Source of the DNA: Geodermatophilus obscurus
GTDB taxonomy: Bacteria > Actinomycetota > Actinomycetes > Mycobacteriales > Geodermatophilaceae
Assembly (NCBI RefSeq): GCF_900143215.1
Contig: NZ_FRDM01000006.1
Location: 62,001-126,000, forward strand
DNA length: 64,000 nt
Direction of reading: 5' to 3'
Positions 1 to 64,000 of the stretch are shown here, piece after piece. A model generated the notes under the pieces. That model searched no databases. It saw nothing but the letters and a program-made list of their open reading frames with translations, and was not told where the DNA came from. Every line of letters begins with the position of its first letter. The stretch's first letter is position 1. The translations under genes and the position numbers were made by a program.

Positions 1-419
1 GCGTTGGACCCGACGTTGACCACGTGGCCGGAGCCGCGCTCGACCATGCCGGGCAGCACGCAGGCCGAGACGTTGAGCAGGCCGCGGACGTTGGTGTCCA
101 GCATCCGGTCCCAGTTCTCCGGGTCGTCGGTGTGGATCGGGCCGCGGCCGGCGGCCAGCCCGGCGTTGTTGACCAGGACGTCGATCGGCGTCCAGTCGGC
201 CGGCAGCGAGCTCAGCGCGGCCGACACCTGGGTGCGGTCCCGGACGTCCATGGTCAGCGGCAGCACCGCGTCCCCGTGCTGCGCGTGGAGGTCCGCCAGC
301 CGCTCGGTGCGGCGGGCGGCGGCGATCACCCGGGCGCCCTCGGCCAGGAACGCCTCGGTGCAGGCCCGGCCGATGCCGCTCGAGGCTCCGGTGACCAGTA
401 CGACTCGTGCAGTGCTCAC
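1..419 (-). CDS. SDR-family NADP-dependent dehydrogenase, YdfG-like (C-terminal part outside window)
   Basis: Short-chain dehydrogenase, expected to oxidise or reduce a hydroxy-acid or alcohol with NADP(H). The GTG start at 419 gives a protein beginning VSTARVVLVTG. The cofactor motif TGASSGIG is near residues 10-17, a DVRD stretch follows the third strand, and NNAG is near residue 90. The run LPADWTPIDVLVNNAGLA and the later LPGMVERGSGHVVNVGS closely follow E. coli YdfG (3-hydroxy acid/serine dehydrogenase); the last serine is probably the catalytic one. The window edge cuts the gene before the YxxxK motif. It is transcribed in the same direction as the GntR gene at 462-1214, 42 bases downstream of it, so the two may be co-transcribed. 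Substrate is inferred only by resemblance. Confidence 0.85.
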   Translation of the reverse strand, partial: MSTARVVLVTGASSGIGRACTEAFLAEGARVIAAARRTERLADLHAQHGDAVLPLTMDVRDRTQVSAALSSLPADWTPIDVLVNNAGLAAGRGPIHTDDPENWDRMLDTNVRGLLNVSACVLPGMVERGSGHVVNVGSN

Positions 420-461
420 GGGGGCTCCTGTGCTCGGGGGAGGAGGTGGCGGATGGGACGG

Positions 462-1214
462 TCAGGCGCGGGCGCGCCGGGCGCGGGGGGCGTCGCCGGC
501 CCGCGAGCCCGACGGCGCCCGGGTGCGGCGGAAGGCGACCGGCTCGGGCGGGGTGTCCTCGACCAGCTGGGTGTCGAGGTAGGAGTCGCGGGACTGCTCG
601 ACGTGCAGGCGCATGGCGGCCGCGGCCTCGCCGGGCCGGCCGGCCGCTATCAGCTCGGCGACCTCGCGGTGCTCGGCCCACGCGCGCGGGGCGATGCTGC
701 TGACCAGGGGCGCGAAGAACCAGCGGCTGCGCTGGGAGAGCTGCTCGCCGAACTCCAGCAGGAGGTGGTTGCGCGCGCAGAGCATCACGGTGCGGTGGAA
801 GCGGGCGGTGTGCCCGGCCATCTGCTGGGCGGGGACGCCGCGCGCCCAGTCGGCGTCGGCCTCGTCGCAGATGCCCAGCAGCGCCGCGGCGTCCTCGGGC
901 GTGCAGCGCTGCGCGGCCAGCTCGGCTGCGGAGCGCTCGACCACCTCCCGGGCCTCGAAGAACTCCTCCACCTGCTGCCGGGTCGGCTGGTTGACGAACG
1001 CCCCCTGGCGCGGCCGCAGCGTGATCCAGCCGTCGCGGTGCAGCCGTTGCAGGGCCTCGCGCACCGGACCGCGGCTGACCCCGAGCTCGGCGGCGAGGCG
1101 CTCCTCGACCAGGTGGTCGCCGGGCCCGAGGGTCCGGGCGATGAGCAGCTCCTGCAGCCGCTCGTAGACGTGCTCGCGCAGCGGGAGGGCGTGGATGTGG
1201 TCGGCGCCGGACAC
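462..1214 (-). CDS. GntR-family transcriptional regulator, FadR/FCD type
   Basis: One-domain-plus-effector transcription factor of 250 aa. An N-terminal winged helix has its recognition helix around residues 41-60 (AELGVSRGPVREALQRL), followed by the wing GWITLRPRQGAFV. The all-helical C-terminal FCD domain (about 80-220) carries the usual histidines (GHTARFHRT), which in this family bind a metal and small carboxylates. The GTG start at 1214 has a G-rich ribosome-binding stretch eight bases upstream; no better start lies upstream in frame. It is divergent from the TAXI-TRAP operon starting at 1401 and is the obvious candidate regulator of it, with a short-chain acid as likely effector. The C-terminus has a basic, Ala/Arg-rich tail of no known role. 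Confidence 0.9.
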   Translation of the reverse strand: MSGADHIHALPLREHVYERLQELLIARTLGPGDHLVEERLAAELGVSRGPVREALQRLHRDGWITLRPRQGAFVNQPTRQQVEEFFEAREVVERSAAELAAQRCTPEDAAALLGICDEADADWARGVPAQQMAGHTARFHRTVMLCARNHLLLEFGEQLSQRSRWFFAPLVSSIAPRAWAEHREVAELIAAGRPGEAAAAMRLHVEQSRDSYLDTQLVEDTPPEPVAFRRTRAPSGSRAGDAPRARRARA

Positions 1215-1277
1215 GTTCGAACCCCCACTTCCCGCGTCGATGTGCAGCGGGATCGTTCCACGGATCGTTAACAGTAG

Positions 1278-1288
1278 ACAAGATTTGT
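1278..1288. promoter_or_regulatory. Candidate GntR operator in the divergent control region (1215-1400)
   Basis: The 186-base gap between the GntR gene and the transporter operon must hold both promoters. It contains the inverted repeat ACAA-GAT-TTGT (1278-1288) in the most AT-rich stretch of the gap, next to a direct repeat of GATCGTT (1251 and 1264). FadR-type regulators bind short inverted repeats of this size. Binding is inferred only from position and symmetry. Confidence 0.35.
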
Positions 1289-1400
1289 TGTGAGCTGGTT
1301 CACTCGACGACCGACCGCTCCGGCACCACCCTGGAGCCGTCCGGACCAGGGAGGACGCCGGCTCCGGGGTCCCCGACCGCACGCACCAGGAAGGCCAACG

Positions 1401-2405
1401 ATGACCTCCAGCCCGATCCCCGCCCGGCCGACCCGCCGTCTCCTCGGCACCGCGCTGGCCGCAGCCCTCCTGCTCACCGCCTGTGGCGGGGGCGAGTCCG
1501 GCGGCGGCGCCGGGGGTGGTGAGGGCGCGCAGGCCGGCGGCCCCCTGACCTTCGCCACGGGTGGCACCGGCGGCGTCTACTACCCCTACGGCGGCGGCAT
1601 CGCGAACCTGCTCAGCTCGGAGCTGGAGGGCACGACGGTCACGGTCCAGGAGACCAACGCCTCGGTCGACAACATGCAGCTGCTGGCCTCGGGTCAGGCG
1701 CAGCTGGCGTTCGGCCTCGGCGACGTCGTCTCCGACGCGGCCAACGGTGAGAACACCTTCACCGAGGCGCTGCCCCTGTGCTCGCTCGGCAACATCTACA
1801 ACAACTTCACGCACGTCTTCACGACCGCGGCGACCGGGATCACCTCGATCGAGGACCTCCGCGGCAAGCGGGTGTCGCCCGGTGCGGTCGGCTCGGCCTC
1901 GGAGGTCACCGCCGACCGGATCATGGAGGCGGCCGGCCTCGACCCGCAGGCCGACATCGAGCGTGCCCAGCTGGGGGTCGCGGAGACCGTCGCGGCGATC
2001 CAGGACGGCACCGTCGACGCGGGCTTCTGGTCCGGCGGCCTGCCCACCGGCGCGATCGTCGAGCTGGCCAACAACGCCGATCTGGTGCTCATCCCGACCG
2101 CGGAGTACACCGACGCGATGGCCGAGCAGTACGGCGACTACTACTTCGCCGACGAGATCCCGGCCAACACGTACGAGGGCCAGACGGAGGCCTCGCCGCA
2201 GGTCGTCTCGCCGAACATCCTCGTCGCCCGGACGGACATGGACGAGCAGCTGCAGCAGGACATCACGCGGACGATCTTCGAGAACAAGGAGCAGCTGCTC
2301 ACCGTCCACCCGGCGGCCGAGGAGCTGGACCCGGCGACGGCCGGCGAGGTCGCCTTCATCGAGACCTGCCCCGGCGCGCAGGCCTACTTCGACTCGGTGG
2401 GCTGA
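1401..2405 (+). CDS. TAXI-family TRAP transporter solute-binding lipoprotein
   Basis: Extracytoplasmic substrate receptor of a TRAP transporter of the TAXI (NMT1-like) family. The ATG at 1401 has AGGAAGG ten bases upstream. The 334-aa product starts with a basic stretch, a hydrophobic core and the lipobox LLTAC with the lipidated cysteine at about residue 28, followed by a Gly/Ser-rich linker. The mature part begins with the family signature LTFATGGTGGVYYPYGGG and runs to a usual end for the family. It should deliver a carboxylate to the permease at 3004-5238. It is the first gene of an operon divergent from a GntR regulator. The substrate is not identified; the downstream hydroxy-acid enzymes suggest an organic acid. 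Confidence 0.93.
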   Translation: MTSSPIPARPTRRLLGTALAAALLLTACGGGESGGGAGGGEGAQAGGPLTFATGGTGGVYYPYGGGIANLLSSELEGTTVTVQETNASVDNMQLLASGQAQLAFGLGDVVSDAANGENTFTEALPLCSLGNIYNNFTHVFTTAATGITSIEDLRGKRVSPGAVGSASEVTADRIMEAAGLDPQADIERAQLGVAETVAAIQDGTVDAGFWSGGLPTGAIVELANNADLVLIPTAEYTDAMAEQYGDYYFADEIPANTYEGQTEASPQVVSPNILVARTDMDEQLQQDITRTIFENKEQLLTVHPAAEELDPATAGEVAFIETCPGAQAYFDSVG

Positions 2406-2431
2406 CCGGCTGGCGCGCGGAGGAGTCGGTC

Positions 2432-3007
2432 GTGGCCGTGCGGCCGGGGTCCGGGGCTCGCGCCCCGGGCCCCGGCGGCACGACCACCCGCCGCCGGACG
2501 CCCCGGTGGGCAGCCGCCGTCGGGCTGGGCGGAGCCGCGGTGCTGATCGGGGCGGGGGGCGTCGCTGCCACCGCAGCGCCGGCGGGGTCCGACGGCCCGG
2601 CGGTCGTCGTCCGGACGCCGGACGGCGAGGTCGTCGCCAGCGTCCCGCTGGACGGGGACCGGTTCGCCGTCGGCTACCGCAACAGCGTCTACACCACCCT
2701 GGCCGAGGAGCGGTACCGCGTCCTCCCGGACGGCCGCTTCGAGCTCGTCGAGCTGGCCGCCGACCAGGTGGCCGTGCTCGAGGAGTACTACGCCGTCCCG
2801 GGCGCTCCCCGGCCGGCACCGTCCGGCGACCGCCGGGCGCACGTGGCCGAGCCCGATCCGGCCCGGCCCGCCGTCTTCGACGTCCTGAACATCGCCGCCA
2901 CCGACCTGGGCGAGCGCACCCTGTACACCCCGGGCGCCGACCCCGTCCCGATCTGGCGGCTCGTGACCGGGGAGGACCCCACCGTGCTACTGGAGATCGA
3001 GCGATGA
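2432..3007 (+). CDS. DUF1850 protein of TAXI-TRAP operon
   Basis: A 191-aa membrane-anchored protein found in many operons between the TAXI receptor and the fused permease; the role of DUF1850 is unknown, though its genomic association with these transporters is strong. The GTG start at 2432 has GGAGGAG seven bases upstream. A single transmembrane segment lies at about residues 26-48, and the domain from about residue 58 carries the recognisable RFAVGYRNSVYTT and EEYYAVPG stretches. The stop overlaps the start of the permease by four bases (ATGA), so the two are translationally coupled. Confidence 0.85.
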   Translation: MAVRPGSGARAPGPGGTTTRRRTPRWAAAVGLGGAAVLIGAGGVAATAAPAGSDGPAVVVRTPDGEVVASVPLDGDRFAVGYRNSVYTTLAEERYRVLPDGRFELVELAADQVAVLEEYYAVPGAPRPAPSGDRRAHVAEPDPARPAVFDVLNIAATDLGERTLYTPGADPVPIWRLVTGEDPTVLLEIER

Positions 3008-5238
3008 AGATGAAGCTGCCCGGCCGCACCCGGACGCTCACGGCCGAGGACGAGCAGGCCCGCGCTGAGCACTCCCGACACGACAGCGTCCACAAGGCCG
3101 CCCACCACGCCGCGCACCGGCAGGGCGGCATCGTGGACGTCGCCACCCTGGACAAGCGCCCCGGCGCCGAGCCGGTCGACGATCCCGACCGGATCGACGA
3201 GGAGGCGCTGATCGCGGAGTTCGAGGCGGAGAAGCCGGCGCGCCACCTGGCCGGCTGGCCCAGCTGGGTCGCCGCGGTGGTCGGCGTGGGGCTGTCCCTC
3301 TTCGGGCTCTACTGGGTGTTCAACCCCATGCCGCGGCAGGTGTACCTGCCGACGTTCCTCTCCATCGGCCTGTTCCTGACCTTCCTGACCTACCGCGGCT
3401 GGCCCCGGTCGGCCAAGGCCAAGGAGTCCGGCAAGCGCGACGACCCGAACGTCCTCGACTGGCTGCTGGCGCTCGCCTCGCTGGTGCCGGCCATATACAT
3501 GGTGTCGGACTGGCAGGGCTTCTTCCGGCGCGCGATCCTGCCGACCGACACCGACCTGCTCATCGGCACGCTGCTCATCCTGCTGTGCCTGGAGGCCGCA
3601 CGGCGCACCGTCGGCATCCTGGTCCCGATCGTCGTGCTGCTGTTCATCGCCTCGGCGTACTGGGGCTCGTTCATGCCGGCGCCGTTCACCACCGCGAACT
3701 TCGGCTGGCCGCGGCTGGTCGGGCACAACGTCATGGGCCTGCAGGGCATCTTCGGCACGCCGCTGGAGGTCGCCGCCACCTACATCATCCTGTTCACCAT
3801 CTACGGCGCCGTCCTGGCCGCCTCGGGTGCCACCCGGTTCTTCATCGACCTGTCCTTCGCCGCGTTCGGGCAGTCCCCGGCCGGCCCCGGCCGCACGGTG
3901 ACCCTCTCGGGCTTCCTGCTGGGCACGGTGTCCGGCTCGGGCGTCGCCACGACGGTGACCCTGGGTGGCATCTCCTGGCCGCTGCTGAGGAAGGCCGGCT
4001 ACCCGAAGGAGGCCGGCGGCGGCGTGCTGGCGGCCGCGGGCATCGGCGCGATCATGTCGCCGCCGACCCTGGGCGCGGCGGCGTTCATCATCGCCGAGCT
4101 GCTGCAGGTCTCCTACCTCGAGGTGCTCATCTGGGCGACGATCCCGACGATCCTGTACTACCTCGGGATCATCCTGGCGATCGAGATGGACGCCCGGCGG
4201 CACAAGACGCACACCGTGGCGATGGAGACGCAGTCGCCGTGGAAGCTGCTGCTGCGCTTCGGCTACCACTTCTCCTCGCTGGCCGCGATCGTCTTCTTCC
4301 TCGTGCTGGGGTTCACGCCGTTCCGCGCGGTCGTCTACGCCACCGTGCTGGCCTTCCTGCTCAGCTTTTTCGAGCGGCGGTCGTGGATGACGCCCCGACG
4401 CGTGTGGGACGCGCTGGCCCAGGGCGCGGTCGGAGCGCTGTCGGTCATCCCCGTCATGGCCGTCGCCGGCCTCATCGTCGGCGTCATGACCCTCACCGGG
4501 CTGGCGCTGCGGCTGGCCGGGATCATCGTCGACTTCTCCAACGGCAACGTCGTCCTCACCGCGCTGTTCTCCGCGGTGGTCGTCGTGCTGCTGGGTCTCG
4601 CGGTCCCGGTGACGGCGAGCTTCATCATCTCGTTCGTCGTCATCTCGCCGGCGCTGCAGCAGGTGGGCGTCGAGCCGTTCGCCGCGGCGATGTTCATCTT
4701 CTACTACGCGGTGCTCAGCGAGGTCTCCCCGCCGACGGCGCTCTCGCCGTTCGCCGCCGCCGCCATCACCGGTGGCAAGCCGGTCAAGACGATGTGGCTG
4801 ACGTGGAAGTACACGCTGCCGGCGTTCCTCGTCCCGTTCATCTTCGTGCTCTCCCCGCGCGGCGTCGGGCTGCTCTTCGAGGGCGGCGCCGCCACGGTGG
4901 CGATCGCCTTCGTCACCTCCGTGTTCGCCGTCGCCTCGCTGGCGGTGGTCACCGGCGCCTGGCTGTTCGGCCCGGCGCGCATCCCCGAGCGGCTGCTGTT
5001 CCTGGTGGCGGCGATCGCGCTGCTGGTCATGACGCCGATGTTCATCGCGATCGGCGCCGGCTTCATCGTGGCCGGCGTGGCCGTGCACATGATCACCCGC
5101 CGCCGCCGGGCCACGCCGGACGACGACGCGGGTGCGGCGGAGCCCGGGGAGGGGACGTCCGACGCGCCCAGCGGCTCGGCGGACGCGCCACCGACGGCCG
5201 GTGCCACCGCTGCCGACCGCCCCCGGACGGAGCGGTGA
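3004..5238 (+). CDS. TRAP transporter fused permease (DctQ-DctM type)
   Basis: Membrane component of the TAXI-TRAP system, 744 aa, combining the small four-helix subunit and the large channel subunit in one chain, as is usual for TAXI systems. A charged cytoplasmic N-terminus of about 80 residues precedes many hydrophobic helices; DctM-type stretches such as GFLLGTVSGSGVATTVT and AAAGIGAIMSPPTLGAAAF are clear. Ion-driven uptake of a carboxylate is expected from the family. The start ATG overlaps the DUF1850 stop (ATGA), and the end overlaps the next start (GTGA). The C-terminal tail after about residue 700 is hydrophilic and Asp/Ala/Pro-rich. Confidence 0.93.
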   Translation: MKMKLPGRTRTLTAEDEQARAEHSRHDSVHKAAHHAAHRQGGIVDVATLDKRPGAEPVDDPDRIDEEALIAEFEAEKPARHLAGWPSWVAAVVGVGLSLFGLYWVFNPMPRQVYLPTFLSIGLFLTFLTYRGWPRSAKAKESGKRDDPNVLDWLLALASLVPAIYMVSDWQGFFRRAILPTDTDLLIGTLLILLCLEAARRTVGILVPIVVLLFIASAYWGSFMPAPFTTANFGWPRLVGHNVMGLQGIFGTPLEVAATYIILFTIYGAVLAASGATRFFIDLSFAAFGQSPAGPGRTVTLSGFLLGTVSGSGVATTVTLGGISWPLLRKAGYPKEAGGGVLAAAGIGAIMSPPTLGAAAFIIAELLQVSYLEVLIWATIPTILYYLGIILAIEMDARRHKTHTVAMETQSPWKLLLRFGYHFSSLAAIVFFLVLGFTPFRAVVYATVLAFLLSFFERRSWMTPRRVWDALAQGAVGALSVIPVMAVAGLIVGVMTLTGLALRLAGIIVDFSNGNVVLTALFSAVVVVLLGLAVPVTASFIISFVVISPALQQVGVEPFAAAMFIFYYAVLSEVSPPTALSPFAAAAITGGKPVKTMWLTWKYTLPAFLVPFIFVLSPRGVGLLFEGGAATVAIAFVTSVFAVASLAVVTGAWLFGPARIPERLLFLVAAIALLVMTPMFIAIGAGFIVAGVAVHMITRRRRATPDDDAGAAEPGEGTSDAPSGSADAPPTAGATAADRPRTER

Positions 5239-6086
5239 GCCCGCGACTCATCGACGGGGTCGCCGACCTGCACGTGCACGGGGCACCCAGCCTCGTCGCG
5301 CGGCACGGCCTCGACCACGAGGTGGTCGGCGCGCACGCGCAGGTCGGCATCGACCTCGCCGTCCTCAAGGCGCACGAGGGTTCGACGGCGGAGCGCGCGG
5401 CCCTGGCCGCGGGCCGGCCGGAGACCGACGGCGTCCGGGTGGTCGGCGGGATCGTGCTCAACTCACCGGCCGGCGGGGCCAACCCCGACGCGGTGGAGGT
5501 GGCCGCCCGGCTCGGCGGGCGCGTGGTGTGGATGCCGACGGTCTCCGCGCCCGCGCACGTCGCGTCGGCGGCCGCCCCCGAGCTCTCGGTGCACCGGACG
5601 CTGTCCTTCCGGCAGGTCGACGTGCTGGACGACGCCGGTGCGCTGCTGCCCGCGTGGCACGAGGTGCTCGACGTGGTCGCCGCCTCGGACCTGGTGCTGG
5701 CCTCCGGTCACCTGACCTGCGCGGAGGCGCTGGTGCTCTTCCGTGCGGCGTCGGCGGCCGGGGTGCGCCGGATGCTGTTCAACCACCCGCGCATGCCGTT
5801 CCTCCAGTGGGACGACGCCGCCGCGCCGGAGCTGGCGCGGCTCGGCGTGGTGCTGGAGCTGGGCATCCTGCCCGACATCCTCACTCCCGACGGGCCGCGG
5901 TCGACCACGCTGGGCGAGGTCTACCCGCACGACCAGCTGGCCTTCGGCGGGGACCTCGGGCACGCCGACCACCCGACGATGGCGCAGGCGCTGCCCGGCT
6001 GGCTGGCCGAGCTCGAGGCGTGCCTGGGCGAGGCCGGCACCGAGCGGGCCCTCACCACCGTGGGCCGGGAGCTGGTGCTCCGGTGA
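5235..6086 (+). CDS. DUF6282 family metal-dependent hydrolase-like protein
   Basis: A 283-aa protein of the amidohydrolase-like DUF6282 group. The N-terminal DLHVHGAPS (histidines at residues 13 and 15) is a typical metal-binding HxH start of a TIM-barrel hydrolase. Further histidines occur in SGHLTC, FNHPRMPF and the late GGDLGHADHP, as expected for the rest of the metal site. The GTG start overlaps the permease stop by four bases, and the end overlaps the fusion dehydrogenase in the same way, so it is translated as part of the transporter operon. The reaction is unknown; a lactonase or decarboxylase acting on the imported acid would fit the setting. Confidence 0.75.
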   Translation: MSPRLIDGVADLHVHGAPSLVARHGLDHEVVGAHAQVGIDLAVLKAHEGSTAERAALAAGRPETDGVRVVGGIVLNSPAGGANPDAVEVAARLGGRVVWMPTVSAPAHVASAAAPELSVHRTLSFRQVDVLDDAGALLPAWHEVLDVVAASDLVLASGHLTCAEALVLFRAASAAGVRRMLFNHPRMPFLQWDDAAAPELARLGVVLELGILPDILTPDGPRSTTLGEVYPHDQLAFGGDLGHADHPTMAQALPGWLAELEACLGEAGTERALTTVGRELVLR

Positions 6087-8281
6087 TCCGGATCGCCCTG
6101 CTGCCGGGGGACGGCGTCGGCGAGGAGGTGCTCGACGGGCCGACCCGGCTGCTGCGCCGGCTGGCCGAGCGGGGGCAGGTCGAGGTCACCGGGCCCTGGC
6201 CGGTCGGGGCCCGGGCCGCCGCGGAGACCGGCGACGTGCTGCCAGCCGGGACGCTGACCGCCTGCGACGCCGCCGACGCGGTCCTGCTCGGCGCCGTGGG
6301 GGAGGACCCCCGCGTGCCGGCCGGGGTGTGCCCGCGCCCGGAGGTCGCCCTGCACCGGCTCCGGGAGCGCTACGACCTGCGCATCTCGGTGCGCGAGATC
6401 CCGTTCGGCGACGGCCGCGAGCTCACCGTCGTGCGCAACCTCATCGGCGGCTCGTACGGCGGCGCGGACGACCGGGTGCTGCGGGAGGACGGCAGCGAGG
6501 CCGCCGACGTGCTGCGGCTGACCCGGGAACGGGTGGCCGAGGTGGTGCACACCGCCTGCGACGTGCTGGCCCGGCGGGGCGGCGGACGGCTGGTCTCGGT
6601 GGACAAGGCCAACCTCTACGCGACCGGCCGGCTCTGGCGGCAGGTCGCCGGCGACGTCGCCCGCGAGCGCGGGATCGAGGTCGAGCACCGGTACGTCGAC
6701 CGCGCGGCGTTCGAGCTGGGCTCGGGCGCCCCGGTGCCCGACGTCCTGGTCACCGAGGGCCTGCTCGGCGACATCCTCTCCGACCTCGCCGCCGGCCGGG
6801 CCGGCTCCCCGGCCCTGTGCGGGTCGGCGTCGCTGCACCCCGGCGAGCCGGTACGCGGCCGGTGCGTCGGCCTGTTCGAGCCGGCGCACGGCTCGGCTCC
6901 GCGGCGGGCGCTGCGGAACCAGGTCGACCCCCTGGGCGGCTTCCTCGCCCTGGCCGCCCTGCTGCGGCACTTCCCCGCCACCCGGGAGGCCGGCGAGCGG
7001 GTGCGGGCGGCGGTCGACACGGTGCTGCGCGCGGGCCCGTGGACCTACGACCTGGCGCCGGAGGGCGGAGCGGCGGCGTCGACGAGCGAGGTGGCCGACG
7101 CCGTCCTCGCCGCCTTCGGGTCGGCAGAGCCGTCGGCCCCCGCGTCCCCGTCCGCCGAGCCGGCCGGGGTGGAGGCCGTGGAGGTGCTCGAGGAGCCGGC
7201 GGTGCGCGTGCCGGCCGACGTCCTGGAGACGTGGACGGCCGAGGTGCTCGAGACCGTCGGGGCCCGCCCGTCCCACGCCCGCGACGCCGCGCGGGTGCTC
7301 GCCTACGCCGACCTGTCGGGCATCGACTCGCACGGCGTCGCCCGGCTGCCGGCCTACGTCGGCGCGATCGGCAACGGCGTCATCGCCGTCGACGGCGAGC
7401 CGAGCGTGCACTCCGACGGAGGTGCGGTGGCACTGGTCGACGGCTCCGACCTGCTCGGCCACCCGGTCACCACCTTCGCGTTCGACGAGGCCGTCGCGCG
7501 GGCGCGGCGGTACGGCGTCGGCTGGGTCAACGTGCGCAGGAGCAGCCACCACGGCGCCAGCGGCTGCTACGTGTACGACGCGGCGCGGCTCGGCCTGGTC
7601 GGGCTGGCGGCGACCAACACCGGCCCGGTCGTCGCGCCCACCGGAGCCGCCCGCCCGTTCCTCGGCACCAACCCGCTGGCGCTGGGGGTGCCGGTGCCCG
7701 GCGAGGAGCCGCTGGTCTTCGACATGGCGACCTCCGCGGTCGCCGCCGGCAAGTTCGAGATCGCGCTGCGCCTCGGCAAGCCCGTGCCGCTGGGCTGGGG
7801 TGTGGACGCCGAGGGCCGGCCGACGACCGACCCGGCCGCGGTCTTCCCGGGCCGGGGGGCGCTGCTGCCGCTGGGCAGCGATCGGGAGCGCTCCAGCCAC
7901 AAGGGCTACGGGCTGGGCCTGCTGGTGGAGCTCCTCACCGCCGTCCTGGCCGGTGGGCCGACGGCCCCGGGAGTGGGCAACCTGACGTTCCGGTCCGGCG
8001 CCCGGTCGCCGGGCACCAGCCACCTGGTCGTGGTCCTCGACCCGGCGCGGCTGGGCGATCCGGAGGCCATCGGCGCCGGCGCCGCCCGGCTGCTCGCGGA
8101 GCTGCGGGCGCTGGCCCCGGTCGACCCGGAGCTGCCGGTCCGGACGCCGGGCCAGCGGGCCGCCGCCGAGCGTGCCCGACGCCGGGAGCACGGCATCCCG
8201 CTGGACGCCGAGACGCACCGCGCGCTGCAGGCGCTGGCCGGGGAGGTCGGCCGGCCGCTCGCGGCCGTGGCGCGTGGCTGA
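6083..8281 (+). CDS. Isopropylmalate-dehydrogenase-like / Ldh-family fusion oxidoreductase
   Basis: One uninterrupted 732-aa frame holds two different dehydrogenases. Residues 1 to about 350 are an isocitrate/isopropylmalate-type beta-decarboxylating dehydrogenase: IALLPGDGVGEEV at the start, RNLIGGSYGGADDR, the catalytic DKANLYATGRLW and the cofactor region FEPAHGSAPR. An Ala/Ser/Pro/Glu-rich linker (about 350-370) leads to an Ldh/Mdh-type (malate/L-lactate/ureidoglycolate) NAD(P)-dehydrogenase with SGIDSHGVARLPAYV, RSSHHGASG and GTNPLALGV. GTG codons at 7169, 7178 and 7184 could start the second domain separately, but none has a ribosome-binding site and no stop separates the halves. Both families oxidise 2-hydroxy acids, so the fusion may perform consecutive or alternative steps on the transported acid. 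Starts with a GTGA overlap. Confidence 0.85.
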   Translation: MIRIALLPGDGVGEEVLDGPTRLLRRLAERGQVEVTGPWPVGARAAAETGDVLPAGTLTACDAADAVLLGAVGEDPRVPAGVCPRPEVALHRLRERYDLRISVREIPFGDGRELTVVRNLIGGSYGGADDRVLREDGSEAADVLRLTRERVAEVVHTACDVLARRGGGRLVSVDKANLYATGRLWRQVAGDVARERGIEVEHRYVDRAAFELGSGAPVPDVLVTEGLLGDILSDLAAGRAGSPALCGSASLHPGEPVRGRCVGLFEPAHGSAPRRALRNQVDPLGGFLALAALLRHFPATREAGERVRAAVDTVLRAGPWTYDLAPEGGAAASTSEVADAVLAAFGSAEPSAPASPSAEPAGVEAVEVLEEPAVRVPADVLETWTAEVLETVGARPSHARDAARVLAYADLSGIDSHGVARLPAYVGAIGNGVIAVDGEPSVHSDGGAVALVDGSDLLGHPVTTFAFDEAVARARRYGVGWVNVRRSSHHGASGCYVYDAARLGLVGLAATNTGPVVAPTGAARPFLGTNPLALGVPVPGEEPLVFDMATSAVAAGKFEIALRLGKPVPLGWGVDAEGRPTTDPAAVFPGRGALLPLGSDRERSSHKGYGLGLLVELLTAVLAGGPTAPGVGNLTFRSGARSPGTSHLVVVLDPARLGDPEAIGAGAARLLAELRALAPVDPELPVRTPGQRAAAERARRREHGIPLDAETHRALQALAGEVGRPLAAVARG

Positions 8282-9596
8282 CCCGGCCGGGGACGTGGAC
8301 GCCGACCCCGACGAACCCGGCCGGCGCACCGCTGCCCGGAACAGGCGGGCCCGGTCCCCGGCCGCGGTGGGCGCGGTGCTCCGGGCGGTGGCGGTCTCGG
8401 TGCTCGGCGTGCTGCCGGCCTTCCTCGTCGGGGCGCTGGCGGTGCAGATCCGCGCCGACCTGCAGGTGGGCCTCGGCCTGTTCGGCCTGGCCGCGGCGAC
8501 GCTGTTCGCCGTCTCCGGCGGTCTCGCCCGGCCGGCCGGGCGGCTGGTGCAGCGGCTCGGGTCGCGCCGCGGCGCCGCCCTGGCCGCGGCGCTGGCCACG
8601 ACCTCGCTCACCGTCATCGCCCTGGCCGGCTCGCCGGCCGCGCTGATGGCCGGGCTGGCCGTCGGCGGCCTGGGCAACGCCGTGGCCCAGCCGTCGGCCA
8701 ACGCGGTGGTCTCCGAGCTGGTCACCGAGCAGCGGCTCGGCGTCGCCTTCGGCATCAAGCAGTCCTCGATCCCCGCGGCGACGCTCCTCGGCGGGCTCGC
8801 CGTCCCCGGGGTGGCTCTCGTCTTCGGCTGGCGGTGGGCGGTCGCCTGCGCCGTCGGTCTCGCCGTCGTCCTGCTGCTGGCCTCCCTCACCGGCCGGGAC
8901 GCCGGGCGGCGGGCCGGGGCGCCACGCGACCCCCGCGCCCCCCGGGCGCCGGATCGGGGGCTGCCCCGCGGCGGGCTGGTGGTGCTCACCGTCGGCGGCT
9001 TCCTGGGCTCGGCCGCGGCCACCCCGACCGGGGTCTTCCTCGTCGACTCCGCGGTCGCCGCCGGCATCGACGCGGGTCCGGCCGGGCTGCTGTTCGCGGG
9101 CTGCTCGGTGCTGGGGCTGGTCGTCCGGATCGGTTACGGCCTGCTCGTCGACCGGCACCCCACCCGGAGCGCCTACCTGTTCATCGCCAACCTGCTGGCC
9201 GCCGGTACCGCCGGCTACGTGCTGCTCGCGGCGGGCCCGGTGCCGGCCTTCGTCGCCGGCGGCGTGCTCGCCTACGGCGCCGGCTGGGCGTGGACCGGGC
9301 TGCTCCACTTCGCGGTCATCCGCGACAACCGCGACGCCGCGGCGTCGGTCACCGGGTTCGTGCAGACCGGCCTGTCGCTGGGTGCCGCCTCCGGTCCGCT
9401 GCTGTTCGGCGTCGTTGCGCAGACCTGGTCCTACTCCGCGGCCTGGCTCACGGCCGCGGCGCTGAGCCTGGCCGGAGCGGTCACCGTCCGGGTGAGCCGC
9501 CGGATGGTCCGCCGGTCGCGCGGACTGCCGGTGAGCCGGCTGCCCGGACGCCGGCGCCGCGCCACAGCCGCCCCCGACCTGACCGCCCCGACCTGA
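8274..9596 (+). CDS. MFS transporter
   Basis: Major facilitator protein of 440 aa with about twelve hydrophobic segments after a charged N-terminus of about 40 residues. The GTG start at 8274 overlaps the preceding stop by eight bases. Stretches such as GGLGNAVAQPSANAVVSEL and AFGIKQSSIPAATLLGG match the same MFS subgroup as the product at 14164-15387, with which it shares the pattern of a conserved GNAVAQPSAN/GNGVGQPASN loop. It is a second carrier in the TRAP operon and could export a product or import a related acid. Substrate unknown. Confidence 0.88.
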   Translation: MADPAGDVDADPDEPGRRTAARNRRARSPAAVGAVLRAVAVSVLGVLPAFLVGALAVQIRADLQVGLGLFGLAAATLFAVSGGLARPAGRLVQRLGSRRGAALAAALATTSLTVIALAGSPAALMAGLAVGGLGNAVAQPSANAVVSELVTEQRLGVAFGIKQSSIPAATLLGGLAVPGVALVFGWRWAVACAVGLAVVLLLASLTGRDAGRRAGAPRDPRAPRAPDRGLPRGGLVVLTVGGFLGSAAATPTGVFLVDSAVAAGIDAGPAGLLFAGCSVLGLVVRIGYGLLVDRHPTRSAYLFIANLLAAGTAGYVLLAAGPVPAFVAGGVLAYGAGWAWTGLLHFAVIRDNRDAAASVTGFVQTGLSLGAASGPLLFGVVAQTWSYSAAWLTAAALSLAGAVTVRVSRRMVRRSRGLPVSRLPGRRRRATAAPDLTAPT

Positions 9597-9607
9597 GGAG
9601 CCCCGAC

Positions 9608-10291
9608 ATGAGCACCTGCCGGCTGCACCCACCCGGCCCCCGTCCGGACGCCGGCCTGCTGGAGCGCTGCCGCGCGCTGCCGACGAGCATCCTGTCCGAC
9701 TGCCTCGCCCGCAGCGGCGGGGTCTGCGGCGTGCACCGGGTGCCCGGCGGCGGCTGGCCGCGGGTGGCCGGGCCCGCGCTGACCGTGCGCACCCGACCGG
9801 GCGACAACCTGGTCGTCCACCGCGCGCTCGACGTCGCCGGACCCGGCGACGTGCTCGTCGTCGACGGCGGCGGCGCGCTGGACCGGGCGCTGCTCGGGGA
9901 GATCATGGCGCGCTACGCGGCCGCCCGCGGGCTGGCCGCGCTGGTCGTCGACGGTGCGGTGCGCGACGTCGAGGGGCTGGCCGCGGGTGCCGTGCCGGTC
10001 TTCGCCCGGGGCGTCAACCACGTCGGCCCGTACAAGGACGGCCCCGGTGAGATCGGCGGCCCGGTGCACGCCGGCGGCACGGTGGTGCGGGCGGGCGACG
10101 TGGTGGTCGGCGACGCCGACGGCGTCGTGGTCGTGCCGCACGAGCGGGTCGCGGAGGTGGTCGCGGCAGGCGAGGAGCAGGTGCGGACGGAGGCGGCGGT
10201 GTTCGCGCACATCGCCGCCGGCACGTGGGACCGGTCGTGGGTGGCCGCCGCGCTCACCGAGGTGCGGGTCGGTCCCGGGGTGGTCGCGTGA
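9608..10291 (+). CDS. RraA-family protein (HMG/CHA-aldolase-like)
   Basis: A 227-aa RraA-like fold protein. Members are either class II pyruvate aldolases (4-hydroxy-4-methyl-2-oxoglutarate aldolase), oxaloacetate decarboxylases or RNase E inhibitors. The features of the enzyme type are visible: PTSILSDCLAR near the start, the GDVLVVDGGG loop, and DGAVRDVEGL, which contains the Arg-Asp pair used for substrate and metal binding. The ATG at 9608 follows GAGGAG by seven bases. The position in an acid-degradation operon favours an aldolase or decarboxylase. The end overlaps the next gene by GTGA. Confidence 0.85.
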   Translation: MSTCRLHPPGPRPDAGLLERCRALPTSILSDCLARSGGVCGVHRVPGGGWPRVAGPALTVRTRPGDNLVVHRALDVAGPGDVLVVDGGGALDRALLGEIMARYAAARGLAALVVDGAVRDVEGLAAGAVPVFARGVNHVGPYKDGPGEIGGPVHAGGTVVRAGDVVVGDADGVVVVPHERVAEVVAAGEEQVRTEAAVFAHIAAGTWDRSWVAAALTEVRVGPGVVA

Positions 10292-11169
10292 GCACCCGGT
10301 GGGGGTTGGTCGGCTTCGGCGAGGCCGGCCGGGTCATCGGCACCGCGCTGGCCGCCTCCGGTGCCGACCTGGCGGTGCACGACCGGGTGCTCCTCGACCC
10401 GGAGCGCGGCCCGGGGCTGGCGGAGGCGGTGCGGGCGGCCGGGGCGCAGCCGGTGGCCGACGTCGCCGCGCTCGCCGGCCGGGACGTCGTCCTCTCGCTG
10501 GTCACCCCGGCCACCGCGCTCGCCGTGGCCGAGGGGCTCGCGGACGTCGTCGGCAACGGCGTCCTCTACGTCGACCTCAACTCCACCGCGCCGCAGGTCA
10601 AGGAGGCGGTGGCGGCCGCGCTGCCCGCCGCGCGGGTGGTCGACGGCGTGATGACCGGCGGGGGCATCCGGCTCGACGGCAGCCGCATCCCGATCTCGCT
10701 GGCCGGGCCGGACGCCCCGGAGGCGGCCCGGCTGCTGTCGGGGGCCGGGTTCCGCACCGCCGTCGTCGGCGAGCAGGTGGGGGCCGCGGCGGCGCTGAAG
10801 ATGCTGCGCAGCGTCGTGGTCAAGGGCCTGGAGGGGCTGTGGACCGAGGCGCTGCTGGCCGCCCACGAGCTGGACGTCGTGGAGCCGCTGATCGCCATGG
10901 TCGAGGAGACGCTGGACCGCTGGCCCACCCGCGACTTCGCCACGATGCTCGTCACCACCCACGTCGCGCACGCCGGCCGCCGGCAGGCGGAGGCCCGCAT
11001 GGTGCGCGACACCGTCGCCGGCACCGGCGTCGAGCCGTTCATGTCGGCGGCACTGGTGGCCCGGCAGGAGCGCACCGCGCGCGGGCTCGAGCAGGCCGGA
11101 CGGCAGGCGGGAGAGGTGCCGCCGACGCTCGCCGACGCGCTGGAGGTGTTGCGCTCGCTGCCCGGCTGA
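10288..11169 (+). CDS. NAD(P)-dependent 3-hydroxyacid-dehydrogenase-like oxidoreductase with DUF1932 domain
   Basis: A 293-aa member of the 6-phosphogluconate/3-hydroxyisobutyrate dehydrogenase superfamily. The Rossmann motif GLVGFGEAGRVIG is at the N-terminus, followed by LVTPATAL and DLNSTAP, the usual second and third loops. The catalytic lysine is probably in AALKMLRSVVVKG. The C-terminal half is the helical DUF1932 type. The GTG start overlaps the RraA-like stop by four bases and this is the last gene of the TRAP operon; a strong hairpin follows at 11186-11233. Substrate unknown. Confidence 0.85.
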   Translation: MSTRWGLVGFGEAGRVIGTALAASGADLAVHDRVLLDPERGPGLAEAVRAAGAQPVADVAALAGRDVVLSLVTPATALAVAEGLADVVGNGVLYVDLNSTAPQVKEAVAAALPAARVVDGVMTGGGIRLDGSRIPISLAGPDAPEAARLLSGAGFRTAVVGEQVGAAAALKMLRSVVVKGLEGLWTEALLAAHELDVVEPLIAMVEETLDRWPTRDFATMLVTTHVAHAGRRQAEARMVRDTVAGTGVEPFMSAALVARQERTARGLEQAGRQAGEVPPTLADALEVLRSLPG

Positions 11170-11185
11170 GCCGCGACACGCGCTA

Positions 11186-11233
11186 CCCGCCGACCGGAAC
11201 CGTCACAGCGGTGTGCCAGTTCCGGTCGGCGGG
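11186..11233. terminator. Hairpin between convergent genes, probable bidirectional terminator
   Basis: Two perfectly complementary 15-base arms (11186-11200 and 11219-11233, starting CCCGCCGACCGG) flank an 18-base loop that can itself pair CACA with TGTG. It lies between the ends of the DUF1932 gene and the DUF222 gene. There is no U-tract, as is common in actinobacteria. The arm sequence CGCCGACCGGAAC recurs at 12873 on the other side of the DUF222 gene. Confidence 0.65.
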
Positions 11234-11263
11234 CGTCTGGGGTCCTCGTCCGCTCGTGCGAGG

Positions 11264-12754
11264 TCAGAAGGGTGGCAGATCGTCGTCCGGTATGGCCACC
11301 GCTGGCGGAGTCGACGCGGCCGCTGGTGGCTCGGGCGGTCGCAGGCCGGGTGGTCGGGTGGTGCGGGTGACGCCGGAGGGCGTGGTGACGTGCAGGGTGC
11401 CGTCGTCGTCCAGGACGAACCGCCAGCCGCGGGCGTGGGTCTTCAGCCGGTGGTGGCTGCGGCACAGGCAGCAGAGGTTGGCGCAGTCGGTGGCCCCGCC
11501 GGCGGCGTGCGGGATGACGTGGTCGCGGTCGGTCCAGCCGGCGCGCTGCCCGCAGGTGGGGAAGCGGCAGACGCGGTCGCGGGTGGTGAGGAACGCGTGC
11601 TGGGCGGCGGTGGGCGTGTAGGCGGCGGTGGGTGCCGGCCGGTCGAGCACCGGGCAGCCGCAGTTCTGCTCGGGGTGGGTGGGGCAGCCGCGGCGGGCCA
11701 GCCGGGCCAGTTGCTCGGGGGTGGCGGTGGCCCGCAGCCGGCCGTCGGCGTCGGTGACCGCGAGGGTCACCGTGCCGCCCTCGGGTGTCTGCAGTGCCAG
11801 GGCACCGAGCCGGGTGAGCAGCTCGCGCAGGTGCGCGGCGGTGATCGGCTGCCCGTTGACCTCCCCGGGCTGATCGGTCCGGCCGGCCAGCGCGTCGAGT
11901 GCGGCGGTGATCGTCAGCTGGGCGGTGACCGGCGTCCGGCTGGTGTCCCAGGGGCGGCGGATCAGGTCGGCCAGCACCGCGGCACGCAACTCGCCGATCG
12001 GGCGGGGGTCACCGTCGGCTGTGCGCATCGCGGCCAACTGGTCGACCCCGTCGAGGCACTCGGCCGACACCGGGGTGGGCAGGTCGGCGGCCAGCGCGCT
12101 CATGCCCTCCCGATGCGAGGGATAGGAGCGCACGTCGGCCTGCCGGCGGGCGTCCTTCCGCCGCTTGTCGACGGCGTCGGCGTCGCACTCCAGCAGCAGC
12201 GCCAGCGCCCGGACCCGCAGCCGGCCGGTGGACAGGTGCGTGGCCGCGGGCAGCAGCCGCGCCTCGATGGCCCGGGCGACCGCCGGACAGGTGTGCTGCA
12301 GCACCTCGGCGAGCACCTTCGCGCGGGCCTCGTCCAGGCCACCGGCGGCCAGCGCCGCCCAGGTCGCCGGCAGGCTCTCCCGATAGGTCCAGGCCCGATG
12401 CGCCAGGTGGGCGGCGGTGCCCCGCCCGCAGTTGAGCACGGTGGCCAGCTCGCTGGTGAAGAACGCCGACACCCCCGGCAACTCGGCATCCGGCGCCCAC
12501 GACCCCTTCTTCGCGCCGGGGTGGCCCGGCGGCGGATCCAGCGTGTCCGGGGTGTCCTCGGCCAGTCCCAGCACCAGTTCGGCCTCGTAGGCGGCGTCCA
12601 TCGCCTTGCGGGCCTGCAGGCGCCGCAGCTCGGCGGCCTTCCCCTCCCGGGTCAGCAGCCCCACCGGCAACCGCGCAGTGGTCGGGGGACGGTCGAGCAG
12701 CCGGCCGACCAGCTCAGCCTCCAGCGGCGAGCGCAGGGCACCGGCTGACGTCAT
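11264..12754 (-). CDS. DUF222 / HNH endonuclease (13E12 repeat family)
   Basis: A 496-aa protein of the multi-copy actinobacterial family first named for the mycobacterial 13E12 repeats. The long helical DUF222 region occupies roughly residues 60-370. The C-terminal HNH nuclease motif follows: CRFPTCGQ, then TDRDHVIPHAAGG, then LCRSHHRLKTH, which gives two zinc-type Cys/His pairs and the HNH core. The start ATG at 12754 is the only good one. The function is unproven; homing or mobile-element activity has been suggested for the family. It interrupts the surrounding catabolic genes, is oriented against them, and has related inverted-repeat sequences on both flanks. Confidence 0.9.
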   Translation of the reverse strand: MTSAGALRSPLEAELVGRLLDRPPTTARLPVGLLTREGKAAELRRLQARKAMDAAYEAELVLGLAEDTPDTLDPPPGHPGAKKGSWAPDAELPGVSAFFTSELATVLNCGRGTAAHLAHRAWTYRESLPATWAALAAGGLDEARAKVLAEVLQHTCPAVARAIEARLLPAATHLSTGRLRVRALALLLECDADAVDKRRKDARRQADVRSYPSHREGMSALAADLPTPVSAECLDGVDQLAAMRTADGDPRPIGELRAAVLADLIRRPWDTSRTPVTAQLTITAALDALAGRTDQPGEVNGQPITAAHLRELLTRLGALALQTPEGGTVTLAVTDADGRLRATATPEQLARLARRGCPTHPEQNCGCPVLDRPAPTAAYTPTAAQHAFLTTRDRVCRFPTCGQRAGWTDRDHVIPHAAGGATDCANLCCLCRSHHRLKTHARGWRFVLDDDGTLHVTTPSGVTRTTRPPGLRPPEPPAAASTPPAVAIPDDDLPPF

Positions 12755-12773
12755 GACCCGAACATACGTACGA

Positions 12774-12894
12774 GGTACGACAGTTCTCGGCTCTTGATCG
12801 AGGGATCAGCGGGTCGAGGTCAGCGGGGCCCGGTCCACTGCCTTGCGTCGTCCCGCGGTCAGCCGCGGACACCGCCGACCGGAACTGTCGTACC
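12774..12894. repeat. 13-bp inverted repeats upstream of the DUF222 gene
   Basis: GGTACGACAGTTC at 12774-12786 is exactly inverted at 12882-12894, enclosing 95 bases between the divergent starts of the DUF222 gene and the gene at 12946. The right copy sits in a longer stretch, CGCCGACCGGAACTGTCG, that resembles the hairpin arm at 11186-11200 beyond the other end of the DUF222 gene. This looks like an element boundary or a pair of regulator sites. The gap 12755-12945 holds no other gene. Confidence 0.55.
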
Positions 12895-12945
12895 CCGGAG
12901 GCAGGGTTTCTCCGACACCCGACACGGACTCCGGGAGGGGACGCG

Positions 12946-13383
12946 GTGATCCTCGAGCCCAGGGCGACCGATCTGGACCTCGTCGAGGTGGAGAACGCGC
13001 TGCTGCGCGCCGCGGTCGGCGACTACTCCGCCGAGGCGGCGGTCCTGCTGCTCGCCAACGCCGGACACTGGCTGCCCCAGCTGCGGGGCGCCGGGCTGAT
13101 CTGCCTGCTCGGCGACGTCGACGGCGAGGGGCTCTGGGCGCAGGTCGCCTGGCCCGACCTCGAGGCCGCACTGCGCGCCGGGACCATCAGTGGCACCGGC
13201 AGCCAGCTGCGGCTGTTGCGAGCGGCCGCCTCCCTCGCCGACGGGCAGCCGGTCGACCTCGGCGACCTCGCCGCCGGCCTCGACCGCGACGGCCTCGCCC
13301 TCGTGCTGGCCGCCGTCGCCCACGCCGGGGGCAGCCACGGCGACGACCTCCCGCCGCTGGCCGCCTGGCCCGCCCCGGACTGA
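12946..13383 (+). CDS. Hypothetical protein
   Basis: A 145-aa acidic, Leu/Ala-rich protein that I do not recognise. The GTG start at 12946 is preceded by GGGAGGGG at good spacing, and codon use follows its neighbours, so it is very likely real. The sequence suggests a helical protein with no signal peptide and no membrane segment; no metal or catalytic motif is evident. It lies 67 bases upstream of the MBL hydrolase gene in the same direction. Confidence 0.65.
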   Translation: MILEPRATDLDLVEVENALLRAAVGDYSAEAAVLLLANAGHWLPQLRGAGLICLLGDVDGEGLWAQVAWPDLEAALRAGTISGTGSQLRLLRAAASLADGQPVDLGDLAAGLDRDGLALVLAAVAHAGGSHGDDLPPLAAWPAPD

Positions 13384-13450
13384 CCGGGCGGCTCTCCCCC
13401 TACGGCGAACACGGGGGCGAGGCGGCGGGTCAGGCGTCTAGCGTCCGGAC

Positions 13451-14146
13451 ATGGACGTGGTCGATGTGGTCCCGGGCCTGCACCTGCTGCGGTTGGGCAT
13501 CGCCAACGCCTATCTGTGGCACGACGGGGACGGCGCCACCCTCGTCGACACCGGCCCGCCCGGCAGCGGCCCGGCCGTCGCTGCTGCGATGGAGTCCGTC
13601 GGCCTCCGCCGTCAGGACCTGCGCCGCATCGTGCTGACCCACTTCCACGACGACCACGCCGGCTCGGCCGCGGAGATCGCCTCCGGGGTCGGCGCACGGG
13701 TGGTCGTGGGACGTGCGGACGCCCCGTTCGTGCGCGGCGACGTCCCCGGGCCGCCCCCGGCGTTCACCCCGGCGGAGCAGGCGCTGCACGCCGTCGTCGC
13801 CGCGGACCTGGAGCCGGCGCCGGCGGCTCGGGTGGACGAGGAGGTCGAGGACGGGCACCTGCTGGACCTCGCCGGCGGCGCCGTGGTGCTCGGCACGCCC
13901 GGTCACACCCCGGGCAGCATCGCGCTGCACCTGCCGCGGCACGGGGTGCTGATCACCGGCGACACCGTCGCCGAGCACCGGGGTCAGGTCGTGCTCGGCC
14001 CCTTCAACACCGACCGTGCCGGCGCGTGGGCGTCCCTGCAGCGCCTCGCCGCGCTGGACGTCGAGGTCGCCTGCTTCGGCCACGGTGAGCCGGTGACCGC
14101 TGACGCCGGCGCAGCACTCCGCCGGGCCACCGACCCCTTCGCCTGA
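13451..14146 (+). CDS. MBL-fold metallo-hydrolase
   Basis: A 231-aa metallo-beta-lactamase-fold enzyme. The metal-binding signature THFHDDHAGS lies at residues 63-72 (His64, His66, Asp68, His69), with the later ligands in GTPGHTPGS, ITGDTV and the C-terminal FGHGEP. This is the pattern of glyoxalase II-like and other soluble hydrolases. No additional domain is present. The stop is followed within a few bases by a GC hairpin (14148-14176) shared with the convergent MFS gene. The substrate cannot be deduced. Confidence 0.9.
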   Translation: MDVVDVVPGLHLLRLGIANAYLWHDGDGATLVDTGPPGSGPAVAAAMESVGLRRQDLRRIVLTHFHDDHAGSAAEIASGVGARVVVGRADAPFVRGDVPGPPPAFTPAEQALHAVVAADLEPAPAARVDEEVEDGHLLDLAGGAVVLGTPGHTPGSIALHLPRHGVLITGDTVAEHRGQVVLGPFNTDRAGAWASLQRLAALDVEVACFGHGEPVTADAGAALRRATDPFA

Positions 14147-14147
14147 A

Positions 14148-14176
14148 CGCCCGGGACCCGCGCTCAGGCCCGGGCG
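14148..14176. terminator. Hairpin between convergent MBL and MFS genes
   Basis: CGCCCGGG at 14148-14155 pairs with CCCGGGCG at 14169-14176 around a 13-base loop. The right arm overlaps the last codons of the MFS gene. The position between two convergent genes suggests a bidirectional transcription stop. Confidence 0.45.
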
Positions 14177-15387
14177 GCGGCCCGGCGGCGGTGGGCGGCC
14201 ACCAGCCCGGGGCGGTCGCGCAGCAGCAGGTGCCGGCCGAGCACGATGACCAGCCCACCGACGACGGCGAGGGCGGCGGTGGCGGTCCAGGCCACGGCGT
14301 AGGAGCCGGCCGACACGACCGCGCCGAAGGCCAAGGGCCCGAGCGCGGCGCCCATGCCCATGCCGCCCTGGGTGATCGACGTCGCCTGCGCGGCCATCCC
14401 GTGGTGCATGCGGGTGATGGCGTAGGTCGACAGCCCCGCCCACGCCCAGCCGGTGCAGTAGCCGACCACCGCGCCGACGGCGATCAGCGCCTCGACCCCG
14501 GTGCCGAGCAGCGCGTAGGACAGCCCGCCCACCGACATCTGGGCGGCGACGACGAGCAGCCAGCGGGTGCGCACCCGGTCGGCCAGCCAGCCGGCGGCCA
14601 CCCGGGCCAGGGCGCCCATCCCGCTGGCCACCGCGGCCAGCACGCCGGCGGTCGCCGGGGCGATGCCGCCGGCGACCGCGGTGCTGACGAAGAAGGAGCC
14701 CAGCGCGTTGCCGGTGCCCGCGCCGAGCATCAGCCCGGCGGCCAGCACGTACAGCGGCCCGCGCCGGAACGGCCCGGCCGCCTCCGACGGCGGTGCCGAG
14801 GACCCGGCCGATCCCATCCGCCGCGCGCCGGGCACCGACAGCACCACCAGCAGCGCCAGGACGGCGCCCAGGCCGAACGCGGTCCGCCAGCCCAGCGGGA
14901 TGGCCACCAGCGGGATGGCGACGCCCGCGAGCAGCGTGGACAGCGGGATCGCCGCCTGCTTGAGGCCGTAGGCCAGACCCTGCCGGTCGGCGGCCACCGA
15001 CCGGGCGATGAGGTCGTTGCTGGCCGGCTGCCCGACGCCGTTGCCCCACCCGGCGACGACGAGCGCGGCGACCAGGACGGCGGTGTCGACGGCGGCGACC
15101 GCGACCACGAACATCGCGAGCGCCGCGGTGAGCCCGGAGAGCCGCACGACCCGGATGCTGCCCAGCGTGCGCACCAGCGCGCCGGCGAAGAGCGCCGACA
15201 CCGCCGAGGTGGCGAAGAACGCCGCGACCAGCAGGCCCAGCCGCGACGGCCCGACGTCGAGGTCGGCGCGCAGCTGCACCCACAGCACGCCGACCAGGTA
15301 GGCCGGGAGCACGCCCGCGGTCGTCACCGTGACCGCGGCGGTCGCCGCCCGGACCGAGCCCGCCGGCCGCTCCCGGCGCGCTCTCAC
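14164..15387 (-). CDS. MFS transporter (second copy of the subgroup)
   Basis: A 407-aa major facilitator protein with about twelve membrane segments; the motif GWGNGVGQPASNDLIAR and YGLKQAAIPLSTLLAG align with GGLGNAVAQPSANAVVSEL and GIKQSSIPAATLLGG of the carrier at 8274-9596, so the two are paralogues. The GTG start at 15387 overlaps the stop of the L-2-hydroxyglutarate oxidase gene by four bases, so they form an operon. A 2-hydroxy or 2-oxo dicarboxylate is a reasonable guess for the substrate, from that partner. Confidence 0.88.
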   Translation of the reverse strand: MRARRERPAGSVRAATAAVTVTTAGVLPAYLVGVLWVQLRADLDVGPSRLGLLVAAFFATSAVSALFAGALVRTLGSIRVVRLSGLTAALAMFVVAVAAVDTAVLVAALVVAGWGNGVGQPASNDLIARSVAADRQGLAYGLKQAAIPLSTLLAGVAIPLVAIPLGWRTAFGLGAVLALLVVLSVPGARRMGSAGSSAPPSEAAGPFRRGPLYVLAAGLMLGAGTGNALGSFFVSTAVAGGIAPATAGVLAAVASGMGALARVAAGWLADRVRTRWLLVVAAQMSVGGLSYALLGTGVEALIAVGAVVGYCTGWAWAGLSTYAITRMHHGMAAQATSITQGGMGMGAALGPLAFGAVVSAGSYAVAWTATAALAVVGGLVIVLGRHLLLRDRPGLVAAHRRRAAARA

Positions 15388-16595
15388 GGCGCGCCTTCCT
15401 CCGCCAGCAGCAGCTCCACCAGGTGCTCGGCGATCGCGAGGGACGACGTCGCCGCGGGGGAGGGGGCGTTCCGCACGGCGACCACCGCGCCCCGCCGGGT
15501 GATGCGGAAGTCGTCGACCAGGCTGCCGTCGGAATCCAGCGCCTGCGCCCGGATCCCCGCGGTGGCCGGGACCATGTCCTCGACGGCCAGCTCGGGCACG
15601 TAACGGCGGGCCGCGGCGGTGTACGCGCGCTTGCTCAGCGAGCCGCGCATCTCCGCCAGGCCGGTGCGCCAGTGCTGCCGGGCGAAGCGCCGGAAGCCGG
15701 GGAAGCGGGCGATCGCGGCCAGCTCGGCGGGGGAGACGTCCCGCCACCGGTAGCCCTCGCGGGCCAGCGCCAGGACGGCGTTGGGGCCGACCAGCACCTC
15801 GCCGTCCACCCGCGGGGTCAGGTGCACGCCGAGGAACGGGTACCGGGGGTCGGGCACCGGGTAGACCAAGCCGTTCACCAGCGCCCGCTTGTCCGGCCGC
15901 AGCGCGTAGTACTCGCCGCGGAAGGGCACGATCCGCGGGGCGTCGTCGTCCCCGGCCAGCCGTGCCAGCCGGTCGACCTGCAGCCCGGAGCAGAGCACCA
16001 CCCGGTCGACGGTGACCTCCTCGCCGGCGGTGCTGGTGACGACGACCTCCCCGCCGGCGGACCGCAGGCCGGCGACCTCGAAGCCGGTGCGGACGGTGGC
16101 CCCGGCCTCGCGGGCGTCCTCGGCGAGCTGCTCGGTGACGGCGACGTAGTCCACGATCGCGGTGGTCGGCGAGTGCAGCGCGGCGATGCCGGCGACGTGC
16201 GGCTCGAGATCGTGCAGCTCCGCGCGGTCGATCACCCGGACCCCGGGGACGCCGTTGGCGCGGGCCCGCTCGGCGATCGCCCCGAGCCGCTGCTCCTCGG
16301 CCCCGTCGAGCGCGACGAGGACCTTGCCGATCTCCCGGTAGGGCAGCCCCTTCTCCGCGCAGAACTCGCGGAGCAGGGCGACCCCGCGGCGGCACAGCGT
16401 CGCCTTGAGCGAGCCGGGCTCGTAGTAGAGGCCGGCGTGCACCACGCCGCTGTTGCGGCCGGTCTGGTGGGCGGCGAGCCGGTCCTCCTTCTCGAGGACG
16501 GTCACCACGGCGTCGGGGGCGCGGGCCAGCAGCCGGCGGGCCACGGCCGTCCCGATGATCCCGCCCCCGACCACGGCGTATCGCTGGACCGGCAT
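15384..16595 (-). CDS. lhgO: L-2-hydroxyglutarate oxidase
   Basis: FAD-dependent oxidase of the DAO superfamily, 403 aa, the usual length for LhgO. The N-terminal dinucleotide motif VVGGGIIGTAVARRL is at residues 7-21; HQTGRNSGVVHAGLYYEPGS is the highly conserved LhgO/L2HGDH signature, and FRGEYYAL and FLGVHLTP also fit. It should convert L-2-hydroxyglutarate to 2-oxoglutarate with transfer of electrons to oxygen or quinone. The end overlaps the MFS gene by GTGA, suggesting coupled uptake and oxidation. Its promoter lies in the 141-base divergent region with the DapA-like operon. Confidence 0.9.
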   Translation of the reverse strand: MPVQRYAVVGGGIIGTAVARRLLARAPDAVVTVLEKEDRLAAHQTGRNSGVVHAGLYYEPGSLKATLCRRGVALLREFCAEKGLPYREIGKVLVALDGAEEQRLGAIAERARANGVPGVRVIDRAELHDLEPHVAGIAALHSPTTAIVDYVAVTEQLAEDAREAGATVRTGFEVAGLRSAGGEVVVTSTAGEEVTVDRVVLCSGLQVDRLARLAGDDDAPRIVPFRGEYYALRPDKRALVNGLVYPVPDPRYPFLGVHLTPRVDGEVLVGPNAVLALAREGYRWRDVSPAELAAIARFPGFRRFARQHWRTGLAEMRGSLSKRAYTAAARRYVPELAVEDMVPATAGIRAQALDSDGSLVDDFRITRRGAVVAVRNAPSPAATSSLAIAEHLVELLLAEEGAP

Positions 16596-16642
16596 CGCGC
16601 TCCGTCCTCTCGGCCGCCCGCGACGTCGCGGGGGGCGGGTGT

Positions 16643-16655
16643 GGGAACGGTTCCC
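16643..16655. promoter_or_regulatory. LacI-type operator candidate
   Basis: GGGAAC-G-GTTCCC at 16643-16655 is a perfect 6-1-6 inverted repeat in the divergent region between lhgO and the DapA-like operon. Operators of this form (GGGAACGTTCCC-like) are typical of LacI/GalR regulators in actinobacteria. No LacI gene is in the window, so the regulator must be encoded elsewhere. Confidence 0.5.
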
Positions 16656-16736
16656 GGCAGGCGGCTACGGTGCCGATGTGATCTCCGTCGCGCGCCGAGC
16701 CCCCGGCCTCTGCTCCCGTTCGCAGGGTAGTTCCCG

Positions 16737-17624
16737 GTGACCGCCCTCACCGGTGTGCTGCCGATCACACTCACCCCGTTCACCGAGGACGACGACGTCG
16801 ACGAGGGCAGCATCGACAGCCTCGTCGAGGACTACCTCGGCGCCGGGGCGCACGGGCTGACCATCCTCGGGATCATGGGTGAGGCGGCCCGCCTGCTCGA
16901 CGACGAGCGCGAGCGGGTGCTGCGTCGCTACCTGCAGGCGACCGCCGGGCGGGTGCCGGTCGTCGCCGGCGTCTCCGCCCGGGCCACCCGCATGGCGCTG
17001 GACTACGCGCGGCGGGCCGAGGACGCCGGCGCGGCGGCCGTGATGCTCGCCCCGCCGGACAACACCCGGAACCTCGACCTGGTCTTCGAGCACTTCCGGC
17101 TGGTCGCCGAGGCGGTGTCGGTGCCGGTCGTGGTGCAGGACGAGCCGGTGAACACCGGCGTGGTGATGCCGGCGCCGTTCCTCGTCCGGCTGCTCGACGA
17201 GATCGAGGGGTGCCGCTACCTCAAGCTCGAGGAGACCCCGACGCTGCCCAAGATCACCGCGGTGCGGCAGCGGGCGAAGGAGCCGGTCGGCATCTTCGGC
17301 GGCCTCGGCGGGCTCTACCTGTACGAGGAGCTGCTCCGGGGCGCGGACGGCATCATGACCGGCTTCGGCTTCCCCCAGGTGCTGGTCGGTACCTACGAGC
17401 GGTTCGTCGCCGGCGACCGTGCGGGCGCGCAGGAGTTCTTCTTCCGGTACCTGCCGCTGATCCGCTACGAGGCCCAGCTCGGCGTCGGCGGGGTGACCAT
17501 CCGCAAGCAGGTCTTCGCCCGGCGCGGGGCCATCGCCTCCCCGCACGCCCGCTTCCCGGCCCCGCCGGTCGACGAGCTCACCCTCGCCGAGCTCGACGAC
17601 CTGATCGCCGCCGTCGGCCTGTAG
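16737..17624 (+). CDS. DapA-family aldolase/dehydratase-like protein (atypical active site)
   Basis: A 295-aa TIM-barrel protein of the dihydrodipicolinate synthase/N-acetylneuraminate lyase family. The Schiff-base lysine is present in YLKLEE (Lys163). However, the GTTGE motif is GIMGE (about residues 45-49), and the catalytic YNxPxR is VQDEPVN (133-139), so the usual Tyr and Arg are absent. It should act on a 2-oxo acid as aldolase or dehydratase, but not as DapA itself. The GTG start at 16737 is close to the promoter. The following FAH-SDR-FAH genes suggest 2-keto-3-deoxy sugar acid breakdown. It ends in TAG, with no coding signal beyond it. Confidence 0.8.
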   Translation: MTALTGVLPITLTPFTEDDDVDEGSIDSLVEDYLGAGAHGLTILGIMGEAARLLDDERERVLRRYLQATAGRVPVVAGVSARATRMALDYARRAEDAGAAAVMLAPPDNTRNLDLVFEHFRLVAEAVSVPVVVQDEPVNTGVVMPAPFLVRLLDEIEGCRYLKLEETPTLPKITAVRQRAKEPVGIFGGLGGLYLYEELLRGADGIMTGFGFPQVLVGTYERFVAGDRAGAQEFFFRYLPLIRYEAQLGVGGVTIRKQVFARRGAIASPHARFPAPPVDELTLAELDDLIAAVGL

Positions 17625-17683
17625 CCCACCCCCGCGGGTCGTGCTGCCGCACGGCCCGCGCCCGCCTGCGAGAGGACACCGCT

Positions 17684-18538
17684 GTGCGACTGACGACGCT
17701 GCGACTGGACGGCGCGGAGCCGGGGGCCCTGGTGCGCCCGGGCGGCGCGGTACCGCTGCCCGCGCTCAACCGGCGCCTGCGGACCGACTGGCCGGAGACG
17801 GTGCAGGAGCTGCTGGAGCGCGGCCGGGTCGAGGAGCTGCGCGACTGGGTCGCCGGCCAGGACGCCGCCGGGCTCGACGAGCTCGTCGTGCCGCAGGAGC
17901 AGCTGGCGTACGCGCCGCTCTACCGGCGCCCGCGCAAGATCTGGGGCATCGGGCTGAACTACGTCGAGCACGCCGCCGACCTGAAGGAGTTGGCGCCCTC
18001 GACCGAGCCGGCCAGCTTCCTCAAGCCCGACACCACGATCATCGGCCCGGATGACCCGATCCGGATCCCCCCGCAGTCGCAGCGCACCACGGCCGAGGGG
18101 GAGCTGGGCGTGGTCATCGGCCGCGAGTGCAAGGACGTCGACGAGGCCGACGCCCCCTCGGTGGTCGCCGGCTTCACCACGATCGTGGACATGACTGCCG
18201 AGGACATCCTCGAGAAGAACCCGCGCTACCTCACCCGGTCCAAGAGCTTCGACACCTTCTTCAGCTTCGGCCCCGAGCTGGTGACCGTCGACGAGGTGGA
18301 CGACGTCGACGCGCTGGAGGTCGCCACGATCCACAACGGCCAGGTGCACCGGCGCAACGTCGTCTCGAACATGACCTTCCGGCCCTGGTGGCTGGTGGCC
18401 TTCCACTCCCGGGTCATGACGCTGCTGCCCGGCGACGTCATCTCCACCGGCACGCCAGGTGCCGTGCACATCCGCTCCGGTGACACCGCCGGTGTGCAGA
18501 TCACCGGCTTCCGCGAGCTCACCAACCCCGTGGCCTGA
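17684..18538 (+). CDS. Fumarylacetoacetate hydrolase family protein (copy 1)
   Basis: A 284-aa FAH-fold enzyme. Metal-binding and fold signatures are IWGIGLNYVEHAADL, then the acidic EGELGVVIGRECKDV, then LLPGDVISTGTPG near the C-terminus. Members hydrolyse C-C bonds of diketo acids or hydrate/decarboxylate oxo-dienoates. The GTG start at 17684 follows GAGAGGA at seven-base spacing. The residues 1-85 extension before the catalytic domain is usual for sugar-acid type members. With the SDR and a second FAH downstream it may cleave a 2,4-diketo-3-deoxy sugar acid; this is inference from gene order. Confidence 0.85.
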   Translation: MRLTTLRLDGAEPGALVRPGGAVPLPALNRRLRTDWPETVQELLERGRVEELRDWVAGQDAAGLDELVVPQEQLAYAPLYRRPRKIWGIGLNYVEHAADLKELAPSTEPASFLKPDTTIIGPDDPIRIPPQSQRTTAEGELGVVIGRECKDVDEADAPSVVAGFTTIVDMTAEDILEKNPRYLTRSKSFDTFFSFGPELVTVDEVDDVDALEVATIHNGQVHRRNVVSNMTFRPWWLVAFHSRVMTLLPGDVISTGTPGAVHIRSGDTAGVQITGFRELTNPVA

Positions 18539-18563
18539 CCGCCCGACCGACGGAGGACAACCG

Positions 18564-19352
18564 ATGGACCTCGAACTCACCGGCCGGGTCGCCCTGGTCA
18601 CCGCCGCCTCCAAGGGCCTGGGCCGCGCCACCGCGACCCAGCTGGCCGCCGAGGGCGCGCGGGTGATGATCTCCAGCCGCGGCGCCGACCAGCTGGCGCG
18701 CACCGCGCAGGAGATCGCCGACGCCACCGGCGCGCAGGTCGAGTCGTGCCCGGCCGACGTCTCCGACGCCGCCGACCTCGACCGGCTGCTGCGCGAAACG
18801 CGGGAGCGGCTCGGCGGCGTCGACGTGCTGGTCAACAACGCCGGCGGGCCGCCGCCGGGTGGGTTCGACGCGCTCGACGACGCCCAGTGGCAGCAGGCGT
18901 TCGAGCTGAACCTGCTGTCCACCGTGCGGCTGTTCCGCGGCGTGCTGCCGCACATGCGCGAGCAGCGCTGGGGCCGGATCGTCACCGTCGCGTCCTCCTC
19001 GATCAGGCAGCCGATCGACAACCTCACGCTGTCCAACACCCTGCGGGTGGGCCTGCTCGGGCTGGCCAAGAGCGTCGCCCTGGAGGTGGCCGCCGACGGC
19101 GTGCTGGTCAACACCCTCGGCCCCGGCCGGATCGCCACCGACCGCGTCGCCTCGCTCGACGCTGGTCGCGCCGAGAAGACCGGGCAGTCGGTCGAGGAGG
19201 TCCGCGCGCAGAGCGAGGCGGGCATCCCGCTGGGCCGCTACGGCACCGCGGAGGAGTTCGGCAAGGTGGCGGCGTTCCTCGCCTCGGGCGCCAACACCTA
19301 CGTCACCGGCCAGAACTTCCTGGTCGACGGCGGCATGGTGCGGGCCATCTGA
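18564..19352 (+). CDS. SDR-family oxidoreductase lacking the YxxxK motif
   Basis: A 262-aa Rossmann-fold protein with TAASKGLG at residues 13-20, NNAGG near 93 and the C-terminal NFLVDGGMVRAI typical of FabG-like SDRs. The active serine region is VASSSIRQP. Where Tyr-x-x-x-Lys is expected it reads LSNTLRVGLLGLAKS, so the catalytic Tyr and Lys are replaced. A subgroup of SDRs with this LSNxxR pattern exists; their activity is not established here. GGAGGA precedes the ATG at 18564. The stop overlaps the next ATG by one base (TGATG). Confidence 0.85.
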   Translation: MDLELTGRVALVTAASKGLGRATATQLAAEGARVMISSRGADQLARTAQEIADATGAQVESCPADVSDAADLDRLLRETRERLGGVDVLVNNAGGPPPGGFDALDDAQWQQAFELNLLSTVRLFRGVLPHMREQRWGRIVTVASSSIRQPIDNLTLSNTLRVGLLGLAKSVALEVAADGVLVNTLGPGRIATDRVASLDAGRAEKTGQSVEEVRAQSEAGIPLGRYGTAEEFGKVAAFLASGANTYVTGQNFLVDGGMVRAI

Positions 19353-20128
19353 TGCGGATCGCGCGCTACACCCCGGCCGCCGGCGGTCCGGCCTCGTACG
19401 GCCTGGTCGAGGGGGACGGCGACGGCGCCGTCGTCGTCCGGCTCGAGGGCGACCCGTTCGACGGCGTCCGGACGACGGAGGAGCGGATCCCGCTCGGCCA
19501 GGTGCGGCTGCTCGCCCCGGTCGAGCCCAGCAAGGTGCTGTGCCTGGGCCGCAACTACGCCGAGCACGCCAAGGAGCTGGGCAACGAGGTGCCGGAGATC
19601 CCGGTCGTGTTCGCCAAGTTCTCCACGTCGGTGGTGGGTCCCGACGCCGAGGTGCCCTATCCGCCGGACACCGAGAACCTGCACTTCGAGGGCGAGCTGG
19701 CGGTCGTCATCGGCCGGGAGTGCACGCGGGTCCCGGCCGAGCGGGTGGCCGACGTCGTGCTCGGCTACACCGTCGCCAACGACCTCACGATGCGGGACAT
19801 GCAGCGTGCGGAGAAGCAGTGGACCCGCGCCAAGGGGTTCGACCGCTCCTGCCCGCTGGGGCCGTGGGTGGAGACCGGCGTCGACCCGGCGGCGCTGTCC
19901 CTGCGGACCACCGTCAACGGCGACGTGAAGCAGGACGGCACGACCGCGGACATGCTGCTCGACGTCGCCGCGTGCGTGTCGTGGGTCAGCCAGACCATGA
20001 CCCTGCTGCCCGGGGACGTCGTGCTCACCGGCACCCCGGCCGGCGTCGGGCCGCTGCAGGCCGGCGACGAGGTGACCGTGACCCTCGAGGGCATCGGGTC
20101 GCTGTCCACCCGCATCGTCGCGAGCTGA
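19352..20128 (+). CDS. Fumarylacetoacetate hydrolase family protein (copy 2)
   Basis: A 258-aa FAH enzyme, paralogue of the one at 17684-18538. Signatures are VLCLGRNYAEHAKELG, FEGELAVVIGRECT, and LLPGDVVLTGTPAGVGPL near the end. The short form is that of 2-hydroxyhepta-2,4-diene-1,7-dioate isomerase-like and acylpyruvase-like enzymes. Starts one base within the previous stop and is last in the operon, followed by a strong hairpin at 20149-20188. The exact substrate cannot be read from sequence. Confidence 0.87.
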   Translation: MRIARYTPAAGGPASYGLVEGDGDGAVVVRLEGDPFDGVRTTEERIPLGQVRLLAPVEPSKVLCLGRNYAEHAKELGNEVPEIPVVFAKFSTSVVGPDAEVPYPPDTENLHFEGELAVVIGRECTRVPAERVADVVLGYTVANDLTMRDMQRAEKQWTRAKGFDRSCPLGPWVETGVDPAALSLRTTVNGDVKQDGTTADMLLDVAACVSWVSQTMTLLPGDVVLTGTPAGVGPLQAGDEVTVTLEGIGSLSTRIVAS

Positions 20129-20148
20129 GCCCCGGATCTCTCCCCGAC

Positions 20149-20188
20149 GAGTCAGCCGCTGCTTCCCCCTGGAAGCAGCGGCTGACTC
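20149..20188. terminator. Strong hairpin, probable bidirectional terminator
   Basis: Two perfectly complementary 18-base arms (20149-20166 and 20171-20188, left arm starting GAGTCAGCCGC) are separated by the loop CCCT. It lies between the convergent FAH and TetR genes, 20 bases after the FAH stop and 27 bases beyond the TetR stop. Confidence 0.8.
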
Positions 20189-20215
20189 TCCCGGGACCGG
20201 ATGGGCGCAGCTCGG

Positions 20216-20896
20216 TCAGCCGCGCACCGGCAGACCGAGGGCCTGCGCCCACAGCCGGGTCAGCGCGGCGACCAGCCGCTCCTGCTCGAACTCGCCGTCG
20301 AGCACCAGCCAGTAGTGCACCAGCCCGTTGACCATCGCGACGAGCGCGTGCGCGCTGTACTCGGCGTCGAGGTCGGCGGCGACCAGGCCGTCGCGCTGCA
20401 ACTGCTCGATGCTGTGCCGCACCCGGCCGACGTTGCGCTCCCGGGCGGCCTGGCGCAGCGCCCGCACCTCCGGGTCGAAGGTGGTGACCTGCTCGAACAG
20501 CGCCATCAGCGCGGTGTTCTGCAGGTACGTGTCGACGAACCGGCGGTTGGCCCGGTCGATGCGGTGCACCGCGACCTCCTCCGGTGAGCCGTCCGGCGGG
20601 CCGGGCTCGCGGCGGGTGCCCATCGAGGCGTAGAGATCGTCCATCGTCTCGGCCACCAGCGCCCGGAAGACGGCGGTCTTGGAGCCGAAGTACGTGTAGA
20701 AGCTGCCGTGCGCGACGCCGGCCGCCGCCGAGATGTCGGTGACCCGGGCCGCCAGGAACCCGTCGCGCTCGAACACCTCGCGGGCGGCGGCCAGCAGCCG
20801 GGCCCGCATCCGGCGGCCGCGCTCGGTCGTCGGCAGGGCGGCCGGGGCGGCGCCGGCCGGGCCGCGCACCGCTTCCGGTGGTGGGGGCACGGGCAC
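20216..20896 (-). CDS. TetR-family transcriptional regulator
   Basis: A 226-aa TetR repressor. The N-terminal helix-turn-helix spans about residues 30-75, with ISAAAGVAHGSFYTYFGSKTAVFRAL as its core (the recognition helix is the part VAHGSFYTYF). The C-terminal helical domain is of the type that binds acyl-CoA or similar ligands. The GTG start at 20896 follows GGGAGGT. It is divergent from the acyl-CoA operon, and a 24-base near-palindrome (20911-20934) lies between them, so repression of both transcripts by one site is likely. A proline-rich extension of about 20 residues precedes the HTH. Confidence 0.9.
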   Translation of the reverse strand: MPVPPPPEAVRGPAGAAPAALPTTERGRRMRARLLAAAREVFERDGFLAARVTDISAAAGVAHGSFYTYFGSKTAVFRALVAETMDDLYASMGTRREPGPPDGSPEEVAVHRIDRANRRFVDTYLQNTALMALFEQVTTFDPEVRALRQAARERNVGRVRHSIEQLQRDGLVAADLDAEYSAHALVAMVNGLVHYWLVLDGEFEQERLVAALTRLWAQALGLPVRG

Positions 20897-20910
20897 CTCC
20901 CGCCCTCGTC

Positions 20911-20934
20911 GTTGACATTGACGTCGATGTCAAC
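20911..20934. promoter_or_regulatory. TetR operator overlapping divergent promoters
   Basis: The 24 bases from GTTGACAT to ATGTCAAC are a palindrome with one symmetric mismatch pair (positions 9 and 16), centred on GACGTC. TTGACA, a consensus -35 hexamer, appears on both strands within it, so a bound repressor would occlude both the tetR and the acyl-CoA operon promoters. Confidence 0.75.
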
Positions 20935-20985
20935 TTAGCTGCTGTGCAGCTCCGCTGTCGTCCCTCCGAGGAGGCGTGCCGCCCG

Positions 20986-23130
20986 ATGACCGTGCCGACG
21001 CCGGACCCGCACGACGACGGGCTGCAGGCGCTGCTGCGACCGCGGGGGATCGCGCTGCTCGGCATCTCGGGCCGGTCGGAGAACCTGATGTCCCGGCCGC
21101 TGCGCTATCTGGTCGAGCACGGCTACGACGGCGGCATCTATCCGGTCAACCCGAACTACGGGGAACTGGTCGGCCGCCGCTGCTACCCCGCGCTGGCCGA
21201 CGTCCCGGACCCGGTCGACCTGGTGCTCGTGCTCGTCGCCGCCGACCGGGTGGAGGACGCGATCCGGCAGGCCGCCGCGGTCGGCGCGCGGGCGGCGGTC
21301 GTCTACGCCTCCGGGTTCGCCGAGGTCGGTCCGGAGGGCGTGGCGCTGCAGCAGCGGCTGGCCGCGGTGGCACGGGAGACCGGCGTCCGCGTCGTCGGAC
21401 CCAACTGCCAGGGCTTCCTGTACACGCCCACCGGCGTGGTGGCCACCTTCACCGCCGCCGCCGACCGGCCGCTGACCTCCGGCAGCGGCGTCGCCTACGT
21501 CGGGCAGAGCGGCGCCGTCGGCGGCTCGGTGCTCGACCTGGCCACCGACATGGGCCTGGGCCTGGCGGCCTGGTTCAGCACCGGCAACCAGGCCGACCTC
21601 GACCTGACCGAGGTCTCGCTGCACCTGCTGGCCGACCCGACGGTGCGGGTGCTGATGCTCTACGTCGAGGCCACCGGCGACGGTGCGGCCTATGCCGAGC
21701 TGGCCCGCCGCGCGCAGCAGGCCGGCAAGTCCCTGGTCGTGCTGCGCTCGGGGCGCTCCAGCGCCGGCCGCCGGGCGGTGGCCAGCCACACCGGCTCGAT
21801 GCTCGGCGACGACGTCGCCTTCGTGCTCACCTCCCGGCGGTACGGCGTGGTGCTGGTCGACGACATCGACGAGCTGCTCGCGGTCGCGGCGGTGCTGGCC
21901 GCCGGGAAGCCGGCCGAGGGGCCGCGGGTCGCCGTCGTCACCACCTCCGGCGGGGCCGGCAGCCTCGCCGCCGACCAGTGCGAGGACGTCGGCCTGCACC
22001 TGCCCGAGCTGTCGGCGGCGACCCAGGCGCGGCTGCGCCCGCTGATACCGCCCTTCGGCGCGCTGGCCAACCCGGTCGACGTCACCGCTCAGCTGTTCAA
22101 CCGGGGGGCGCACGCCTTCGGGGACGTCTGCCGGATCATCGCCGAGGACGACGCCGTGGACGTCGTCGCCGTCCTGGTGACCATGGTCGTCGGGGAGGCC
22201 GGCGCCCGGCTCGCCGAGGACCTCGTCGCCACCGCGGCGAAGCTGCCCTGCCCGCTGCTGGTCGGCTGGATCGCCGGGCAGGAGCTGACCGTCGAGGGCC
22301 GCCGGGTGTTCCGCGAGGCCGGCGTCCCGGTGTTCGGCTCGGTCGGCGACCTCGCCCGCGTCGCCGCGCGGCTGGCCCCGCCGCGGCACCGGGGCACCCC
22401 GCCGCCGCTGCCGGCGGTGCCCGACGTCCCGGCCGCCGAGGTGCGCGCACTGCTCGAGGCGCCCGTGGTGGACGGCGCGGCGCTGCTGCGGTCGATCGGC
22501 ATCGCGCAGCCGGCGTCCACGCTGGTGACCAGCCCGGAGGCCGCGCGCGACGCGGTCGCCGCGCTGCCCTGCCCGGGCGTGCTCAAGCTCGCCGCCGCGG
22601 ACCTGGCGCACAAGAGCGAGGTCGGTGGCGTGCGGGTCGGCGTGGGCCCCGACGCGGCGGCGGCCGTCTTCACCGAGCTGCTCGACGCCGCGCGCCGGCA
22701 CCACGTCCCGGGCGTGGGGGGCGTGTACGTGCAGGAGCTCGTCCCGCCGGGCACCGAGCTGATCCTCGCGGTCACCGCCGGCCGCGACGGCTTCCCGCCG
22801 GTGGTGACCGTCGGCCTCGGCGGGGTGACCACCGAGCTGTACCGCGACCTCGCCTCGGCGCTCGCCCCGGTCTCACCGGAGGAGGCGTGGGCGATGCTGC
22901 GCGGCCTGCGCGCCTGGCCGCTGCTGGCCGGCTTCCGCGGCGCCGAGCCCGCCGACGTGCCGGCCGCGGTCGACGCGGTCGTCCGGCTGTCCCAGGCGGC
23001 GCTGGCGGCGGGCGACCGGCTGGCCGAGTTCGAGGTGAACCCGCTCATCGTCGCGCCGCGCGGGCGGGGGGCGACCGCCGTCGACGTCCTGGTGCGCACC
23101 ACCGGCTCGCGGGAGCCGATCGGCGAGTAG
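20986..23130 (+). CDS. Acyl-CoA synthetase (NDP-forming), acetate-CoA ligase family
   Basis: A 714-aa fused alpha-beta type ligase that would make an acyl-CoA from a carboxylate, CoA and ATP with ADP release, by way of a phosphohistidine. Order of domains: CoA-binding Rossmann domain (about 15-140, IALLGISGR, PNCQGF), succinyl-CoA-ligase-like domains with the active histidine in ASHTGSMLGDD, and a C-terminal ATP-grasp domain (about 500-710, LKLAAADLAHKSEVGGVRVG). GAGGAGG lies upstream of the ATG at 20986. First gene of the operon that ends with the UGSC selenoprotein and its two partner proteins; it probably activates the pathway's acid. It ends with TAG and no coding signal follows. Confidence 0.9.
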   Translation: MTVPTPDPHDDGLQALLRPRGIALLGISGRSENLMSRPLRYLVEHGYDGGIYPVNPNYGELVGRRCYPALADVPDPVDLVLVLVAADRVEDAIRQAAAVGARAAVVYASGFAEVGPEGVALQQRLAAVARETGVRVVGPNCQGFLYTPTGVVATFTAAADRPLTSGSGVAYVGQSGAVGGSVLDLATDMGLGLAAWFSTGNQADLDLTEVSLHLLADPTVRVLMLYVEATGDGAAYAELARRAQQAGKSLVVLRSGRSSAGRRAVASHTGSMLGDDVAFVLTSRRYGVVLVDDIDELLAVAAVLAAGKPAEGPRVAVVTTSGGAGSLAADQCEDVGLHLPELSAATQARLRPLIPPFGALANPVDVTAQLFNRGAHAFGDVCRIIAEDDAVDVVAVLVTMVVGEAGARLAEDLVATAAKLPCPLLVGWIAGQELTVEGRRVFREAGVPVFGSVGDLARVAARLAPPRHRGTPPPLPAVPDVPAAEVRALLEAPVVDGAALLRSIGIAQPASTLVTSPEAARDAVAALPCPGVLKLAAADLAHKSEVGGVRVGVGPDAAAAVFTELLDAARRHHVPGVGGVYVQELVPPGTELILAVTAGRDGFPPVVTVGLGGVTTELYRDLASALAPVSPEEAWAMLRGLRAWPLLAGFRGAEPADVPAAVDAVVRLSQAALAAGDRLAEFEVNPLIVAPRGRGATAVDVLVRTTGSREPIGE

Positions 23131-23180
23131 GCATCCTCAGCGGCACACCCCGGACCCCAGCAGAGAGGCAGGACACCCCC

Positions 23181-23918
23181 GTGGGACAGATCCAGTTGGA
23201 GCGGCACGGCGGCGTCGCCGTGTTCACGGTCGACTCGCCCGAGGTCAAGAACGGGCTCACCCCGGAGATGGGGCTGCAGCTGTCGGAGCTGTGCGACGAG
23301 GTGGACGCCGACCCGGCGATCGGCGCGGCCGTCGTCCGGGGCGCGGGCGGCACCTTCTGCTCCGGCGCCGACCGCCGGCGCTGGACGCCGGGCAGCGACC
23401 AGGCCGAGGACAAGACGTACAAGGAGCTCGGCGCGGTCTACACCGCCTTCCGCCGGGTGGGCACGCTGCAGGTGCCGACCATCGCCGCGGTGCGCGGCGC
23501 CGCGGTCGGCGCGGGGATCAACCTGGCGCTGTCCACCGACCTGCGCATCGTGTCCGAGAGCGCCCGGCTGATGGCCGGCTTCCTGCGGATCGGCCTGCAC
23601 CCCGGCGGCGGCTACTTCACCATCAGCAGCCGGACGGCGGGCCGCGAGGCCACCGCCGCAATGGGTCTGTTCAGCGAGGAGATCGACGGCGTGCGCGCCG
23701 CCGAGATCGGCCTGGCCTGGAAGGCCGTCCCCGATGACCAGGTCGAGGACCTCGCCCTGGAGCTCGCCGGCCGCGCCGCCAAGGACCCGGAGCTGGCCCG
23801 CGAGGCGGTCCGCTCCTTCCGCACCGAGGCCGGCCCGCCCGGGATCGGCTGGGAGGCCGCGCTGCACTTCGAGCGGGCGACCCAGATGTGGTCGCAGCGG
23901 CGGCGCGAGACCGCCTGA
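23181..23918 (+). CDS. Enoyl-CoA hydratase/isomerase family protein
   Basis: A 245-aa crotonase-fold enzyme. The oxyanion-hole segments are GTFCSGADRRRW and AAVRGAAVGAGINLAL; ALSTDLRI follows, as in typical hydratases. At the first catalytic Glu position (after GAAVGAG) the family Glu cannot be assigned with confidence, and the second falls near LHPGGGYF, so the precise reaction (hydration, isomerisation or hydrolysis) is open. The GTG start at 23181 has GAGAGGCAGGA upstream. It lies between the ligase and two acyl-CoA dehydrogenases, consistent with a beta-oxidation-like sequence. Confidence 0.85.
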   Translation: MGQIQLERHGGVAVFTVDSPEVKNGLTPEMGLQLSELCDEVDADPAIGAAVVRGAGGTFCSGADRRRWTPGSDQAEDKTYKELGAVYTAFRRVGTLQVPTIAAVRGAAVGAGINLALSTDLRIVSESARLMAGFLRIGLHPGGGYFTISSRTAGREATAAMGLFSEEIDGVRAAEIGLAWKAVPDDQVEDLALELAGRAAKDPELAREAVRSFRTEAGPPGIGWEAALHFERATQMWSQRRRETA

Positions 23919-23981
23919 TCCGAACCCCCGCCGGGCCGGCGACGGAGCCGGCCCGGCGGGACCCACCCGAGGAGGGATGCC

Positions 23982-25118
23982 GTGCAGTTCGCGCCGACCG
24001 TGCTCACCCCGGCCGAGGAGGCACTGCGCGCCGAGGTGCGCGAGTTCCTCGCCGCCGAGCTCCCCGCCGGGCACCGGCCGGCGCTCGGGTTCGCCGGCCG
24101 GCACGATCCGGAGTTCTCCCGCACGCTGGCCGAGCGCGGCTGGGTCGGCATGGCGATCCCGCCCCGGTACGGCGGGCACGGGCGCAGCGCCGTCGACCGG
24201 TTCCTCGTCGCCGAGGAGCTGCTCGCCGCCGGTGCTCCCATCGGCGCGCACTTCGTCGCCGACCGGCAGACCGCGCCGGCGCTGCTGCACTTCGGCACCG
24301 AGGAGCAGCGGCAGCGGTTCCTGCCGGGCATTGCCGCCGGTGAGGTCTACTTCTCCCTCGGCATGAGCGAGCCGGATTCCGGCTCCGACCTCGCCTCGGT
24401 GCGCACGAGGGCGACCCGGGTCGAGGGCGGCTGGACGGTCACCGGCACCAAGGTGTGGACCAGCGAGGCCCACCGCAACCACTTCTTCGCCGTGCTCTGC
24501 CGGACCTCTCCGGTCGAGGAGGGCCGCAAGCACGCCGGCCTCTCCCAGCTGATCGTCGACCTGTCCGCACCGGGCGTGCGCATCTCACCGATCCCGTACC
24601 TCGACGGCAGCCACCACTTCAACGAGGTGGCCCTGGAGGACGTGTTCGTGCCCGACGACATGGTGCTCGGCGAGCTCGGCTCCGGCTGGCAGCAGGTGAC
24701 CAGCGAGCTGGCCTACGAGCGCAGCGGCCCCGACCGGTGGCTGTCCACCTTCCCGGTGCTGCGCGAGTGGCTGCGCGAGCGCGGCGCAGCGGTCTCCGGC
24801 GAGGAGGCCGTCGTCCTCGGCCGGCTCGCGGCCCGGTTCCGGGCCATCCGGCAGCTGTCGCTGTCGGTGGCCCGCGCGCTCGACGGCGGCAGCGCACCGG
24901 TGGTCGAGGCGGCGCTGGTCAAGGACGTCGGCACCCGCTTCGAGCAGGACCTGGTCGAGGCGCTGCGCGAGGCCGCGGAGACCGAGCTCGACCAGGGCTC
25001 GCGCTCGCTGTTCCCGTCGCTGCTCGCCGAGGCGGTGCTGACCTCGCCGTCGTACACGCTGCGCGGCGGCACCACCGAGATCCTCCGCTCCGTCGCCGCG
25101 AAGGGACTGGCTGCATGA
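23982..25118 (+). CDS. Acyl-CoA dehydrogenase (subunit 1)
   Basis: FAD-dependent acyl-CoA dehydrogenase of 378 aa. It shows the FAD/substrate motif SLGMSEPDSGSDLASVRTRA, then GTKVWTSEAHRNHFF, and the C-terminal LRGGTTEILRS. The GTG start at 23982 has GAGGAGGG upstream. The stop overlaps the next gene (ATGA), whose product is a shorter divergent acyl-CoA dehydrogenase. Actinobacterial pairs of this type often form alpha2beta2 complexes in which only one subunit has the full active site; that is likely here, with this one as the complete subunit. Confidence 0.9.
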   Translation: MQFAPTVLTPAEEALRAEVREFLAAELPAGHRPALGFAGRHDPEFSRTLAERGWVGMAIPPRYGGHGRSAVDRFLVAEELLAAGAPIGAHFVADRQTAPALLHFGTEEQRQRFLPGIAAGEVYFSLGMSEPDSGSDLASVRTRATRVEGGWTVTGTKVWTSEAHRNHFFAVLCRTSPVEEGRKHAGLSQLIVDLSAPGVRISPIPYLDGSHHFNEVALEDVFVPDDMVLGELGSGWQQVTSELAYERSGPDRWLSTFPVLREWLRERGAAVSGEEAVVLGRLAARFRAIRQLSLSVARALDGGSAPVVEAALVKDVGTRFEQDLVEALREAAETELDQGSRSLFPSLLAEAVLTSPSYTLRGGTTEILRSVAAKGLAA

Positions 25119-26212
25119 GCGACGACCGCACCGTGCTGACCGAGGTCGCGACCGGCCTGTTCCGCGACCTGTGCACCCCCGGGGACGTCGTCGCCGCCGA
25201 GGCGACCGGGTGGAGCGAGCGGCTCTGGTCGGCGCTCACCGAGTCCGGCTTCCCGCTGGTGTCGGTGCCCGAGGAGGCCGGCGGCTCCGGCGGGGATGTC
25301 GCCGACGCCTGCGCGCTGCTCACCGTCGCCGGCCGCTTCGCCGCCCCCGCGCCGCTGGCCGAGACCGGGCTGCTCGGCGGCTGGGCGCTGGCCGCGGCCG
25401 GGCTCGAGCTGCCCGAGGGCCCGCTGTCGGTGGCCGTCGGCGCGCCCGGGGACGCCGTCGAGCTCGCCGGCCGGCGGTTCTCCGCGCGGCTGTCCCGGGT
25501 GCCGTGGGGCGGGCGCAGCGACCGGGTGGTCGCCCTCGCCGGGAGCGGCGGGCAGCGGTTCGTCGTCTCCGCGCCCACCGCAGCCGCGACCGTCACGAAC
25601 GGCCGCAACCTCGCCGCCGAGCCGCGCGACACCCTGGTGTGGGACGACGTCGGGCTGCCCGACGACGCGTTCGCGCCCGCCCCGCCCGGGGTGGACGGCG
25701 CGGCGCTGCGGTTGCGCGGCGCGCTGGCCCGCGCAGCACTGATCGCCGGGGCGCTGGCGCGGGTGGCCGAGCTGACCGTCCGCTACACCGGCGAGCGGCA
25801 GCAGTTCGGCCGCCCGGTCGCCCGGTTCCAGGCGGTGCAGGCGCACCTGGTCACCATCGCCGAGGAGGCGGAGCTGGCCGGGCTCGCCGTCTCGGTGGCC
25901 GCGCTGAACGCGCGCCCCGACCCGTCCTTCCTCGACGTCGCGGCAGCGAAGGCGGCGGCCGGCGAGGCGGCGACGATCGCGGCGCGCGCGTCCCACCAGG
26001 CGCACGGCGCGATCGGCATGACCAAGGAGTACGAGCTCGGCCAGCTCTCCCGCCGGCTGTGGTCGTGGCGCGACGAGTTCGGCAGCGAGCGGTACTGGAG
26101 CCGGGAGCTGGGCCACCGGCTGGCCGCCGCGGGCGCCGACGCGCTGTGGCCGAGCATCTCGACGGGGCTGGTCAGCGAGCCGGCGAGCTCACCCGAGGGC
26201 AGCTTCGCATGA
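25115..26212 (+). CDS. Acyl-CoA dehydrogenase (subunit 2, divergent)
   Basis: A 365-aa acyl-CoA dehydrogenase family protein. The N-terminal helical part has PEEAGGSGGDVADACAL. The middle beta-domain is degenerate, without the normal SEPxxGSD motif, and the C-terminal helices carry TGERQQFGRPVARFQAVQAH and HQAHGAIGMTKEY. The missing middle motif points to a non-catalytic or half-active partner of the preceding subunit. ATGA overlaps on both sides show translational coupling with it and with the flavoprotein-UGSC gene. Confidence 0.88.
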   Translation: MSDDRTVLTEVATGLFRDLCTPGDVVAAEATGWSERLWSALTESGFPLVSVPEEAGGSGGDVADACALLTVAGRFAAPAPLAETGLLGGWALAAAGLELPEGPLSVAVGAPGDAVELAGRRFSARLSRVPWGGRSDRVVALAGSGGQRFVVSAPTAAATVTNGRNLAAEPRDTLVWDDVGLPDDAFAPAPPGVDGAALRLRGALARAALIAGALARVAELTVRYTGERQQFGRPVARFQAVQAHLVTIAEEAELAGLAVSVAALNARPDPSFLDVAAAKAAAGEAATIAARASHQAHGAIGMTKEYELGQLSRRLWSWRDEFGSERYWSRELGHRLAAAGADALWPSISTGLVSEPASSPEGSFA

Positions 26213-27624
26213 GCACCGACTGGGACGTCGCCGTCGTGGGCGCCGGGATCGCCGGGCTGACCGCCGCGCGGGTCGCCGCCGACCGGGGTCTGCGGGTGGT
26301 CGCCTACGACCGGCTGACCCCCGGCGGTCAGCTGGTCAACCTGACCGCGCTGCACGACCACCCGGGCGGCACCGGTCCGGAGCTGGTGTCGGCGCTGACC
26401 GCCGCGGCCGAGGCCGCCGGCGTGCGGATCGGCTACGCCGAGGTCACCCGGGTGCACCCGGGCTCGGCGGTGCGGCTGGAGACCGGCGACGGCGAGGTCA
26501 CCGCCGGGGTGGTCGTCGTCGCGGCCGGGCTCGGCCCCGGGCGGCTCGGGCTGCCGGCGGAGGAGGCGCTGGTCGGGCGCGGGATCTCCACCTGCGCCGG
26601 GTGCGACGGCCCGCTGTTCCGCGGGCGCGCGGTCGCCGTGGTCGGCGAGGACGAGTGGACGGCGGAGGAGGCGCTCGAGCTGGCCGGCTGGGCGTCGGCG
26701 GTGACCGTGCTGGTGCCGGGCCCGCCGCGCTGGTCGCCGGAGCGGGCGGAGCGGCTGGCGGCCGCCGGGACGGTCGAGGTGCTGACCGGTGCGGCGGTGA
26801 CCGCGCTGCGCGGCGAGGGCGTGCTGTCCGGCGTCGTCGTCCGCACCGCCGACGGGGAGCGTGACCTGCCGGTCGCCGGGCTGTTCCCGTTCGTGGACCG
26901 CCGCGGGCCCGAGGGCCTGGTCGACGGGCTGGCCGCCGACGAGCACGGCCGGCTGGTCGGCGCCGGGAACGTGCTGGTCGCGGGTGACGCCCGGGCCGGT
27001 GCGGAGCAGTCGCTGGCCGCCGCCGAGGCCGACGGACGCGCCGCCGGGGAGGCCGCGGTCGCCGCCCTGGCGGCGACCGCCGGGTCGCTGCGGATCGTCG
27101 ACCCGACGTACGGCCTGCCGCCGGAGGACGACGCCGGGCCGGTGGAGGCCGCCGGCAGCACGGCGACGTGGACCGACGTCGCGCTGTTCACCAACTCCAA
27201 GCCGAACGCGACCGAGCTGCTGCGCGGGCTGGGGCAGCGGCTGCAGGCGCACTGGGAGCTGCCGGAGCTGGGCTTCGCGGCCAAGGAGAGCGCCTCGGTC
27301 GCGGCGGACAAGGACACCATCGACTGGCTGTCGCAGCGCTTCAAGATGGTGCTGGTGGCGGTCGGCGACTAGGGCTCGTGCTCGTCGTGGAGTCTCCACG
27401 ACTCGGTGGAACTGGAGAAGCGTGGCGTCGTCGCGCCGCTGGTGGTGACCGAGACGTTCCTGCCGCTGGTGCAGGCGCAGGCCCGGGCGCGGCGGGTGCG
27501 GCCCCGGCTGGTCGTCGTCCCGCACCCCGTGGGCGGGCTGAACGAAGCCGAGCTGGCCGGCCGGATCGAGGGCGCGGCCGCCGAGCTGCTGCGGATGGCC
27601 GACGAGGCGAGGGGGCTGTCGTGA
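26209..27624 (+). CDS. Thioredoxin-reductase-like flavoprotein fused to UGSC selenoprotein domain, selenocysteine encoded by UAG
   Basis: Conventional calling would stop at TAG 27370-27372 (387 aa), but the frame stays open for another 83 codons to TGA 27622-27624, which overlaps the next gene by GTGA. Reading the TAG as Sec gives a 471-aa protein with Sec388. Residues 1 to about 300 resemble thioredoxin reductase: FAD motif VVGAGIAG (9-16), redox pair STCAGCDGPLFRG (Cys129, Cys132). The NADPH loop is degenerate (VVGEDEWTAEEA instead of GxGxxA). From about residue 318 (WTDVALFTNSKPNATELLRGLG) the chain is a UGSC domain, with VGD-U-GSCSSW at the active site and VVVPHPVGGL near the end. The UGSC family is a known selenoprotein family of unknown function. 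UAG as Sec codon is known in Geodermatophilus and Blastococcus. A hairpin follows the codon (27384-27402). A sequencing error from TGC is the alternative. Confidence 0.88.
27370..27402 (+). promoter_or_regulatory. UAG selenocysteine codon and bSECIS-like hairpin
   Basis: TAG at 27370-27372 is followed by eleven bases and then the perfect 8-bp stem GTCGTGGA (27384-27391) / TCCACGAC (27395-27402) with the loop GTC (27392-27394). The loop begins 20 bases after the codon; bacterial SECIS loops lie about 16-37 bases downstream. The apical GAGUCUC region shares GUCU with the E. coli fdhF element. The hairpin is inside the coding sequence, as bacterial SECIS elements must be. Confidence 0.75.
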
Positions 27625-28646
27625 GTGCCGTGCTCGACCTGCCCGGGGTCACGGAGGAGAGCTGGCAGGAGGAGGCGTACCGCCGCGGCTGGGGCGACGG
27701 GCTGCCGCTGGTGGCGCCGACCCCGGCCCGGGTGGCGGCGGCGCTGGCCGCGCTCGACGGCATCGACCTGGAGCTCGGTCCGCTGCCGCCGTCCGGGCTG
27801 GTGCCGACCCGGGAGAGCTTCGCGGCCAACGCGGTGATGGCCGGCTGCCGGCCCGCGGACCTGCCGGTGGTGCTCGCCGCCGTCCGCGCGCTGCAGGCCC
27901 CCGAGTACAACCTGCACGGCGTGCTGGCCACGACGCACCCGTGCGCGCCGATGGTGGTCGTGAACGGCCCGGTGCGCGGGGAGCTCGGCATCAACTCGGG
28001 CGCCAACTGCCTGGGCCAGGGCACCCGGGCCAACGCCGTCATCGGCCGGGCGGTGCAGCTGACGCTGATGCACATCGGCGGCGCCCGGCCCGGCGTCATG
28101 GACCGCGCGACGCAGGGCGGGCCGGCGAAGTACACGTTCTGCTTCGGCGAGAACGAGGAGGACAGCCCGTTCCCGCCCTTCTCGGTGCGCCGCGGCTTCG
28201 CGCCGGGGGAGTCGGTGGTGACCGTCGCGGCGACCGAGGGCCCGCACAACGTCAACGACCACGGCGGGACGACGGCCGAGGACCTGCTGCTCACCATCGC
28301 CGGGACGATGGCCCAGCCCGGGTCGAACAACGTGTACGTCAAGGGCCCGCACTTCCTGGTGCTGGGTCCGGAGCACGCGGCCACGTTCGCCCGCGACGGG
28401 TGGACGGCGGAGGCGGTGCGGAACGCGCTGTGGGAGCGGGCGCGGATCCCGGTGTCGAAGGTGTCGCAGGCCAACCAGCGGCAGTTCGAGGACTGGGGCG
28501 TGGTGCCCGACGGCGACGCGTACCCGGTGAGCACCGGCCCGGAGATGCTGCACGTGCTGGTGGCCGGGGGAGCGGGGAAGCACTCGGTGTGGATCCCGTC
28601 GTTCGGTGCGACCGCGGCGGTGTCGCGCGCCGTGCCGCGTGTCTGA
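27621..28646 (+). CDS. UGSC-associated protein of unknown function, paralogue 1
   Basis: A 341-aa protein that I cannot assign to a characterised enzyme. It starts WQEEAYRRGWGDGLPLVAPT and has AGCRPADLPVVLAAVRAL, NLHGVLATTHPCAPMVVVNG, INSGANCLGQGTRANAVIGRA and MDRATQGGPAKYTFCFGE, with several cysteines that could be redox-active. The same blocks occur in the next gene, so the two are paralogues and may form a heteromer. The GTG start at 27621 overlaps by four bases the TGA that ends the read-through form of the preceding gene; this supports translation past the UAG. No signal peptide or membrane segment is visible. Confidence 0.8.
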   Translation: MSAVLDLPGVTEESWQEEAYRRGWGDGLPLVAPTPARVAAALAALDGIDLELGPLPPSGLVPTRESFAANAVMAGCRPADLPVVLAAVRALQAPEYNLHGVLATTHPCAPMVVVNGPVRGELGINSGANCLGQGTRANAVIGRAVQLTLMHIGGARPGVMDRATQGGPAKYTFCFGENEEDSPFPPFSVRRGFAPGESVVTVAATEGPHNVNDHGGTTAEDLLLTIAGTMAQPGSNNVYVKGPHFLVLGPEHAATFARDGWTAEAVRNALWERARIPVSKVSQANQRQFEDWGVVPDGDAYPVSTGPEMLHVLVAGGAGKHSVWIPSFGATAAVSRAVPRV

Positions 28647-29673
28647 CCGGCCCCTGTTCGCGCCGGACGCCGACCCCGCCGCGGTGGCGGCCGAGCTGCT
28701 CGACGCCGGGCACGGCGACGGGCTGCCGGTGGTGCCGCCGACCGCGGCCCGGCTCGACGCGATGGTGGCCGGGGCCGCCGACCCGGACGCCGTCCTGGGC
28801 CAGGTGCCCCCGCTGTTCGGCGAGCTGACCGTGCGGGCCGTGGCTTGGCACGCGGTGCTGGCCGGGTGCCCGGCGCCCGCGCTCCCGGTGGTGGTGGCCG
28901 CGGTGCGGGCGGCGCTGGAACCGGGGTTCAACCTGCTCGGCATCGCGACGACGACCGGCGCGCCGGCGGTGGGCGTGCTGGTGCACGGGTCGGTCGCCCG
29001 CCGGATCGGCATGACCTCGGGCGCGGGCGGGCTGGGCACCGGGAACGCGGGGAACGCCGGCGTCGGGCGGGCGGTCTCCCTCGCCCTCGCCGGGATCGGC
29101 GGGGCGCGCGCCGGGCTCACCGACATGGCCACGATCGGCTCGCCGGCGAAGTACGGCTGCTGCACGGCGGAGGCGGCCCGCCCGCTGCCCTCGCTGGCCC
29201 AGCGACGCGGGCTCGGGGTGGACGTCGACGCGGTGACCGTGGTCGGGGTCGGCGGGCTGGTCGAGGTGCTGCCGGGCGAGGGGTACCGCGAGCCGCCGTC
29301 CGTGCTGGGTCCGGCTGCGGCGGCGATGGCGGGCGCGGCGATGGCCGCCGGGGACCCGGGTCGCTTCCGGAACGGCGAGCAGTTCCTGCTGCTGCCGCCG
29401 GAGCTGGCCGCGCTGGTGGCGGAGCAGGGCTGGGGCGCCGACCGGATGGCCGGGTTCCTCTTCGAGCAGGGCAGTGCGCTGCTGCAGGCGTCGGCGTCCG
29501 CGCTGGCGTTCCGCGCGGGACTGCCGGTGTACGCCGCCGGGGACCTGCGGGTGGCGGCCTCGGCGGACGACGTCCGGATCGTGGTCACCGGCGGGGCGGG
29601 CGGGAAGATGGCGTTGCTGCCGACCTGGGCGGGAGGCTCGCGCTCGGTGACCGCCGCCGTCCGCCCGGTCTGA
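28639..29673 (+). CDS. UGSC-associated protein of unknown function, paralogue 2
   Basis: A 344-aa paralogue of the preceding protein: GHGDGLPVVPPTAARL matches GWGDGLPLVAPTPARV, LAGCPAPALPVVVAAVRA matches AGCRPADLPVVLAAVRA, and GSPAKYGCCTAE matches GGPAKYTFCFGE. The Cys of AGC and the SPAKY/GPAKY block are shared, and are candidates for an active site. The GTG start at 28639 overlaps the previous stop by eight bases. It is the last gene of the acyl-CoA/selenoprotein operon. Function unknown. Confidence 0.78.
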   Translation: MSDRPLFAPDADPAAVAAELLDAGHGDGLPVVPPTAARLDAMVAGAADPDAVLGQVPPLFGELTVRAVAWHAVLAGCPAPALPVVVAAVRAALEPGFNLLGIATTTGAPAVGVLVHGSVARRIGMTSGAGGLGTGNAGNAGVGRAVSLALAGIGGARAGLTDMATIGSPAKYGCCTAEAARPLPSLAQRRGLGVDVDAVTVVGVGGLVEVLPGEGYREPPSVLGPAAAAMAGAAMAAGDPGRFRNGEQFLLLPPELAALVAEQGWGADRMAGFLFEQGSALLQASASALAFRAGLPVYAAGDLRVAASADDVRIVVTGGAGGKMALLPTWAGGSRSVTAAVRPV

Positions 29674-29872
29674 CCGTCCGCGCGGCTCGGGCGGCGAGAG
29701 GCCGGGCGATCCGCTCCCGGCCGGGCCCGGTCAGCTCCGCGGCGATCCCGCGCCGTCCGGCGACGGTCCAGCCGGCGCACGGCGACGGCGCCCGCTCCTG
29801 CTCGGGGATGAGTGCGAGCAGGAGGTCGAGCAGGTCCTCGCGCTCGGCGCGCGCCAGCGCCACGACGTCCAT
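29585..29872 (-). pseudogene. Remnant of a TIGR03083/maleylpyruvate isomerase-like (DinB-fold) gene
   Basis: Starting at ATG 29872, with CGGAGGT well placed upstream, the first 40 residues (MDVVALARAEREDLLDLLL ... SPCAGWTV) are the typical N-terminus of mycothiol-dependent maleylpyruvate isomerase-like proteins. After about residue 45 the frame becomes Arg/Ala-rich, loses all similarity and runs into the end of the gene on the other strand. A full-length protein would be about 200 aa, so this is a truncated remnant. It may still be transcribed. Confidence 0.5.
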
Positions 29873-30005
29873 GCGCACCTCCGTGGGCTCCGGTCGTGCC
29901 GAGGGACCGTAGATGACGAAGTCGTGTCGGTACCGCCGTCCCCGGCATGGCCTCCAGCGCCGTGGGCAGCGAGATCCGGACGACCGCAGTGCGAGAGGGG
30001 ACGGC

Positions 30006-30275
30006 ATGCGCACGACGCGACGGTGGCTGACGGCAACGGTGCTCGCGGTGGGGCTCGGGGTGACCGGCTGCTCCGGCAGCGCGGCGGGTGACTCGCCCGG
30101 CGACGCGGTGCCGAACGAGGAGGCGGACAGCGTCGGCGACCCGGACCCGGTGGACGGCGGCGAGGAGGACGCCGACGGCGTCGACCCCGGCACCGGCGGC
30201 ATCGATGACGACGATGACACCGACAACCCGACCGGCAGCGACATCCCCGGCGACTCGGACGACGACGCGGGCTGA
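30006..30275 (+). CDS. Small Asp-rich lipoprotein
   Basis: An 89-aa protein with a basic N-terminus, hydrophobic core and lipobox LGVTGC (Cys about residue 19). The mature part is made almost only of Asp, Glu, Gly and Pro, including a run of five Asp, so it is an extended, strongly acidic tail. AGAGGGG lies upstream of the ATG at 30006. A surface charge or cation-binding role can be imagined, but no family is recognised. A hairpin follows at 30301-30340. Confidence 0.7.
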   Translation: MRTTRRWLTATVLAVGLGVTGCSGSAAGDSPGDAVPNEEADSVGDPDPVDGGEEDADGVDPGTGGIDDDDDTDNPTGSDIPGDSDDDAG

Positions 30276-30300
30276 GCCCTGCACCAGGTGCCCTCCGGCC

Positions 30301-30340
30301 ACCTCAGCCCCTGCTTACCGGTGGAACCAGGGGCTGAGGT
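30301..30340. terminator. Hairpin after the lipoprotein gene
   Basis: The 13-base arms ACCTCAGCCCCTG (30301-30313) and its exact complement (30328-30340) enclose a 14-base loop, 25 bases after the stop at 30275. Between convergent genes, so likely used in both directions. Confidence 0.7.
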
Positions 30341-30585
30341 CCGGCCGGGGTGGTGCCGTTCTCTCCGAAGTCACCCCTGCCCGCGCCGTGGGCAGGAGAG
30401 GAGCGTCGGTACCGCGGGTCCGGCCGCGCGGGGTGCGGGAGGACGACGTCGAGAGCGGAGTGTCCGCGCGGGGGTTGCGGTCGAAGGGGCCGACCGGCAC
30501 GAGCCGGAGCGGGCTGCCGACCCGGCGTGGTCTCCTCGCAGGGCCGTCCCCTTCCCCGCACCCGTGGGCAGGGGACGAGGTCGCG
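30341..30585. other. Intergenic stretch without a gene
   Basis: No coding sequence with a start site is visible on either strand. It holds a second, weaker hairpin (CCTGCCC 30376-30382 with GGGCAGG 30390-30396, loop of seven) that may add to termination of the lipoprotein transcript. Confidence 0.4.
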
Positions 30586-31686
30586 TCAGGCGGTGCCCTC
30601 GGCGGCGATCAGGTCGGTGACCGCCCGCGGGCGCGTCGAGCAGTCGTCGCCCGAGGCCGGCTGGTCACCGGCCAGGCCGGTGATCCCGGCGTCCTCGACC
30701 GGCCGGAAGCCGAGACGTTCGATGTGCCGCGGCACCCGGTTCTGCGCGTTGATCACGTGCGAGCGGGACAGCCAGCCCTGACCGTCGGCGACGTCGAAGT
30801 CCAGGCCGCCGCCGGGTGCTCGCTGCACGTGGCCGGGGGAGGGCAGCAGCCCGACCAGCTGCACCGCCTGCTCGACCGGGAGGTCCTGCGGCGGACGGTC
30901 GAAGTAGTACCAGCTGGCCGCGCAGACGCCGTAGAGCGACGGCCCGAACTGGGCGTAGTTGACGTAGAGCTCGAGCATCCGGCGGTCGTCGACCGCCAGC
31001 GCGAGCTCCGCGGACAGCCCGGCCTCCACGGCCTTGCGCCAGGCGCTCATCTCCTGGTTCAGGAAGAGGTTCTTGGCAACCTGCTGCGGGATGGTCGAGC
31101 CCGAGGGGTCCTCGTCGCCGACGAGGTGCGCCTGCGCGCGGGCCCACATCTGGTCCCAGGTGAAGGCGCCGGACCGGTAGGGCAGCTTGGCGTCCTCGTG
31201 CGCGATGACGGCGGCGAGGAAGTTGCGCGACACGTGCTCGACCGGCACCGACTGCTGGATGGCGCCGTTCGGGTTGGCCGCCATGAACGCCGTCGTCGGC
31301 GGGTCGACCCAGCGCAGCGAGACCATCACCAGCGCCTGCACGACGAAGCCGACGGCGAGCACCTTCCCGACCCGCCCGGCGAGCTGCTGGCGCCGGCGGG
31401 GCCGGTCGTACCCGTCCCGCCGTCCGCCCCGGGGACGCCGCTCGTCGCGGTCCTCCCGGTCGCGGCGCCGCCACCGGCGCCCGGGCTGCTCCTCCGGCCC
31501 GGGGCCGTATGCATCGGACCCGTACCGGTCGGCGTCGTCCCACGGCGAGCGGAGCGGGGGTACCGGCCGGGACGGGACCGCGTCGTCGTACCCGGACCAG
31601 CCGCTCCCGGGCCGGTCGGCGGTCGTGGTGCCGCGGGTCCGGCGGCGGCGGACGCCGGGCCAGCGATCCGGTGAGCCGTGGGGCAT
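30586..31686 (-). CDS. Biosynthetic peptidoglycan transglycosylase (GT51)
   Basis: Monofunctional glycosyltransferase that polymerises lipid II. About 100 N-terminal residues are strongly basic and Pro/Arg-rich, then one transmembrane helix (VGKVLAVGFVVQALVMV), then the GT51 domain. The catalytic Glu is in VIAHEDAKLP (the EDxxF motif in altered form). The GSTIPQQVAKNLFLNQ segment is the canonical S-TQQ-xKN motif, and ELYVNYAQFGPSLYGV also fits. No transpeptidase domain follows, so it is MtgA-like. The ATG at 31686 has AGGGAGA ten bases upstream; an ATG at 31722 lacks a ribosome site. A downstream member of the sortase-excalibur gene group. Confidence 0.87.
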   Translation of the reverse strand: MPHGSPDRWPGVRRRRTRGTTTADRPGSGWSGYDDAVPSRPVPPLRSPWDDADRYGSDAYGPGPEEQPGRRWRRRDREDRDERRPRGGRRDGYDRPRRRQQLAGRVGKVLAVGFVVQALVMVSLRWVDPPTTAFMAANPNGAIQQSVPVEHVSRNFLAAVIAHEDAKLPYRSGAFTWDQMWARAQAHLVGDEDPSGSTIPQQVAKNLFLNQEMSAWRKAVEAGLSAELALAVDDRRMLELYVNYAQFGPSLYGVCAASWYYFDRPPQDLPVEQAVQLVGLLPSPGHVQRAPGGGLDFDVADGQGWLSRSHVINAQNRVPRHIERLGFRPVEDAGITGLAGDQPASGDDCSTRPRAVTDLIAAEGTA

Positions 31687-31754
31687 GGGGCGGTGTTCTC
31701 CCTGGTGGACGCGAACCGTCATGGTAAAGCGGCGGAGGGTGAGGCCCAGGGAGC

Positions 31755-32624
31755 TCAGCCTGTGAGGTGCGCGAAGACGACGACGTTGTCCGCGTAGTCG
31801 CCGGTGTCCTCGTCGAAGGCGCCGCCGCAGGTGATCAACCGCAGGCCGGCGTGGTCGAGGTCGCCGTAGACGGCATCACTGGGAAAGGCCTCCTTGGCGT
31901 GCTCCTCGACCCGGTCGACGACGAAGACGGCGGTGCTCCCGTCGGCGCGGTCGATCTCGACGGTGTCGCCGGGCAGCAGCTCGTCGAGACCCGCGAACGC
32001 CCCCGGCTCGCCGGCCCAGTCGACGTGCGCGGCCAGGACGGCGGGCCCGAGCTGGCCGGGGGTGGGACTGCGGTCGTACCAGCCGACCGGGTACGCGCCG
32101 GGCGGGACCTGCATCGAGCCGTCGCGCCGCAGGCCCAGCTCCATGACGTCGGAGGTGACCCCGAGAGCGGGGATGCGCACCGCGGTGGGCGGGCTGGCCG
32201 GCAGCTGGCGGACGACGGCCACCGGTGCGACGGCCGGGGCCGCCGCCCGGGCCGGCTGCTCCGGCGGCAGCTCGGCGGGCGCGGCTACCACGCGGTGCAC
32301 CGGCGCGTCGGCGGAGGAGGGGCCGAGCACGAGGAGGCCCGCACCGGCCGCGGCGAGGACCACGGAGGTGGCCCTCCAGGCGCGGGCGGCGCGCGGTCGC
32401 CGGCGGCGGTGGCGGCCGTAACGGGTGACCCGGGGCGGCCGGGTGAGCAGCGCGGCGACGTCCGCGGGGACCAGCGGCGGCGGATAGGCGCCGATGATCC
32501 GGACGTCGCCGTCGCCGTCGGGGTCGTCGCGGAGCCGGATGGCCAGCGTGCCGGTGCCGAGCGCGGCTCCGCCCGCCCCGGTCGGGTGCGGACCGGGGCG
32601 GGCGGCAGGAGGGCGCTGGGGCAC
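31755..32624 (-). CDS. Class F sortase
   Basis: A 289-aa actinobacterial class F sortase. A cytoplasmic basic part contains RYGRHRRRRPRAARAWRA followed by one membrane helix (ATSVVLAAAGAGLLVLG), a Pro/Ala-rich linker and the sortase barrel. The catalytic His is in AAHVDWAGEPGAF and the Cys in LRLITCGG. The end reads TGDYADNVVVFA, whereas most family members have an Arg where the Ala after Tyr stands, so the third catalytic residue may be missing or supplied elsewhere. The GTG start at 32624 is ten bases after the stop of the excalibur protein gene, so they form an operon and the latter is a possible substrate. Confidence 0.85.
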   Translation of the reverse strand: MPQRPPAARPGPHPTGAGGAALGTGTLAIRLRDDPDGDGDVRIIGAYPPPLVPADVAALLTRPPRVTRYGRHRRRRPRAARAWRATSVVLAAAGAGLLVLGPSSADAPVHRVVAAPAELPPEQPARAAAPAVAPVAVVRQLPASPPTAVRIPALGVTSDVMELGLRRDGSMQVPPGAYPVGWYDRSPTPGQLGPAVLAAHVDWAGEPGAFAGLDELLPGDTVEIDRADGSTAVFVVDRVEEHAKEAFPSDAVYGDLDHAGLRLITCGGAFDEDTGDYADNVVVFAHLTG

Positions 32625-32634
32625 GGCCCGCCGG

Positions 32635-33039
32635 TCAGGCGGAGGTGCGGGCGCTGCGGCGGGCCGCGACGGCCGCGCCACCCGCGGCGGCCAGGGCCGC
32701 GCCGCCGAGGACGAACGGCAGGGCGCTCCCGTCCTCGCTCGCGCTGCCGTCACCGGCGGCGACGGCGCCGGCCGGCCGGGTGGAGACCTGCGAGCCGGTG
32801 CTGGCCTGCCCGCTGGTCGACGAGGCAGGCGCGTACTGCTGGTCCTCGCAGGCGATGCCGTCGTCGTCGGCGTCCAGGCGCTCGGGGTCGCCCGGGACCG
32901 CGTCGAAGGCGGCCTGCGCGGCGGCCTGGCTGGCGAAGTCCGGGCAGTCGCGGTCGGTGGCGGCGTTCGCGGTGCCGGCGAACCCGAGGCTGAGGACGGC
33001 GGTGAGGAGGACGCCGGCGGCGGCGGTGGTGGTGCGCAT
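32635..33039 (-). CDS. Secreted excalibur-domain protein with C-terminal membrane anchor
   Basis: A 134-aa exported protein. The signal peptide has a cleavage site after ANA (about residue 29). The excalibur calcium-binding domain follows, with DCPDFASQAAAQAAFD and the Ca-binding DADDDGIACE. A Ser/Thr/Gly linker leads to SALPFVLGG, a hydrophobic helix and a basic tail, the layout of a cell-wall sorting signal but with LPFVLG instead of LPxTG. It lies directly upstream of a class F sortase, so sortase attachment is possible though the motif is poor. Start ATG 33039. Confidence 0.82.
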   Translation of the reverse strand: MRTTTAAAGVLLTAVLSLGFAGTANAATDRDCPDFASQAAAQAAFDAVPGDPERLDADDDGIACEDQQYAPASSTSGQASTGSQVSTRPAGAVAAGDGSASEDGSALPFVLGGAALAAAGGAAVAARRSARTSA

Positions 33040-33204
33040 GGGATCTCCCGAGAACGGCGGTGGGGTGACCACCATCACCCATCCGTGACCGATCGGTCAC
33101 GCAGCGACATACCGGAACTCGGTCGTCCTGTTCGGCGGATTCTGCCAGCGCGACACGCGCCGACGCGCCGGTGACTTCCGGAGCGCCGACCGGTCTGTCC
33201 TCGC

Positions 33205-33789
33205 ATGGAGACGATGCAGCCCGACCTCGGTCCACAGGCGGCGGAGCTGGCCCGGGTGGTGGCCGGTATCCGCGACGACCAGCTCGGCGATCCCACCCCC
33301 TGCACCGGCACCTCGGTGGCGGGGCTGCTCGCGCACGTGGTGGGCCTGACGACGGCGTTCCGGATGGCCGCGGAGAACACGCGGGTGTCCGGTGGGCCGT
33401 CGGCGTCACCGGATGACCTGCCGCCCGACTGGCGCACCGGGCTCCCCGCCCAGCTCGACGCGCTGGTGGAGGCCTGGCGGCGGCCCTCGGCGTGGGAGGG
33501 GATCGCGCAGGCCGGCGGCGTGACGATGCCCGCGCCGGTCGCGGCGGCCGTGGCGCTCGACGAGGTGCTGGTGCACGGCTGGGACCTCGCCGTCGCCACC
33601 GGGCAGGAGTACGCGGCCGACCCGGCGTCGGTGGCGGTGTGCACGGAATTCGCCGCCCAGGCCGCCGCCGAGGGGCCCACGCCGGGGCTGTTCGGCCCGC
33701 CGGTGCCCGTGCCCGACGACGCCCCGCCGCTGGACCGGCTGCTCGGGCTCACCGGCCGCGACCCCGCCTGGCGCCCGCCGACGAGTTGA
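33205..33789 (+). CDS. TIGR03086 family metal-binding protein (DinB/MDMPI-like)
   Basis: A 194-aa four-helix protein of the mycothiol-dependent maleylpyruvate isomerase-like superfamily. PTPCTGTSVAGLLAHVVG carries the first metal-binding histidine, and DEVLVHGWDLAVATG the second His region, as in TIGR03086. Enzymatic role unknown. The stop codon TGA is contained in the first copy of the palindromic intergenic repeat (33783-33858), implying the repeat inserted or evolved at the gene end. Confidence 0.85.
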   Translation: METMQPDLGPQAAELARVVAGIRDDQLGDPTPCTGTSVAGLLAHVVGLTTAFRMAAENTRVSGGPSASPDDLPPDWRTGLPAQLDALVEAWRRPSAWEGIAQAGGVTMPAPVAAAVALDEVLVHGWDLAVATGQEYAADPASVAVCTEFAAQAAAEGPTPGLFGPPVPVPDDAPPLDRLLGLTGRDPAWRPPTS

Positions 33790-33858
33790 TCATGGGCTTG
33801 TTACCGCCGACACGCCTCGACACGCCGCCCGAGGATGCGACGACCCCATGATCGACGA
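33783..33858. repeat. Palindromic intergenic repeat, copy 1
   Basis: Starts GAGTTGATCATGGG, continues TTGTTACCGCCGACACGC and the near-duplicate CGACACGCC, and ends with CCCCATGATCGAC (33844-33856), which is inverted relative to the start. The copy at 35240-35313 has the same order and nearly the same sequence. Both stand between convergent genes and could fold into a long hairpin. Confidence 0.7.
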
Positions 33859-33920
33859 GGGAGGCGGACGAGGCTGGGGCACGCCGCCCTCCGGCCGCGG
33901 CTCCACCGCGCTCCCCGGGG

Positions 33921-34679
33921 TCAGGGCGACTGGCGCGCGAGGTCCTCGATCGGGCCGGACCAGGCCTCCGGCGCCGACCACACGAAGCTGTGCGCGCCGG
34001 GCACGGGCACGAACCGCCCCTCGCGCGCCAGGTCGGCGAGCTCGCGCGCCCACTCCTCCGTGCACAGCCGGTCCCGGTCGCCGCGCAGCACGAGCACCGG
34101 GACCGGCACGCACGGGACGACGTCCTCCAGGGCGTCGGCCAGGTGGACCCCCAGCGCGTGCGCCACGCGGCGCAGGCCGGCGCGCTCGCGCTCGGCGGTG
34201 TGCTGCTCGTCGAGGCTCGGCGGCTCCAGCTGCCGGTTCCGGCGCCAGGCCATCAGCACCCGCCGGCGGCTGCGGAACCGCGGGTCGACGGTGGGGCTGG
34301 CCAGGACGAGGGCCCGCACCGCCCGGGGACGGCGGACCGCGACGTGCGCCGCCACCTGGGTGCCGCTGGAGTGCCCGGCGAGCACGACCCGGCCGAGGCC
34401 GCCGGCGTCGAGCCACTGCACCACCGCGTCGGCGAACTGGCCGACGTCCAGCGGGTGCGGCGGCTCCCCGCTGCCGGAGAAGCCGGGCAGCTCGACCAGG
34501 TGGGCGCGGGTCCAGCCGCCGAGCTCGCACAGCGCCGGCTGCAGGTAGTCGGCCACGGCCAGGCCGGGGACGGCGACCACCTCGGGGACGCCGTCGCGCC
34601 GGGCGCCCACTGTGCGGCTGCGCATCACCCCCCAGGTGGTGCGGCGGTGGCTGAGTGCGACCCCGGGGTCGGCGGTCAT
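33921..34679 (-). CDS. Alpha/beta-hydrolase
   Basis: A 252-aa alpha/beta-hydrolase-fold enzyme. The nucleophile elbow is LAGHSSGTQVAAH (Ser in GHSSG), the acid is in LRGDRDRL, and the histidine in PGAHSFVW near the C-terminus. An oxyanion-type stretch VAVPGLAVADY is near residue 40. It is of the short, soluble type (esterase, haloperoxidase-like or lactonase). Start ATG 34679. Substrate unknown. Confidence 0.87.
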   Translation of the reverse strand: MTADPGVALSHRRTTWGVMRSRTVGARRDGVPEVVAVPGLAVADYLQPALCELGGWTRAHLVELPGFSGSGEPPHPLDVGQFADAVVQWLDAGGLGRVVLAGHSSGTQVAAHVAVRRPRAVRALVLASPTVDPRFRSRRRVLMAWRRNRQLEPPSLDEQHTAERERAGLRRVAHALGVHLADALEDVVPCVPVPVLVLRGDRDRLCTEEWARELADLAREGRFVPVPGAHSFVWSAPEAWSGPIEDLARQSP

Positions 34680-34785
34680 GGCGCGACCGTAGCCAACGGC
34701 GTCCGCTGCGGCGGAACGGCGTTGCTGGTTGACTCCCGGCAGACGGTGGGCCGAGCCGTCCGGGTCGGCCCGGGAGGGATCAGCC

Positions 34786-35166
34786 ATGGCGACGACGGTC
34801 GCGGGGATGTCTAAGCAGCAGCTGGCGAGGGTGCTGGGCGCCACGGGGGCGGCCTTCGGGCTCACCAGCATCGTCGCGCCGAGAGTGGTCGCCGCGGGCT
34901 ACGGCGTCCCGGTCACCCCGGCGGGGCTGCAGGTGCAGCGGCTGTTCGGCAGCCGGGCACTGGCGATCTCGGTCCTGGCGCTGACCGCCCGCACCGACGA
35001 GGAGGTCGACCGCGGGCTGGCCGTGGTGGCCGGCATGAACGCGATCGACGCGCTGACCGCGCTGGCGGCGGCAGCCCAGGCCGGACGGCCGACCACGCTG
35101 CGGGCGGTCGTCAGCTCGGTGGCCTACGGCGCGGCCGCGCTGGCCGTCCGTTCGATGAAGGGCTGA
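34786..35166 (+). CDS. Small membrane protein, DUF4267-like
   Basis: A 126-aa protein with three to four hydrophobic segments (LGATGAAFGLTSIVAP, ALAISVLALTA, ALTALAAAAQ and the C-terminal AVVSSVAYGAAALAV). The pattern resembles DUF4267 membrane proteins of unknown function. The ATG at 34786 follows GGGAGGG. It stands alone between convergent genes; palindromic repeat copy 2 lies 73 bases after its stop. Confidence 0.65.
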   Translation: MATTVAGMSKQQLARVLGATGAAFGLTSIVAPRVVAAGYGVPVTPAGLQVQRLFGSRALAISVLALTARTDEEVDRGLAVVAGMNAIDALTALAAAAQAGRPTTLRAVVSSVAYGAAALAVRSMKG

Positions 35167-35239
35167 CGCCTCGACACGCGCCGGTTCCCAGGGCGGCGGG
35201 GGCTCCCCGCGCCCGCTCCCGCCCGCCGCCGCCGCCGCC

Positions 35240-35313
35240 GAGTTGATCATGGGGTTGTTGCCGCCGACACGCGCGGACACGCCGTGCGCAGCGGCCAGAA
35301 CCCCATGATCAAC
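35240..35313. repeat. Palindromic intergenic repeat, copy 2
   Basis: GAGTTGATCATGGGG (35240-35254) is inverted at CCCCATGATCAAC (35301-35313), giving a perfect 13-bp stem; the interior TTGTTGCCGCCGACACGC matches copy 1 at 33783-33858, and GGACACGCCG follows. It lies between convergent genes and may serve as a terminator. Confidence 0.72.
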
Positions 35314-35336
35314 GCGGGGACACGTCGCGCACGATC

Positions 35337-36455
35337 TCAGCCGACGAGGAAGGCCGTGGCCTGCGGGCCGTCGCCGTCCACGCACGACCCGGTGGCGACG
35401 AGACCGGCGTCCGCACCGAACGGGGCGACGTCGCCCAGCACCGCGGCGCCGGCGCACAGCGACACCGCCGACACCCGCTCCCCGCTGGCCAGGTCGACGG
35501 TCACCAGCTCGGCGGGATAGGAGAGATCGGCCTGCGGCACCCACGCGGAGCCGCCGTCGGGCGAGACGACGACCTGCAGTGCGGAGTCACCGACGCCGTC
35601 CAGCTCGATCGAGCCGGCCACCACGCCGTCCACCACGGTGACCAGCCGCCCCAGCTCGCGTCCGTCGCTGACGAACAGGGTGGCGACGACGGTGCCGTCG
35701 GCGGTCACGTCGAGGCCGGCCGGTGTGCCGACCGGGGCGTCGGGTGCGAGGTCGACCGGCTCGCCGACCGGCCGCAGATCGGCGTCGAACGCCGTGAGCA
35801 GGGCGCGCCCGTCCTCGGACTCGACCAGCGCGGCGACGCCGCCGTCCGGCCGGGTCGCGAGTGCGGGGACCGTTCCGTCCGGGACGACGGGTGCGGTCAT
35901 CGTGACGACGCCGGCGGCCAGGTCGACGGCGAGCAGCTGGGCCGGGCCGAGGTCGGTCAGGGTGAGCGCGGCGTAGAGCGTGCGCCCGTCGGGGGAGAGC
36001 GTGGTGGCCGCGCGGTCGGGGCGCAGCCCGAGGGCGGTGACTCTCGCCTGCCCGTCGCGCGGGACGGTGAGCAGCTGGTAGCCGGCGGTCGGGCTGGTGT
36101 GGGCCACGAGGAACGAGCCGCCGGGGAGGACGGAGAGCGCGGCGTCGTCCCCGACGAGGGGCAGCTCGAGCAGCGCGGTGGCGGTCGGGCCGTCCTCGCC
36201 GGGGCCGACCTCGACCAGCCAGGCACGCGTGCCGCCGTCCCCCAGCAGCGCGACCGGGTCGTCGCCGGGTGCGGCGGCGAGGTCGAGCAGCCGGGCGTCG
36301 CCGCCGACGGCCGCGTCGAGGTCGACGGTGCCGAGCAGGGTGGGAGCGCCGTCGGTGCCGGGGCGCGGGGACGGGCCCGCGTCGCCGTCACCCGTGCACG
36401 CGGCAGCCGTCAGGACGACGGCGAGGGCCGCGGCGCTGCGGCGGACGCGGGGCAT
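35337..36455 (-). CDS. Lipoprotein with beta-propeller-like repeats
   Basis: A 372-aa exported lipoprotein; the signal has a hydrophobic core and TAAAC as lipobox (Cys about residue 20). The mature part is a series of short beta-rich repeats with patterns such as SPDGRTLYAAL, TADGTVVATLF and SPDGGSAWVP, typical of a WD40/YVTN-like propeller. Two late cysteines (SLCAG and GSCVDGDG) could form a disulfide. No catalytic motif is seen. A ligand-binding or scaffold role is likely but not proven. Confidence 0.75.
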   Translation of the reverse strand: MPRVRRSAAALAVVLTAAACTGDGDAGPSPRPGTDGAPTLLGTVDLDAAVGGDARLLDLAAAPGDDPVALLGDGGTRAWLVEVGPGEDGPTATALLELPLVGDDAALSVLPGGSFLVAHTSPTAGYQLLTVPRDGQARVTALGLRPDRAATTLSPDGRTLYAALTLTDLGPAQLLAVDLAAGVVTMTAPVVPDGTVPALATRPDGGVAALVESEDGRALLTAFDADLRPVGEPVDLAPDAPVGTPAGLDVTADGTVVATLFVSDGRELGRLVTVVDGVVAGSIELDGVGDSALQVVVSPDGGSAWVPQADLSYPAELVTVDLASGERVSAVSLCAGAAVLGDVAPFGADAGLVATGSCVDGDGPQATAFLVG

Positions 36456-36669
36456 GACGGCTCCGTGGTCGACAGACGCCGAGCCTCCGCCGGGCCGGAC
36501 GGCAGGGCAACTCGGGCGGGGTCGGCGCGGCCTCCCGTGGCGGCGAGCCGGTGGCGCTGATCACAGGGTGGTGCTGGTGGGACGAGGGTCCCCGTTCCGC
36601 CGCCCCCCTGCCGATAGCGCAGGGGAGACGACGGATCGATCTCTACCCCCGTCGTCGGGGAGTGGCTCC
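36456..36669 (+). promoter_or_regulatory. Structured leader upstream of the DUF4407 gene
   Basis: This 214-base divergent gap holds two successive hairpins shortly before the ATG at 36670: CCCCTGC/GCAGGGG with a seven-base loop (about 36605-36625) and GACGACGG/CCGTCGTC (about 36628-36656), the second ending just before the GGGGAG ribosome-binding site. Pairing could control access of ribosomes. No known riboswitch class is recognised. Confidence 0.35.
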
Positions 36670-38076
36670 ATGTCGGCAGTGCTGAGACGACTCGGGGACG
36701 GCCTGGCGGTGCTGGGCGGTGCGCGCCCGGACGTGCTCGAGGCGGCGCCCGGTGCGCGGCCGCGGTTCGTGGCGCTGGGCGGCGTGCTGCTGAGCACCGG
36801 CGGGCTCGCCGTGGTGTCGATGGCGTTCGCCGTGGCGATGGCGCTGGGCGTGTGGTGGCCGCCGGCGCTGCTGGTCGGCCTGGGCTGGGGCGCGGTCGTG
36901 GTCAACCTCGACCGGATGCTGCTGGTCGGGATGGCGCACGACGCCTCGCTCAAGCGGAACCTCGTGCTCGCCGTGCCGCGGGTGGGGCTGGCGCTGATCC
37001 TCGGCGCGGTCATCGCGACGCCGCTGACCCTGCAGGTGTTCTCCTCGGAGATCGACACCGAGGTCAAGGCGATGCAGGCCGAGGCCGCCGACGCCTACCG
37101 GGAGACGCTGGAGACCGACGCTCGGTTCGCCGGGCTCGATGCGCTGCGCGCGGAGGTGGCGCTGGGCGAGTCGATCGTGGCCACCGGGGGTGCGGCGGAC
37201 CCGCAGCTGGCGGCGGTGCACGGCAGCGCGACGACGGCCCAGCAGGCCTACGACGCGGCGCTGGCGACCCAGCGGGAGCTGGAGGCCAAGGCGCAGTGCG
37301 AGCTGGACGGCACCTGCGGCACCGGGGACGCCGGCACCGGCCAGGCGTACGTCGAGGCCCGGGCGGCCGCGGACGCGCAAGCGTCCGTGGTCGCGTCGGC
37401 CCGGTCGTCCCTGGACGCCGCGCTCGCGGCCGCGTCGGCGGCGGAGGGACGCAGCGCCGGGCTGGCGTCGGCGTCGCTGGAGACGGACCGGGCGGAGCTG
37501 GCGCGGCTGACCGCGGAGCAGACCCGGCTGCAGACGGCGTTCGACGCGACCAACGAGGACGCCGACGGGATCCTGGCGCGGCTGGAGGCCCTCGACCGGC
37601 TGGGCGACCGCAACGCCACCCTGGCCGCGGCGCAGGTGATGCTGTCGCTGCTGTTCATGAGCATCGAGATCCTCCCGGTGCTGATGAAGCTGCTGCTGAA
37701 CTTCGGCCCGCCGTCGGCCTACGACAAGCTGGCCGCGCTGCGGGACTCCGGTGACGTGGAAATCGAGGAGCTGCAGAAGGAGTCGCGGCTGACGGTGGCC
37801 GCGGCGCGCGAGGAGATGCTGGTGATGGCGGAGAAGGAGCGCATCGACCGGCAGAAGGCCGCGATCGTCGCCCGGCGTGAGGCCGCGGAGGCGGCTGCTG
37901 CGGCCGAGCGGGCGGCTGCTGTCCGCGCGGCCGAGCGGGCTGCCGCGGCGGCCGAGGCGCCGGCGGCGCCGGCGGCGGAGACGCTGCGGCCGTGGGACAC
38001 CGGTCCGATGCGGCTGGCCCGCACCGTCCTCGGTGCCCGCCGGCGCCCGGCCGACCGCGTGCCCGCCGGCGTCTGA
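36670..38076 (+). CDS. DUF4407 membrane protein
   Basis: A 468-aa membrane protein of the DUF4407 family. Two N-terminal transmembrane helices (about 35-75) are followed by the conserved VVNLDRMLLVGMAHDASLK and a third helix. A long Ala/Glu-rich coiled-coil region (about 130-310) with a small Cys-pair loop (CELDGTCGTG) lies outside, then a fourth membrane helix (AAQVMLSLLFMSIEILPVLMK) and a C-terminal charged coiled coil. The family is widespread in actinobacteria and its function is unknown; topology suggests a sensor or scaffold. GGGGAG precedes the ATG. Confidence 0.82.
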   Translation: MSAVLRRLGDGLAVLGGARPDVLEAAPGARPRFVALGGVLLSTGGLAVVSMAFAVAMALGVWWPPALLVGLGWGAVVVNLDRMLLVGMAHDASLKRNLVLAVPRVGLALILGAVIATPLTLQVFSSEIDTEVKAMQAEAADAYRETLETDARFAGLDALRAEVALGESIVATGGAADPQLAAVHGSATTAQQAYDAALATQRELEAKAQCELDGTCGTGDAGTGQAYVEARAAADAQASVVASARSSLDAALAAASAAEGRSAGLASASLETDRAELARLTAEQTRLQTAFDATNEDADGILARLEALDRLGDRNATLAAAQVMLSLLFMSIEILPVLMKLLLNFGPPSAYDKLAALRDSGDVEIEELQKESRLTVAAAREEMLVMAEKERIDRQKAAIVARREAAEAAAAAERAAAVRAAERAAAAAEAPAAPAAETLRPWDTGPMRLARTVLGARRRPADRVPAGV

Positions 38077-38090
38077 TCCGCAGTCCCCGA

Positions 38091-38132
38091 CGACAGTGCC
38101 CCGGCCTCCACGCGGAGGCCGGGGCACCGTCG
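38091..38132. terminator. Strong hairpin after the DUF4407 gene
   Basis: Arms at 38091-38109 and 38114-38132 form a 19-bp stem with one mismatch around the loop ACGC; the core is TGCCCCGGCCTCC with its exact complement. It begins 15 bases after the stop codon at 38076. Confidence 0.8.
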
Positions 38133-38192
38133 TCGAGGACCGGGATCCGTGTCTCGCCGGCGCGGTCAGCGGGACGTCGGCGACCCGCGTCT

Positions 38193-38405
38193 TCACACGG
38201 GAACGACGCGGAGGCCGCTGATCTCTGCGAGCGCCGCGTAGTCGACGTCCTGGGTGACCACCGGGACGCCGTGCGCGAGCGCGGTGGCGGCGATCCAGGT
38301 GTCGTCCACGGCCACCCGCCGTCCCGCCGTGGCCAGCAGGAGCCGCAGCCGGGCCCACCCGTCGGCCACGGCCGTGTCGACGGGGAGGGGGTGCAGGTCG
38401 GCCTC
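38193..38405 (-). pseudogene. C-terminal remnant of a PIN-domain (VapC-like) toxin
   Basis: The frame ending at 38193 reads LHPLPVDTAVADGWARLRLL, RRVAVDDTWIAATALAHG, VVTQDVDYAAL, which is the distinctive C-terminal half of VapC-type PIN ribonucleases, including the DxWIAATA acidic motif. No N-terminal half or start codon is present; the sequence upstream turns into the start region of the SNF2 helicase gene. It is probably the remains of a toxin gene cut when the helicase gene was placed here. Confidence 0.65.
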
Positions 38406-38481
38406 CGCCGGCACGGACGCCTGCCCGGACGGCTGTGGACGAATGGTTCCCGTGTCCCTGGCCGCCGTTAGCCTCGGACGG

Positions 38482-41400
38482 GTGCTGGATGAGCTGAGCC
38501 CGACGCTCACCGACTCCGTCATCCGCCGCTCGGTCGGCCACGACGCGTTCCGCCGCGGCGCCGCGTACGCATCCGAGGGGCGGGTCACGGACATCGCCCA
38601 CTCCGCTGCGAACGACCAGTTCGACGCCGTGGTGCTCGGCAGCCAGCGGCGGATCTACCAGACCGTGGCGGCGTACGACGGCGCCGCTGCCCGGTGGTGG
38701 GGGGAGTGCAGCTGCCCGGTCGGCGTGGACTGCAAGCACGTCGCCGCGGTGCTCATCACCGCTCGGCAGGCCCTCGCGGCCCGGCGGGAGCCGGCCCGTG
38801 CGCCGGAGTGGGAGCTCGTGCTGGGCGAGCTGGTGCAGGCTCCGTCGTCCGGATCGGGCACGGGGACGCCGCTCGGGCTGCAGTTCGACGTCGAGGACGC
38901 GGGCGACCGCCGCGCCGCCGCCTCCCAGGTGTCGGTGCGCCTGCGCCCGGTCGTGCGGGGTGCGAAGGGCCGCTGGATCCGCACGGGGATGTCCTGGCGC
39001 ACGCTGCAGTACGACTACACCGGACAACGGAACCGTGCCCACGCCGCGGCACTCCTCGCCCTGTACCAGGCGCATCAGGCGGCCGACGACGGTCCAGGGT
39101 TCTACGGCTACGGCTACGGGGACGCGCCGGTGCGGCTCGAGCAGTTCGGCCCCGCGCTGTGGCCGGCCCTGCAGCAGGTGGTGGACGAGGGGGTGACCCT
39201 GGTGACCACCCGCGGTGGTCCCGTCCGGGTGGCCGGGGAGCCGGTGTCGCTCGCCGTGGACCTGCGCCGGGACGGCGACGTGGACCTGCGCCGGGACGGC
39301 GACGCGGATCTGCGCATCGAGCCGGTGGTGGACCTGGGCTCCGGCGGCTGCCTCCCCGCCGGGGCGGTGCGGCTGCTCGGCCACCCGCCGCACGGCGTCC
39401 TGCTGCCCTCCGGCGAGCCGGCGCTGCCCCCGGACCTCGTGCCGGAGCGGGGGCTGCTGCTCGTCCCCGTGCAGCCGGTTCCCCGGCGCGTGGAGAAGCT
39501 GCTCACCGCTGGGTCCCTGCGCGTGCCCGCGGCCGACCGGGCCCGTTTCCTGACCGGGTTCTACCCGGCGCTGCGCCGGGCGCTGCCGGTGCGCTCGCCC
39601 GACGGATCGGTCGAGCTGCCGGAGGTGCTGCCCCCGCAGCTGTGCCTGCACGTCGAGCACGCTCCCGGCCACCGGGCCCGCCTCACCTGGTCGGTGCAGT
39701 ACCGCACGGGCGAGGACGTCCGACGGCTGCCGCTGGCGGCAGCGGACGGCGCGGCCCCGGACGCCGGCCGTGACGCCGCCGCCGAGGCCCGGCTGCTGGG
39801 GGAGCTGCCCCGGCCGCCGGAGCGGCTGTCGGGGCTGTGGCACGACGGCCCGGAGCGGCGGCCGGTCCCGGCCGCGGACCTGTCCGGCATGGACACCGTC
39901 GTCCTCACCACCGAGCTGCTGCCCCGGCTGGCGGACGCCGGCGTGCTGGTGGAGGTGACCGGCGAGCCGCCGGACTACCGGCAGTCCGAGGCGGATCCGG
40001 TGGTGCAGGTGTCGGCCACCGACGGCGAGGACGCCGACTGGTTCGACCTCGGCGTCACGGTGACCGTGGACGGCGAGGACATCCCGTTCGCCCTGCTCTT
40101 CGGTGCCCTCGCGGCGGGCGAGTCGCACCTGGTGCTGCCGAGCGGTACCTGGTTCGACGTCCGCCGTCCGGAGTTCGACCGGCTGCGCCGGCTGATCGAC
40201 GAGGCGCGGGCGCTGCAGGACGCCGACCGGCCGGGTCTGCGGATCAGCCGCTACCAGGCCGGGCTGTGGGACGAGCTGGTCGAGCTCGGGGTCGTGGCCG
40301 AGCAGAGCGAGCGGTGGGCGCGCGACGTCCGGACCCTGCTCGAGGTGGACGACGCGCCGCCGCCCGTGGCGCCCGCCGGGCTGGCCGCACAGCTGCGTCC
40401 GTACCAGCTGCAGGGCTACCAGTGGCTGTCCGTGCTCTGGGACGCCGGTCTCGGCGGCGTGCTCGCCGACGACATGGGGCTGGGCAAGACCCTGCAGACC
40501 CTGGCGCTGGTGTGCCGGGCGCAGGAGGCCGGCGAGCTGACCGCGCCGGTGCTCGTCGTGGCCCCGACGAGCGTGGTGTCGAACTGGGCGCGCGAGGCAG
40601 CCCGCTTCGCCCCCGGCCTGCGGGTGCGGACCATCGAGGCCACCGGCCGCAAGCTGGGCGTGCCCCTGGCCGAGGCGGTCGAGGGCGCCGACCTGGTCGT
40701 CACCTCGTACACGCTGCTGCGGCTCGGCGGGGACGACTACCGCGCGCTGCCGTGGAGCGGGCTGGTGCTCGACGAAGCGCAGTTCGTGAAGAACCACCAG
40801 GCGAAGACGTACGCCGCCGCCCGGCGGTTGCCGGCCCGGTTCAGGCTGGCGATCACCGGCACGCCGGTCGAGAACGACCTGATGGACCTGTGGTCGATGC
40901 TGTCGATCGTCGCACCGGGGCTGTTCCCGAGCCCGCAGCGGTTCACCGAGCACTACCGGACGCCGATCGAGCGGGGCGGGGACGCCGAGGCGCTGGCCGC
41001 GCTGCGCCGCCGCATCCGGCCGCTGATGCGCCGCCGCACCAAGGAGCAGGTCGCCGCCGAGCTGCCGCCCAAGCAGGAGCAGGTGCTCGAGGTGGTGCTC
41101 AACCCGAAGCACCGCAAGGTGTACGACACGCATCTGCAGCGCGAGCGGCGCAAGGTGCTCGGCCTCGTCGACGACCTGCAGCGCAACCGGTTCACCATCT
41201 TCCGGTCGCTGACGCTGCTGCGGCAGCTGGCCCTCGACGCCTCGCTGGTGGACGACGCCTACGCCGGCATCCGGTCGAGCAAGGCCGACGCGTTCCTCGA
41301 GCACCTGCAGGAGGTGGTCGCCGAAGGGCACCGCGCGCTCGTGTTCAGCTCGTTCACCGGCTTCCTGGGCACGGTGCGCCGGCAGCTGGAGGCAGCGGGG

Positions 41401-41778
41401 CTGCCGTACGCCTACCTCGACGGGCGGACGCGGGACCGGCAGCGGCGGATCGACGAGTTCCGCGACGGGCGCGCTCCGGTGTTCCTGATCAGCCTCAAGG
41501 CCGGCGGGTTCGGGCTGACCCTGACCGAGGCCGACTACGTGTTCGTGCTCGACCCGTGGTGGAACCCGGCGGTGGAGGCGCAGGCGGTCGACCGCACGCA
41601 CCGGATCGGGCAGGACAAGACGGTGATGGTCTACCGGCTGGTGGCAGCGGACACCATCGAGGAGAAGGTCGTGGCGCTGCAGGAGCGCAAGCGGGATCTG
41701 TCCGCCCGCGTGCTGGACGACGGCGGCGCACTCGCGGGCCCGTTGACCGCCGAGGACATCCGCGGACTGTTCGCCTGA
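38482..41778 (+). CDS. SWIM zinc finger-containing SNF2-family helicase
   Basis: A 1098-aa ATP-dependent nucleic-acid translocase. The N-terminal SWIM zinc finger is ECSCPVGVDCKHVAAVL (about residues 75-90). The SNF2 ATPase core starts near residue 640: Walker A DDMGLGKTLQTLAL, DEAQ box VLDEAQFVKN, the SAT-like AITGTPVEND, and helicase-C motifs FSSFTGF and VDRTHRIGQD. Such proteins are found in chromosome maintenance and near defence genes. A 24-base unit is tandemly repeated at 39256-39303 (coding VDLRRDGD), a recent in-frame duplication. GTG 38482 is chosen because the domain begins at once; ATG 38443 and GTG 38452 are alternatives. Confidence 0.9.
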   Translation: MLDELSPTLTDSVIRRSVGHDAFRRGAAYASEGRVTDIAHSAANDQFDAVVLGSQRRIYQTVAAYDGAAARWWGECSCPVGVDCKHVAAVLITARQALAARREPARAPEWELVLGELVQAPSSGSGTGTPLGLQFDVEDAGDRRAAASQVSVRLRPVVRGAKGRWIRTGMSWRTLQYDYTGQRNRAHAAALLALYQAHQAADDGPGFYGYGYGDAPVRLEQFGPALWPALQQVVDEGVTLVTTRGGPVRVAGEPVSLAVDLRRDGDVDLRRDGDADLRIEPVVDLGSGGCLPAGAVRLLGHPPHGVLLPSGEPALPPDLVPERGLLLVPVQPVPRRVEKLLTAGSLRVPAADRARFLTGFYPALRRALPVRSPDGSVELPEVLPPQLCLHVEHAPGHRARLTWSVQYRTGEDVRRLPLAAADGAAPDAGRDAAAEARLLGELPRPPERLSGLWHDGPERRPVPAADLSGMDTVVLTTELLPRLADAGVLVEVTGEPPDYRQSEADPVVQVSATDGEDADWFDLGVTVTVDGEDIPFALLFGALAAGESHLVLPSGTWFDVRRPEFDRLRRLIDEARALQDADRPGLRISRYQAGLWDELVELGVVAEQSERWARDVRTLLEVDDAPPPVAPAGLAAQLRPYQLQGYQWLSVLWDAGLGGVLADDMGLGKTLQTLALVCRAQEAGELTAPVLVVAPTSVVSNWAREAARFAPGLRVRTIEATGRKLGVPLAEAVEGADLVVTSYTLLRLGGDDYRALPWSGLVLDEAQFVKNHQAKTYAAARRLPARFRLAITGTPVENDLMDLWSMLSIVAPGLFPSPQRFTEHYRTPIERGGDAEALAALRRRIRPLMRRRTKEQVAAELPPKQEQVLEVVLNPKHRKVYDTHLQRERRKVLGLVDDLQRNRFTIFRSLTLLRQLALDASLVDDAYAGIRSSKADAFLEHLQEVVAEGHRALVFSSFTGFLGTVRRQLEAAGLPYAYLDGRTRDRQRRIDEFRDGRAPVFLISLKAGGFGLTLTEADYVFVLDPWWNPAVEAQAVDRTHRIGQDKTVMVYRLVAADTIEEKVVALQERKRDLSARVLDDGGALAGPLTAEDIRGLFA

Positions 41779-41901
41779 CCCTCGCTCGGCTCGCCCAGGG
41801 CCGGCCGTGCACGACGCCTCGCTCAAGCGCAGCGGGGAAACGGCCGATACTCGTCGTACTCCCGTCCTAACCTGCAGTGCGGACCAGCGAGGGGGAGCGC
41901 G

Positions 41902-42348
41902 GTGAGCACAGCTGTCTGGGGTTTCATCGGCGTGGTGGTCGGCGGGCTGCTCACGGTCGCGGCCCAGGCCACCGCCGAGTCGCTCAGGGCCCGTGCCGCG
42001 GCGCGGGCGCGGCAGGAGCAGCGGGAGCGCGCGTCGCAGGAGTTCCAGCGCGAGACCCTGATCGAGCTGCAGGCCGCCATGGCCGACTACCGGGAGGCGC
42101 TGTGCCGGGACCGGAGCCAGATCCTGCCCTCGCGGAGCACGGAGGCGCAGCTGTCGGCCGCGCGGTCGAGGTACCAGATGCTGGTGCACCGCGTGTCGTC
42201 GTCCGCCGCACGGGAGGCGGCGCTGGCGTGGGAGGCGGCCGCGCTGCCCTGGTTCCAGGGCGACGACTCCGGCACCGCCGCGGCGGAGTCCGAGGCGTGG
42301 GAGACGGCGATGCGGGTGACAGGTGAGGCCGTCCGCGCCACGGACTGA
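41902..42348 (+). CDS. Small membrane-anchored protein of unknown function
   Basis: A 148-aa protein with one N-terminal transmembrane helix (WGFIGVVVGGLLTVAAQ, about residues 6-22) followed by a charged helical, coiled-coil-like cytoplasmic domain rich in Arg, Glu and Ala. No family is recognised. The GTG start at 41902 is preceded by GAGGGGGAGC. It is convergent with the STAS-like gene, six bases apart at the stops. Confidence 0.65.
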   Translation: MSTAVWGFIGVVVGGLLTVAAQATAESLRARAAARARQEQRERASQEFQRETLIELQAAMADYREALCRDRSQILPSRSTEAQLSAARSRYQMLVHRVSSSAAREAALAWEAAALPWFQGDDSGTAAAESEAWETAMRVTGEAVRATD

Positions 42349-42354
42349 GTGCTC

Positions 42355-42651
42355 TCAGGCGGTCTGCAGGCGCTCCGCGACGCCGTGGTCCCGGGCGGCC
42401 TCGAGGAGGTACCCGCCGAACTCCCGGCTGACGTGCTCGGCGCGGAGCAGCGCGGCGCCGCCGTCGACCAGCACGCGGGTGACGAGCTCGTCGGCGAAGG
42501 ACGGCGTCCCGGCGACCATGCGGCGGAAGTCCACCACGATGGTGGCACCGGCCATGCGGTCGGCGAGGCCGTCGACCAGGGCACGGGCACGCTCGCGGCC
42601 GCCGCTCAGCTGCGGGACCTCGATCGGTGGGAGGACAGCAGGCACGGTCAT
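42355..42651 (-). CDS. STAS-like domain protein (DUF4325)
   Basis: A 98-aa protein of the STAS-like DUF4325 type: VVDFRRMVAGTPSFADELVTRVLVDGG is the conserved central part, and the short chain has the anti-sigma-antagonist-like alpha/beta pattern. The ATG at 42651 follows GAGGAGG, located in the last codons of the preceding HATPase gene (stop at 42660-42662). It is almost certainly the partner of that gene, in a switch resembling anti-sigma factor/antagonist pairs. Target unknown. Confidence 0.75.
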   Translation of the reverse strand: MTVPAVLPPIEVPQLSGGRERARALVDGLADRMAGATIVVDFRRMVAGTPSFADELVTRVLVDGGAALLRAEHVSREFGGYLLEAARDHGVAERLQTA

Positions 42652-42659
42652 CGACCTCC

Positions 42660-43511
42660 TCACAGGCTCAGGCGCACGTGGGCGAGCGTACCGGGGTAGG
42701 ACGCGGGCAGATCGGTCAGCTGGGGGTCCGTCCGACCGTGCCGGAAGGTACCGCTGGCCGCCCCGCTGATCAGCGTCACGCTGCCGCGGTGCTCGCCGGT
42801 GATGCCGATGACCCGGCTGATCCCGCGCCCGCGGCCCGGGCGGCCGATCGAGGTCACGTTCACCTGGGCGGCGCGCACGATCGCCGTCCGGTCGTCGGGC
42901 ACGGGGATCGCCGCGGCGAGCCGCTCCCGCAGACCGATGCCGCTGTCACCGACGGCGAAGGAGATGTCGCCCTTGTTGTCGTACCGCTGCAGCGCCACGT
43001 ACCCGTGCGACCGGGTGCTGTGCTCCAGCACGTTCCGGGCCATCTCGTCGAGCGCCGCGTACAGCGGCTGGATGAGCTCCGGGTGGTCGTCGACGTAGGT
43101 CTGCACGAGGGCGGCGGCGACGCTGTCCAGCCCGGCCTCCCCGTCGAACCGGCGCAGCTCGACCAGGCGGTGGCCGAGCCGGCGCTCGCGCACCTGCGGC
43201 AGGTCGTGCACCACGTCGAGCCCGGCGAGCTCCTCACCGAGCCGCATCCGGGTGAGGTAGTTGGCGACGTCGCCGCCCTCGGGCTTGCGGAAGCGGACGG
43301 GACGGCGCTGGAGCCTCGCCCGCTCGGCGATGACGGCGAGGCTCACCAGACCGGCCGGGTCGATGAACTTGAGCCCGGTCAGGTCGATCTCGACGGCGTC
43401 GGTGCCCGCGGGCCGCAGGTGTCCGCCGATCTCGTCGTACGTCAGCACGCCGTTCGTGCAGAGCGTGATGTCGACGCAATCGGTCCTGGTCATCTCCGTT
43501 ACATCGTCCAC
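42660..43511 (-). CDS. ATP-binding protein with STAS-like N-terminus and HATPase domain
   Basis: A 283-aa regulatory protein. Residues 10-70 are STAS-like (VEIDLTGLKFIDPAGLVSLA). The C-terminal GHKL ATPase domain has the N-box ALDEMARNVLEHS (about residue 152), G1 AVGDSGIGLRERL and the glycine-rich lid GRPGRGRGISRVI. There is no phosphoacceptor histidine domain, so it is not a standard sensor kinase and is more like an anti-sigma-type kinase. The next gene, eight bases downstream, encodes a STAS-like protein; such HATPase/DUF4325 pairs occur in bacterial regulatory and suspected defence switches. Confidence 0.8.
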   Translation of the reverse strand: MDDVTEMTRTDCVDITLCTNGVLTYDEIGGHLRPAGTDAVEIDLTGLKFIDPAGLVSLAVIAERARLQRRPVRFRKPEGGDVANYLTRMRLGEELAGLDVVHDLPQVRERRLGHRLVELRRFDGEAGLDSVAAALVQTYVDDHPELIQPLYAALDEMARNVLEHSTRSHGYVALQRYDNKGDISFAVGDSGIGLRERLAAAIPVPDDRTAIVRAAQVNVTSIGRPGRGRGISRVIGITGEHRGSVTLISGAASGTFRHGRTDPQLTDLPASYPGTLAHVRLSL

Positions 43512-43591
43512 GAGGGGCTGACAGTTGAGTGACGGCTCGGTCCTCGTGCGTCACCGGAAGGCACCGGCGGTTGCGGCGCGACCGCTCCTCG

Positions 43592-44020
43592 TCAGGCTCC
43601 GGTGTCGATGGCCTGGAGTTCCTCACGGTGCCAGGCGGCGAGCAGCTCTCGATCGCCGGCCAGTCCGATGGTGTTCGTGCTCCTCACACGCAGAGCCGCG
43701 GCGCAGTGGACGGCGTCGCAGCCGCGGAGGGCGTGCGTCCGAGCAAGTGCCCCGGCCTGGCGGACGAGGTCGTCGTCCACGTCCACGACGTCCATCTGGG
43801 CCCAGACGGATTCGAACTCGACCAGTGCGCTGTCCTGCGCCTCGGCGGTCAGGCGGCCGAGCCGGGCCGCGCGGGCGAGCGCGGCGCAGACCTCGGCGAA
43901 CGTCAACCGGACGGTCGCCACGGTCTCGGCCTGCAGGAAGACCCGGAGGGAGACCGCGGATCCGGGCTCGTCCTCGACGAGCAACGGCACGACTGCAGAC
44001 GTGTCGAAGTAGGCGATCAC
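43592..44020 (-). CDS. PIN-domain ribonuclease toxin (VapC-like)
   Basis: A 142-aa PIN-domain protein. The N-terminal IAYFDTSAVVPLLV gives the first catalytic Asp; Glu is in RLTFAEVCAALARA, and the third and fourth acids are in RGCDAVHCAAAL and LAGDREL. The family cleaves RNA, usually tRNA. The GTG start overlaps the antitoxin stop (GTGA, 44017-44020), the standard toxin-antitoxin layout. Confidence 0.88.
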   Translation of the reverse strand: MIAYFDTSAVVPLLVEDEPGSAVSLRVFLQAETVATVRLTFAEVCAALARAARLGRLTAEAQDSALVEFESVWAQMDVVDVDDDLVRQAGALARTHALRGCDAVHCAAALRVRSTNTIGLAGDRELLAAWHREELQAIDTGA

Positions 44021-44274
44021 CTGCGCTGCTCGGCGACCAGGTCACTGACGGGCCCGGAGGCCTTGACGGGCCGAGGTGCCGACCGCCGGCGCTGGCGAGC
44101 CGGCTGCACGAGCCCTTCGGCGATCGGGCGCTCCAACGGGCTCGGCTCGTCCACCGGGACGATGCGGGCGACCGGTCGGCCGTGGTCGGTCACCGTGATG
44201 CTGCGCCCGGCGCGCACCTCGGCCAGGAACCGGCTGAGCCCGTCCCGCAGCTCACGAACGCCGACCGAGCTCAT
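44017..44274 (-). CDS. Phd/YefM-type antitoxin
   Basis: An 85-aa antitoxin: the N-terminal VGVRELRDGLSRFLAEVRAG and ITVTDHGRPVARIVPV is the Phd/YefM DNA-binding fold, and the basic, Pro/Arg-rich C-terminus should wrap the toxin. The ATG start at 44274 is followed by a toxin gene in GTGA overlap. An operator-like inverted repeat is just upstream (44291-44326). Confidence 0.87.
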   Translation of the reverse strand: MSSVGVRELRDGLSRFLAEVRAGRSITVTDHGRPVARIVPVDEPSPLERPIAEGLVQPARQRRRSAPRPVKASGPVSDLVAEQRR

Positions 44275-44290
44275 CGTCGCCTACTCCTCA

Positions 44291-44326
44291 TTGTGGCCAT
44301 CACCGGCTGCCTGATCGTAGCCACAA
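44291..44326 (-). promoter_or_regulatory. Autoregulatory operator/promoter of the VapC-type pair
   Basis: TTGTGGC (44291-44297) and GCCACAA (44320-44326) form a 7-bp inverted repeat 17 bases upstream of the antitoxin start. Between the arms the minus strand reads TACGATC, a fair -10 hexamer. Autorepression by the antitoxin is the standard control in this class. Confidence 0.5.
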
Positions 44327-44361
44327 GTCGGGCTGGCGAGGTGGGGGTATCGGTCGTCAGG

Positions 44362-45699
44362 TCACCGGTGGTGGAGCCGTGGTCCGTCGTAGCCGGGCAG
44401 CCACCGCCGGAGCTCGGTGTCGACGGCCACGGTGGCGTCCAGCGAGCAGAGGACGCCCGCCAGCCCGGCGGCCACGCGCTGGAGCAGCAGGTGGCGCGGC
44501 GGGATGGTCAGCCGGCGCTGGGTGCGGGCGGCGGCGCTGAACGGGTCGGAGGCCAGCCGGGTCTGCTCCTGCATCCAGGCCCGGGTGAACCGGTACGACG
44601 GGCTGCGCAGCGGCTGCAGGTAGGGGTCGAGCAGCGCCAGCAGGGCTGTCTCGGTGACCCGGTCGGGCCGCAGCAGTCCGGCGGAGGCGGCGATGCGGTG
44701 CAGGGCCACGGCGTCGCCGTCCCGCCCGGCGGCGAGCAGCGGGCCGAGCCGGGCCGGCCAGCCGTCCGGCAGGGCCTCGGTCGCTCCGAAGTCGAGGACG
44801 GCGAGGCGGCGGTCGGGCAGCAGCCGGAAGTTGCCGGGGTGCGGGTCGCCGTGCAGCCGGCGGGCGCGCACCGGCGCGGAGGCGAGCAGGCGGACCAGCA
44901 GCTGCCCGGCGCGGTCCCGGTCGTCCGGGGTGCCGTCGGCGATGACCCGCGCCAGGGGAGTGCCGTCGACCCATCGGGTGACCAGGACCTGCCCCTCGAC
45001 GGCCAGCACATCGGGGACGGCGATGTCCGGGTCGTCGCGGTAGGCGTCGGCGAACGCCGTCTGGGCGTCTGCCTCGCGGACGTAGTCGACCTCGTCCACG
45101 AGTCGGTCGCGCAGCTCGGCGAGCAGCTGCCGGGCGTCGAGGCCGGGCGCGGCCGCCTGCACGAGGGGCGTCAGCGCCTGCAGCACCCCGAGGTCGGCGA
45201 CGAGCGCCGCGCCGGCGCCGGGGTACTGGACCTTCACGGCCACCGGGGTGCCGTCGGACCAGGCGGCGCGGTGCACCTGACCCACGCTGGCGGCCGCGAC
45301 CGGCCGGTCGTCGAAGTCGCGGAACAGCCGTCGCCAGTCGGGTCCGAACGCCCCCTCGAGCTGGCCGTGCACCAGCGGGGTCGGCATGGCCGGCGCCGCC
45401 TCCTGCAGCTTCACCAGCGACTCGCGGAAGGGGCCGGCCAGCTGCTCGGGCAGCGCGGCCTCCATCGCCGACATCGCCTGGCCGACCTTCATCGCGCCGC
45501 CCTTGAGCTGCCCGAGGACGGCGAACAGCTGCTCGGCGGTGCGCTGTTGCACCTGCGCGGCGACCGCCTCGGCCAGGCGGCCGCCGAGGCGCTTGCCGAT
45601 CCCGACGGCGGTGCGGCCGGCATGCGCCGCGGGCAGCGCGGCCAGCCGCGCCGTCCGTGCGAGGCGGCCCCGTGGCGGCCCGCCGTCCTCGGAGGTCAC
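44362..45699 (-). CDS. AarF/ABC1/UbiB family kinase-like protein
   Basis: A 445-aa atypical kinase-like protein. The family motifs are present: KxGQ in LKGGAMKVGQAMSAME, the Ala-rich loop AAASVGQVHRAAW, the catalytic GDPHPGNFRLL and the DFG-type LDFGATEALP. UbiB family members support quinone or lipid metabolism by ATPase activity; actinobacteria keep several, with unclear roles. GTG 45699 is chosen; GTG 45747 would add 16 residues and neither has a clear ribosome site. A decayed copy of the C-terminus lies at 51535-51660. Confidence 0.87.
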   Translation of the reverse strand: MTSEDGGPPRGRLARTARLAALPAAHAGRTAVGIGKRLGGRLAEAVAAQVQQRTAEQLFAVLGQLKGGAMKVGQAMSAMEAALPEQLAGPFRESLVKLQEAAPAMPTPLVHGQLEGAFGPDWRRLFRDFDDRPVAAASVGQVHRAAWSDGTPVAVKVQYPGAGAALVADLGVLQALTPLVQAAAPGLDARQLLAELRDRLVDEVDYVREADAQTAFADAYRDDPDIAVPDVLAVEGQVLVTRWVDGTPLARVIADGTPDDRDRAGQLLVRLLASAPVRARRLHGDPHPGNFRLLPDRRLAVLDFGATEALPDGWPARLGPLLAAGRDGDAVALHRIAASAGLLRPDRVTETALLALLDPYLQPLRSPSYRFTRAWMQEQTRLASDPFSAAARTQRRLTIPPRHLLLQRVAAGLAGVLCSLDATVAVDTELRRWLPGYDGPRLHHR

Positions 45700-45937
45700 C
45701 GGCGGACCGTAGCGCCGACCGAGGCGGTCGGTGAGCGGCCGCGCCACCGGTCGGTGCAGGGACGTCGTCCGTCGTCGTGGCCACCGGACAGCGACTGTGG
45801 GTCACGCCTCGCGGGAGCAGGTGCGGGTCGACGGACTGTTCCCGTCGCCGGCTGGAACCTGGCGAGAGCCTCTTCCCTGACACCGACCGGCCGGGGAGCA
45901 GGCGTCCCGAGGAACCGATCGGTGCCGGGGGGACGTC

Positions 45938-46717
45938 ATGGGCAACCGGGCTGCGCGGCTCCCGGGCCTGGAGCTGAGCCATCAGCTCGCCGGGATGGTC
46001 GAGCGGGACGAGTTCCTGCGGTCCGCGGCCGAGATGCTCCTGCACCTCCTGGTTGGGGACGTCACGAGCTGGAACGCCGTGGACCTCCCCACCGGCCGCG
46101 CCGAGGTGCAGCCCTTCCCGCTCACGGGGTGGGACGCCGCCGAGCTGTCCCGTGGACTGGGCGAGATGGCGGACGAGCACCCGCTGGTGGGCGCCTACCT
46201 GGACGGCCGCTCGGACGGCGACGTGTCGCCGCGGCGGCTCAGCGACGTGGCGACCCGCTCGGAGCTGTTGCGCAACCGGGCCTACGTCGACTTCCTGCGC
46301 CCGTTCGGGGTCCGGCACCAGGTCGTGGTGCTCACCGCGCACCTGTCGCCGGGCAGCGGTCGGGCCTGGTCGGTCAACCGCTCCGGGCGCGACTTCACCG
46401 ACCGGGAGGTGGCGGTCGCGCGCGCCGTCCAGCCGGTCCTGGTCGCCCTGGACCGGGCGGCCGGACTCCCGCTCCCGGCACTGGACGCTGCCGCCGTCGG
46501 GCGGATGCGGCTGACCGCCCGCGAGGCCGAGGTGCTGCGCCACGTCGGCGCCGGGCTCACCGCGGACGCCATCGCCCATCTGCTGCGGATCAGCACCCGG
46601 ACGGTGTGCAAGCACCTGGAGAACGTCTACCGGAAGCTGGACTGCCACGACCGGCTGGTGGCCGTGCAGCGCGCCCGGGGCCTCGGCCTGCTGCCGCGCT
46701 CGGATCCGCCGGTCTGA
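45938..46717 (+). CDS. LuxR-family transcriptional regulator
   Basis: A 259-aa regulator. The N-terminal part (about 1-180) looks like a GAF/PAS-type sensory fold with no clear ligand motif. The C-terminal LuxR helix-turn-helix runs over about 190-250: LTAREAEVLRHVGAGLTAD, then IAHLLRISTRTVCKHLENVY, then RKLDCHDRL. No receiver domain is present. It is followed by a 15-base tandem repeat (46770-46842) and then two small-protein genes it may control. Confidence 0.88.
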   Translation: MGNRAARLPGLELSHQLAGMVERDEFLRSAAEMLLHLLVGDVTSWNAVDLPTGRAEVQPFPLTGWDAAELSRGLGEMADEHPLVGAYLDGRSDGDVSPRRLSDVATRSELLRNRAYVDFLRPFGVRHQVVVLTAHLSPGSGRAWSVNRSGRDFTDREVAVARAVQPVLVALDRAAGLPLPALDAAAVGRMRLTAREAEVLRHVGAGLTADAIAHLLRISTRTVCKHLENVYRKLDCHDRLVAVQRARGLGLLPRSDPPV

Positions 46718-46769
46718 CCTGCCCACCGGTGTCCGGCCGGGACGACGGCCGGCACGGGACCGAGGTCAC

Positions 46770-46842
46770 GGGGTCCAAGGGCTCGGGGTCCAAGGGCTCG
46801 GGGTCGAAGGGCTCGGGGACCTAGGGCTCGGGGACCTAGGGC
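46770..46842. repeat. 15-bp tandem repeat, about 4.9 copies
   Basis: The unit GGGGTCCAAGGGCTC occurs at 46770 and 46785; then GGGGTCGAAGGGCTC at 46800, GGGGACCTAGGGCTC at 46815 and a partial unit at 46830. It is in the gap between the LuxR gene and the small monooxygenase-like gene. The two end variants contain CCTAGG. No spacers, so it is not a CRISPR array. Confidence 0.85.
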
Positions 46843-46927
46843 GTACGTGCAACTGCGTACAGACCGGCGCGGTGCACCGCCCTAGCGTCGGAGTCCGGTC
46901 GCCACCGTGGGTCACCGAGGGGAAGTC

Positions 46928-47308
46928 ATGACGATGTTCATCGTGCACCTGCGCTGGGACGGTGTGGGGCCGGACGAGTACGCGAAGATCACCGAGCACG
47001 TCCTGACCGGCACCGCGCTGGCCGACGGCTGCCTGGCGCGGCGGCTGCGGCACGACGGCCGGACGCTGCTCGACGTCGAGGTGTGGCAGGACGCAGGGCA
47101 GGCCGGGCGCGCCCTGTCCGATCTGTCGGAGACCGTGCGGCTCGCGGGCGTGCCGGGGGCGGCTCAGCAGGCGATCTTCTCGATGCCGGACGCCTTCGCC
47201 GTCGCCTACGTCCAGTCGGCGAAGGCTGCCGCGACGACCCCGGCGCCGCGCGTGCCGGACACCGTTCCGGACCCGTCGACGCTGCTGGCCGGGGCGGTCG
47301 ACGCCTGA
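46928..47308 (+). CDS. Antibiotic biosynthesis monooxygenase-like (ABM fold) protein
   Basis: A 126-aa small alpha/beta protein: MFIVHLRWDGVGPDEYAKI at the start, VEVWQDAGQAGRALSDL in the middle, in the dimeric alpha-beta-barrel pattern of ABM-type monooxygenases or binding proteins. The last 25 residues are Pro/Ala-rich. The ATG at 46928 follows GAGGGGAAG. Its role is not known. Confidence 0.65.
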   Translation: MTMFIVHLRWDGVGPDEYAKITEHVLTGTALADGCLARRLRHDGRTLLDVEVWQDAGQAGRALSDLSETVRLAGVPGAAQQAIFSMPDAFAVAYVQSAKAAATTPAPRVPDTVPDPSTLLAGAVDA

Positions 47309-47399
47309 CCCATCGAGCGTTGACGGAGCGGTCGTTGGGCTGCCGACCGGGCCCACAACTGGTGTCGACGCGGCACACGCGAGGCGGAGGAGTGGTGTC

Positions 47400-47822
47400 A
47401 TGAGCCAGGTACTCAACAGTCGGGCCGGCCCCGCGGACGCGGTCCGCGAGTACGACCAGGTGCGCAGGATCGTGCAGCTCTTCCTCGACGGCGAGTCGAG
47501 GGGCGACGCCGCCAAGCTCCGGGAAGCCTCGCACCCGGACGCCCGGATGTTCGGGTCGGTCGGGGGCGCCCGCTACGACATGCCGATGGCGGAGTTCATC
47601 GAGCTGGCGGCGAAGCAGCCGGGCGACACGGGCAACCACCGGACGCGCATCCTCTCGGTGCAGCAGACCGGCGACGCGGCTGTGGCCGAGGCGGCCGAGG
47701 AGGGCTACTGGGGGTCGCTCTCCTTGATCGACTACTTCCAGCTCATGCGCATCGAGAGGAGCTGGAAGGTGGTCAGCAAGCTCTTCGCCCACACCGGCGG
47801 GGACGTGCCCGCATCGACGTAG
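47400..47822 (+). CDS. NTF2/SnoaL-like family protein
   Basis: A 140-aa protein with the cone-shaped NTF2-like fold: AVREYDQVRRIVQLFLDGE, REASHPDARMFGSVGG and the final IDYFQLMRIERSWKVVSKLF are typical of the putative lumazine-binding (Lumazine_bd_2) group. Such proteins bind small molecules or act as isomerases. The ATG at 47400 follows GGCGGAGGAG. It is downstream of the ABM-like gene by 91 bases. Confidence 0.75.
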   Translation: MSQVLNSRAGPADAVREYDQVRRIVQLFLDGESRGDAAKLREASHPDARMFGSVGGARYDMPMAEFIELAAKQPGDTGNHRTRILSVQQTGDAAVAEAAEEGYWGSLSLIDYFQLMRIERSWKVVSKLFAHTGGDVPAST

Positions 47823-47934
47823 CCCTTGCGCCTGCGCCGTTCCGGGAGTCCGTCGACCGGATCCCGGCGATGACCCGCCGACCCGACTTTCGGCTGGCTC
47901 CTATCGCCCGGACTCCCCGCCTGCTGTGAGCGGT

Positions 47935-48240
47935 CGTGGCAGGACGGCGGCAGGCGGCGGTAGGAGATCAGCACGCAGGCCGATCGGCGCGGACCGACAT
48001 GGACATCGGCGCGGTGCTCGTAGCGGGTGCGCAACCGTTTGGAGCTGTGCAGCCAGGCGAATCCGCGCTCGACCACCCGGCGCTGCTCGCCCAGGTCCGA
48101 GCCGTGCGCGACGCCGCGGCGGGTGATCCGCGGCGTGATGCCCCCGGGCGCGCAGCCGGCGGCGGTAGGCGTCATGGTCGTAGCCGCGGTCGGCGAACAA
48201 CTCCCGCGGGCGACGGCGGGGCCGGCGCCAGCAGCTCACC
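47935..48240 (-). pseudogene. Frameshifted remnant of an IS5-family transposase
   Basis: Two overlapping minus-strand frames together read ELFADRGYDHDAYRRRLRARG and then ITPRITRRGVAHGSDLGEQRR, VVERGFAWLHSSKRLRTRYEHRADVH, CVLISYRRL. This is the C-terminal DDE part of IS5-type transposases, broken by a frameshift near 48150. No N-terminal half or inverted ends could be found, so the element is dead. The gap 48241-48507 holds nothing else that I recognise. Confidence 0.8.
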
Positions 48241-48507
48241 CCGGAGCAGCCGAACAAGCCGGGCGACCGATCCGTCGCAGCACAGCTCCCGACGGAGGAC
48301 ACCGGCGGACGGCAGCGGCGCCGCACCGGGAAGCCACCAGATGGGCGGGGCGTCCGGCGCGGACAGCCGCTCCGGCGTGTCGCCCGACACCGGCACGATC
48401 GAGCACCCGAACGGCCGGATCTCGGGTACAGATGCGGGTGGAACCGAGGCCGTCGCCTGTCGGGCCGTCGGGTTCGAGCAGCGGACACGGGATGAGGAGT
48501 ACGGAAC

Positions 48508-49311
48508 ATGCACCGTCCGAGCTGGGTCCCGGCCGAGGTCGACCTGAGTCGCCCGAGTGCGGCCCGGGTGTACGACTACTACCTCGGGGGATCGCACAAC
48601 CTGGAGGTCGACCGGCGCATGGCGCGGGAGGCCATCTCCCTGTGGCCGGACCTCCCCGCGATCATGCAGGCCAACCGTGCGTTCCTGCGCCGGGCGGTCC
48701 GCTACCTGGCGGGACGGGGCATCACCCAGTTCCTCGACATCGGCTCCGGCATCCCCACCGTGGGCAACGTGCACGAGGCCGCTCAGCAGGCGCATCCGGG
48801 GGCCCGGGTCGTGTACGTCGACAGCGACCCGGTGGCGGTGGCCCACAGCCGCGCGATCCTCGGCGGGGACGAGCAGACCGCGGTGGTCCACGCCGACCTG
48901 CGCGAGGCGGAGACGGTCCTGGAGGACCCGGCGGTCCGGGCGACCCTCGACCTGGACCAGCCGATCGCGGTGCTCGTTGTGGCCGTCCTGCACTTCGTGA
49001 GCGAGGAGGACGATCCCTTCGGGGCGGTGGCCCGGATCCGGGACCGACTGGCCCCGGGCAGCCACCTCGTCCTGTCCCACGCCAGCGACGAGGGGCGTCC
49101 CGACGCGGCCGCCTCCCATCGCGAGCTCTACAGCCGCACACCGACGCCGATGACGATGCGCAGCCGTGACGAGATCGCGCGGTTCTTCGACGGCTTCGAG
49201 CTCGTCGACCCTGGGCTGGTGTGGTTGCCGCTGTGGCGACCGGACGCCTCCGACGCGGCTCAGCACCCGGAGCGGACCACCGGTTTCGCCGGGGTCGGCC
49301 GTCGCGGGTGA
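48508..49311 (+). CDS. SAM-dependent methyltransferase (DUF574/Methyltransf_19)
   Basis: A 267-aa methyltransferase of the actinobacterial DUF574 family: the N-terminal SRPSAARVYDYYLGGSHNLEVDR is its signature, followed by the SAM-binding FLDIGSGIPTVGNVHE and VYVDSDPVAVAHSR. The substrate is not known for this family. The stop overlaps by four bases the start of a PAS-GGDEF-EAL gene (GTGA), so the methyltransferase and the c-di-GMP enzyme are made together. Confidence 0.9.
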   Translation: MHRPSWVPAEVDLSRPSAARVYDYYLGGSHNLEVDRRMAREAISLWPDLPAIMQANRAFLRRAVRYLAGRGITQFLDIGSGIPTVGNVHEAAQQAHPGARVVYVDSDPVAVAHSRAILGGDEQTAVVHADLREAETVLEDPAVRATLDLDQPIAVLVVAVLHFVSEEDDPFGAVARIRDRLAPGSHLVLSHASDEGRPDAAASHRELYSRTPTPMTMRSRDEIARFFDGFELVDPGLVWLPLWRPDASDAAQHPERTTGFAGVGRRG

Positions 49312-51509
49312 GCACGTCGGTGGCAGGTCGACGCGACGGCGGGGACCGGGCGGATGCCGCCGTCCAGCCGGATCCCGTCGGTGCCCTCACCGCACGGTGG
49401 GCCGCCGCCGTTGCCGGGACGAGCTACGTACCGCTGCCGCCGGACGAGGTCGCAGAGCTGCTGCGGGGCCTGCTGCACCGGCTCCTCGCCGCGGTCGACG
49501 AGCCGCCGCTCCGCCAGGCGTCCGTCGGCAAGCAGGTGGGGGCCGCCCTGGTCGACGCCCACTTCACCAACCCGCAGTCCCTCTCCCAGACGCTGTGCGT
49601 GCTGCTGGACGGCAGGCCCGCCGCCGGCGCGGCCGGGGGCCGGGGGGAGCCGTCGGGTGGAGGGGAGGTGCTGCCCGATCCGGCACCTCCGGACCGCCGG
49701 TGGAACGCGCTCGTGGCGACGGTCGCCGAGGGCTTCAGTGCGGCGTTGCAGGAGCGGGCGCTGTGCGAACAGGAGGAGATCCTGGCTGCGGCCGCGGCGG
49801 CTCGGGAACAGGCGAGCGAGGCGCTGCACGTCAGTCAGGAGCGCTTCCGCGCGGTCTTCGAGGGAGCCACGATCGGGATCGGGATCGGTGACCTGGAGGG
49901 CCGGATCCTGGACGTCAACCCGGCCCTGATGCGGCTCCTGGGTCATCCGATCGAGGAGTTCCGCCGCCGTTCCGTGCAGGAGTTCATGCACCCTGCCGAC
50001 GTCGAGCACGTGTGGCGGCTCTACGGGGAGCTGATCCGCGGGGAACGGGACCACTTCCGGCTGGAGAAGCAGTTCCTCAAGTCCGACGGCGAGTCGGTGT
50101 GGACCGACCTCACGGTGTCATTGCTCCGCGACGGGGACGGCCGGCCCCGCTACCAGCTGGCGCTGATCCACGACGTCACCACGCTGCGCCACCTGCGACG
50201 CCAGCTGGAGTTCGAGGCCCAGCACGACGCGCTGACCGGACTGCCCAACCGGAGGACGTTCCTCGCCCACCTGGACGCCGTCTTCGGCCAGGCGTCACCG
50301 GGTGCCCGGGCGGGACTGTGCTACCTCGACCTCGACGGTTTCAAGGCGGTCAACGACACGCTGGGACACGAGGTCGGCGACCAGCTGCTCGTCGCGGTCG
50401 CCCAGCGCCTGGTGTCCGTGGTGCGGGACCGTGGGCTGTCGGTCGCCCGGCTCGGCGGGGACGAGTTCGTCGTCCTCGTCCCGGGGACGTCGGACAGCGG
50501 GCAGCTGGTCGCGCTCGCCGAGGAAGTGCTGGCCGCGGTGGCGCAGCCGGTGCAGCTGGGCGGTCGTCGGGTCGAGATCACCGCCAGCGTCGGTGTGGTG
50601 GAGCGGTCGATCGCCGACATCGACCCGGCAGAGCTGCTGCGTGCCGCCGACATGACGCTCTACTGGGCGAAGGCGGACGGCAGGAGCCAGTGGGCGCTGT
50701 TCGAGCCGGAGCGCAACGCTCGGGAGATCACCCGGTACCGGCTCTCCTCCGCTCTGCCCGCGGCGCTGGCGGGGGAGGACCTGCGGGTCCACTACCAGCC
50801 CCTGCGGCGCCTGGCTGACGGCCGGCTGCACGGCGTGGAGGCGCTGGTCCGGTGGGAGCACCCGCGCATGGGGCTCCTCGGCCCCGGGAGCTTCGTCGGC
50901 CTGGCGGAGGAGTCGGGGATGATCGTCCCCCTCGGCCGGCACGTGCTCCGGGCCGCCTGCCGGCAGGCGTTCTCCTGGTTCGGAGCCGGCAGGAGCGGCC
51001 CGTTCGTCAGCGTCAACCTCGCCACTCGGCAGCTCCGGGACGAGCACCTGGTCGACGACGTCCGTATCGCGCTCGCCGACAGCGGGCTGCACCCGCAGCA
51101 GCTCCAGCTCGAGATCACCGAGAGCGCGGTCATCGGCACCGACCCGCTCACCGGTCACACCCTCGACGCGCTCGCCGGGATGGGCGTGCGCCTGGCCATC
51201 GACGACTTCGGTACCGGTTACTCCAACCTCGCCTACCTGCGGCGGCTGCCGCTCGCCGAGCTCAAGCTCGACGGTTCCTTCCTCCGCGGCCTGCGCTCCG
51301 TCGACGCGGCCGACCCCGTCGACGTCCAGCTCGTCGGATCGATCGTCTCGCTGGCCCACCTGCTCGGCCTCACGGTCACCGCCGAGGGCGTGGAGACGCA
51401 GGCTCAGGTCACCATCCTGCGGGAGCTGGACTGCGACGCCGGGCAGGGCACGTACCTCGGTCGCCCCGCCGATCCGGCTGACCTCGGCCGGCTACTCGAC
51501 CCGGTGTGA
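49308..51509 (+). CDS. PAS-GGDEF-EAL c-di-GMP signalling protein
   Basis: A 733-aa bifunctional second-messenger protein. An N-terminal helical region of about 180 residues precedes a PAS domain (about 190-305, FRAVFEGATIGIGIGDLEG). The GGDEF domain has an intact RLGGDEFVVL (diguanylate cyclase active site) but no RxxD inhibitory site at the usual place. The EAL domain is intact: VEALVRWEHP, NLATRQL, ITESAV, DDFGTGYSN, LKLDGSFL and AEGVET. Both synthesis and hydrolysis of c-di-GMP are possible. No membrane segments are present, so the signal is probably cytoplasmic. GTG 49308 overlaps the methyltransferase stop. Confidence 0.92.
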   Translation: MSTSVAGRRDGGDRADAAVQPDPVGALTARWAAAVAGTSYVPLPPDEVAELLRGLLHRLLAAVDEPPLRQASVGKQVGAALVDAHFTNPQSLSQTLCVLLDGRPAAGAAGGRGEPSGGGEVLPDPAPPDRRWNALVATVAEGFSAALQERALCEQEEILAAAAAAREQASEALHVSQERFRAVFEGATIGIGIGDLEGRILDVNPALMRLLGHPIEEFRRRSVQEFMHPADVEHVWRLYGELIRGERDHFRLEKQFLKSDGESVWTDLTVSLLRDGDGRPRYQLALIHDVTTLRHLRRQLEFEAQHDALTGLPNRRTFLAHLDAVFGQASPGARAGLCYLDLDGFKAVNDTLGHEVGDQLLVAVAQRLVSVVRDRGLSVARLGGDEFVVLVPGTSDSGQLVALAEEVLAAVAQPVQLGGRRVEITASVGVVERSIADIDPAELLRAADMTLYWAKADGRSQWALFEPERNAREITRYRLSSALPAALAGEDLRVHYQPLRRLADGRLHGVEALVRWEHPRMGLLGPGSFVGLAEESGMIVPLGRHVLRAACRQAFSWFGAGRSGPFVSVNLATRQLRDEHLVDDVRIALADSGLHPQQLQLEITESAVIGTDPLTGHTLDALAGMGVRLAIDDFGTGYSNLAYLRRLPLAELKLDGSFLRGLRSVDAADPVDVQLVGSIVSLAHLLGLTVTAEGVETQAQVTILRELDCDAGQGTYLGRPADPADLGRLLDPV

Positions 51510-51534
51510 GCGACCGGCTGAGTGACGCCTGAGC

Positions 51535-51660
51535 GACCAGACCTCGCGGCGCAGGGATCGGCCGTCCCTGTAGCCGGGCAGCCAGCGCTGGAGCTGGTCG
51601 TGGACGGCGGCGGCGCCCAGCGAGCGAAGAGGACGCCGACCACACCGGCGGCCACCCGTG
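51535..51660 (-). pseudogene. Decayed C-terminal fragment of an AarF/UbiB gene
   Basis: The minus strand reads RVAAGVVGVLF in one frame and SLGAAAVHDQLQRWLPGYRDG in the next. These match RVAAGLAGVLCSLDATVAVDTELRRWLPGYDG at the C-terminus of the AarF protein at 44362-45699 once a frameshift is allowed. No other part of the gene is present. Confidence 0.55.
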
Positions 51661-51725
51661 TGCAGCGTTGGTCCCGCGGCCGGGATGGGGGTGACGACGG
51701 TCGGGCGCTGAGACCGACGGAACGG

Positions 51726-51920
51726 TCAGCCCTTCACATAGAAGGGCTTCTCGGCGATCCGGCCGCCGCGGACCCGGAACACCACCGCCAGGCGGAGCAG
51801 CACGTCCTGCTCGAGCCGGGCGGCATCCACGTCCCTGACCAGACGCAGCGCGCCGACCAGCTCGTCCAGCGACCGGAGCTTGGCCTGCACCGAGGCGACG
51901 TCGACCGGGCGGGGCGTCAC
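51726..51920 (-). pseudogene. Truncated HEPN-domain (HepT-like) toxin gene
   Basis: A 64-aa frame that starts with GTG in a four-base overlap (GTGA) with the MNT nucleotidyltransferase stop, the normal layout of MntA/HepT pairs. VASVQAKLRSLDELVGALRLV and AARLEQDVLLRLAVV are the start of a HEPN toxin, but the chain ends at about half the usual 130-140 residues, in unrelated sequence, and the RNase motif (RxxxxH) is absent. It is probably a dead toxin. Confidence 0.55.
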
Positions 51921-52324
51921 GAGGTCGCCATCCGCTGCAGGTCGAGGTCGCGCAGCCACGCCGTCTCGTAGAACTCGAGAGCCGCGGCCATCTGCGTCCG
52001 GGCGAACAGGCTGGCCGACGCCTCGTACAGCGGTCGCGCGCCGACCAGTCCGGAGAACCGCGCCGTCGGGGAGGCGCCGTAGAGGACCAGCACGTCGACG
52101 TCGTCACTGGCGGTCAGGTCGGCGAGGTCTCCGACCAGCGCCAGCAGCCCCTGCGTTCCTGCGGGAAGGGACACGGCGACGTCGAGGTCCCGCGCCCGCT
52201 CCGGGGTGCGGATGGCGCTGCCGAAGACGGTGATCAGCGCGACGCCGTGCCGACGGGCCAGATCGTCGAGTCGCCCGTCGTCGGCGGCGGCGCGCAGACG
52301 GTCGAGTGACTCGCGAACGGACAC
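51917..52324 (-). CDS. MNT-type nucleotidyltransferase (MntA-like antitoxin)
   Basis: A 135-aa minimal nucleotidyltransferase. The active-site signature VFGSAIRTPERARDLDVAVSLP (GSx and DxD) lies at about residues 32-53, and a third acid is in DVDVLVLYG. In intact systems such MNT proteins AMPylate and silence a HEPN RNase toxin. Here the adjacent HEPN gene is truncated. The GTG start at 52324 is followed by helical SVRESLDRLRAAADDGRL. Confidence 0.8.
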   Translation of the reverse strand: MSVRESLDRLRAAADDGRLDDLARRHGVALITVFGSAIRTPERARDLDVAVSLPAGTQGLLALVGDLADLTASDDVDVLVLYGASPTARFSGLVGARPLYEASASLFARTQMAAALEFYETAWLRDLDLQRMATS

Positions 52325-52433
52325 GGTCCGAGAGTAGGAGACGCCTGTGTCACCGGGGAGCCGCATGGAGTGATGCCGGCCGTTTGGCACCCGAGCAGCC
52401 ATCTCAGCCGAACTGCCCCCCGAGCAGCCGGGG

Positions 52434-53978
52434 TCAGTGGACGGCGCGCTCCTGCCCGGCCCAGTAGGGCTCGCGCAGTGTCCGCTTGAGCACCTTGCCG
52501 GCGGGGGAGAGCGGCAGCGCGTCGACGACGTCCATGGACCTCGGCACCTTGTAGCTCGCGAGCCGGTCGGCGCAGAAGGCGCGCAGCTCCTCGAGGGTCA
52601 CGGCGGCGCCGGCCGCCGGGACGACGACGCCGTGCACGCGCTCGCCCCAGGTGTCGTCGGGGACGCCGATGACCGCGCAGGCGGCCACCGCCGGGTGCTG
52701 GGCGAGGACGCTCTCCACCTCGACCGAGTACACGTTCTCCCCACCGGAGATGATCATGTCCTTGAGGCGGTCGGTGAGGTAGACGTAGCCCTCGTCGTCC
52801 ATCCGGCCGGCGTCGCCGGTGTGCATCCAGCCGCCCCGCAGCGCCTCCGCGGTCTCCTCCGGCCGGTTCCAGTAGCCGAGCATCACGTTGCCGCCGCGGA
52901 CGACGATCTCGCCGACCTCCCCGCGAGGGAGCTCGACGTCGTCCGGGCCGACGACGCGCACCTCGGTGTGCGGCGCCGCGCGGCCGACGGAGCGCCGGTG
53001 CCTCGGGTCCTCGTGGTCGTCCGGCCTGAGGACGGTCACCACGGGGGCGAGCTCGGTCATGCCGTACACCTGCAGGAAGCGGGCGTTGGGCCGCGCCTTC
53101 ATCGTCCGGCCGAGCAGGGCGTCGGACATGGGGGAGGCCCCGTACATCACCTTCCGGACGCTGGTGAGGTCGAACTCGTCGACCCGCGGCGAGTCGACCA
53201 CCAGCTGGATCATCGTGGGGACCAGCAGCACGTCGGTCACGCCGTGCTCCTGGACGGCGGTCAGCACGGCCACCGGGTCGAACACCGGGATCATCACCTG
53301 CGTGCCGCCGACCACGCCGGTGCCGACCCAGCCGGAGAAGGCGGCGGCGTGGAACATCGGCGCGGCGTGCAGGAGCACGCGGTCGGACGGGACGTGGTCG
53401 GTGGCGAACACGCCCATGGCCGACGTCAGCAGGTTGTCGTGGCTGAGCATGACGCCCTTGGACCGGCCGGTGGTGCCGCCGGTGTAGAAGACGCCGGCGA
53501 GCCGGTCGCCGCCGCGGCGGACGTCCTCGACCGGCTGGTGCGCCTCGACCAGGTCCTCGAAGGCGAGCATGCCGTCGGGCGTCGGGCCGTCGCCGCCGTG
53601 GACGACGTGCCGGAGCCACGGCTGGCCGGCCCGGATGCCCTCGAAACACCCTGCGAAGACGTCGTCGACGACGAGGACCCGGGCGTCGACCTCGGCGAGC
53701 GAGTCGGCGATCTCCGGGACGCTCCACCGGATGTTGACCGGGACGACGACCCCGCCGGCCCACAGCGTCGCGGCGAGGAACTCGTGGTAGCGGTCGGAGT
53801 TCAGGGACAGGACGGCCGCGCGCTCGCCGTCCCGGATGCCGAGCTGCTGGAGCGCGGCGGCGAGCCGGGCGATCCGGTCGACCGACTCGGCGTGGGTCCG
53901 GGTGCGGCCGGCGCAGACGGTGGCGATCTCGTCCGGGCGTTGCTGGACGTGGCGGTGCAGGCCCTGGGTGAGGTACAC
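52434..53978 (-). CDS. AMP-forming acyl-CoA synthetase / class I adenylate-forming ligase
   Basis: A 514-aa member of the ANL superfamily, which activates a carboxylate as acyl-AMP and transfers it to CoA. The P-loop-like motif is YTGGTTGRSKGVMLSH (about residues 172-187). The A5 motif is VYGMTELAP, A7 GWMHTGDAGR, A8 YLTDRLKDMIISGGENVYSVEVE, and the A10 lysine is in SPAGKVLKRTLRE. The usual length and complete set of motifs indicate an active medium- or long-chain-acyl-CoA or aryl ligase. The PHA depolymerase gene lies 99 bases upstream in the same direction, so its product acids are possible substrates. Confidence 0.93.
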   Translation of the reverse strand: MYLTQGLHRHVQQRPDEIATVCAGRTRTHAESVDRIARLAAALQQLGIRDGERAAVLSLNSDRYHEFLAATLWAGGVVVPVNIRWSVPEIADSLAEVDARVLVVDDVFAGCFEGIRAGQPWLRHVVHGGDGPTPDGMLAFEDLVEAHQPVEDVRRGGDRLAGVFYTGGTTGRSKGVMLSHDNLLTSAMGVFATDHVPSDRVLLHAAPMFHAAAFSGWVGTGVVGGTQVMIPVFDPVAVLTAVQEHGVTDVLLVPTMIQLVVDSPRVDEFDLTSVRKVMYGASPMSDALLGRTMKARPNARFLQVYGMTELAPVVTVLRPDDHEDPRHRRSVGRAAPHTEVRVVGPDDVELPRGEVGEIVVRGGNVMLGYWNRPEETAEALRGGWMHTGDAGRMDDEGYVYLTDRLKDMIISGGENVYSVEVESVLAQHPAVAACAVIGVPDDTWGERVHGVVVPAAGAAVTLEELRAFCADRLASYKVPRSMDVVDALPLSPAGKVLKRTLREPYWAGQERAVH

Positions 53979-54077
53979 GGCGACCTCCGATCCGGTGGGT
54001 CCGGATCGTGGCGCCGGCGGCGTCCGCGGGGCCAGAGGCGGACGGCTCTGCGGCCGGCCGCCCCTGGCGGGCGCGGG

Positions 54078-55322
54078 TCAGCCGTTGGACGTCAGCCGCT
54101 CCCGGTTCCGGGCGGACTCGATGAACGACCGGACGACGGGGTAGATCTCGGCCTCCCAGCGGGAGCCGCTGAAGACGCCGTAGTGGCCCACCCCGTTCTG
54201 CAGGTGGTGGCGCTTGCGCTCCTCCGGAATCCCGGTGCACAGCCGGTGGGCGGCCTCGGTCTGGCCGGGGGAGCAGATGTCGTCGTTCGCGCCCTCGACG
54301 GTGAGCAGCGCGGTGTTGCGGATGGCGCCGGGGTCGACGCGCCGGCCGCGCCAGGTGAAGCGGCCGAGCGGGAGCTCGTGCTGCTGGAAGACGCGGCCGA
54401 CCGTCTCCAGGTAGAACTCGGCGGGGACGTCCATCACCGCGCCGTACTCGTCGTAGAAGGCGCGGGTGGTGGCGGCCGAGGCGGCGTTGCCGGTGACCAG
54501 GTCGCGGTACATCCGCGCGTGCGCGGTGAGGTGCCGCTTGGGGTTCATCGACATGAAGGCGGTCAGCTGCACGACGCCGGGGTAGACCCGCCGTCCGGCG
54601 CCCGGGTACCGGCTCGGCACGGTGTCGACGACCCGGCGCTCGAACCAGGAGAGCGGCTTGGTGGCGGCCGACCTGTTGACGCGGTTGGGGTTGACCCGGG
54701 TGTCGATCGGGCCGGCCATGAGGGTGACGCTGGCCGGCTGGGCGGGGTCGTCCTCGGCCGCGAGCAGCGCGACGGCCGCCAGCACGGGGACGGCGGGCTG
54801 GCACACCGCCACGACGTGGGTGTCGGGGCCGAGGTGGCGCAGCGCCTGCATGACGTGCTCGATGTACTCGTCCAGCCCGAAGGGCCCGTGCTCGGCGGGG
54901 ATGTCGCGGGCGTTGTGCCAGTCGATGGCGTAGACGTCGTGGTCGGCCAGCAGCGTCTTGATCGTCGGCCGGATGAGCGTCGTGAAGTGCCCGGACATGG
55001 GGCCGACGACGACCACGCGGGGCTGCCCGGGAACCGAGGGCTTGGCGAAGTGCAGCAGGGTGCCGAACGGCGTCGTCAGGGCGGAGCGCTCGAAGACGTC
55101 GGCGTCGCGGCCGTCGACCGGCACGGTCGTGATGCCGAAGGCCGGGCGGTCGTGGGTGGGGCGCGCCTTGGCGACGATGTCGCAGAGAGCTCGCGCGTGC
55201 CGGACGGCCGGCGCCTTGGCCAGCGGCGTGGGCAGGGCCTGCAGTGCCCGAGCGGTCAGCTCGGACGCCGTGAGGACGGGTGCCGTTGCTCGGCGGTTCA
55301 TCTCGTACGCGGTGTAGAGCAT
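54078..55322 (-). CDS. phaZ: Intracellular polyhydroxyalkanoate depolymerase
   Basis: A 414-aa PhaZ-type depolymerase for stored polyhydroxyalkanoate granules. MLYTAYEMNRR at the start and VVAVCQPAVPVLAAVALL are family signatures; the Cys of VCQP is the nucleophile in the well-studied PhaZ proteins. The acid is in VEGANDDICSPGQT and the histidine in QNGVGHYGVFSG. Released hydroxyacids could be activated by the ligase at 52434-53978. Start ATG 55322. Confidence 0.92.
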   Translation of the reverse strand: MLYTAYEMNRRATAPVLTASELTARALQALPTPLAKAPAVRHARALCDIVAKARPTHDRPAFGITTVPVDGRDADVFERSALTTPFGTLLHFAKPSVPGQPRVVVVGPMSGHFTTLIRPTIKTLLADHDVYAIDWHNARDIPAEHGPFGLDEYIEHVMQALRHLGPDTHVVAVCQPAVPVLAAVALLAAEDDPAQPASVTLMAGPIDTRVNPNRVNRSAATKPLSWFERRVVDTVPSRYPGAGRRVYPGVVQLTAFMSMNPKRHLTAHARMYRDLVTGNAASAATTRAFYDEYGAVMDVPAEFYLETVGRVFQQHELPLGRFTWRGRRVDPGAIRNTALLTVEGANDDICSPGQTEAAHRLCTGIPEERKRHHLQNGVGHYGVFSGSRWEAEIYPVVRSFIESARNRERLTSNG

Positions 55323-55571
55323 GGGCCTGCCTGTCGCAGAGTCGGAGCGTCGTCGGTGACTTAGGTCACTGGCGAGTAACTTAAACGCGACGGCAGGGTG
55401 ACGGCGCAGCGACCCTCGGGTCGGAGACGTTGCGGGCGCGTTTCGGCGGCACCGGCGTCCCGTGGGTAACAGCGGCCACTCCGGTCGCGCCGGACCGTCG
55501 CAGCGGTGCCGTCGATGGGGTCCGGAGCTCGGTGCTGCTGGGTCGGCCGGGTGTGACCTCAGCTCGCGGAT

Positions 55572-55601
55572 GCGCCCCGGCGACGACAGTCGCCGGGGCG
55601 C
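55572..55601 (-). terminator. Hairpin downstream of the ABM-like gene; surrounding gap 55323-55620
   Basis: GCGCCCCGGCGAC (55572-55584) and its exact complement (55589-55601) form a 13-bp stem with loop GACA, 20 bases beyond the stop of the minus-strand gene at 55621. The rest of the 298-base gap is the phaZ promoter region; the AT-richer stretch near 55360-55385 is the best place for its promoter. No gene is seen there. Confidence 0.7.
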
Positions 55602-55620
55602 TCTGCTCTGTCGCGGGCCG

Positions 55621-56244
55621 CTACACGGCCTCGGGGACGTGCAGGTGGGCGAGGACGAGGTCCATCTCGGCGATGTCCACGATCTTGGCGCCCATGGCCT
55701 GCGCGAACTGGTCGCGCAGGACCCTGGCGTGCTTGCGCACCAGCCCGGCGGCGTCGCGGTTCTCGAAGCTGGTGACGCTGACCGTCCGGCCGAGGCGCCG
55801 GTCGACCAGCATGCTGACGCTGCAGAAGCCGGGCAGCTCCTGCAGCTTGGGCAGCAGGTTCTGCCGGTAGGCGTCGAGCAGGTCGTCGAGGTGGTTCGGG
55901 GCGACGCGGGCCCAGGTGACCTGCGCGCCGGCGCCGTCGCCGGCCGGACGCTCCCGGTGGAGGACGGCGATCTCCCACTCCTGGACGTCGGCGTGCTCGC
56001 CGCCGAGGGTCTGCATGAGGCGGTGCTGGACGGTGCGGTCCTCCGCGGCGGTGGCGCGCATGGCCTCCTCGTCGACCCAGGAGGTCGCGACGATGCAGCG
56101 GCCGCTCCCGCGGTCCGCGAGCAGCGACAGGCCGACGCAGCCGTCGGTCTTCTGAACCGACGGCATCACCTCGTCGCGCACGTAGGCGATGCCGGCGTCG
56201 AGGTTGCTGAGGTCGCCGCGGATGCTGGTGGATCGGGCGTACAT
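55621..56244 (-). CDS. Double ABM-fold protein (quinol monooxygenase-like)
   Basis: A 207-aa protein with two tandem ABM-like domains: the first around YVRDEVMPSVQKTDGCVGLSLL with SWVDEEAMRAT, the second around YRQNLLPKLQELPGFCSVSML with TSFENRDAAG. Each resembles the dimeric ABM barrel, so the chain is a fused dimer. GGAGGCGGA precedes the ATG at 56244. It ends with TAG followed by a terminator, so here TAG is a real stop. Function is not known; a stress or redox role is usual for such proteins. Confidence 0.75.
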   Translation of the reverse strand: MYARSTSIRGDLSNLDAGIAYVRDEVMPSVQKTDGCVGLSLLADRGSGRCIVATSWVDEEAMRATAAEDRTVQHRLMQTLGGEHADVQEWEIAVLHRERPAGDGAGAQVTWARVAPNHLDDLLDAYRQNLLPKLQELPGFCSVSMLVDRRLGRTVSVTSFENRDAAGLVRKHARVLRDQFAQAMGAKIVDIAEMDLVLAHLHVPEAV

Positions 56245-56433
56245 TCCGCCTCCGTTCGGGCGGCGCCCCGGCGGCATCGCCTCGCGGGTCAGCTTCTCGG
56301 CCGCAGACTTGCGAGGCAACCGTCCGCGGCAGTGGTCGGTCAGATCAGTCCACCAGTCGCTCGAGGAACCGCTGAGTCTCCGGATCGGTGGAGTGCAGAT
56401 AGACGCCGCGCAGGTTGCGGTCAGGAGCACCTT

Positions 56434-57258
56434 GTGGATGTTGCGCACCAGGAGGTGGAACTCGGCGCGTGCGCGGCCATCCCGGTCGGCTCGTGGACCA
56501 CGTACGGCGACATGGCCGAACTCATCGGCAGCCACCCGGTTCCGGTGGGCGTCCACATCGCCACGCAACCGGTGCCGAACGGGTGGCGGGTGCTCAGCGC
56601 CGACGGACGAATCTCCCCGCAGTTCCGCTGGTACGACGACCGCACCGACGACCCGGTCGACGTGCTGACCGACGAGGGCGTGACCTTCACCGGTGAGCGG
56701 GCCGACCCCGCACAACGGTTGACCGCGCGCGAACTCGCGGACCTGCTGGGCATGGAGGCGTCGGACGAGCCGGCCCGGACTGCTGGCGACGACCCGTTCG
56801 GCAGCGAGCCGGGTCGGCGCTTCCTCGACCAGCTCAATGATGCATACCCGGATGCCGTCCCCGCGGTCGTGCGGCTCCTCGCGCACTGGCAGACGATCGG
56901 CGGGCGACTGTCGTTCGGGCGGGCGGACGAAACATCCTGCTTCCTCGTCATCGACGCTCATCGGCATGACCAGGGGGACACGTGGCCGATGGTGGTCTAC
57001 CCGCAGTCAGGCTCCGTCGAAGTCGTCCTCCAGCACATGCGCCGCCGGCTGGTCTTCGACGATCTGGCCATGCGCGAGCAGTTCCGGGATCAGTTGGCGC
57101 TCGCTGGGATCAGCATCCCGGACGCCAAGCTGAACCTGCGTCCGTCGTTCTCCTTGAGCATCCTCACCGAGGACGATCGGCGGTCGGCGGTGGAGGCGGC
57201 GCTCGGCTGGTTCGCGTCGGTGTTCCGGGCAGGCAGCCGCGGTGGGGACGACGGGTAG
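56434..57258 (+). CDS. MGMT/alkyltransferase-like domain protein of unknown function
   Basis: A 274-aa protein. Residues 10-65 (AIPVGSWTTYGDMAELIGSHPVPVG, then WRVLSADGRISPQFRW) resemble the alkyltransferase-like (ATL)/MGMT DNA-binding fold: TTYGDMAEL corresponds to the TYGxLA helix, and WRVLSADGR to the active loop, but with no PCHR cysteine, so it can only bind. The rest (about 95-274) is of unknown type, with LLAHWQTIGGRLSFGRADE and ILTEDDRRSAVEAALGWF. The GTG at 56434 follows AGGAG by seven bases. It heads a DNA-related gene group with the Vsr and McrA-like genes on the opposite strand. The sequence just upstream (56245-56433) has no clear gene. Confidence 0.65.
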   Translation: MDVAHQEVELGACAAIPVGSWTTYGDMAELIGSHPVPVGVHIATQPVPNGWRVLSADGRISPQFRWYDDRTDDPVDVLTDEGVTFTGERADPAQRLTARELADLLGMEASDEPARTAGDDPFGSEPGRRFLDQLNDAYPDAVPAVVRLLAHWQTIGGRLSFGRADETSCFLVIDAHRHDQGDTWPMVVYPQSGSVEVVLQHMRRRLVFDDLAMREQFRDQLALAGISIPDAKLNLRPSFSLSILTEDDRRSAVEAALGWFASVFRAGSRGGDDG

Positions 57259-57297
57259 ACGGTCGCAACATCCTCACCCGCGAGGTCGGGTGACCGG

Positions 57298-57780
57298 TCA
57301 GCCGCCCTGACGCTCTGGCGGCTGCCTCTGACCGCGTAGGTGTGCTAGGCGCGCGACGACCAGATCGGCCACATCCTCGGGTGACTCGTGCTCCCAGAAG
57401 CGCAGCACCGTCCACCCGAGCTCGGCCAGTTGCGCGTTCGTCGCAGCGTCACGAGCCCGGTTCATTGCCATCTTCGCCGTCCACCACTCCCTGTTGGCCG
57501 TGGGCATGTGGCCGTGCGCTGGGCAGCCGTGCCAGAAGCACCCGTCGATGTACACGGCGAGCCGCGCGCGCAGGAAGGCGATGTCGATCGTCCGCCGGCG
57601 CTGGCCCGGCACCCGGAAGCACACCCGGTAGCCGACCCCGCGGGCGCGGAGCGCCCTGCGCACTGCCATCTCCGGGCCGTTGTCGCGGCGCCGTACGGTG
57701 CTCATCCGCCGGGCGGTGGCAGCGCTCGAAGCGCCCGGGTGTGGGCCCGGGTCCACGTACGGCCGCGTCCCCTCGGTCAT
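57298..57780 (-). CDS. vsr: Very short patch repair endonuclease (Vsr-type)
   Basis: A 160-aa Vsr-type nickase, expected to cut next to T:G mismatches that arise by deamination of 5-methylcytosine. The family motifs are GPEMAVRRALRARGVGYR near the start, the catalytic Asp in RRTIDIAFLRARLAVYIDGC, the zinc-binding FWHGCPAHGHMP, and the late LGWTVLRFWEHE. Such genes usually lie beside a cytosine methyltransferase, but none is in the window. A McrA-like gene is 40 bases upstream in the same direction. Start ATG 57780. Confidence 0.9.
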   Translation of the reverse strand: MTEGTRPYVDPGPHPGASSAATARRMSTVRRRDNGPEMAVRRALRARGVGYRVCFRVPGQRRRTIDIAFLRARLAVYIDGCFWHGCPAHGHMPTANREWWTAKMAMNRARDAATNAQLAELGWTVLRFWEHESPEDVADLVVARLAHLRGQRQPPERQGG

Positions 57781-57820
57781 GCACCGTCAGTAGCGGAAGC
57801 CACCGACAGCGGAAGGTCGC

Positions 57821-58732
57821 TCAGCCCGCGGCGCGGAACTCCTCGTAGCGGCGCTCCAGGTTGTCCCGGCTCGGGTGCGCGCTGCGCTGCCGCGGCACGG
57901 TGAGGCGGACCCCGACCATCTCCTGGATGCCGTGCCGCAGCATCGGCCCGTCGGCCTCGTCGAGGATGTCTCGGCGGACGTCGATCACCAGGTCCGGCCG
58001 CACACCGAGGATGTTGCGGTCGTAGGCGGCATGGTGGATCTTGCAGAGGGCCAGGCCGTTGGGCACGACCGGCAGGCCACCCTCGTCCGAGTCGCGGATG
58101 ATGTGTGCAGCGTCGAGCAGGTCGGCGTGCCGCAGACGGCACATCGCGCACCTGGTCTCGTACGCCTGGAGCACACGTGCGCGGAACACCGGCTGGTGCA
58201 ACCGGGTGCGGATCAGCCGCTCCAAGTACGACCGCCGGTCGGGAGTCAGCGTCCCGACCAGTCCGGGATCGATCAGCCGTTGCGCCTCGTCTACCGCGAC
58301 CAGGAAGGACAGGTCGTCCGGCCGCTCGTCGACGACGTAGACGGGGAACTGCGCCAGGTAGACCGCTGGTGCCACGCCCACGAAGTACGCCAGCGGCAGC
58401 TGCTCGCGCATCGCCACCCGCAGCGCCCGGTTGTCGGAGTGTTGCGGGTCGGTGCCGCGGTAGGCGTACTTGACGTAGCCGCCTTCTGCGAGGTCGTCGG
58501 CGTACGGCGGCAGTTGGCTCGGTGCCGTGTACGTCGTCCGGATCGTCAGTGCACCGGCCAGCGTGGCGGGCTTCCAGATGCCCGGCTGCACGACGAGCTT
58601 GAGTGGCTGGCCGGCCACCTGGAACGTGTTGAGCTCGGCCGACGGGATGCCCTCCGGGTGCTCGGCCGACAGCCGCGCGAGGAAGGCGAACATCGCCGCC
58701 CGAACGGTCGCGTCGTCGAACGGGACGGTCAT
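57821..58732 (-). CDS. McrA-like HNH restriction endonuclease
   Basis: A 303-aa protein with two parts. Residues 80-155 (VKYAYRGTDPQHSDNRALR, PLAYFVGVAPAVYLAQFPVYVV) look like the SRA/modified-base- or sulfur-binding domain found in McrA-like enzymes. Residues 195-260 are the HNH nuclease: YETRCAMCRLRHADLLDAAHI, NGLALCKIHHAAYDRN, with two CxxC-type zinc ligands and the AH/HH catalytic histidines. It probably cleaves DNA with a foreign modification such as 5-methylcytosine or phosphorothioate. Start ATG 58732. Co-oriented with vsr. Confidence 0.82.
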   Translation of the reverse strand: MTVPFDDATVRAAMFAFLARLSAEHPEGIPSAELNTFQVAGQPLKLVVQPGIWKPATLAGALTIRTTYTAPSQLPPYADDLAEGGYVKYAYRGTDPQHSDNRALRVAMREQLPLAYFVGVAPAVYLAQFPVYVVDERPDDLSFLVAVDEAQRLIDPGLVGTLTPDRRSYLERLIRTRLHQPVFRARVLQAYETRCAMCRLRHADLLDAAHIIRDSDEGGLPVVPNGLALCKIHHAAYDRNILGVRPDLVIDVRRDILDEADGPMLRHGIQEMVGVRLTVPRQRSAHPSRDNLERRYEEFRAAG

Positions 58733-59019
58733 GCGCTCGTCCTACACCCAGATTGACGATCCGTCACACAGCACCGGCGAAGCGTGGGCGAAGCCTGGCC
58801 CACCCTGGACACGACGGAGCCCGTGTGGCACTCGGCCGGAGTGGGCTCTGTTGCTCTTGACGCCACCTGTGCCGGCTGGCCGAGAGGACGGACGTCCGCG
58901 TGTTGTAGGTGCTGCGGCTCCTCACTCGTGTGAGTGGCCAGTCGCTGCAGCTCCCCGATCCGGATGAATCAGTCTCATAGCCTGGCGCGGCTTGGAACTG
59001 CTGCGAACGAGGGATCGAC

Positions 59020-60141
59020 GTGAAAGAGCTGTTCGCCGCCGCGGGGGCGCACAAGGCTGCGACGGCAGTGGTCGTCGCAGGGGTGATTGCCGGAGGTGGT
59101 GTCGTCCACGCCGCTACGGACAACTCGACCACAGCGACGGTGGCCAAGGTCGTGGACGGCGACACCATCGACGTCCGGTACGACGGAGAGACGTACCGCG
59201 TCCGACTGCTCAACGTCGACACCCCCGAGTCGGTCGATCCCGAGAAGCCGGTCGAGTGCCTGGGTTCCGAAGCATCGGAGTGGTTGAAGCAGCGGCTGCC
59301 TGCAGGCACCGAAGTAAGCCTCGAACGAGACCAGGACACCCTGGACGACTATGGCCGTGAGCTGGCTGCCGTCTTCGTCGGAGACAACCTCATCAGCGCG
59401 GAGATCGCCCGCGCAGGCCTCGGCGTGGCCATGTCCGTCGGGGCCAACACGAAGTACCTCCGTCCTGTGCAGACGGCTCAGGCCGAGGCCGAGGCAGTCG
59501 GGCGCGGTATGTACTCGAACGAGGTCGAGTGCACCGTTCCTGCACAGATCGAGCAGCTCCAGGCTGCCGCGACCGACGCCATCCAGCAGGCCCCCGCTCC
59601 GGCAGCAGCGCTCGCCGCCTTTGATGGGCAGGCCGCCGAACTCGCTGCGGTGGCCGGCACCGCGAAGGCCCTCCTCGGCGTCCTGGACGGCGACATCGAC
59701 GCCTTGCCGCTGCTGGCGCACGGCGCTGATCGCGTTGCGTTCTTCCGGTCGCAGGTGACGGCCGTGCAGAGTCGGCTCGACAAGGCGACCGCCGCCAACA
59801 GCACCGCGAGAGCTGCACGGAATCGACAACTCGAGGCTGAAGCTCGACGGGCGGCCGAGGAAGCGGCGCGTAGAGCTGCGGGGGAGGCAGCACGAAAGGC
59901 TGCTGAGGAAGCTGCTCGTGAGGCTGCCGAGGAAGCGGCCGAGCGGGCCGCCGCTGCCCCTGCTGCGCCGCGGTCGTCTACCTCGGGCGGATCGTCATCG
60001 CGCTCCTCGGGTTCATCCAGTACCCCGCGGACGGCGGCACCGTCCAGGTCTTCGGGCGGATCCGATTCCGGGCCGAGTACGTACACCGGCTGCCGCAGCT
60101 ATGCGCCGGGCGGCAAGACCTGGACACCAATTCCCTGCTGA
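59020..60141 (+). CDS. Secreted thermonuclease-like (SNase) protein with coiled-coil tail
   Basis: A 373-aa exported nuclease. A hydrophobic N-terminal segment (about 12-32) acts as signal or anchor. The staphylococcal-nuclease-like domain (about 40-170) has VAKVVDGDTIDVRYDG, RVRLLNVDTPES (catalytic Arg and Glu) and LDDYGRELAAVF (second Arg). Then comes a linker, an Ala/Glu/Arg heptad region of about 50 residues that is likely a coiled coil, a Ser/Gly-rich stretch and a C-terminal YTGCRSYAPGGKTWTPIPC with two Cys. The GTG at 59020 follows GAGGGA. Codon use is a little less GC-biased than upstream genes, which suggests transfer. The 287-base upstream gap (58733-59019) has no gene; it holds a small hairpin CACTC/GAGTG near 58925. 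Confidence 0.85.
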   Translation: MKELFAAAGAHKAATAVVVAGVIAGGGVVHAATDNSTTATVAKVVDGDTIDVRYDGETYRVRLLNVDTPESVDPEKPVECLGSEASEWLKQRLPAGTEVSLERDQDTLDDYGRELAAVFVGDNLISAEIARAGLGVAMSVGANTKYLRPVQTAQAEAEAVGRGMYSNEVECTVPAQIEQLQAAATDAIQQAPAPAAALAAFDGQAAELAAVAGTAKALLGVLDGDIDALPLLAHGADRVAFFRSQVTAVQSRLDKATAANSTARAARNRQLEAEARRAAEEAARRAAGEAARKAAEEAAREAAEEAAERAAAAPAAPRSSTSGGSSSRSSGSSSTPRTAAPSRSSGGSDSGPSTYTGCRSYAPGGKTWTPIPC

Positions 60142-60328
60142 GCAGTCGCGCCCGGGAAGCGGACGGCTGGGCGGCGACCTCCGGACAATTCGCGCTGTCG
60201 ACTCGCCGAGATGGCCATCCGCGTCGTCCGAGTCGGCGCCCGGCCACCCCGCGGAGTCGTGGTGCCGAGCCCGGTGAGTCGTGCCGATACAGGGGAGGCA
60301 ACGCCTCGCCGAGCCAGGAAGGCCCGAC

Positions 60329-61480
60329 GTGCCCAGGTCTCCCGCGCCCCGGTCCCGCTCCGGGCCGAGAAAGAGCGCTCGGACCACGAGAGGCGCCCAA
60401 GCCAAGAGGAGGACGGCGAAGGGCCGCCGCAGGTCGAGATTAGGGCGCGGTCTTCGAGCGGCTCTGCTCATGGTGTTGGTGGCCACCGGTGTGGTCGCGT
60501 GGCCGACGGCAGAGGAGCACCTGTCCGACTTGCCGTTTCTGGACTCGGTCGTCGCTGCGCTCACGCCGTCGTCCGCGCACGCCTGGCCGCTGACGGGGGT
60601 CCCGGCCGACGCGATCGCCGACCGTCCGGCGCTCGCGGTGAAGATCGAGAACTCCGTCGACGCCCGCCCGCAGACCGGGCTGACCGCCGCGGACGTGGTG
60701 TGGGAGCAGGTCGTCGAGGGCGGCATCACCCGGTTCGTCGCCGTCTACCACTCCGACCTCCCGCCCGAGATCGGCCCGGTGCGGTCGATCCGGCCGATGG
60801 ACCCCGCGATCGCCGCGCCGCTGGCCGGGCTGCTCGCGTTCTCCGGTGGCGTGCCGACCTACGTCACCGCCGCCCAGGACGCGGGACTGCAGGTGGTCAG
60901 CCAGGACTCCGGAGCCGACGGCTTCCACCGGACGACGACGCGCGCGGCGCCGCACAACGTCTACGCGGTGCCGCAGACCCTCGTCGACCAGGCCGACGCT
61001 GCCCACCGAGCCTCACCCGGCGCCCAGTTCGACCACTCCGCGGCCGGCGAACGACCCACCGCCGTTGCCGCGGGGCAACCGACGACCACCCTGGAGCTCA
61101 CGTTGTCCGGGGTCAGCCGCCCCCGGTGGACCTGGAGCGCTGCGGACGGCCGCTGGCTGCGCAGCGAGGGGAGCACCCCGGCGGTCGAGGCGGACGGCAG
61201 GCGGATCGGCGCCACCAACGTCGTCGTCCTGCGCGTCGACGTCGTCGCGACCGAGGCCCGGGACCCGGCCGGCAACCCCGTCCCGGAGACCATCCTGACC
61301 GGCACCGGCCGGGCCCTCGTCGCCTCCGGCGGGTACACGGTCGAGGCCACCTGGTCCAAGCCGGGGACCGGTGACCGGGTGACGCTGGCCGGAGCGGACG
61401 GCGCCCCGGTGACACTGGCGCCCGGGACCACCTGGGTCGAGTTGGTCCCCAACAGCGACGGCGCAGTCGACATCGCATGA
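60329..61480 (+). CDS. DUF3048 (YerB-like) exported protein
   Basis: A 383-aa cell-surface protein. A strongly basic N-terminus precedes one hydrophobic segment (ALLMVLVATGVVAWP). The DUF3048 domain follows: LTGVPADAIADRPALAVKIENSVDARPQTGL and AADVVWEQVVEGGITRFVAVY are typical, and GPVRSIRPMDPAI contains the characteristic RS/R motif. The family is of unknown function. GTG 60329, with AGGAAGG upstream, is preferred over the GTG at 60281. The 187-base upstream gap has no gene. Confidence 0.87.
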   Translation: MPRSPAPRSRSGPRKSARTTRGAQAKRRTAKGRRRSRLGRGLRAALLMVLVATGVVAWPTAEEHLSDLPFLDSVVAALTPSSAHAWPLTGVPADAIADRPALAVKIENSVDARPQTGLTAADVVWEQVVEGGITRFVAVYHSDLPPEIGPVRSIRPMDPAIAAPLAGLLAFSGGVPTYVTAAQDAGLQVVSQDSGADGFHRTTTRAAPHNVYAVPQTLVDQADAAHRASPGAQFDHSAAGERPTAVAAGQPTTTLELTLSGVSRPRWTWSAADGRWLRSEGSTPAVEADGRRIGATNVVVLRVDVVATEARDPAGNPVPETILTGTGRALVASGGYTVEATWSKPGTGDRVTLAGADGAPVTLAPGTTWVELVPNSDGAVDIA

Positions 61481-61505
61481 GCCACGGAGAGGCCCGCAAC
61501 GAGAG

Positions 61506-62198
61506 ATGGGCGCCCGGCTGCGTGGGTCGGCCGCCCCAGGCAGCGTTACGGCGGCGGCTCAGTCGCCCGATCGTGCGATGGGGCTCCAGTCATCGCTCGT
61601 TGGGCCCGTTGAGATCGGCACAGGCGCAGTCGTCGCGGGATCGGAGACGGCGGTCGGCGACATGGTCGGTGAGGTGCTCCGGACCGTCCTGGCAGAGGTC
61701 CTCGCGACCCCGTGGTTGGCGGGTCTCCCGGTGCTGCTCGCGACCGGGAAGCTGCTTCAGCTCGGCCGCGCGATGATCCACGGCGGGCATGCGCGGGACC
61801 CTCGCCGCGCCTTCTCCCGGGCCGAGAAGGCCCTACTCCTCGAGCTGGCAGGGCACCGGTGCGAGCACCACTCCTGGCTTCTCGGTCGGTGCCGGGAGAC
61901 CGAGGCGCTCCAGGCCGACCACGTCCACCCGCACAGCCGCGGCGGGGCGACCGACGTCGCCGATGGCCAAGCGCTGTGCAGGTGGCACAACAGGAAGAAG
62001 GCGGCGCGGGTGCCGTGGGGATGGGAGCTGGCTCGCCTGGAGCGGCGCAGGCGAGCCTACTTCCCACCGGGTTCCGTTGCGGCCGTCGTCCGCCATGGAC
62101 CGCACGTCCGCTCGACGGGTGAGAGGCGGCCGAGCCGGCGCGGTGTCCGGGGCGAGTGTGCTGCAGCACGTGCCCGACGACGCGGACTGAATCGCTGA
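61506..62198 (+). CDS. HNH endonuclease domain protein
   Basis: A 230-aa protein with a central HNH motif at about residues 115-165: HRCEHHSWLLGRCRETEALQADHVHPHSRGG, then LCRWHNRKKAA, with Cys/His zinc ligands and the DH/N/H catalytic residues. The N-terminal part contains a hydrophobic stretch (WLAGLPVLLATGKLL) that could anchor it, and the C-terminus is Arg-rich. Start site uncertain: ATG 61506 or ATG 61578. It lies directly between the DUF3048 gene and the toxin-antitoxin genes. Confidence 0.75.
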   Translation: MGARLRGSAAPGSVTAAAQSPDRAMGLQSSLVGPVEIGTGAVVAGSETAVGDMVGEVLRTVLAEVLATPWLAGLPVLLATGKLLQLGRAMIHGGHARDPRRAFSRAEKALLLELAGHRCEHHSWLLGRCRETEALQADHVHPHSRGGATDVADGQALCRWHNRKKAARVPWGWELARLERRRRAYFPPGSVAAVVRHGPHVRSTGERRPSRRGVRGECAAARARRRGLNR

Positions 62199-62201
62199 CA
62201 C

Positions 62202-62220
62202 TGGTATCGCGCCGGTACCA
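62202..62220. promoter_or_regulatory. Operator/promoter of the Doc-type pair
   Basis: TGGTATCG-CGC-CGGTACCA is an 8-3-8 inverted repeat with one mismatch. TACCAT (62216-62221) is a likely -10 with CTGACA (62195-62200) as -35; the -10 ends six bases before the antitoxin ATG at 62228, so the message would be leaderless or nearly so. Confidence 0.6.
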
Positions 62221-62227
62221 TCGTGGC

Positions 62228-62434
62228 ATGGCGATGACCCTGCGGACCGACGACGAGCTGGATCGGGCGCTCGCGGCCCTCGCCGCCGCAGAGGGCACCT
62301 CCAGGCAGGAGATCATCCGCCGGGCCGTCCTCGAACGGTACGAGCGGAGCGGCCACGCTGCGCGGGTCCAGGAGAGTTCGGGTCGGCTCATCGACAGGTG
62401 GGGCGACGTGCTGCACCGCCTGGGCACGGTGTGA
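62228..62434 (+). CDS. Ribbon-helix-helix antitoxin of Doc-type pair
   Basis: A 68-aa RHH (CopG-type) protein: MTLRTDDELDRALAALAAAEG and TSRQEIIRRAVLERYER are the strand and two helices of the DNA-binding fold; the rest should bind the toxin. It has a leaderless promoter with operator (62202-62220). The stop overlaps the toxin start (GTGA). Confidence 0.82.
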   Translation: MAMTLRTDDELDRALAALAAAEGTSRQEIIRRAVLERYERSGHAARVQESSGRLIDRWGDVLHRLGTV

Positions 62435-62802
62435 GCGAGGTCGAGTACCTCGACCTCGACGACCTCCTCGGCCTCGTCCGGGCGCTGCGGACCGGACCGG
62501 TGCGCGACGTCGGCCTGCTGGACTCGGCTGCTGCGCGACCCCGGACGATCGTCTTCGGGCAGGAGGCCTACCCGACGCTGCCGCTCAAGGCCGCCGCGCT
62601 GCTCCACTCGCTCGCGCGGAACCACCCGCTGGTCGACGGCAACAAGCGGCTCGGCTGGCTGGCCACCGTCGTGTTCCTCGACCTCAATGGCACCCAACCG
62701 GACCTGAGTGACGACGCGGCCTTCCAGCTCGTCATGGACGTGGCCGCCGGCGCGGCCGACGTCGAGGGGATCGCCGAGCGGCTCCGGGTCGCTCCGCGCT
62801 GA
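62431..62802 (+). CDS. Doc/Fic-type death-on-curing toxin
   Basis: A 123-aa Fic-fold protein. The catalytic motif HPLVDGNKR (residues 65-73) matches HxFx(D/N)GNxxR, the Doc form, which phosphorylates EF-Tu. YLDLDDLLGLVRAL at the start and AYPTLPLKAAALLHSLARN before the motif are typical. Partner of the preceding antitoxin, with which it overlaps by four bases. Confidence 0.88.
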   Translation: MSEVEYLDLDDLLGLVRALRTGPVRDVGLLDSAAARPRTIVFGQEAYPTLPLKAAALLHSLARNHPLVDGNKRLGWLATVVFLDLNGTQPDLSDDAAFQLVMDVAAGAADVEGIAERLRVAPR

Positions 62803-62915
62803 CCCCACCGGAGCACTCCGCTCGCGACGGCGGCTGGGCACATGCCACGCCGACGTCCACCGCGGTCGCCGGATGACCGTGCTCAGCACCCGCACCCGGT
62901 CCCGCCCTCACTACG

Positions 62916-62933
62916 GGCTACTACGATGTAGCC
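62916..62933. promoter_or_regulatory. Operator/promoter of the DUF5615 pair
   Basis: GGCTAC-TACGAT-GTAGCC is a perfect 6-6-6 inverted repeat whose spacer is a good -10 hexamer (TACGAT). It abuts the ATG at 62934, so transcription is expected to start at or next to the start codon and to be blocked by a protein bound there. Confidence 0.6.
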
Positions 62934-63368
62934 ATGGCCACTCCGCGATCCGTGCGACTGTCGGACGACGTCCTCGCTCGGCTGTCCGCCCTGGCCGGGC
63001 GGCGGGGGGCGTCCGTGTCCTCGACCATCGAGCGCCTGCTCGATGAAGCGCTGCGCCGCGAGGCGCACCCGGGCGTCACGTTCCGGGACGGCCCCAGCGG
63101 TCGACGGGCCGGGTTGGTGGCCGGTCCGGACGTCGACGAGGTGATCCGCACCCTCCGCATGAACCAGAGCGAGGGAACAGCCGACGTCATCGCCACGGTC
63201 GCCGACCTGCTTGCGCTGACCGAGTCGCAGGTGCGCGCCGCCGTCGCCTACTACGCCGACCACCGCGGCGAGGTCGACGAGCGCATCGAGGCCACCCAGC
63301 GAGCCGCGGACGAAGCTGAAGCCGCATGGCGCCGCCAGCAGGAGGTCCTGGCCGGTCGCGGCCAGTGA
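62934..63368 (+). CDS. RHH-type antitoxin of DUF5615 pair
   Basis: A 144-aa protein with an N-terminal ribbon-helix-helix (SVRLSDDVLARLSALAGRRG, SSTIERLLDEALRRE) and a C-terminal domain (about 70-140) ending in a helical, charged tail. The middle part (GPDVDEVIRTLRMN, VADLLALTESQVRAAVAYYADH) resembles DUF433-like antitoxins. Start ATG 62934 lies directly at a promoter-operator. Overlaps the toxin gene by GTGA. Confidence 0.8.
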   Translation: MATPRSVRLSDDVLARLSALAGRRGASVSSTIERLLDEALRREAHPGVTFRDGPSGRRAGLVAGPDVDEVIRTLRMNQSEGTADVIATVADLLALTESQVRAAVAYYADHRGEVDERIEATQRAADEAEAAWRRQQEVLAGRGQ

Positions 63369-63718
63369 GGCTGCTGCTCGACGAGATGTACCCCCCGCGC
63401 CTCGCCGAGCACCTGCGGGCCCGCGGCCACGACGTCCTCGCCGTCGCTGAACTGGCCGAGCTCATCGGTCGGTCCGACATCGAGGTCGCGCGGTTCGCCC
63501 GTGAGCGGGGGCGGATCGTGGTCACGGAGAACGTCGCTGACTTCCTGCGCCTGGACACCGGGCACCACTCGGGTCTCCTGTTGGTCTCCGCGCGCCGCTG
63601 GCCTCGCAGGCCCCAAGATCTGCCGCGACTGGAGCGAGCCCTCGCTGCCTGGCTGGACGCCCGGCCCGAGGATGCAGACGAGCAGGTCTCGGATGCCGGG
63701 CTGGTCGACTGGCTCTAG
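63365..63718 (+). CDS. DUF5615 PIN-like toxin
   Basis: A 117-aa PIN-like protein: RLLLDEMYPPRLAEHLRARGHDV carries the first Asp and Glu, and RIVVTENVADFLRL the later Asp, as in DUF5615 toxins, a reduced PIN-fold RNase group. The GTG start overlaps the antitoxin stop. It ends with TAG after DWL; no coding signal follows the TAG. Confidence 0.85.
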   Translation: MRLLLDEMYPPRLAEHLRARGHDVLAVAELAELIGRSDIEVARFARERGRIVVTENVADFLRLDTGHHSGLLLVSARRWPRRPQDLPRLERALAAWLDARPEDADEQVSDAGLVDWL

Positions 63719-63739
63719 GAGCCTGATCGAAGGTCCACG

Positions 63740-64000
63740 TCAGCAGGCCAGCGCCGTCCCTTGAAAGACCTGCTCGCGGTGCCAGGCCACGTGTCGCTCA
63801 GCCGGTAGGGGAGTGCCCGGCCGGGGACGCAGTCGCCGGCCGTGCAGGTCGTACAGGGCCCGGCCCTGCGGTGTGCGGGCGTTGAATCGCCGGGACACCA
63901 CGACGGCGAGGTCGTCGTCCAGCCCCAGGATCCCGCGGTCGAACAGCTTGTGGTGCAGCGAGCAGAGCGCCAGGCCGTTGTCGAGATCGTCGGGGCCGCC
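63740..64000 (-). CDS. HNH endonuclease, C-terminal part (gene runs out of window)
   Basis: The visible 86 residues read GGPDDLDNGLALCSLHHKLFDRG, LGLDDDLAVVVSRRF, HVAWHREQVFQGTALAC. The NGLALCSLHHKLFDRG block is the last part of the HNH motif as found in McrA-like and phosphorothioated-DNA-binding restriction endonucleases. The N-terminal modified-DNA-recognition domain is outside the window, so the class cannot be fixed. It ends 21 bases from the convergent DUF5615 toxin gene. Confidence 0.75.
   Translation of the reverse strand, partial: GGPDDLDNGLALCSLHHKLFDRGILGLDDDLAVVVSRRFNARTPQGRALYDLHGRRLRPRPGTPLPAERHVAWHREQVFQGTALAC

Follow-up and report, generated by a model that had tools for sequence, protein, structure and literature searches.

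Organization of the locus

The window, a 64,000-nucleotide stretch of DNA from the soil bacterium Geodermatophilus obscurus, contains on its forward strand a gene for a TrxR-UGSC fusion selenoprotein (positions 26209–27621) of 471 residues, when an in-frame UAG is read as selenocysteine (Sec). Translation of 26209–27624 gives 387 codons, the TAG (27370–27372), 83 further codons and a TGA stop (27622–27624). The UAG corresponds to residue 388, for which Cys391 is the proposed partner. The N-terminal region (residues 1–293; 26209–27087) is a thioredoxin-reductase-like domain, and the C-terminal region (residues 294–471; 27088–27621) is a UGSC domain. The start of the gene overlaps the upstream gene as ATGA at 26209, and its TGA likewise overlaps the following gene, which starts with GTG at 27621. 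The TAG at codon 388, the 83 codons that follow and the overlapping stop had been described in a first-pass annotation of the DNA, and translation confirms them.

The upstream operon neighbours, all on the forward strand, are an acyl-CoA ligase of the CoA-binding/ATP-grasp type (20986–23130), an enoyl-CoA hydratase/isomerase (23169–23918, start approximate) and two acyl-CoA dehydrogenases (23982–25118 and 25115–26212). A TetR-family regulator (20216–20896) is divergent, on the reverse strand. Downstream on the forward strand lie P1 (27621–28646), a conserved partner of 341 residues without a Pfam family, and P2 (28639–29673), a paralogue that matches P1 at 47% over 176 residues in the N-terminal half.

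The reading frame continues through the UAG codon

The Pfam UGSC family (PF24696) matches residues 296–462 with 121.6 bits (cut-off 25), a region that spans both sides of the TAG, and the TAG falls at the U of the U-G-S-C motif, as annotated. It is kept at the identical codon in 18 orthologous fusions from other genomes. These were obtained from 20 fetched loci, two of which (L092 and L101) were dropped because they hold different UGSC genes, in which a Cys codon (TGT and TGC, respectively) replaces the TAG; 15 Geodermatophilaceae loci of the neighbourhood set described below, whose contigs match those of 15 of the 18 orthologues in length, were not counted as evidence beyond the 18. For the 19 sequences together, dN/dS is 0.42 over all codons after the TAG, compared with values of 0.39 for the TrxR part and of 0.45 for the 90 codons preceding the TAG. 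The protein-like appearance of the sequence past the TAG, also claimed earlier, is thus borne out by both the Pfam match and the dN/dS value. At the level of sequence, a fusion with a frame running through the TAG is confirmed as real, beyond chance.

A sequencing error or pseudogene, with TGC or TGT misread as TAG, is refuted for practical purposes by the identical TAG in 19 assemblies, by two more genes of the same genome that have TAG at their Sec site (a stand-alone UGSC gene and an FDH gene) and by the conserved hairpin described below. Nor is it credible that the UAG is a true stop, yielding a 387-residue product and leaving the downstream frame residual or separately translated. TAG does end 3 of the 34 window genes chosen by codon bias, but the fusion genes have TAG in 19 of 19 cases and never TGA or TAA, the codons after it are under purifying selection, the Pfam match crosses it, and the choice between TAG and TGA tracks the anticodon of tRNA-Sec.

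Selenocysteine machinery and codon usage

The first-pass annotation had proposed searching the genome for a CUA tRNA-Sec and for selA, selB and selD, and had named a genome lacking selC or selB as evidence against Sec. All are present. A tRNA-Sec with anticodon CTA (Rfam, 65.1 bits; cut-off 47) sits between selD and selA-selB, and selA (408.9 bits), selB (278.2 bits) and selD (382.8 bits) exceed their cut-offs of 267.9, 242.25 and 125, respectively. ARAGORN calls the same CTA-anticodon gene "tRNA-Pyl", which would favour pyrrolysine or an ordinary amber suppressor at the UAG. Against this, Rfam assigns the gene to tRNA-Sec, its position is among the sel genes, the best match to the C-terminal part of pyrrolysyl-tRNA synthetase (PylS) in the genome reaches 25.6 bits with a cut-off of 178.15, and the position is occupied by TGA in relatives and by a Cys codon in two further UGSC genes from the family. 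We consider this reading highly improbable.

Comparison of homologues at codon 388, likewise proposed earlier, gives UAG within the lineage and UGA outside it. Among 112 Geodermatophilaceae genomes, 54 contain 95 UGSC matches, 72 with one TAG (19 of them read individually as fusions), 23 with no stop and none with TGA or TAA. A phylum sample of 396 genomes yielded 44 matches outside the family, from 28 genomes, with at most eight candidates scored per genome; 34 have TGA, 10 no stop and none TAG. All 28 non-Geodermatophilaceae UGSC loci that were read have TGA. The tRNA-Sec anticodon is CUA in all 19 fusion-bearing genomes; 19 of the 20 TGA-bearing genomes searched yielded a tRNA-Sec, with anticodon UCA in every case. 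Anticodons were read for the genome itself, for 30 loci (22 CUA, 8 UCA) and for sets of 4 and 20; family genomes with a tRNA-Sec number 108. The Sec codon therefore tracks the anticodon across genomes, TAG occurring with CUA and TGA with UCA. As a side observation, one strain (G058) has both a UAG gene and a UGA gene, each of which may yield Sec.

This system is consistent with published work. According to PMC5330540, FDH and UGSC proteins with UAG-Sec were reported from Geodermatophilaceae by Mukai et al. 2016; the first-pass annotation had cited work by Mukai, Soll and colleagues for UAG as Sec in Geodermatophilus and Blastococcus. The CUA tRNA-Sec, the UAG in FDH and UGSC proteins and the bSECIS are alike in the published system and this one. 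The accessible text of PMC5330540 names FDH, UGSC-motif proteins and one AhpC, and mentions no reductase fusion. What is new here is the fusion; UAG-Sec in UGSC proteins of this family was already published.

A hairpin behind the UAG codon

A bSECIS-type hairpin, GUCGUGGA-GUC-UCCACGAC, is located at 27384–27402 on the forward strand. Numbered from the U of the UAG, its loop contains G23 and U24 (27392–27393), which are present in 59 of 59 distinct sequences and are the same in the E. coli fdhF hairpin. In the fixed register, 94.9% of cells are paired, compared with 12–55% when the register is slid. Among the 19 fusion sequences, dS is 0.054 in codons +1 to +14, compared with 0.306 after and 0.372 before them; judged from these alignments, synonymous change is suppressed over the hairpin region. 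The outer pairs are incompletely kept (15–33 in 40 of 59 sequences, 16–32 in 54 of 59), and the double changes perhaps represent few events, between subfamilies that also differ in amino acids. Single-sequence folding gives modest, unremarkable z-scores (−1.75, −0.13 and −0.43, depending on window length). Since Rfam has no SECIS-type family matching at this site, the support for the hairpin is comparative.

The CUA tRNA-Sec, the sel genes and the split of UAG and UGA by lineage all support the earlier reading of the codon, and the UAG at 27370–27372 is almost certainly decoded as Sec by the CUA tRNA-Sec, with delivery by SelB at the downstream hairpin.

The reductase domain

The first-pass annotation had recognized a fused thioredoxin-reductase-like module, which our analysis supports, with the qualification that the reductase lacks its NADPH motifs. 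TIGR01292 matches the domain with an E-value of 6.5e-43, below the equivalog cut-off, and the predicted structure matches 5vt3 with a Z-score of 33.1 over 286 residues. The domain shares its fold, the FAD motif (GxGxAG) and the CxxC (C129/C132) with low-molecular-weight thioredoxin reductases, but differs from them in having a C-terminal selenoprotein domain and in the loss of GGGxSA and HRRxxxR, the NADPH motifs as given in the accessible part of PMC6262447. Both motifs are missing in 18 of 18 aligned rows (9 fusions and 9 separate genes), while the CxxC is retained. AlphaFold places the domains with moderate confidence (pTM 0.72; residues 293–309 below 50).

In ferredoxin-dependent flavin thioredoxin reductases (FFTRs) and in F420- or NADH-type TrxRs, according to the portions of PMC12796991 and PMC6262447 available, NADPH is unused or its coordination motif is missing; the fused reductase, in similarly lacking the motifs, may have a comparable donor. 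The solved FFTRs are not its closest relatives by sequence or structure. Because 5j60, the one solved ferredoxin-dependent enzyme among the structures listed, is a poor fit to the model (rank 50, Z 24.4, rmsd 9.4), the model singles out no ferredoxin-dependent type, and we rejected likeness to TrxRs in the FR conformation as a sign of a ferredoxin-type enzyme. With that argument dropped, the single ground for the proposed non-NADPH donor is the loss of the NADPH motifs.

The UGSC domain and its relatives

The second domain begins where stand-alone ugsC genes begin (MRIVNPTFG), and their start aligns with it. As its score against the NCBIfam UGSC_fam equivalog (NF041046) is 104.1 bits and the cut-off is 125, the fusion is a UGSC member by Pfam and not an NCBIfam equivalog. 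It shares with the UGSC family (PF24696/NF041046; the GOS "UGSC-containing protein") the Pfam match, the UxxC and an adjoining P1, which is found at nearly all other UGSC loci examined; it differs in its position behind a TrxR-like domain and in its score below the NF041046 cut-off. A different UGSC fusion, with "Unknown_1", is described in the accessible text of PMC2398784. At the level of sequence, the product is shown to be a thioredoxin-reductase-like flavoprotein (residues 1–293) joined to a UGSC selenoprotein (residues 294–471).

No solved structure is related to UGSC by sequence, and the structure matches of the fusion covered residues 1–293. In the model, the secondary structure of the UGSC domain reads as a five-stranded, Rossmann-like α/β arrangement with Sec after the third strand and no evident Trx fold. 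Three profile comparisons of UGSC with GRDB gave E-values of 0.15 and 0.01, which are unconvincing, and then 2.8e-4 with a larger UGSC set and GRDB extended beyond the Sec (score 35.3, compared with a maximum of 24.0 in 100 column shuffles). The alignment places Sec on Sec with a common downstream pattern; the likeness is weak, with an hhalign probability of 41%. PF07355/GRDB was not matched by 17 UGSC members in hmmscan at E-values up to 10. UGSC thus has weak profile similarity, Sec on Sec, to GrdB/PrdB (selenoprotein B of glycine/sarcosine/betaine/D-proline reductase, PF07355), but differs in the missing Pfam-level match, in a P1 unlike GrdB-locus genes and in the reductase fused here.

Conserved partners and genomic context

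P1 is near the UGSC gene in 43 of 43 loci of the neighbourhood comparison; P1 follows the fusion, and usually P2 as well. Six P1 residues (H106, C108, C174, H209, H214 and H252) are invariant in 29 of 29 aligned sequences. The window protein has no Pfam match, and across the 29 members there were only three matches, weak and scattered (E between 0.026 and 0.11). P1 has no solved relative (best E 0.37) and its structural likenesses are weak (the top Foldseek match, a fumarate hydratase, has E 4.9e-3; VIA Z does not exceed 6.3), so it is placed in no enzyme class. Its profile shows no similarity to that of UGSC. It matched none of the ORFs of 120 residues or more at eight GrdB loci, which, from the look of one ORF, presumably hold GrdE.

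The acyl-CoA operon of the first-pass annotation is fixed in Geodermatophilaceae, but P1 and P2 are conserved more strongly than any other neighbour. Elsewhere the acyl-CoA genes are weakly represented or not found; all 15 Geodermatophilaceae loci have the enoyl-CoA hydratase (89–99%), and 8 of 48 other loci give weak matches to it (28–35%). In 12 of the 28 non-Geodermatophilaceae loci, ugsC is immediately preceded by a trxR-like gene; at one further locus such a gene is found about 0.7 kb upstream. As the TrxR-like and UGSC proteins are encoded by adjoining separate genes in several Alphaproteobacteria, the fusion is a Rosetta-stone link between them. The reductase neighbour is not obligatory, since 15 of the 28 distant loci, some ending at contig ends, lack a trxR match. 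A plasmid search returned six records with short TrxR-type matches.

Proposed mechanism and implications

We propose that Sec388 would act on a substrate or partner protein (P1/P2) and end as a Sec388–Cys391 selenenyl-sulfide, which C129/C132 of the fused reductase domain would re-reduce in cis. The FAD would receive its electrons not from canonical NADPH but from another donor, such as ferredoxin, NADH or F420H2. By analogy, the chemistry may be like that of the substrate-activating subunit B of glycine/proline reductases, and in Geodermatophilaceae the operon would tie the fusion to a pathway that degrades an acyl-CoA compound. As the best explanation as a whole, UAG decoding, fusion and proposed mechanism together have a probability of roughly 0.85. 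The complete Sec388/reductase mechanism, non-NADPH donor included, is the likeliest scheme, held at slightly under even odds.

The decoding could be as described and the enzyme a general thiol/peroxide-defence selenoprotein, its reductase domain making it a self-contained thioredoxin-like system. The UxxC and the reductase partner do resemble those of thiol oxidoreductases, and the accessible text of PMC2398784 presumed a Trx-like fold and a redox role for UGSC proteins. The predicted Rossmann-like UGSC domain, with no evident Trx fold, and the constant company of P1 together with the acyl-CoA genes suggest a pathway instead, and we regard a defence role as unlikely.

Returning to the Sec388/reductase scheme, its widest form is distinctly tentative: [TrxR-like]-UGSC-P1-P2 may constitute an unnamed Se-dependent reductase system of several bacterial phyla, distantly akin to glycine/proline reductase, in which an NADPH-independent, electron-delivering flavoprotein is fused to the Sec subunit, and which uses UAG-Sec in an acyl-CoA pathway of Geodermatophilaceae. 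The natural fusion, mirrored by adjacent separate genes elsewhere, points to the likely electron partner of the UGSC protein, and P1 and P2 are its likely working partners. With both named, function becomes testable using one purified protein. The family also offers a clean natural Sec codon switch, in which the same protein motif and hairpin accompany either UAG or UGA, depending on which anticodon the tRNA carries.

Architecture of the fusion

The gene at 26209–27621 (+) encodes a fusion of a thioredoxin reductase (TrxR)-like domain (residues 1–293) with a UGSC domain (residues 294–471). Translation confirmed the frame of the first-pass annotation (26209–27624, with an internal TAG), in which 387 codons precede the TAG at 27370–27372 and 83 codons and a TGA follow it. 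The Pfam UGSC match (residues 296–462, 121.6 bits) spans this TAG, which very probably encodes Sec388, the U of the U-G-S-C motif. Residues 5–279 resemble thioredoxin-disulfide reductase TIGR01292 (6.5e-43, under the equivalog cut-off). The gene overlaps both neighbors (ATGA at 26209, GTGA at 27621). ARAGORN also calls a tRNA-Ala within the reductase reading frame (26723–26816), probably a false positive.

Outside the Geodermatophilaceae, 12 of the 28 loci have trxR-like and ugsC as separate genes, the former immediately upstream; one more (L189) has it ∼0.7 kb upstream. Separate ugsC genes mostly start M-R-I-V-N-P-(T/S)-F-G, and align with the fusion from residue 294 onward; thus, the fusion joint lies near residue 293/294.

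The reductase motifs were read in nine separate trxR-like genes and in nine fusions out of the 19; all 18 retain the FAD motif and CxxC and lack HRRxxxR. The GGGxSA position of ordinary enzymes, as represented by the solved ones compared, reads G-(D/E)-D-(E/D)-W-T in the fusions, and C129, C132 and W150 are invariant in all 19. According to excerpts of published work, some thioredoxin reductases without the NADPH-coordinating HRRxxxR work with F420 or NADH, and there are ferredoxin-dependent ones unable to use NADPH (PMC6262447, PMC12796991). The ten best-ranked TrxR structures, which include 5mh4 (titled as the FR conformation) and 1f6m (a complex of TrxR with Trx), fit a predicted model of the fusion (mean pLDDT 86.4, pTM 0.72) with an rmsd of 1.9–2.9. 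Most others among the best 50 give ∼5–7, and the ferredoxin-dependent 5j60 has the poorest fit of these 50 (Z 24.4, rmsd 9.4). Based on these fits, including the poor one to 5j60, the model supports a TrxR fold but no particular electron donor.

Decoding of UAG

The genome carrying the fusion (5.24 Mb, 112 contigs) contains the machinery that the first-pass annotation had proposed to look for: a tRNA-Sec with anticodon CTA (C48:309560–309651, 65.1 bits) surrounded by selD, selA and selB, each above its NCBIfam cut-off. A second locus above the Rfam tRNA-Sec cut-off (48.2 bits) is a tRNA-Ser according to ARAGORN. No pyrrolysyl-tRNA synthetase above its cut-off was found in this genome. TAG also occupies the Sec site of a stand-alone UGSC gene (contig C52) and of a formate dehydrogenase gene (contig C27). 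UAG seemingly still serves as an ordinary stop, as TAG ends 3 and TGA 31 of 34 window genes picked by codon bias.

The 95 UGSC matches in the Geodermatophilaceae (54 of 112 genomes) comprise 72 with one TAG and 23 without a stop, and none has TGA or TAA. A phylum sample of 396 genomes, with at most eight candidates scored per genome, gave 44 matches in 28 other genomes: 34 carry TGA and 10 have no stop, including two that score under the family cut-off; none carries TAG. In a further set of 45 loci, 43 contain a UGSC gene, with TAG in all 15 from Geodermatophilus, Blastococcus and Modestobacter, and TGA in the remaining 28, which answers the earlier question of what homologues carry at this codon. 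Most of these 28 are titled as Alphaproteobacteria or as genera or families that we count there; the others are two titled only Proteobacteria, a Gammaproteobacteria MAG, a Streptosporangiales MAG and an Alicyclobacillus, which has a second UGSC gene, likewise with TGA. The genomes of 20 of the 28 were searched for tRNA-Sec; 19 have one, with UCA in every case.

A tRNA-Sec is present in 108 of the 112 Geodermatophilaceae genomes. The CUA anticodon was read in the genome of the window and, within the family, in 22 of 30 loci of one set and in every locus of two others (4/4 and 20/20); all 19 fusion-bearing genomes belong to the CUA group. The other 8 of the 30 loci, with UCA, are an extra gene of G058 and those of seven genomes from three other genera (G066, G068–G070 and G072–G074; L053–L058 and L061); because of these seven, the anticodon switch is placed inside the family.

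G058, from the genus of the window genome, carries a CUA tRNA-Sec (L268) and the second, UCA tRNA-Sec, located at 1169–1263 (-) of L103 (G058:C17:1-20000) between transposase genes, in a stretch with a G+C content of ∼59–65% per kb versus 69–77% around it. The adjoining carboxymuconolactone-decarboxylase/AhpD-like gene, at 1579–2157 (+), has an in-frame TGA at a CxxU site. Such an AhpD-like match with TGA occurs only in G058 among the 112 genomes, and once, distantly, in the phylum sample. G058 may use both UAG and UGA for Sec.

Hairpin following the Sec codon

An 8-bp hairpin with the loop GUC lies directly 3′ of the Sec codon. The loop G and U fall at positions 23 and 24, counted from the first codon base, as they do in E. 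coli fdhF, and both matter for SelB. We compared 77 segments (30 with TAG and 47 with TGA) from paralogues and orthologues selected on the protein motif, which reduce to 59 distinct sequences. In the fixed register 94.9% of pairs are standard, versus 12–55% when one arm is slid by 1–3 bases, and G23-U24 is kept in 59/59. Pairs 19-29, 20-28 and 21-27 have changed on both sides, maybe in few events between subfamilies with differing residues; pairs 15-33 and 16-32 are kept in 40 and 54 sequences, respectively. Among the 19 fusion genes, synonymous change per site is 0.054 at codons +1 to +14 versus 0.306 after them, with 0.372 in the 90 codons before the TAG and 0.489 across the reductase domain. 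All 19 encode the serine at +7 with AGT. Of the 10 columns with an invariant residue at +1 to +13, seven keep to a single codon, compared to 21 of 142 upstream and 9 of 38 downstream.

Conserved neighbors

Two paralogous genes follow the fusion, P1 (27621–28646) and P2 (28639–29673). P1 is downstream of UGSC in all 43 UGSC loci of the 45-locus set, and near it in 16 of 17 further Geodermatophilaceae UGSC loci; P2 is present in 40 of the 43. A Pfam search with the P1 of the window gave no match. Residues C108, C174, H106, H209, H214 and H252 of P1 are identical in 29/29 sequences and may form a metal or cluster site. With their many invariant Cys and His residues, and no Pfam model found, P1 and P2 seem to form an unnamed family that goes with UGSC genes. 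Several genomes have two to four UGSC matches, some stop-free and a few kb apart (G087, G091, G092 and G106); at L117 (G087:C1), two P1 genes accompany them.

The acyl-CoA ligase and enoyl-CoA hydratase lie beside the fusion in 15/15 Geodermatophilaceae loci, and two acyl-CoA dehydrogenases in 14 (missing in L165). Beyond these loci, only weak acyl-CoA dehydrogenase matches (29–43%) were found near UGSC, both outside the family (L168, L171, L173, L176 and L192) and within it (L105, L106 and L108), and enoyl-CoA hydratase matches elsewhere reach 28–35% in eight loci.

Relation to known proteins and proposed chemistry

Excerpts of PMC5330540 credit a 2016 report on Geodermatophilaceae with CUA tRNA-Sec and with UAG-encoded Sec in formate dehydrogenase and UGSC-motif proteins, and add an AhpC; those of PMC2398784 describe a different UGSC fusion. 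No description of a TrxR-UGSC fusion was found in the limited, partly excerpted literature searched on UGSC, thioredoxin reductase and selenocysteine, and within those bounds the first-pass statement that it is undescribed holds. The decoding is therefore already known, and the architecture and linkage are new as far as searched.

With hhalign, 30 UGSC proteins were compared to 9 GrdB proteins (GRDB, PF07355; selenoprotein B of glycine/sarcosine/betaine/D-proline reductases), read past their Sec. This comparison, the third one tried, aligned Sec on Sec with an E-value of 2.8e-4. It scored 35.3, versus at most 24.0 in 100 column-shuffled controls and 13.0 for the reversed alignment. Since hmmscan of UGSC members gave no GRDB match, this sequence likeness is suggestive of kinship, short of membership. 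In the fusion, Sec388 would activate the substrate, form a bond with Cys391, and then be re-reduced by the fused reductase.
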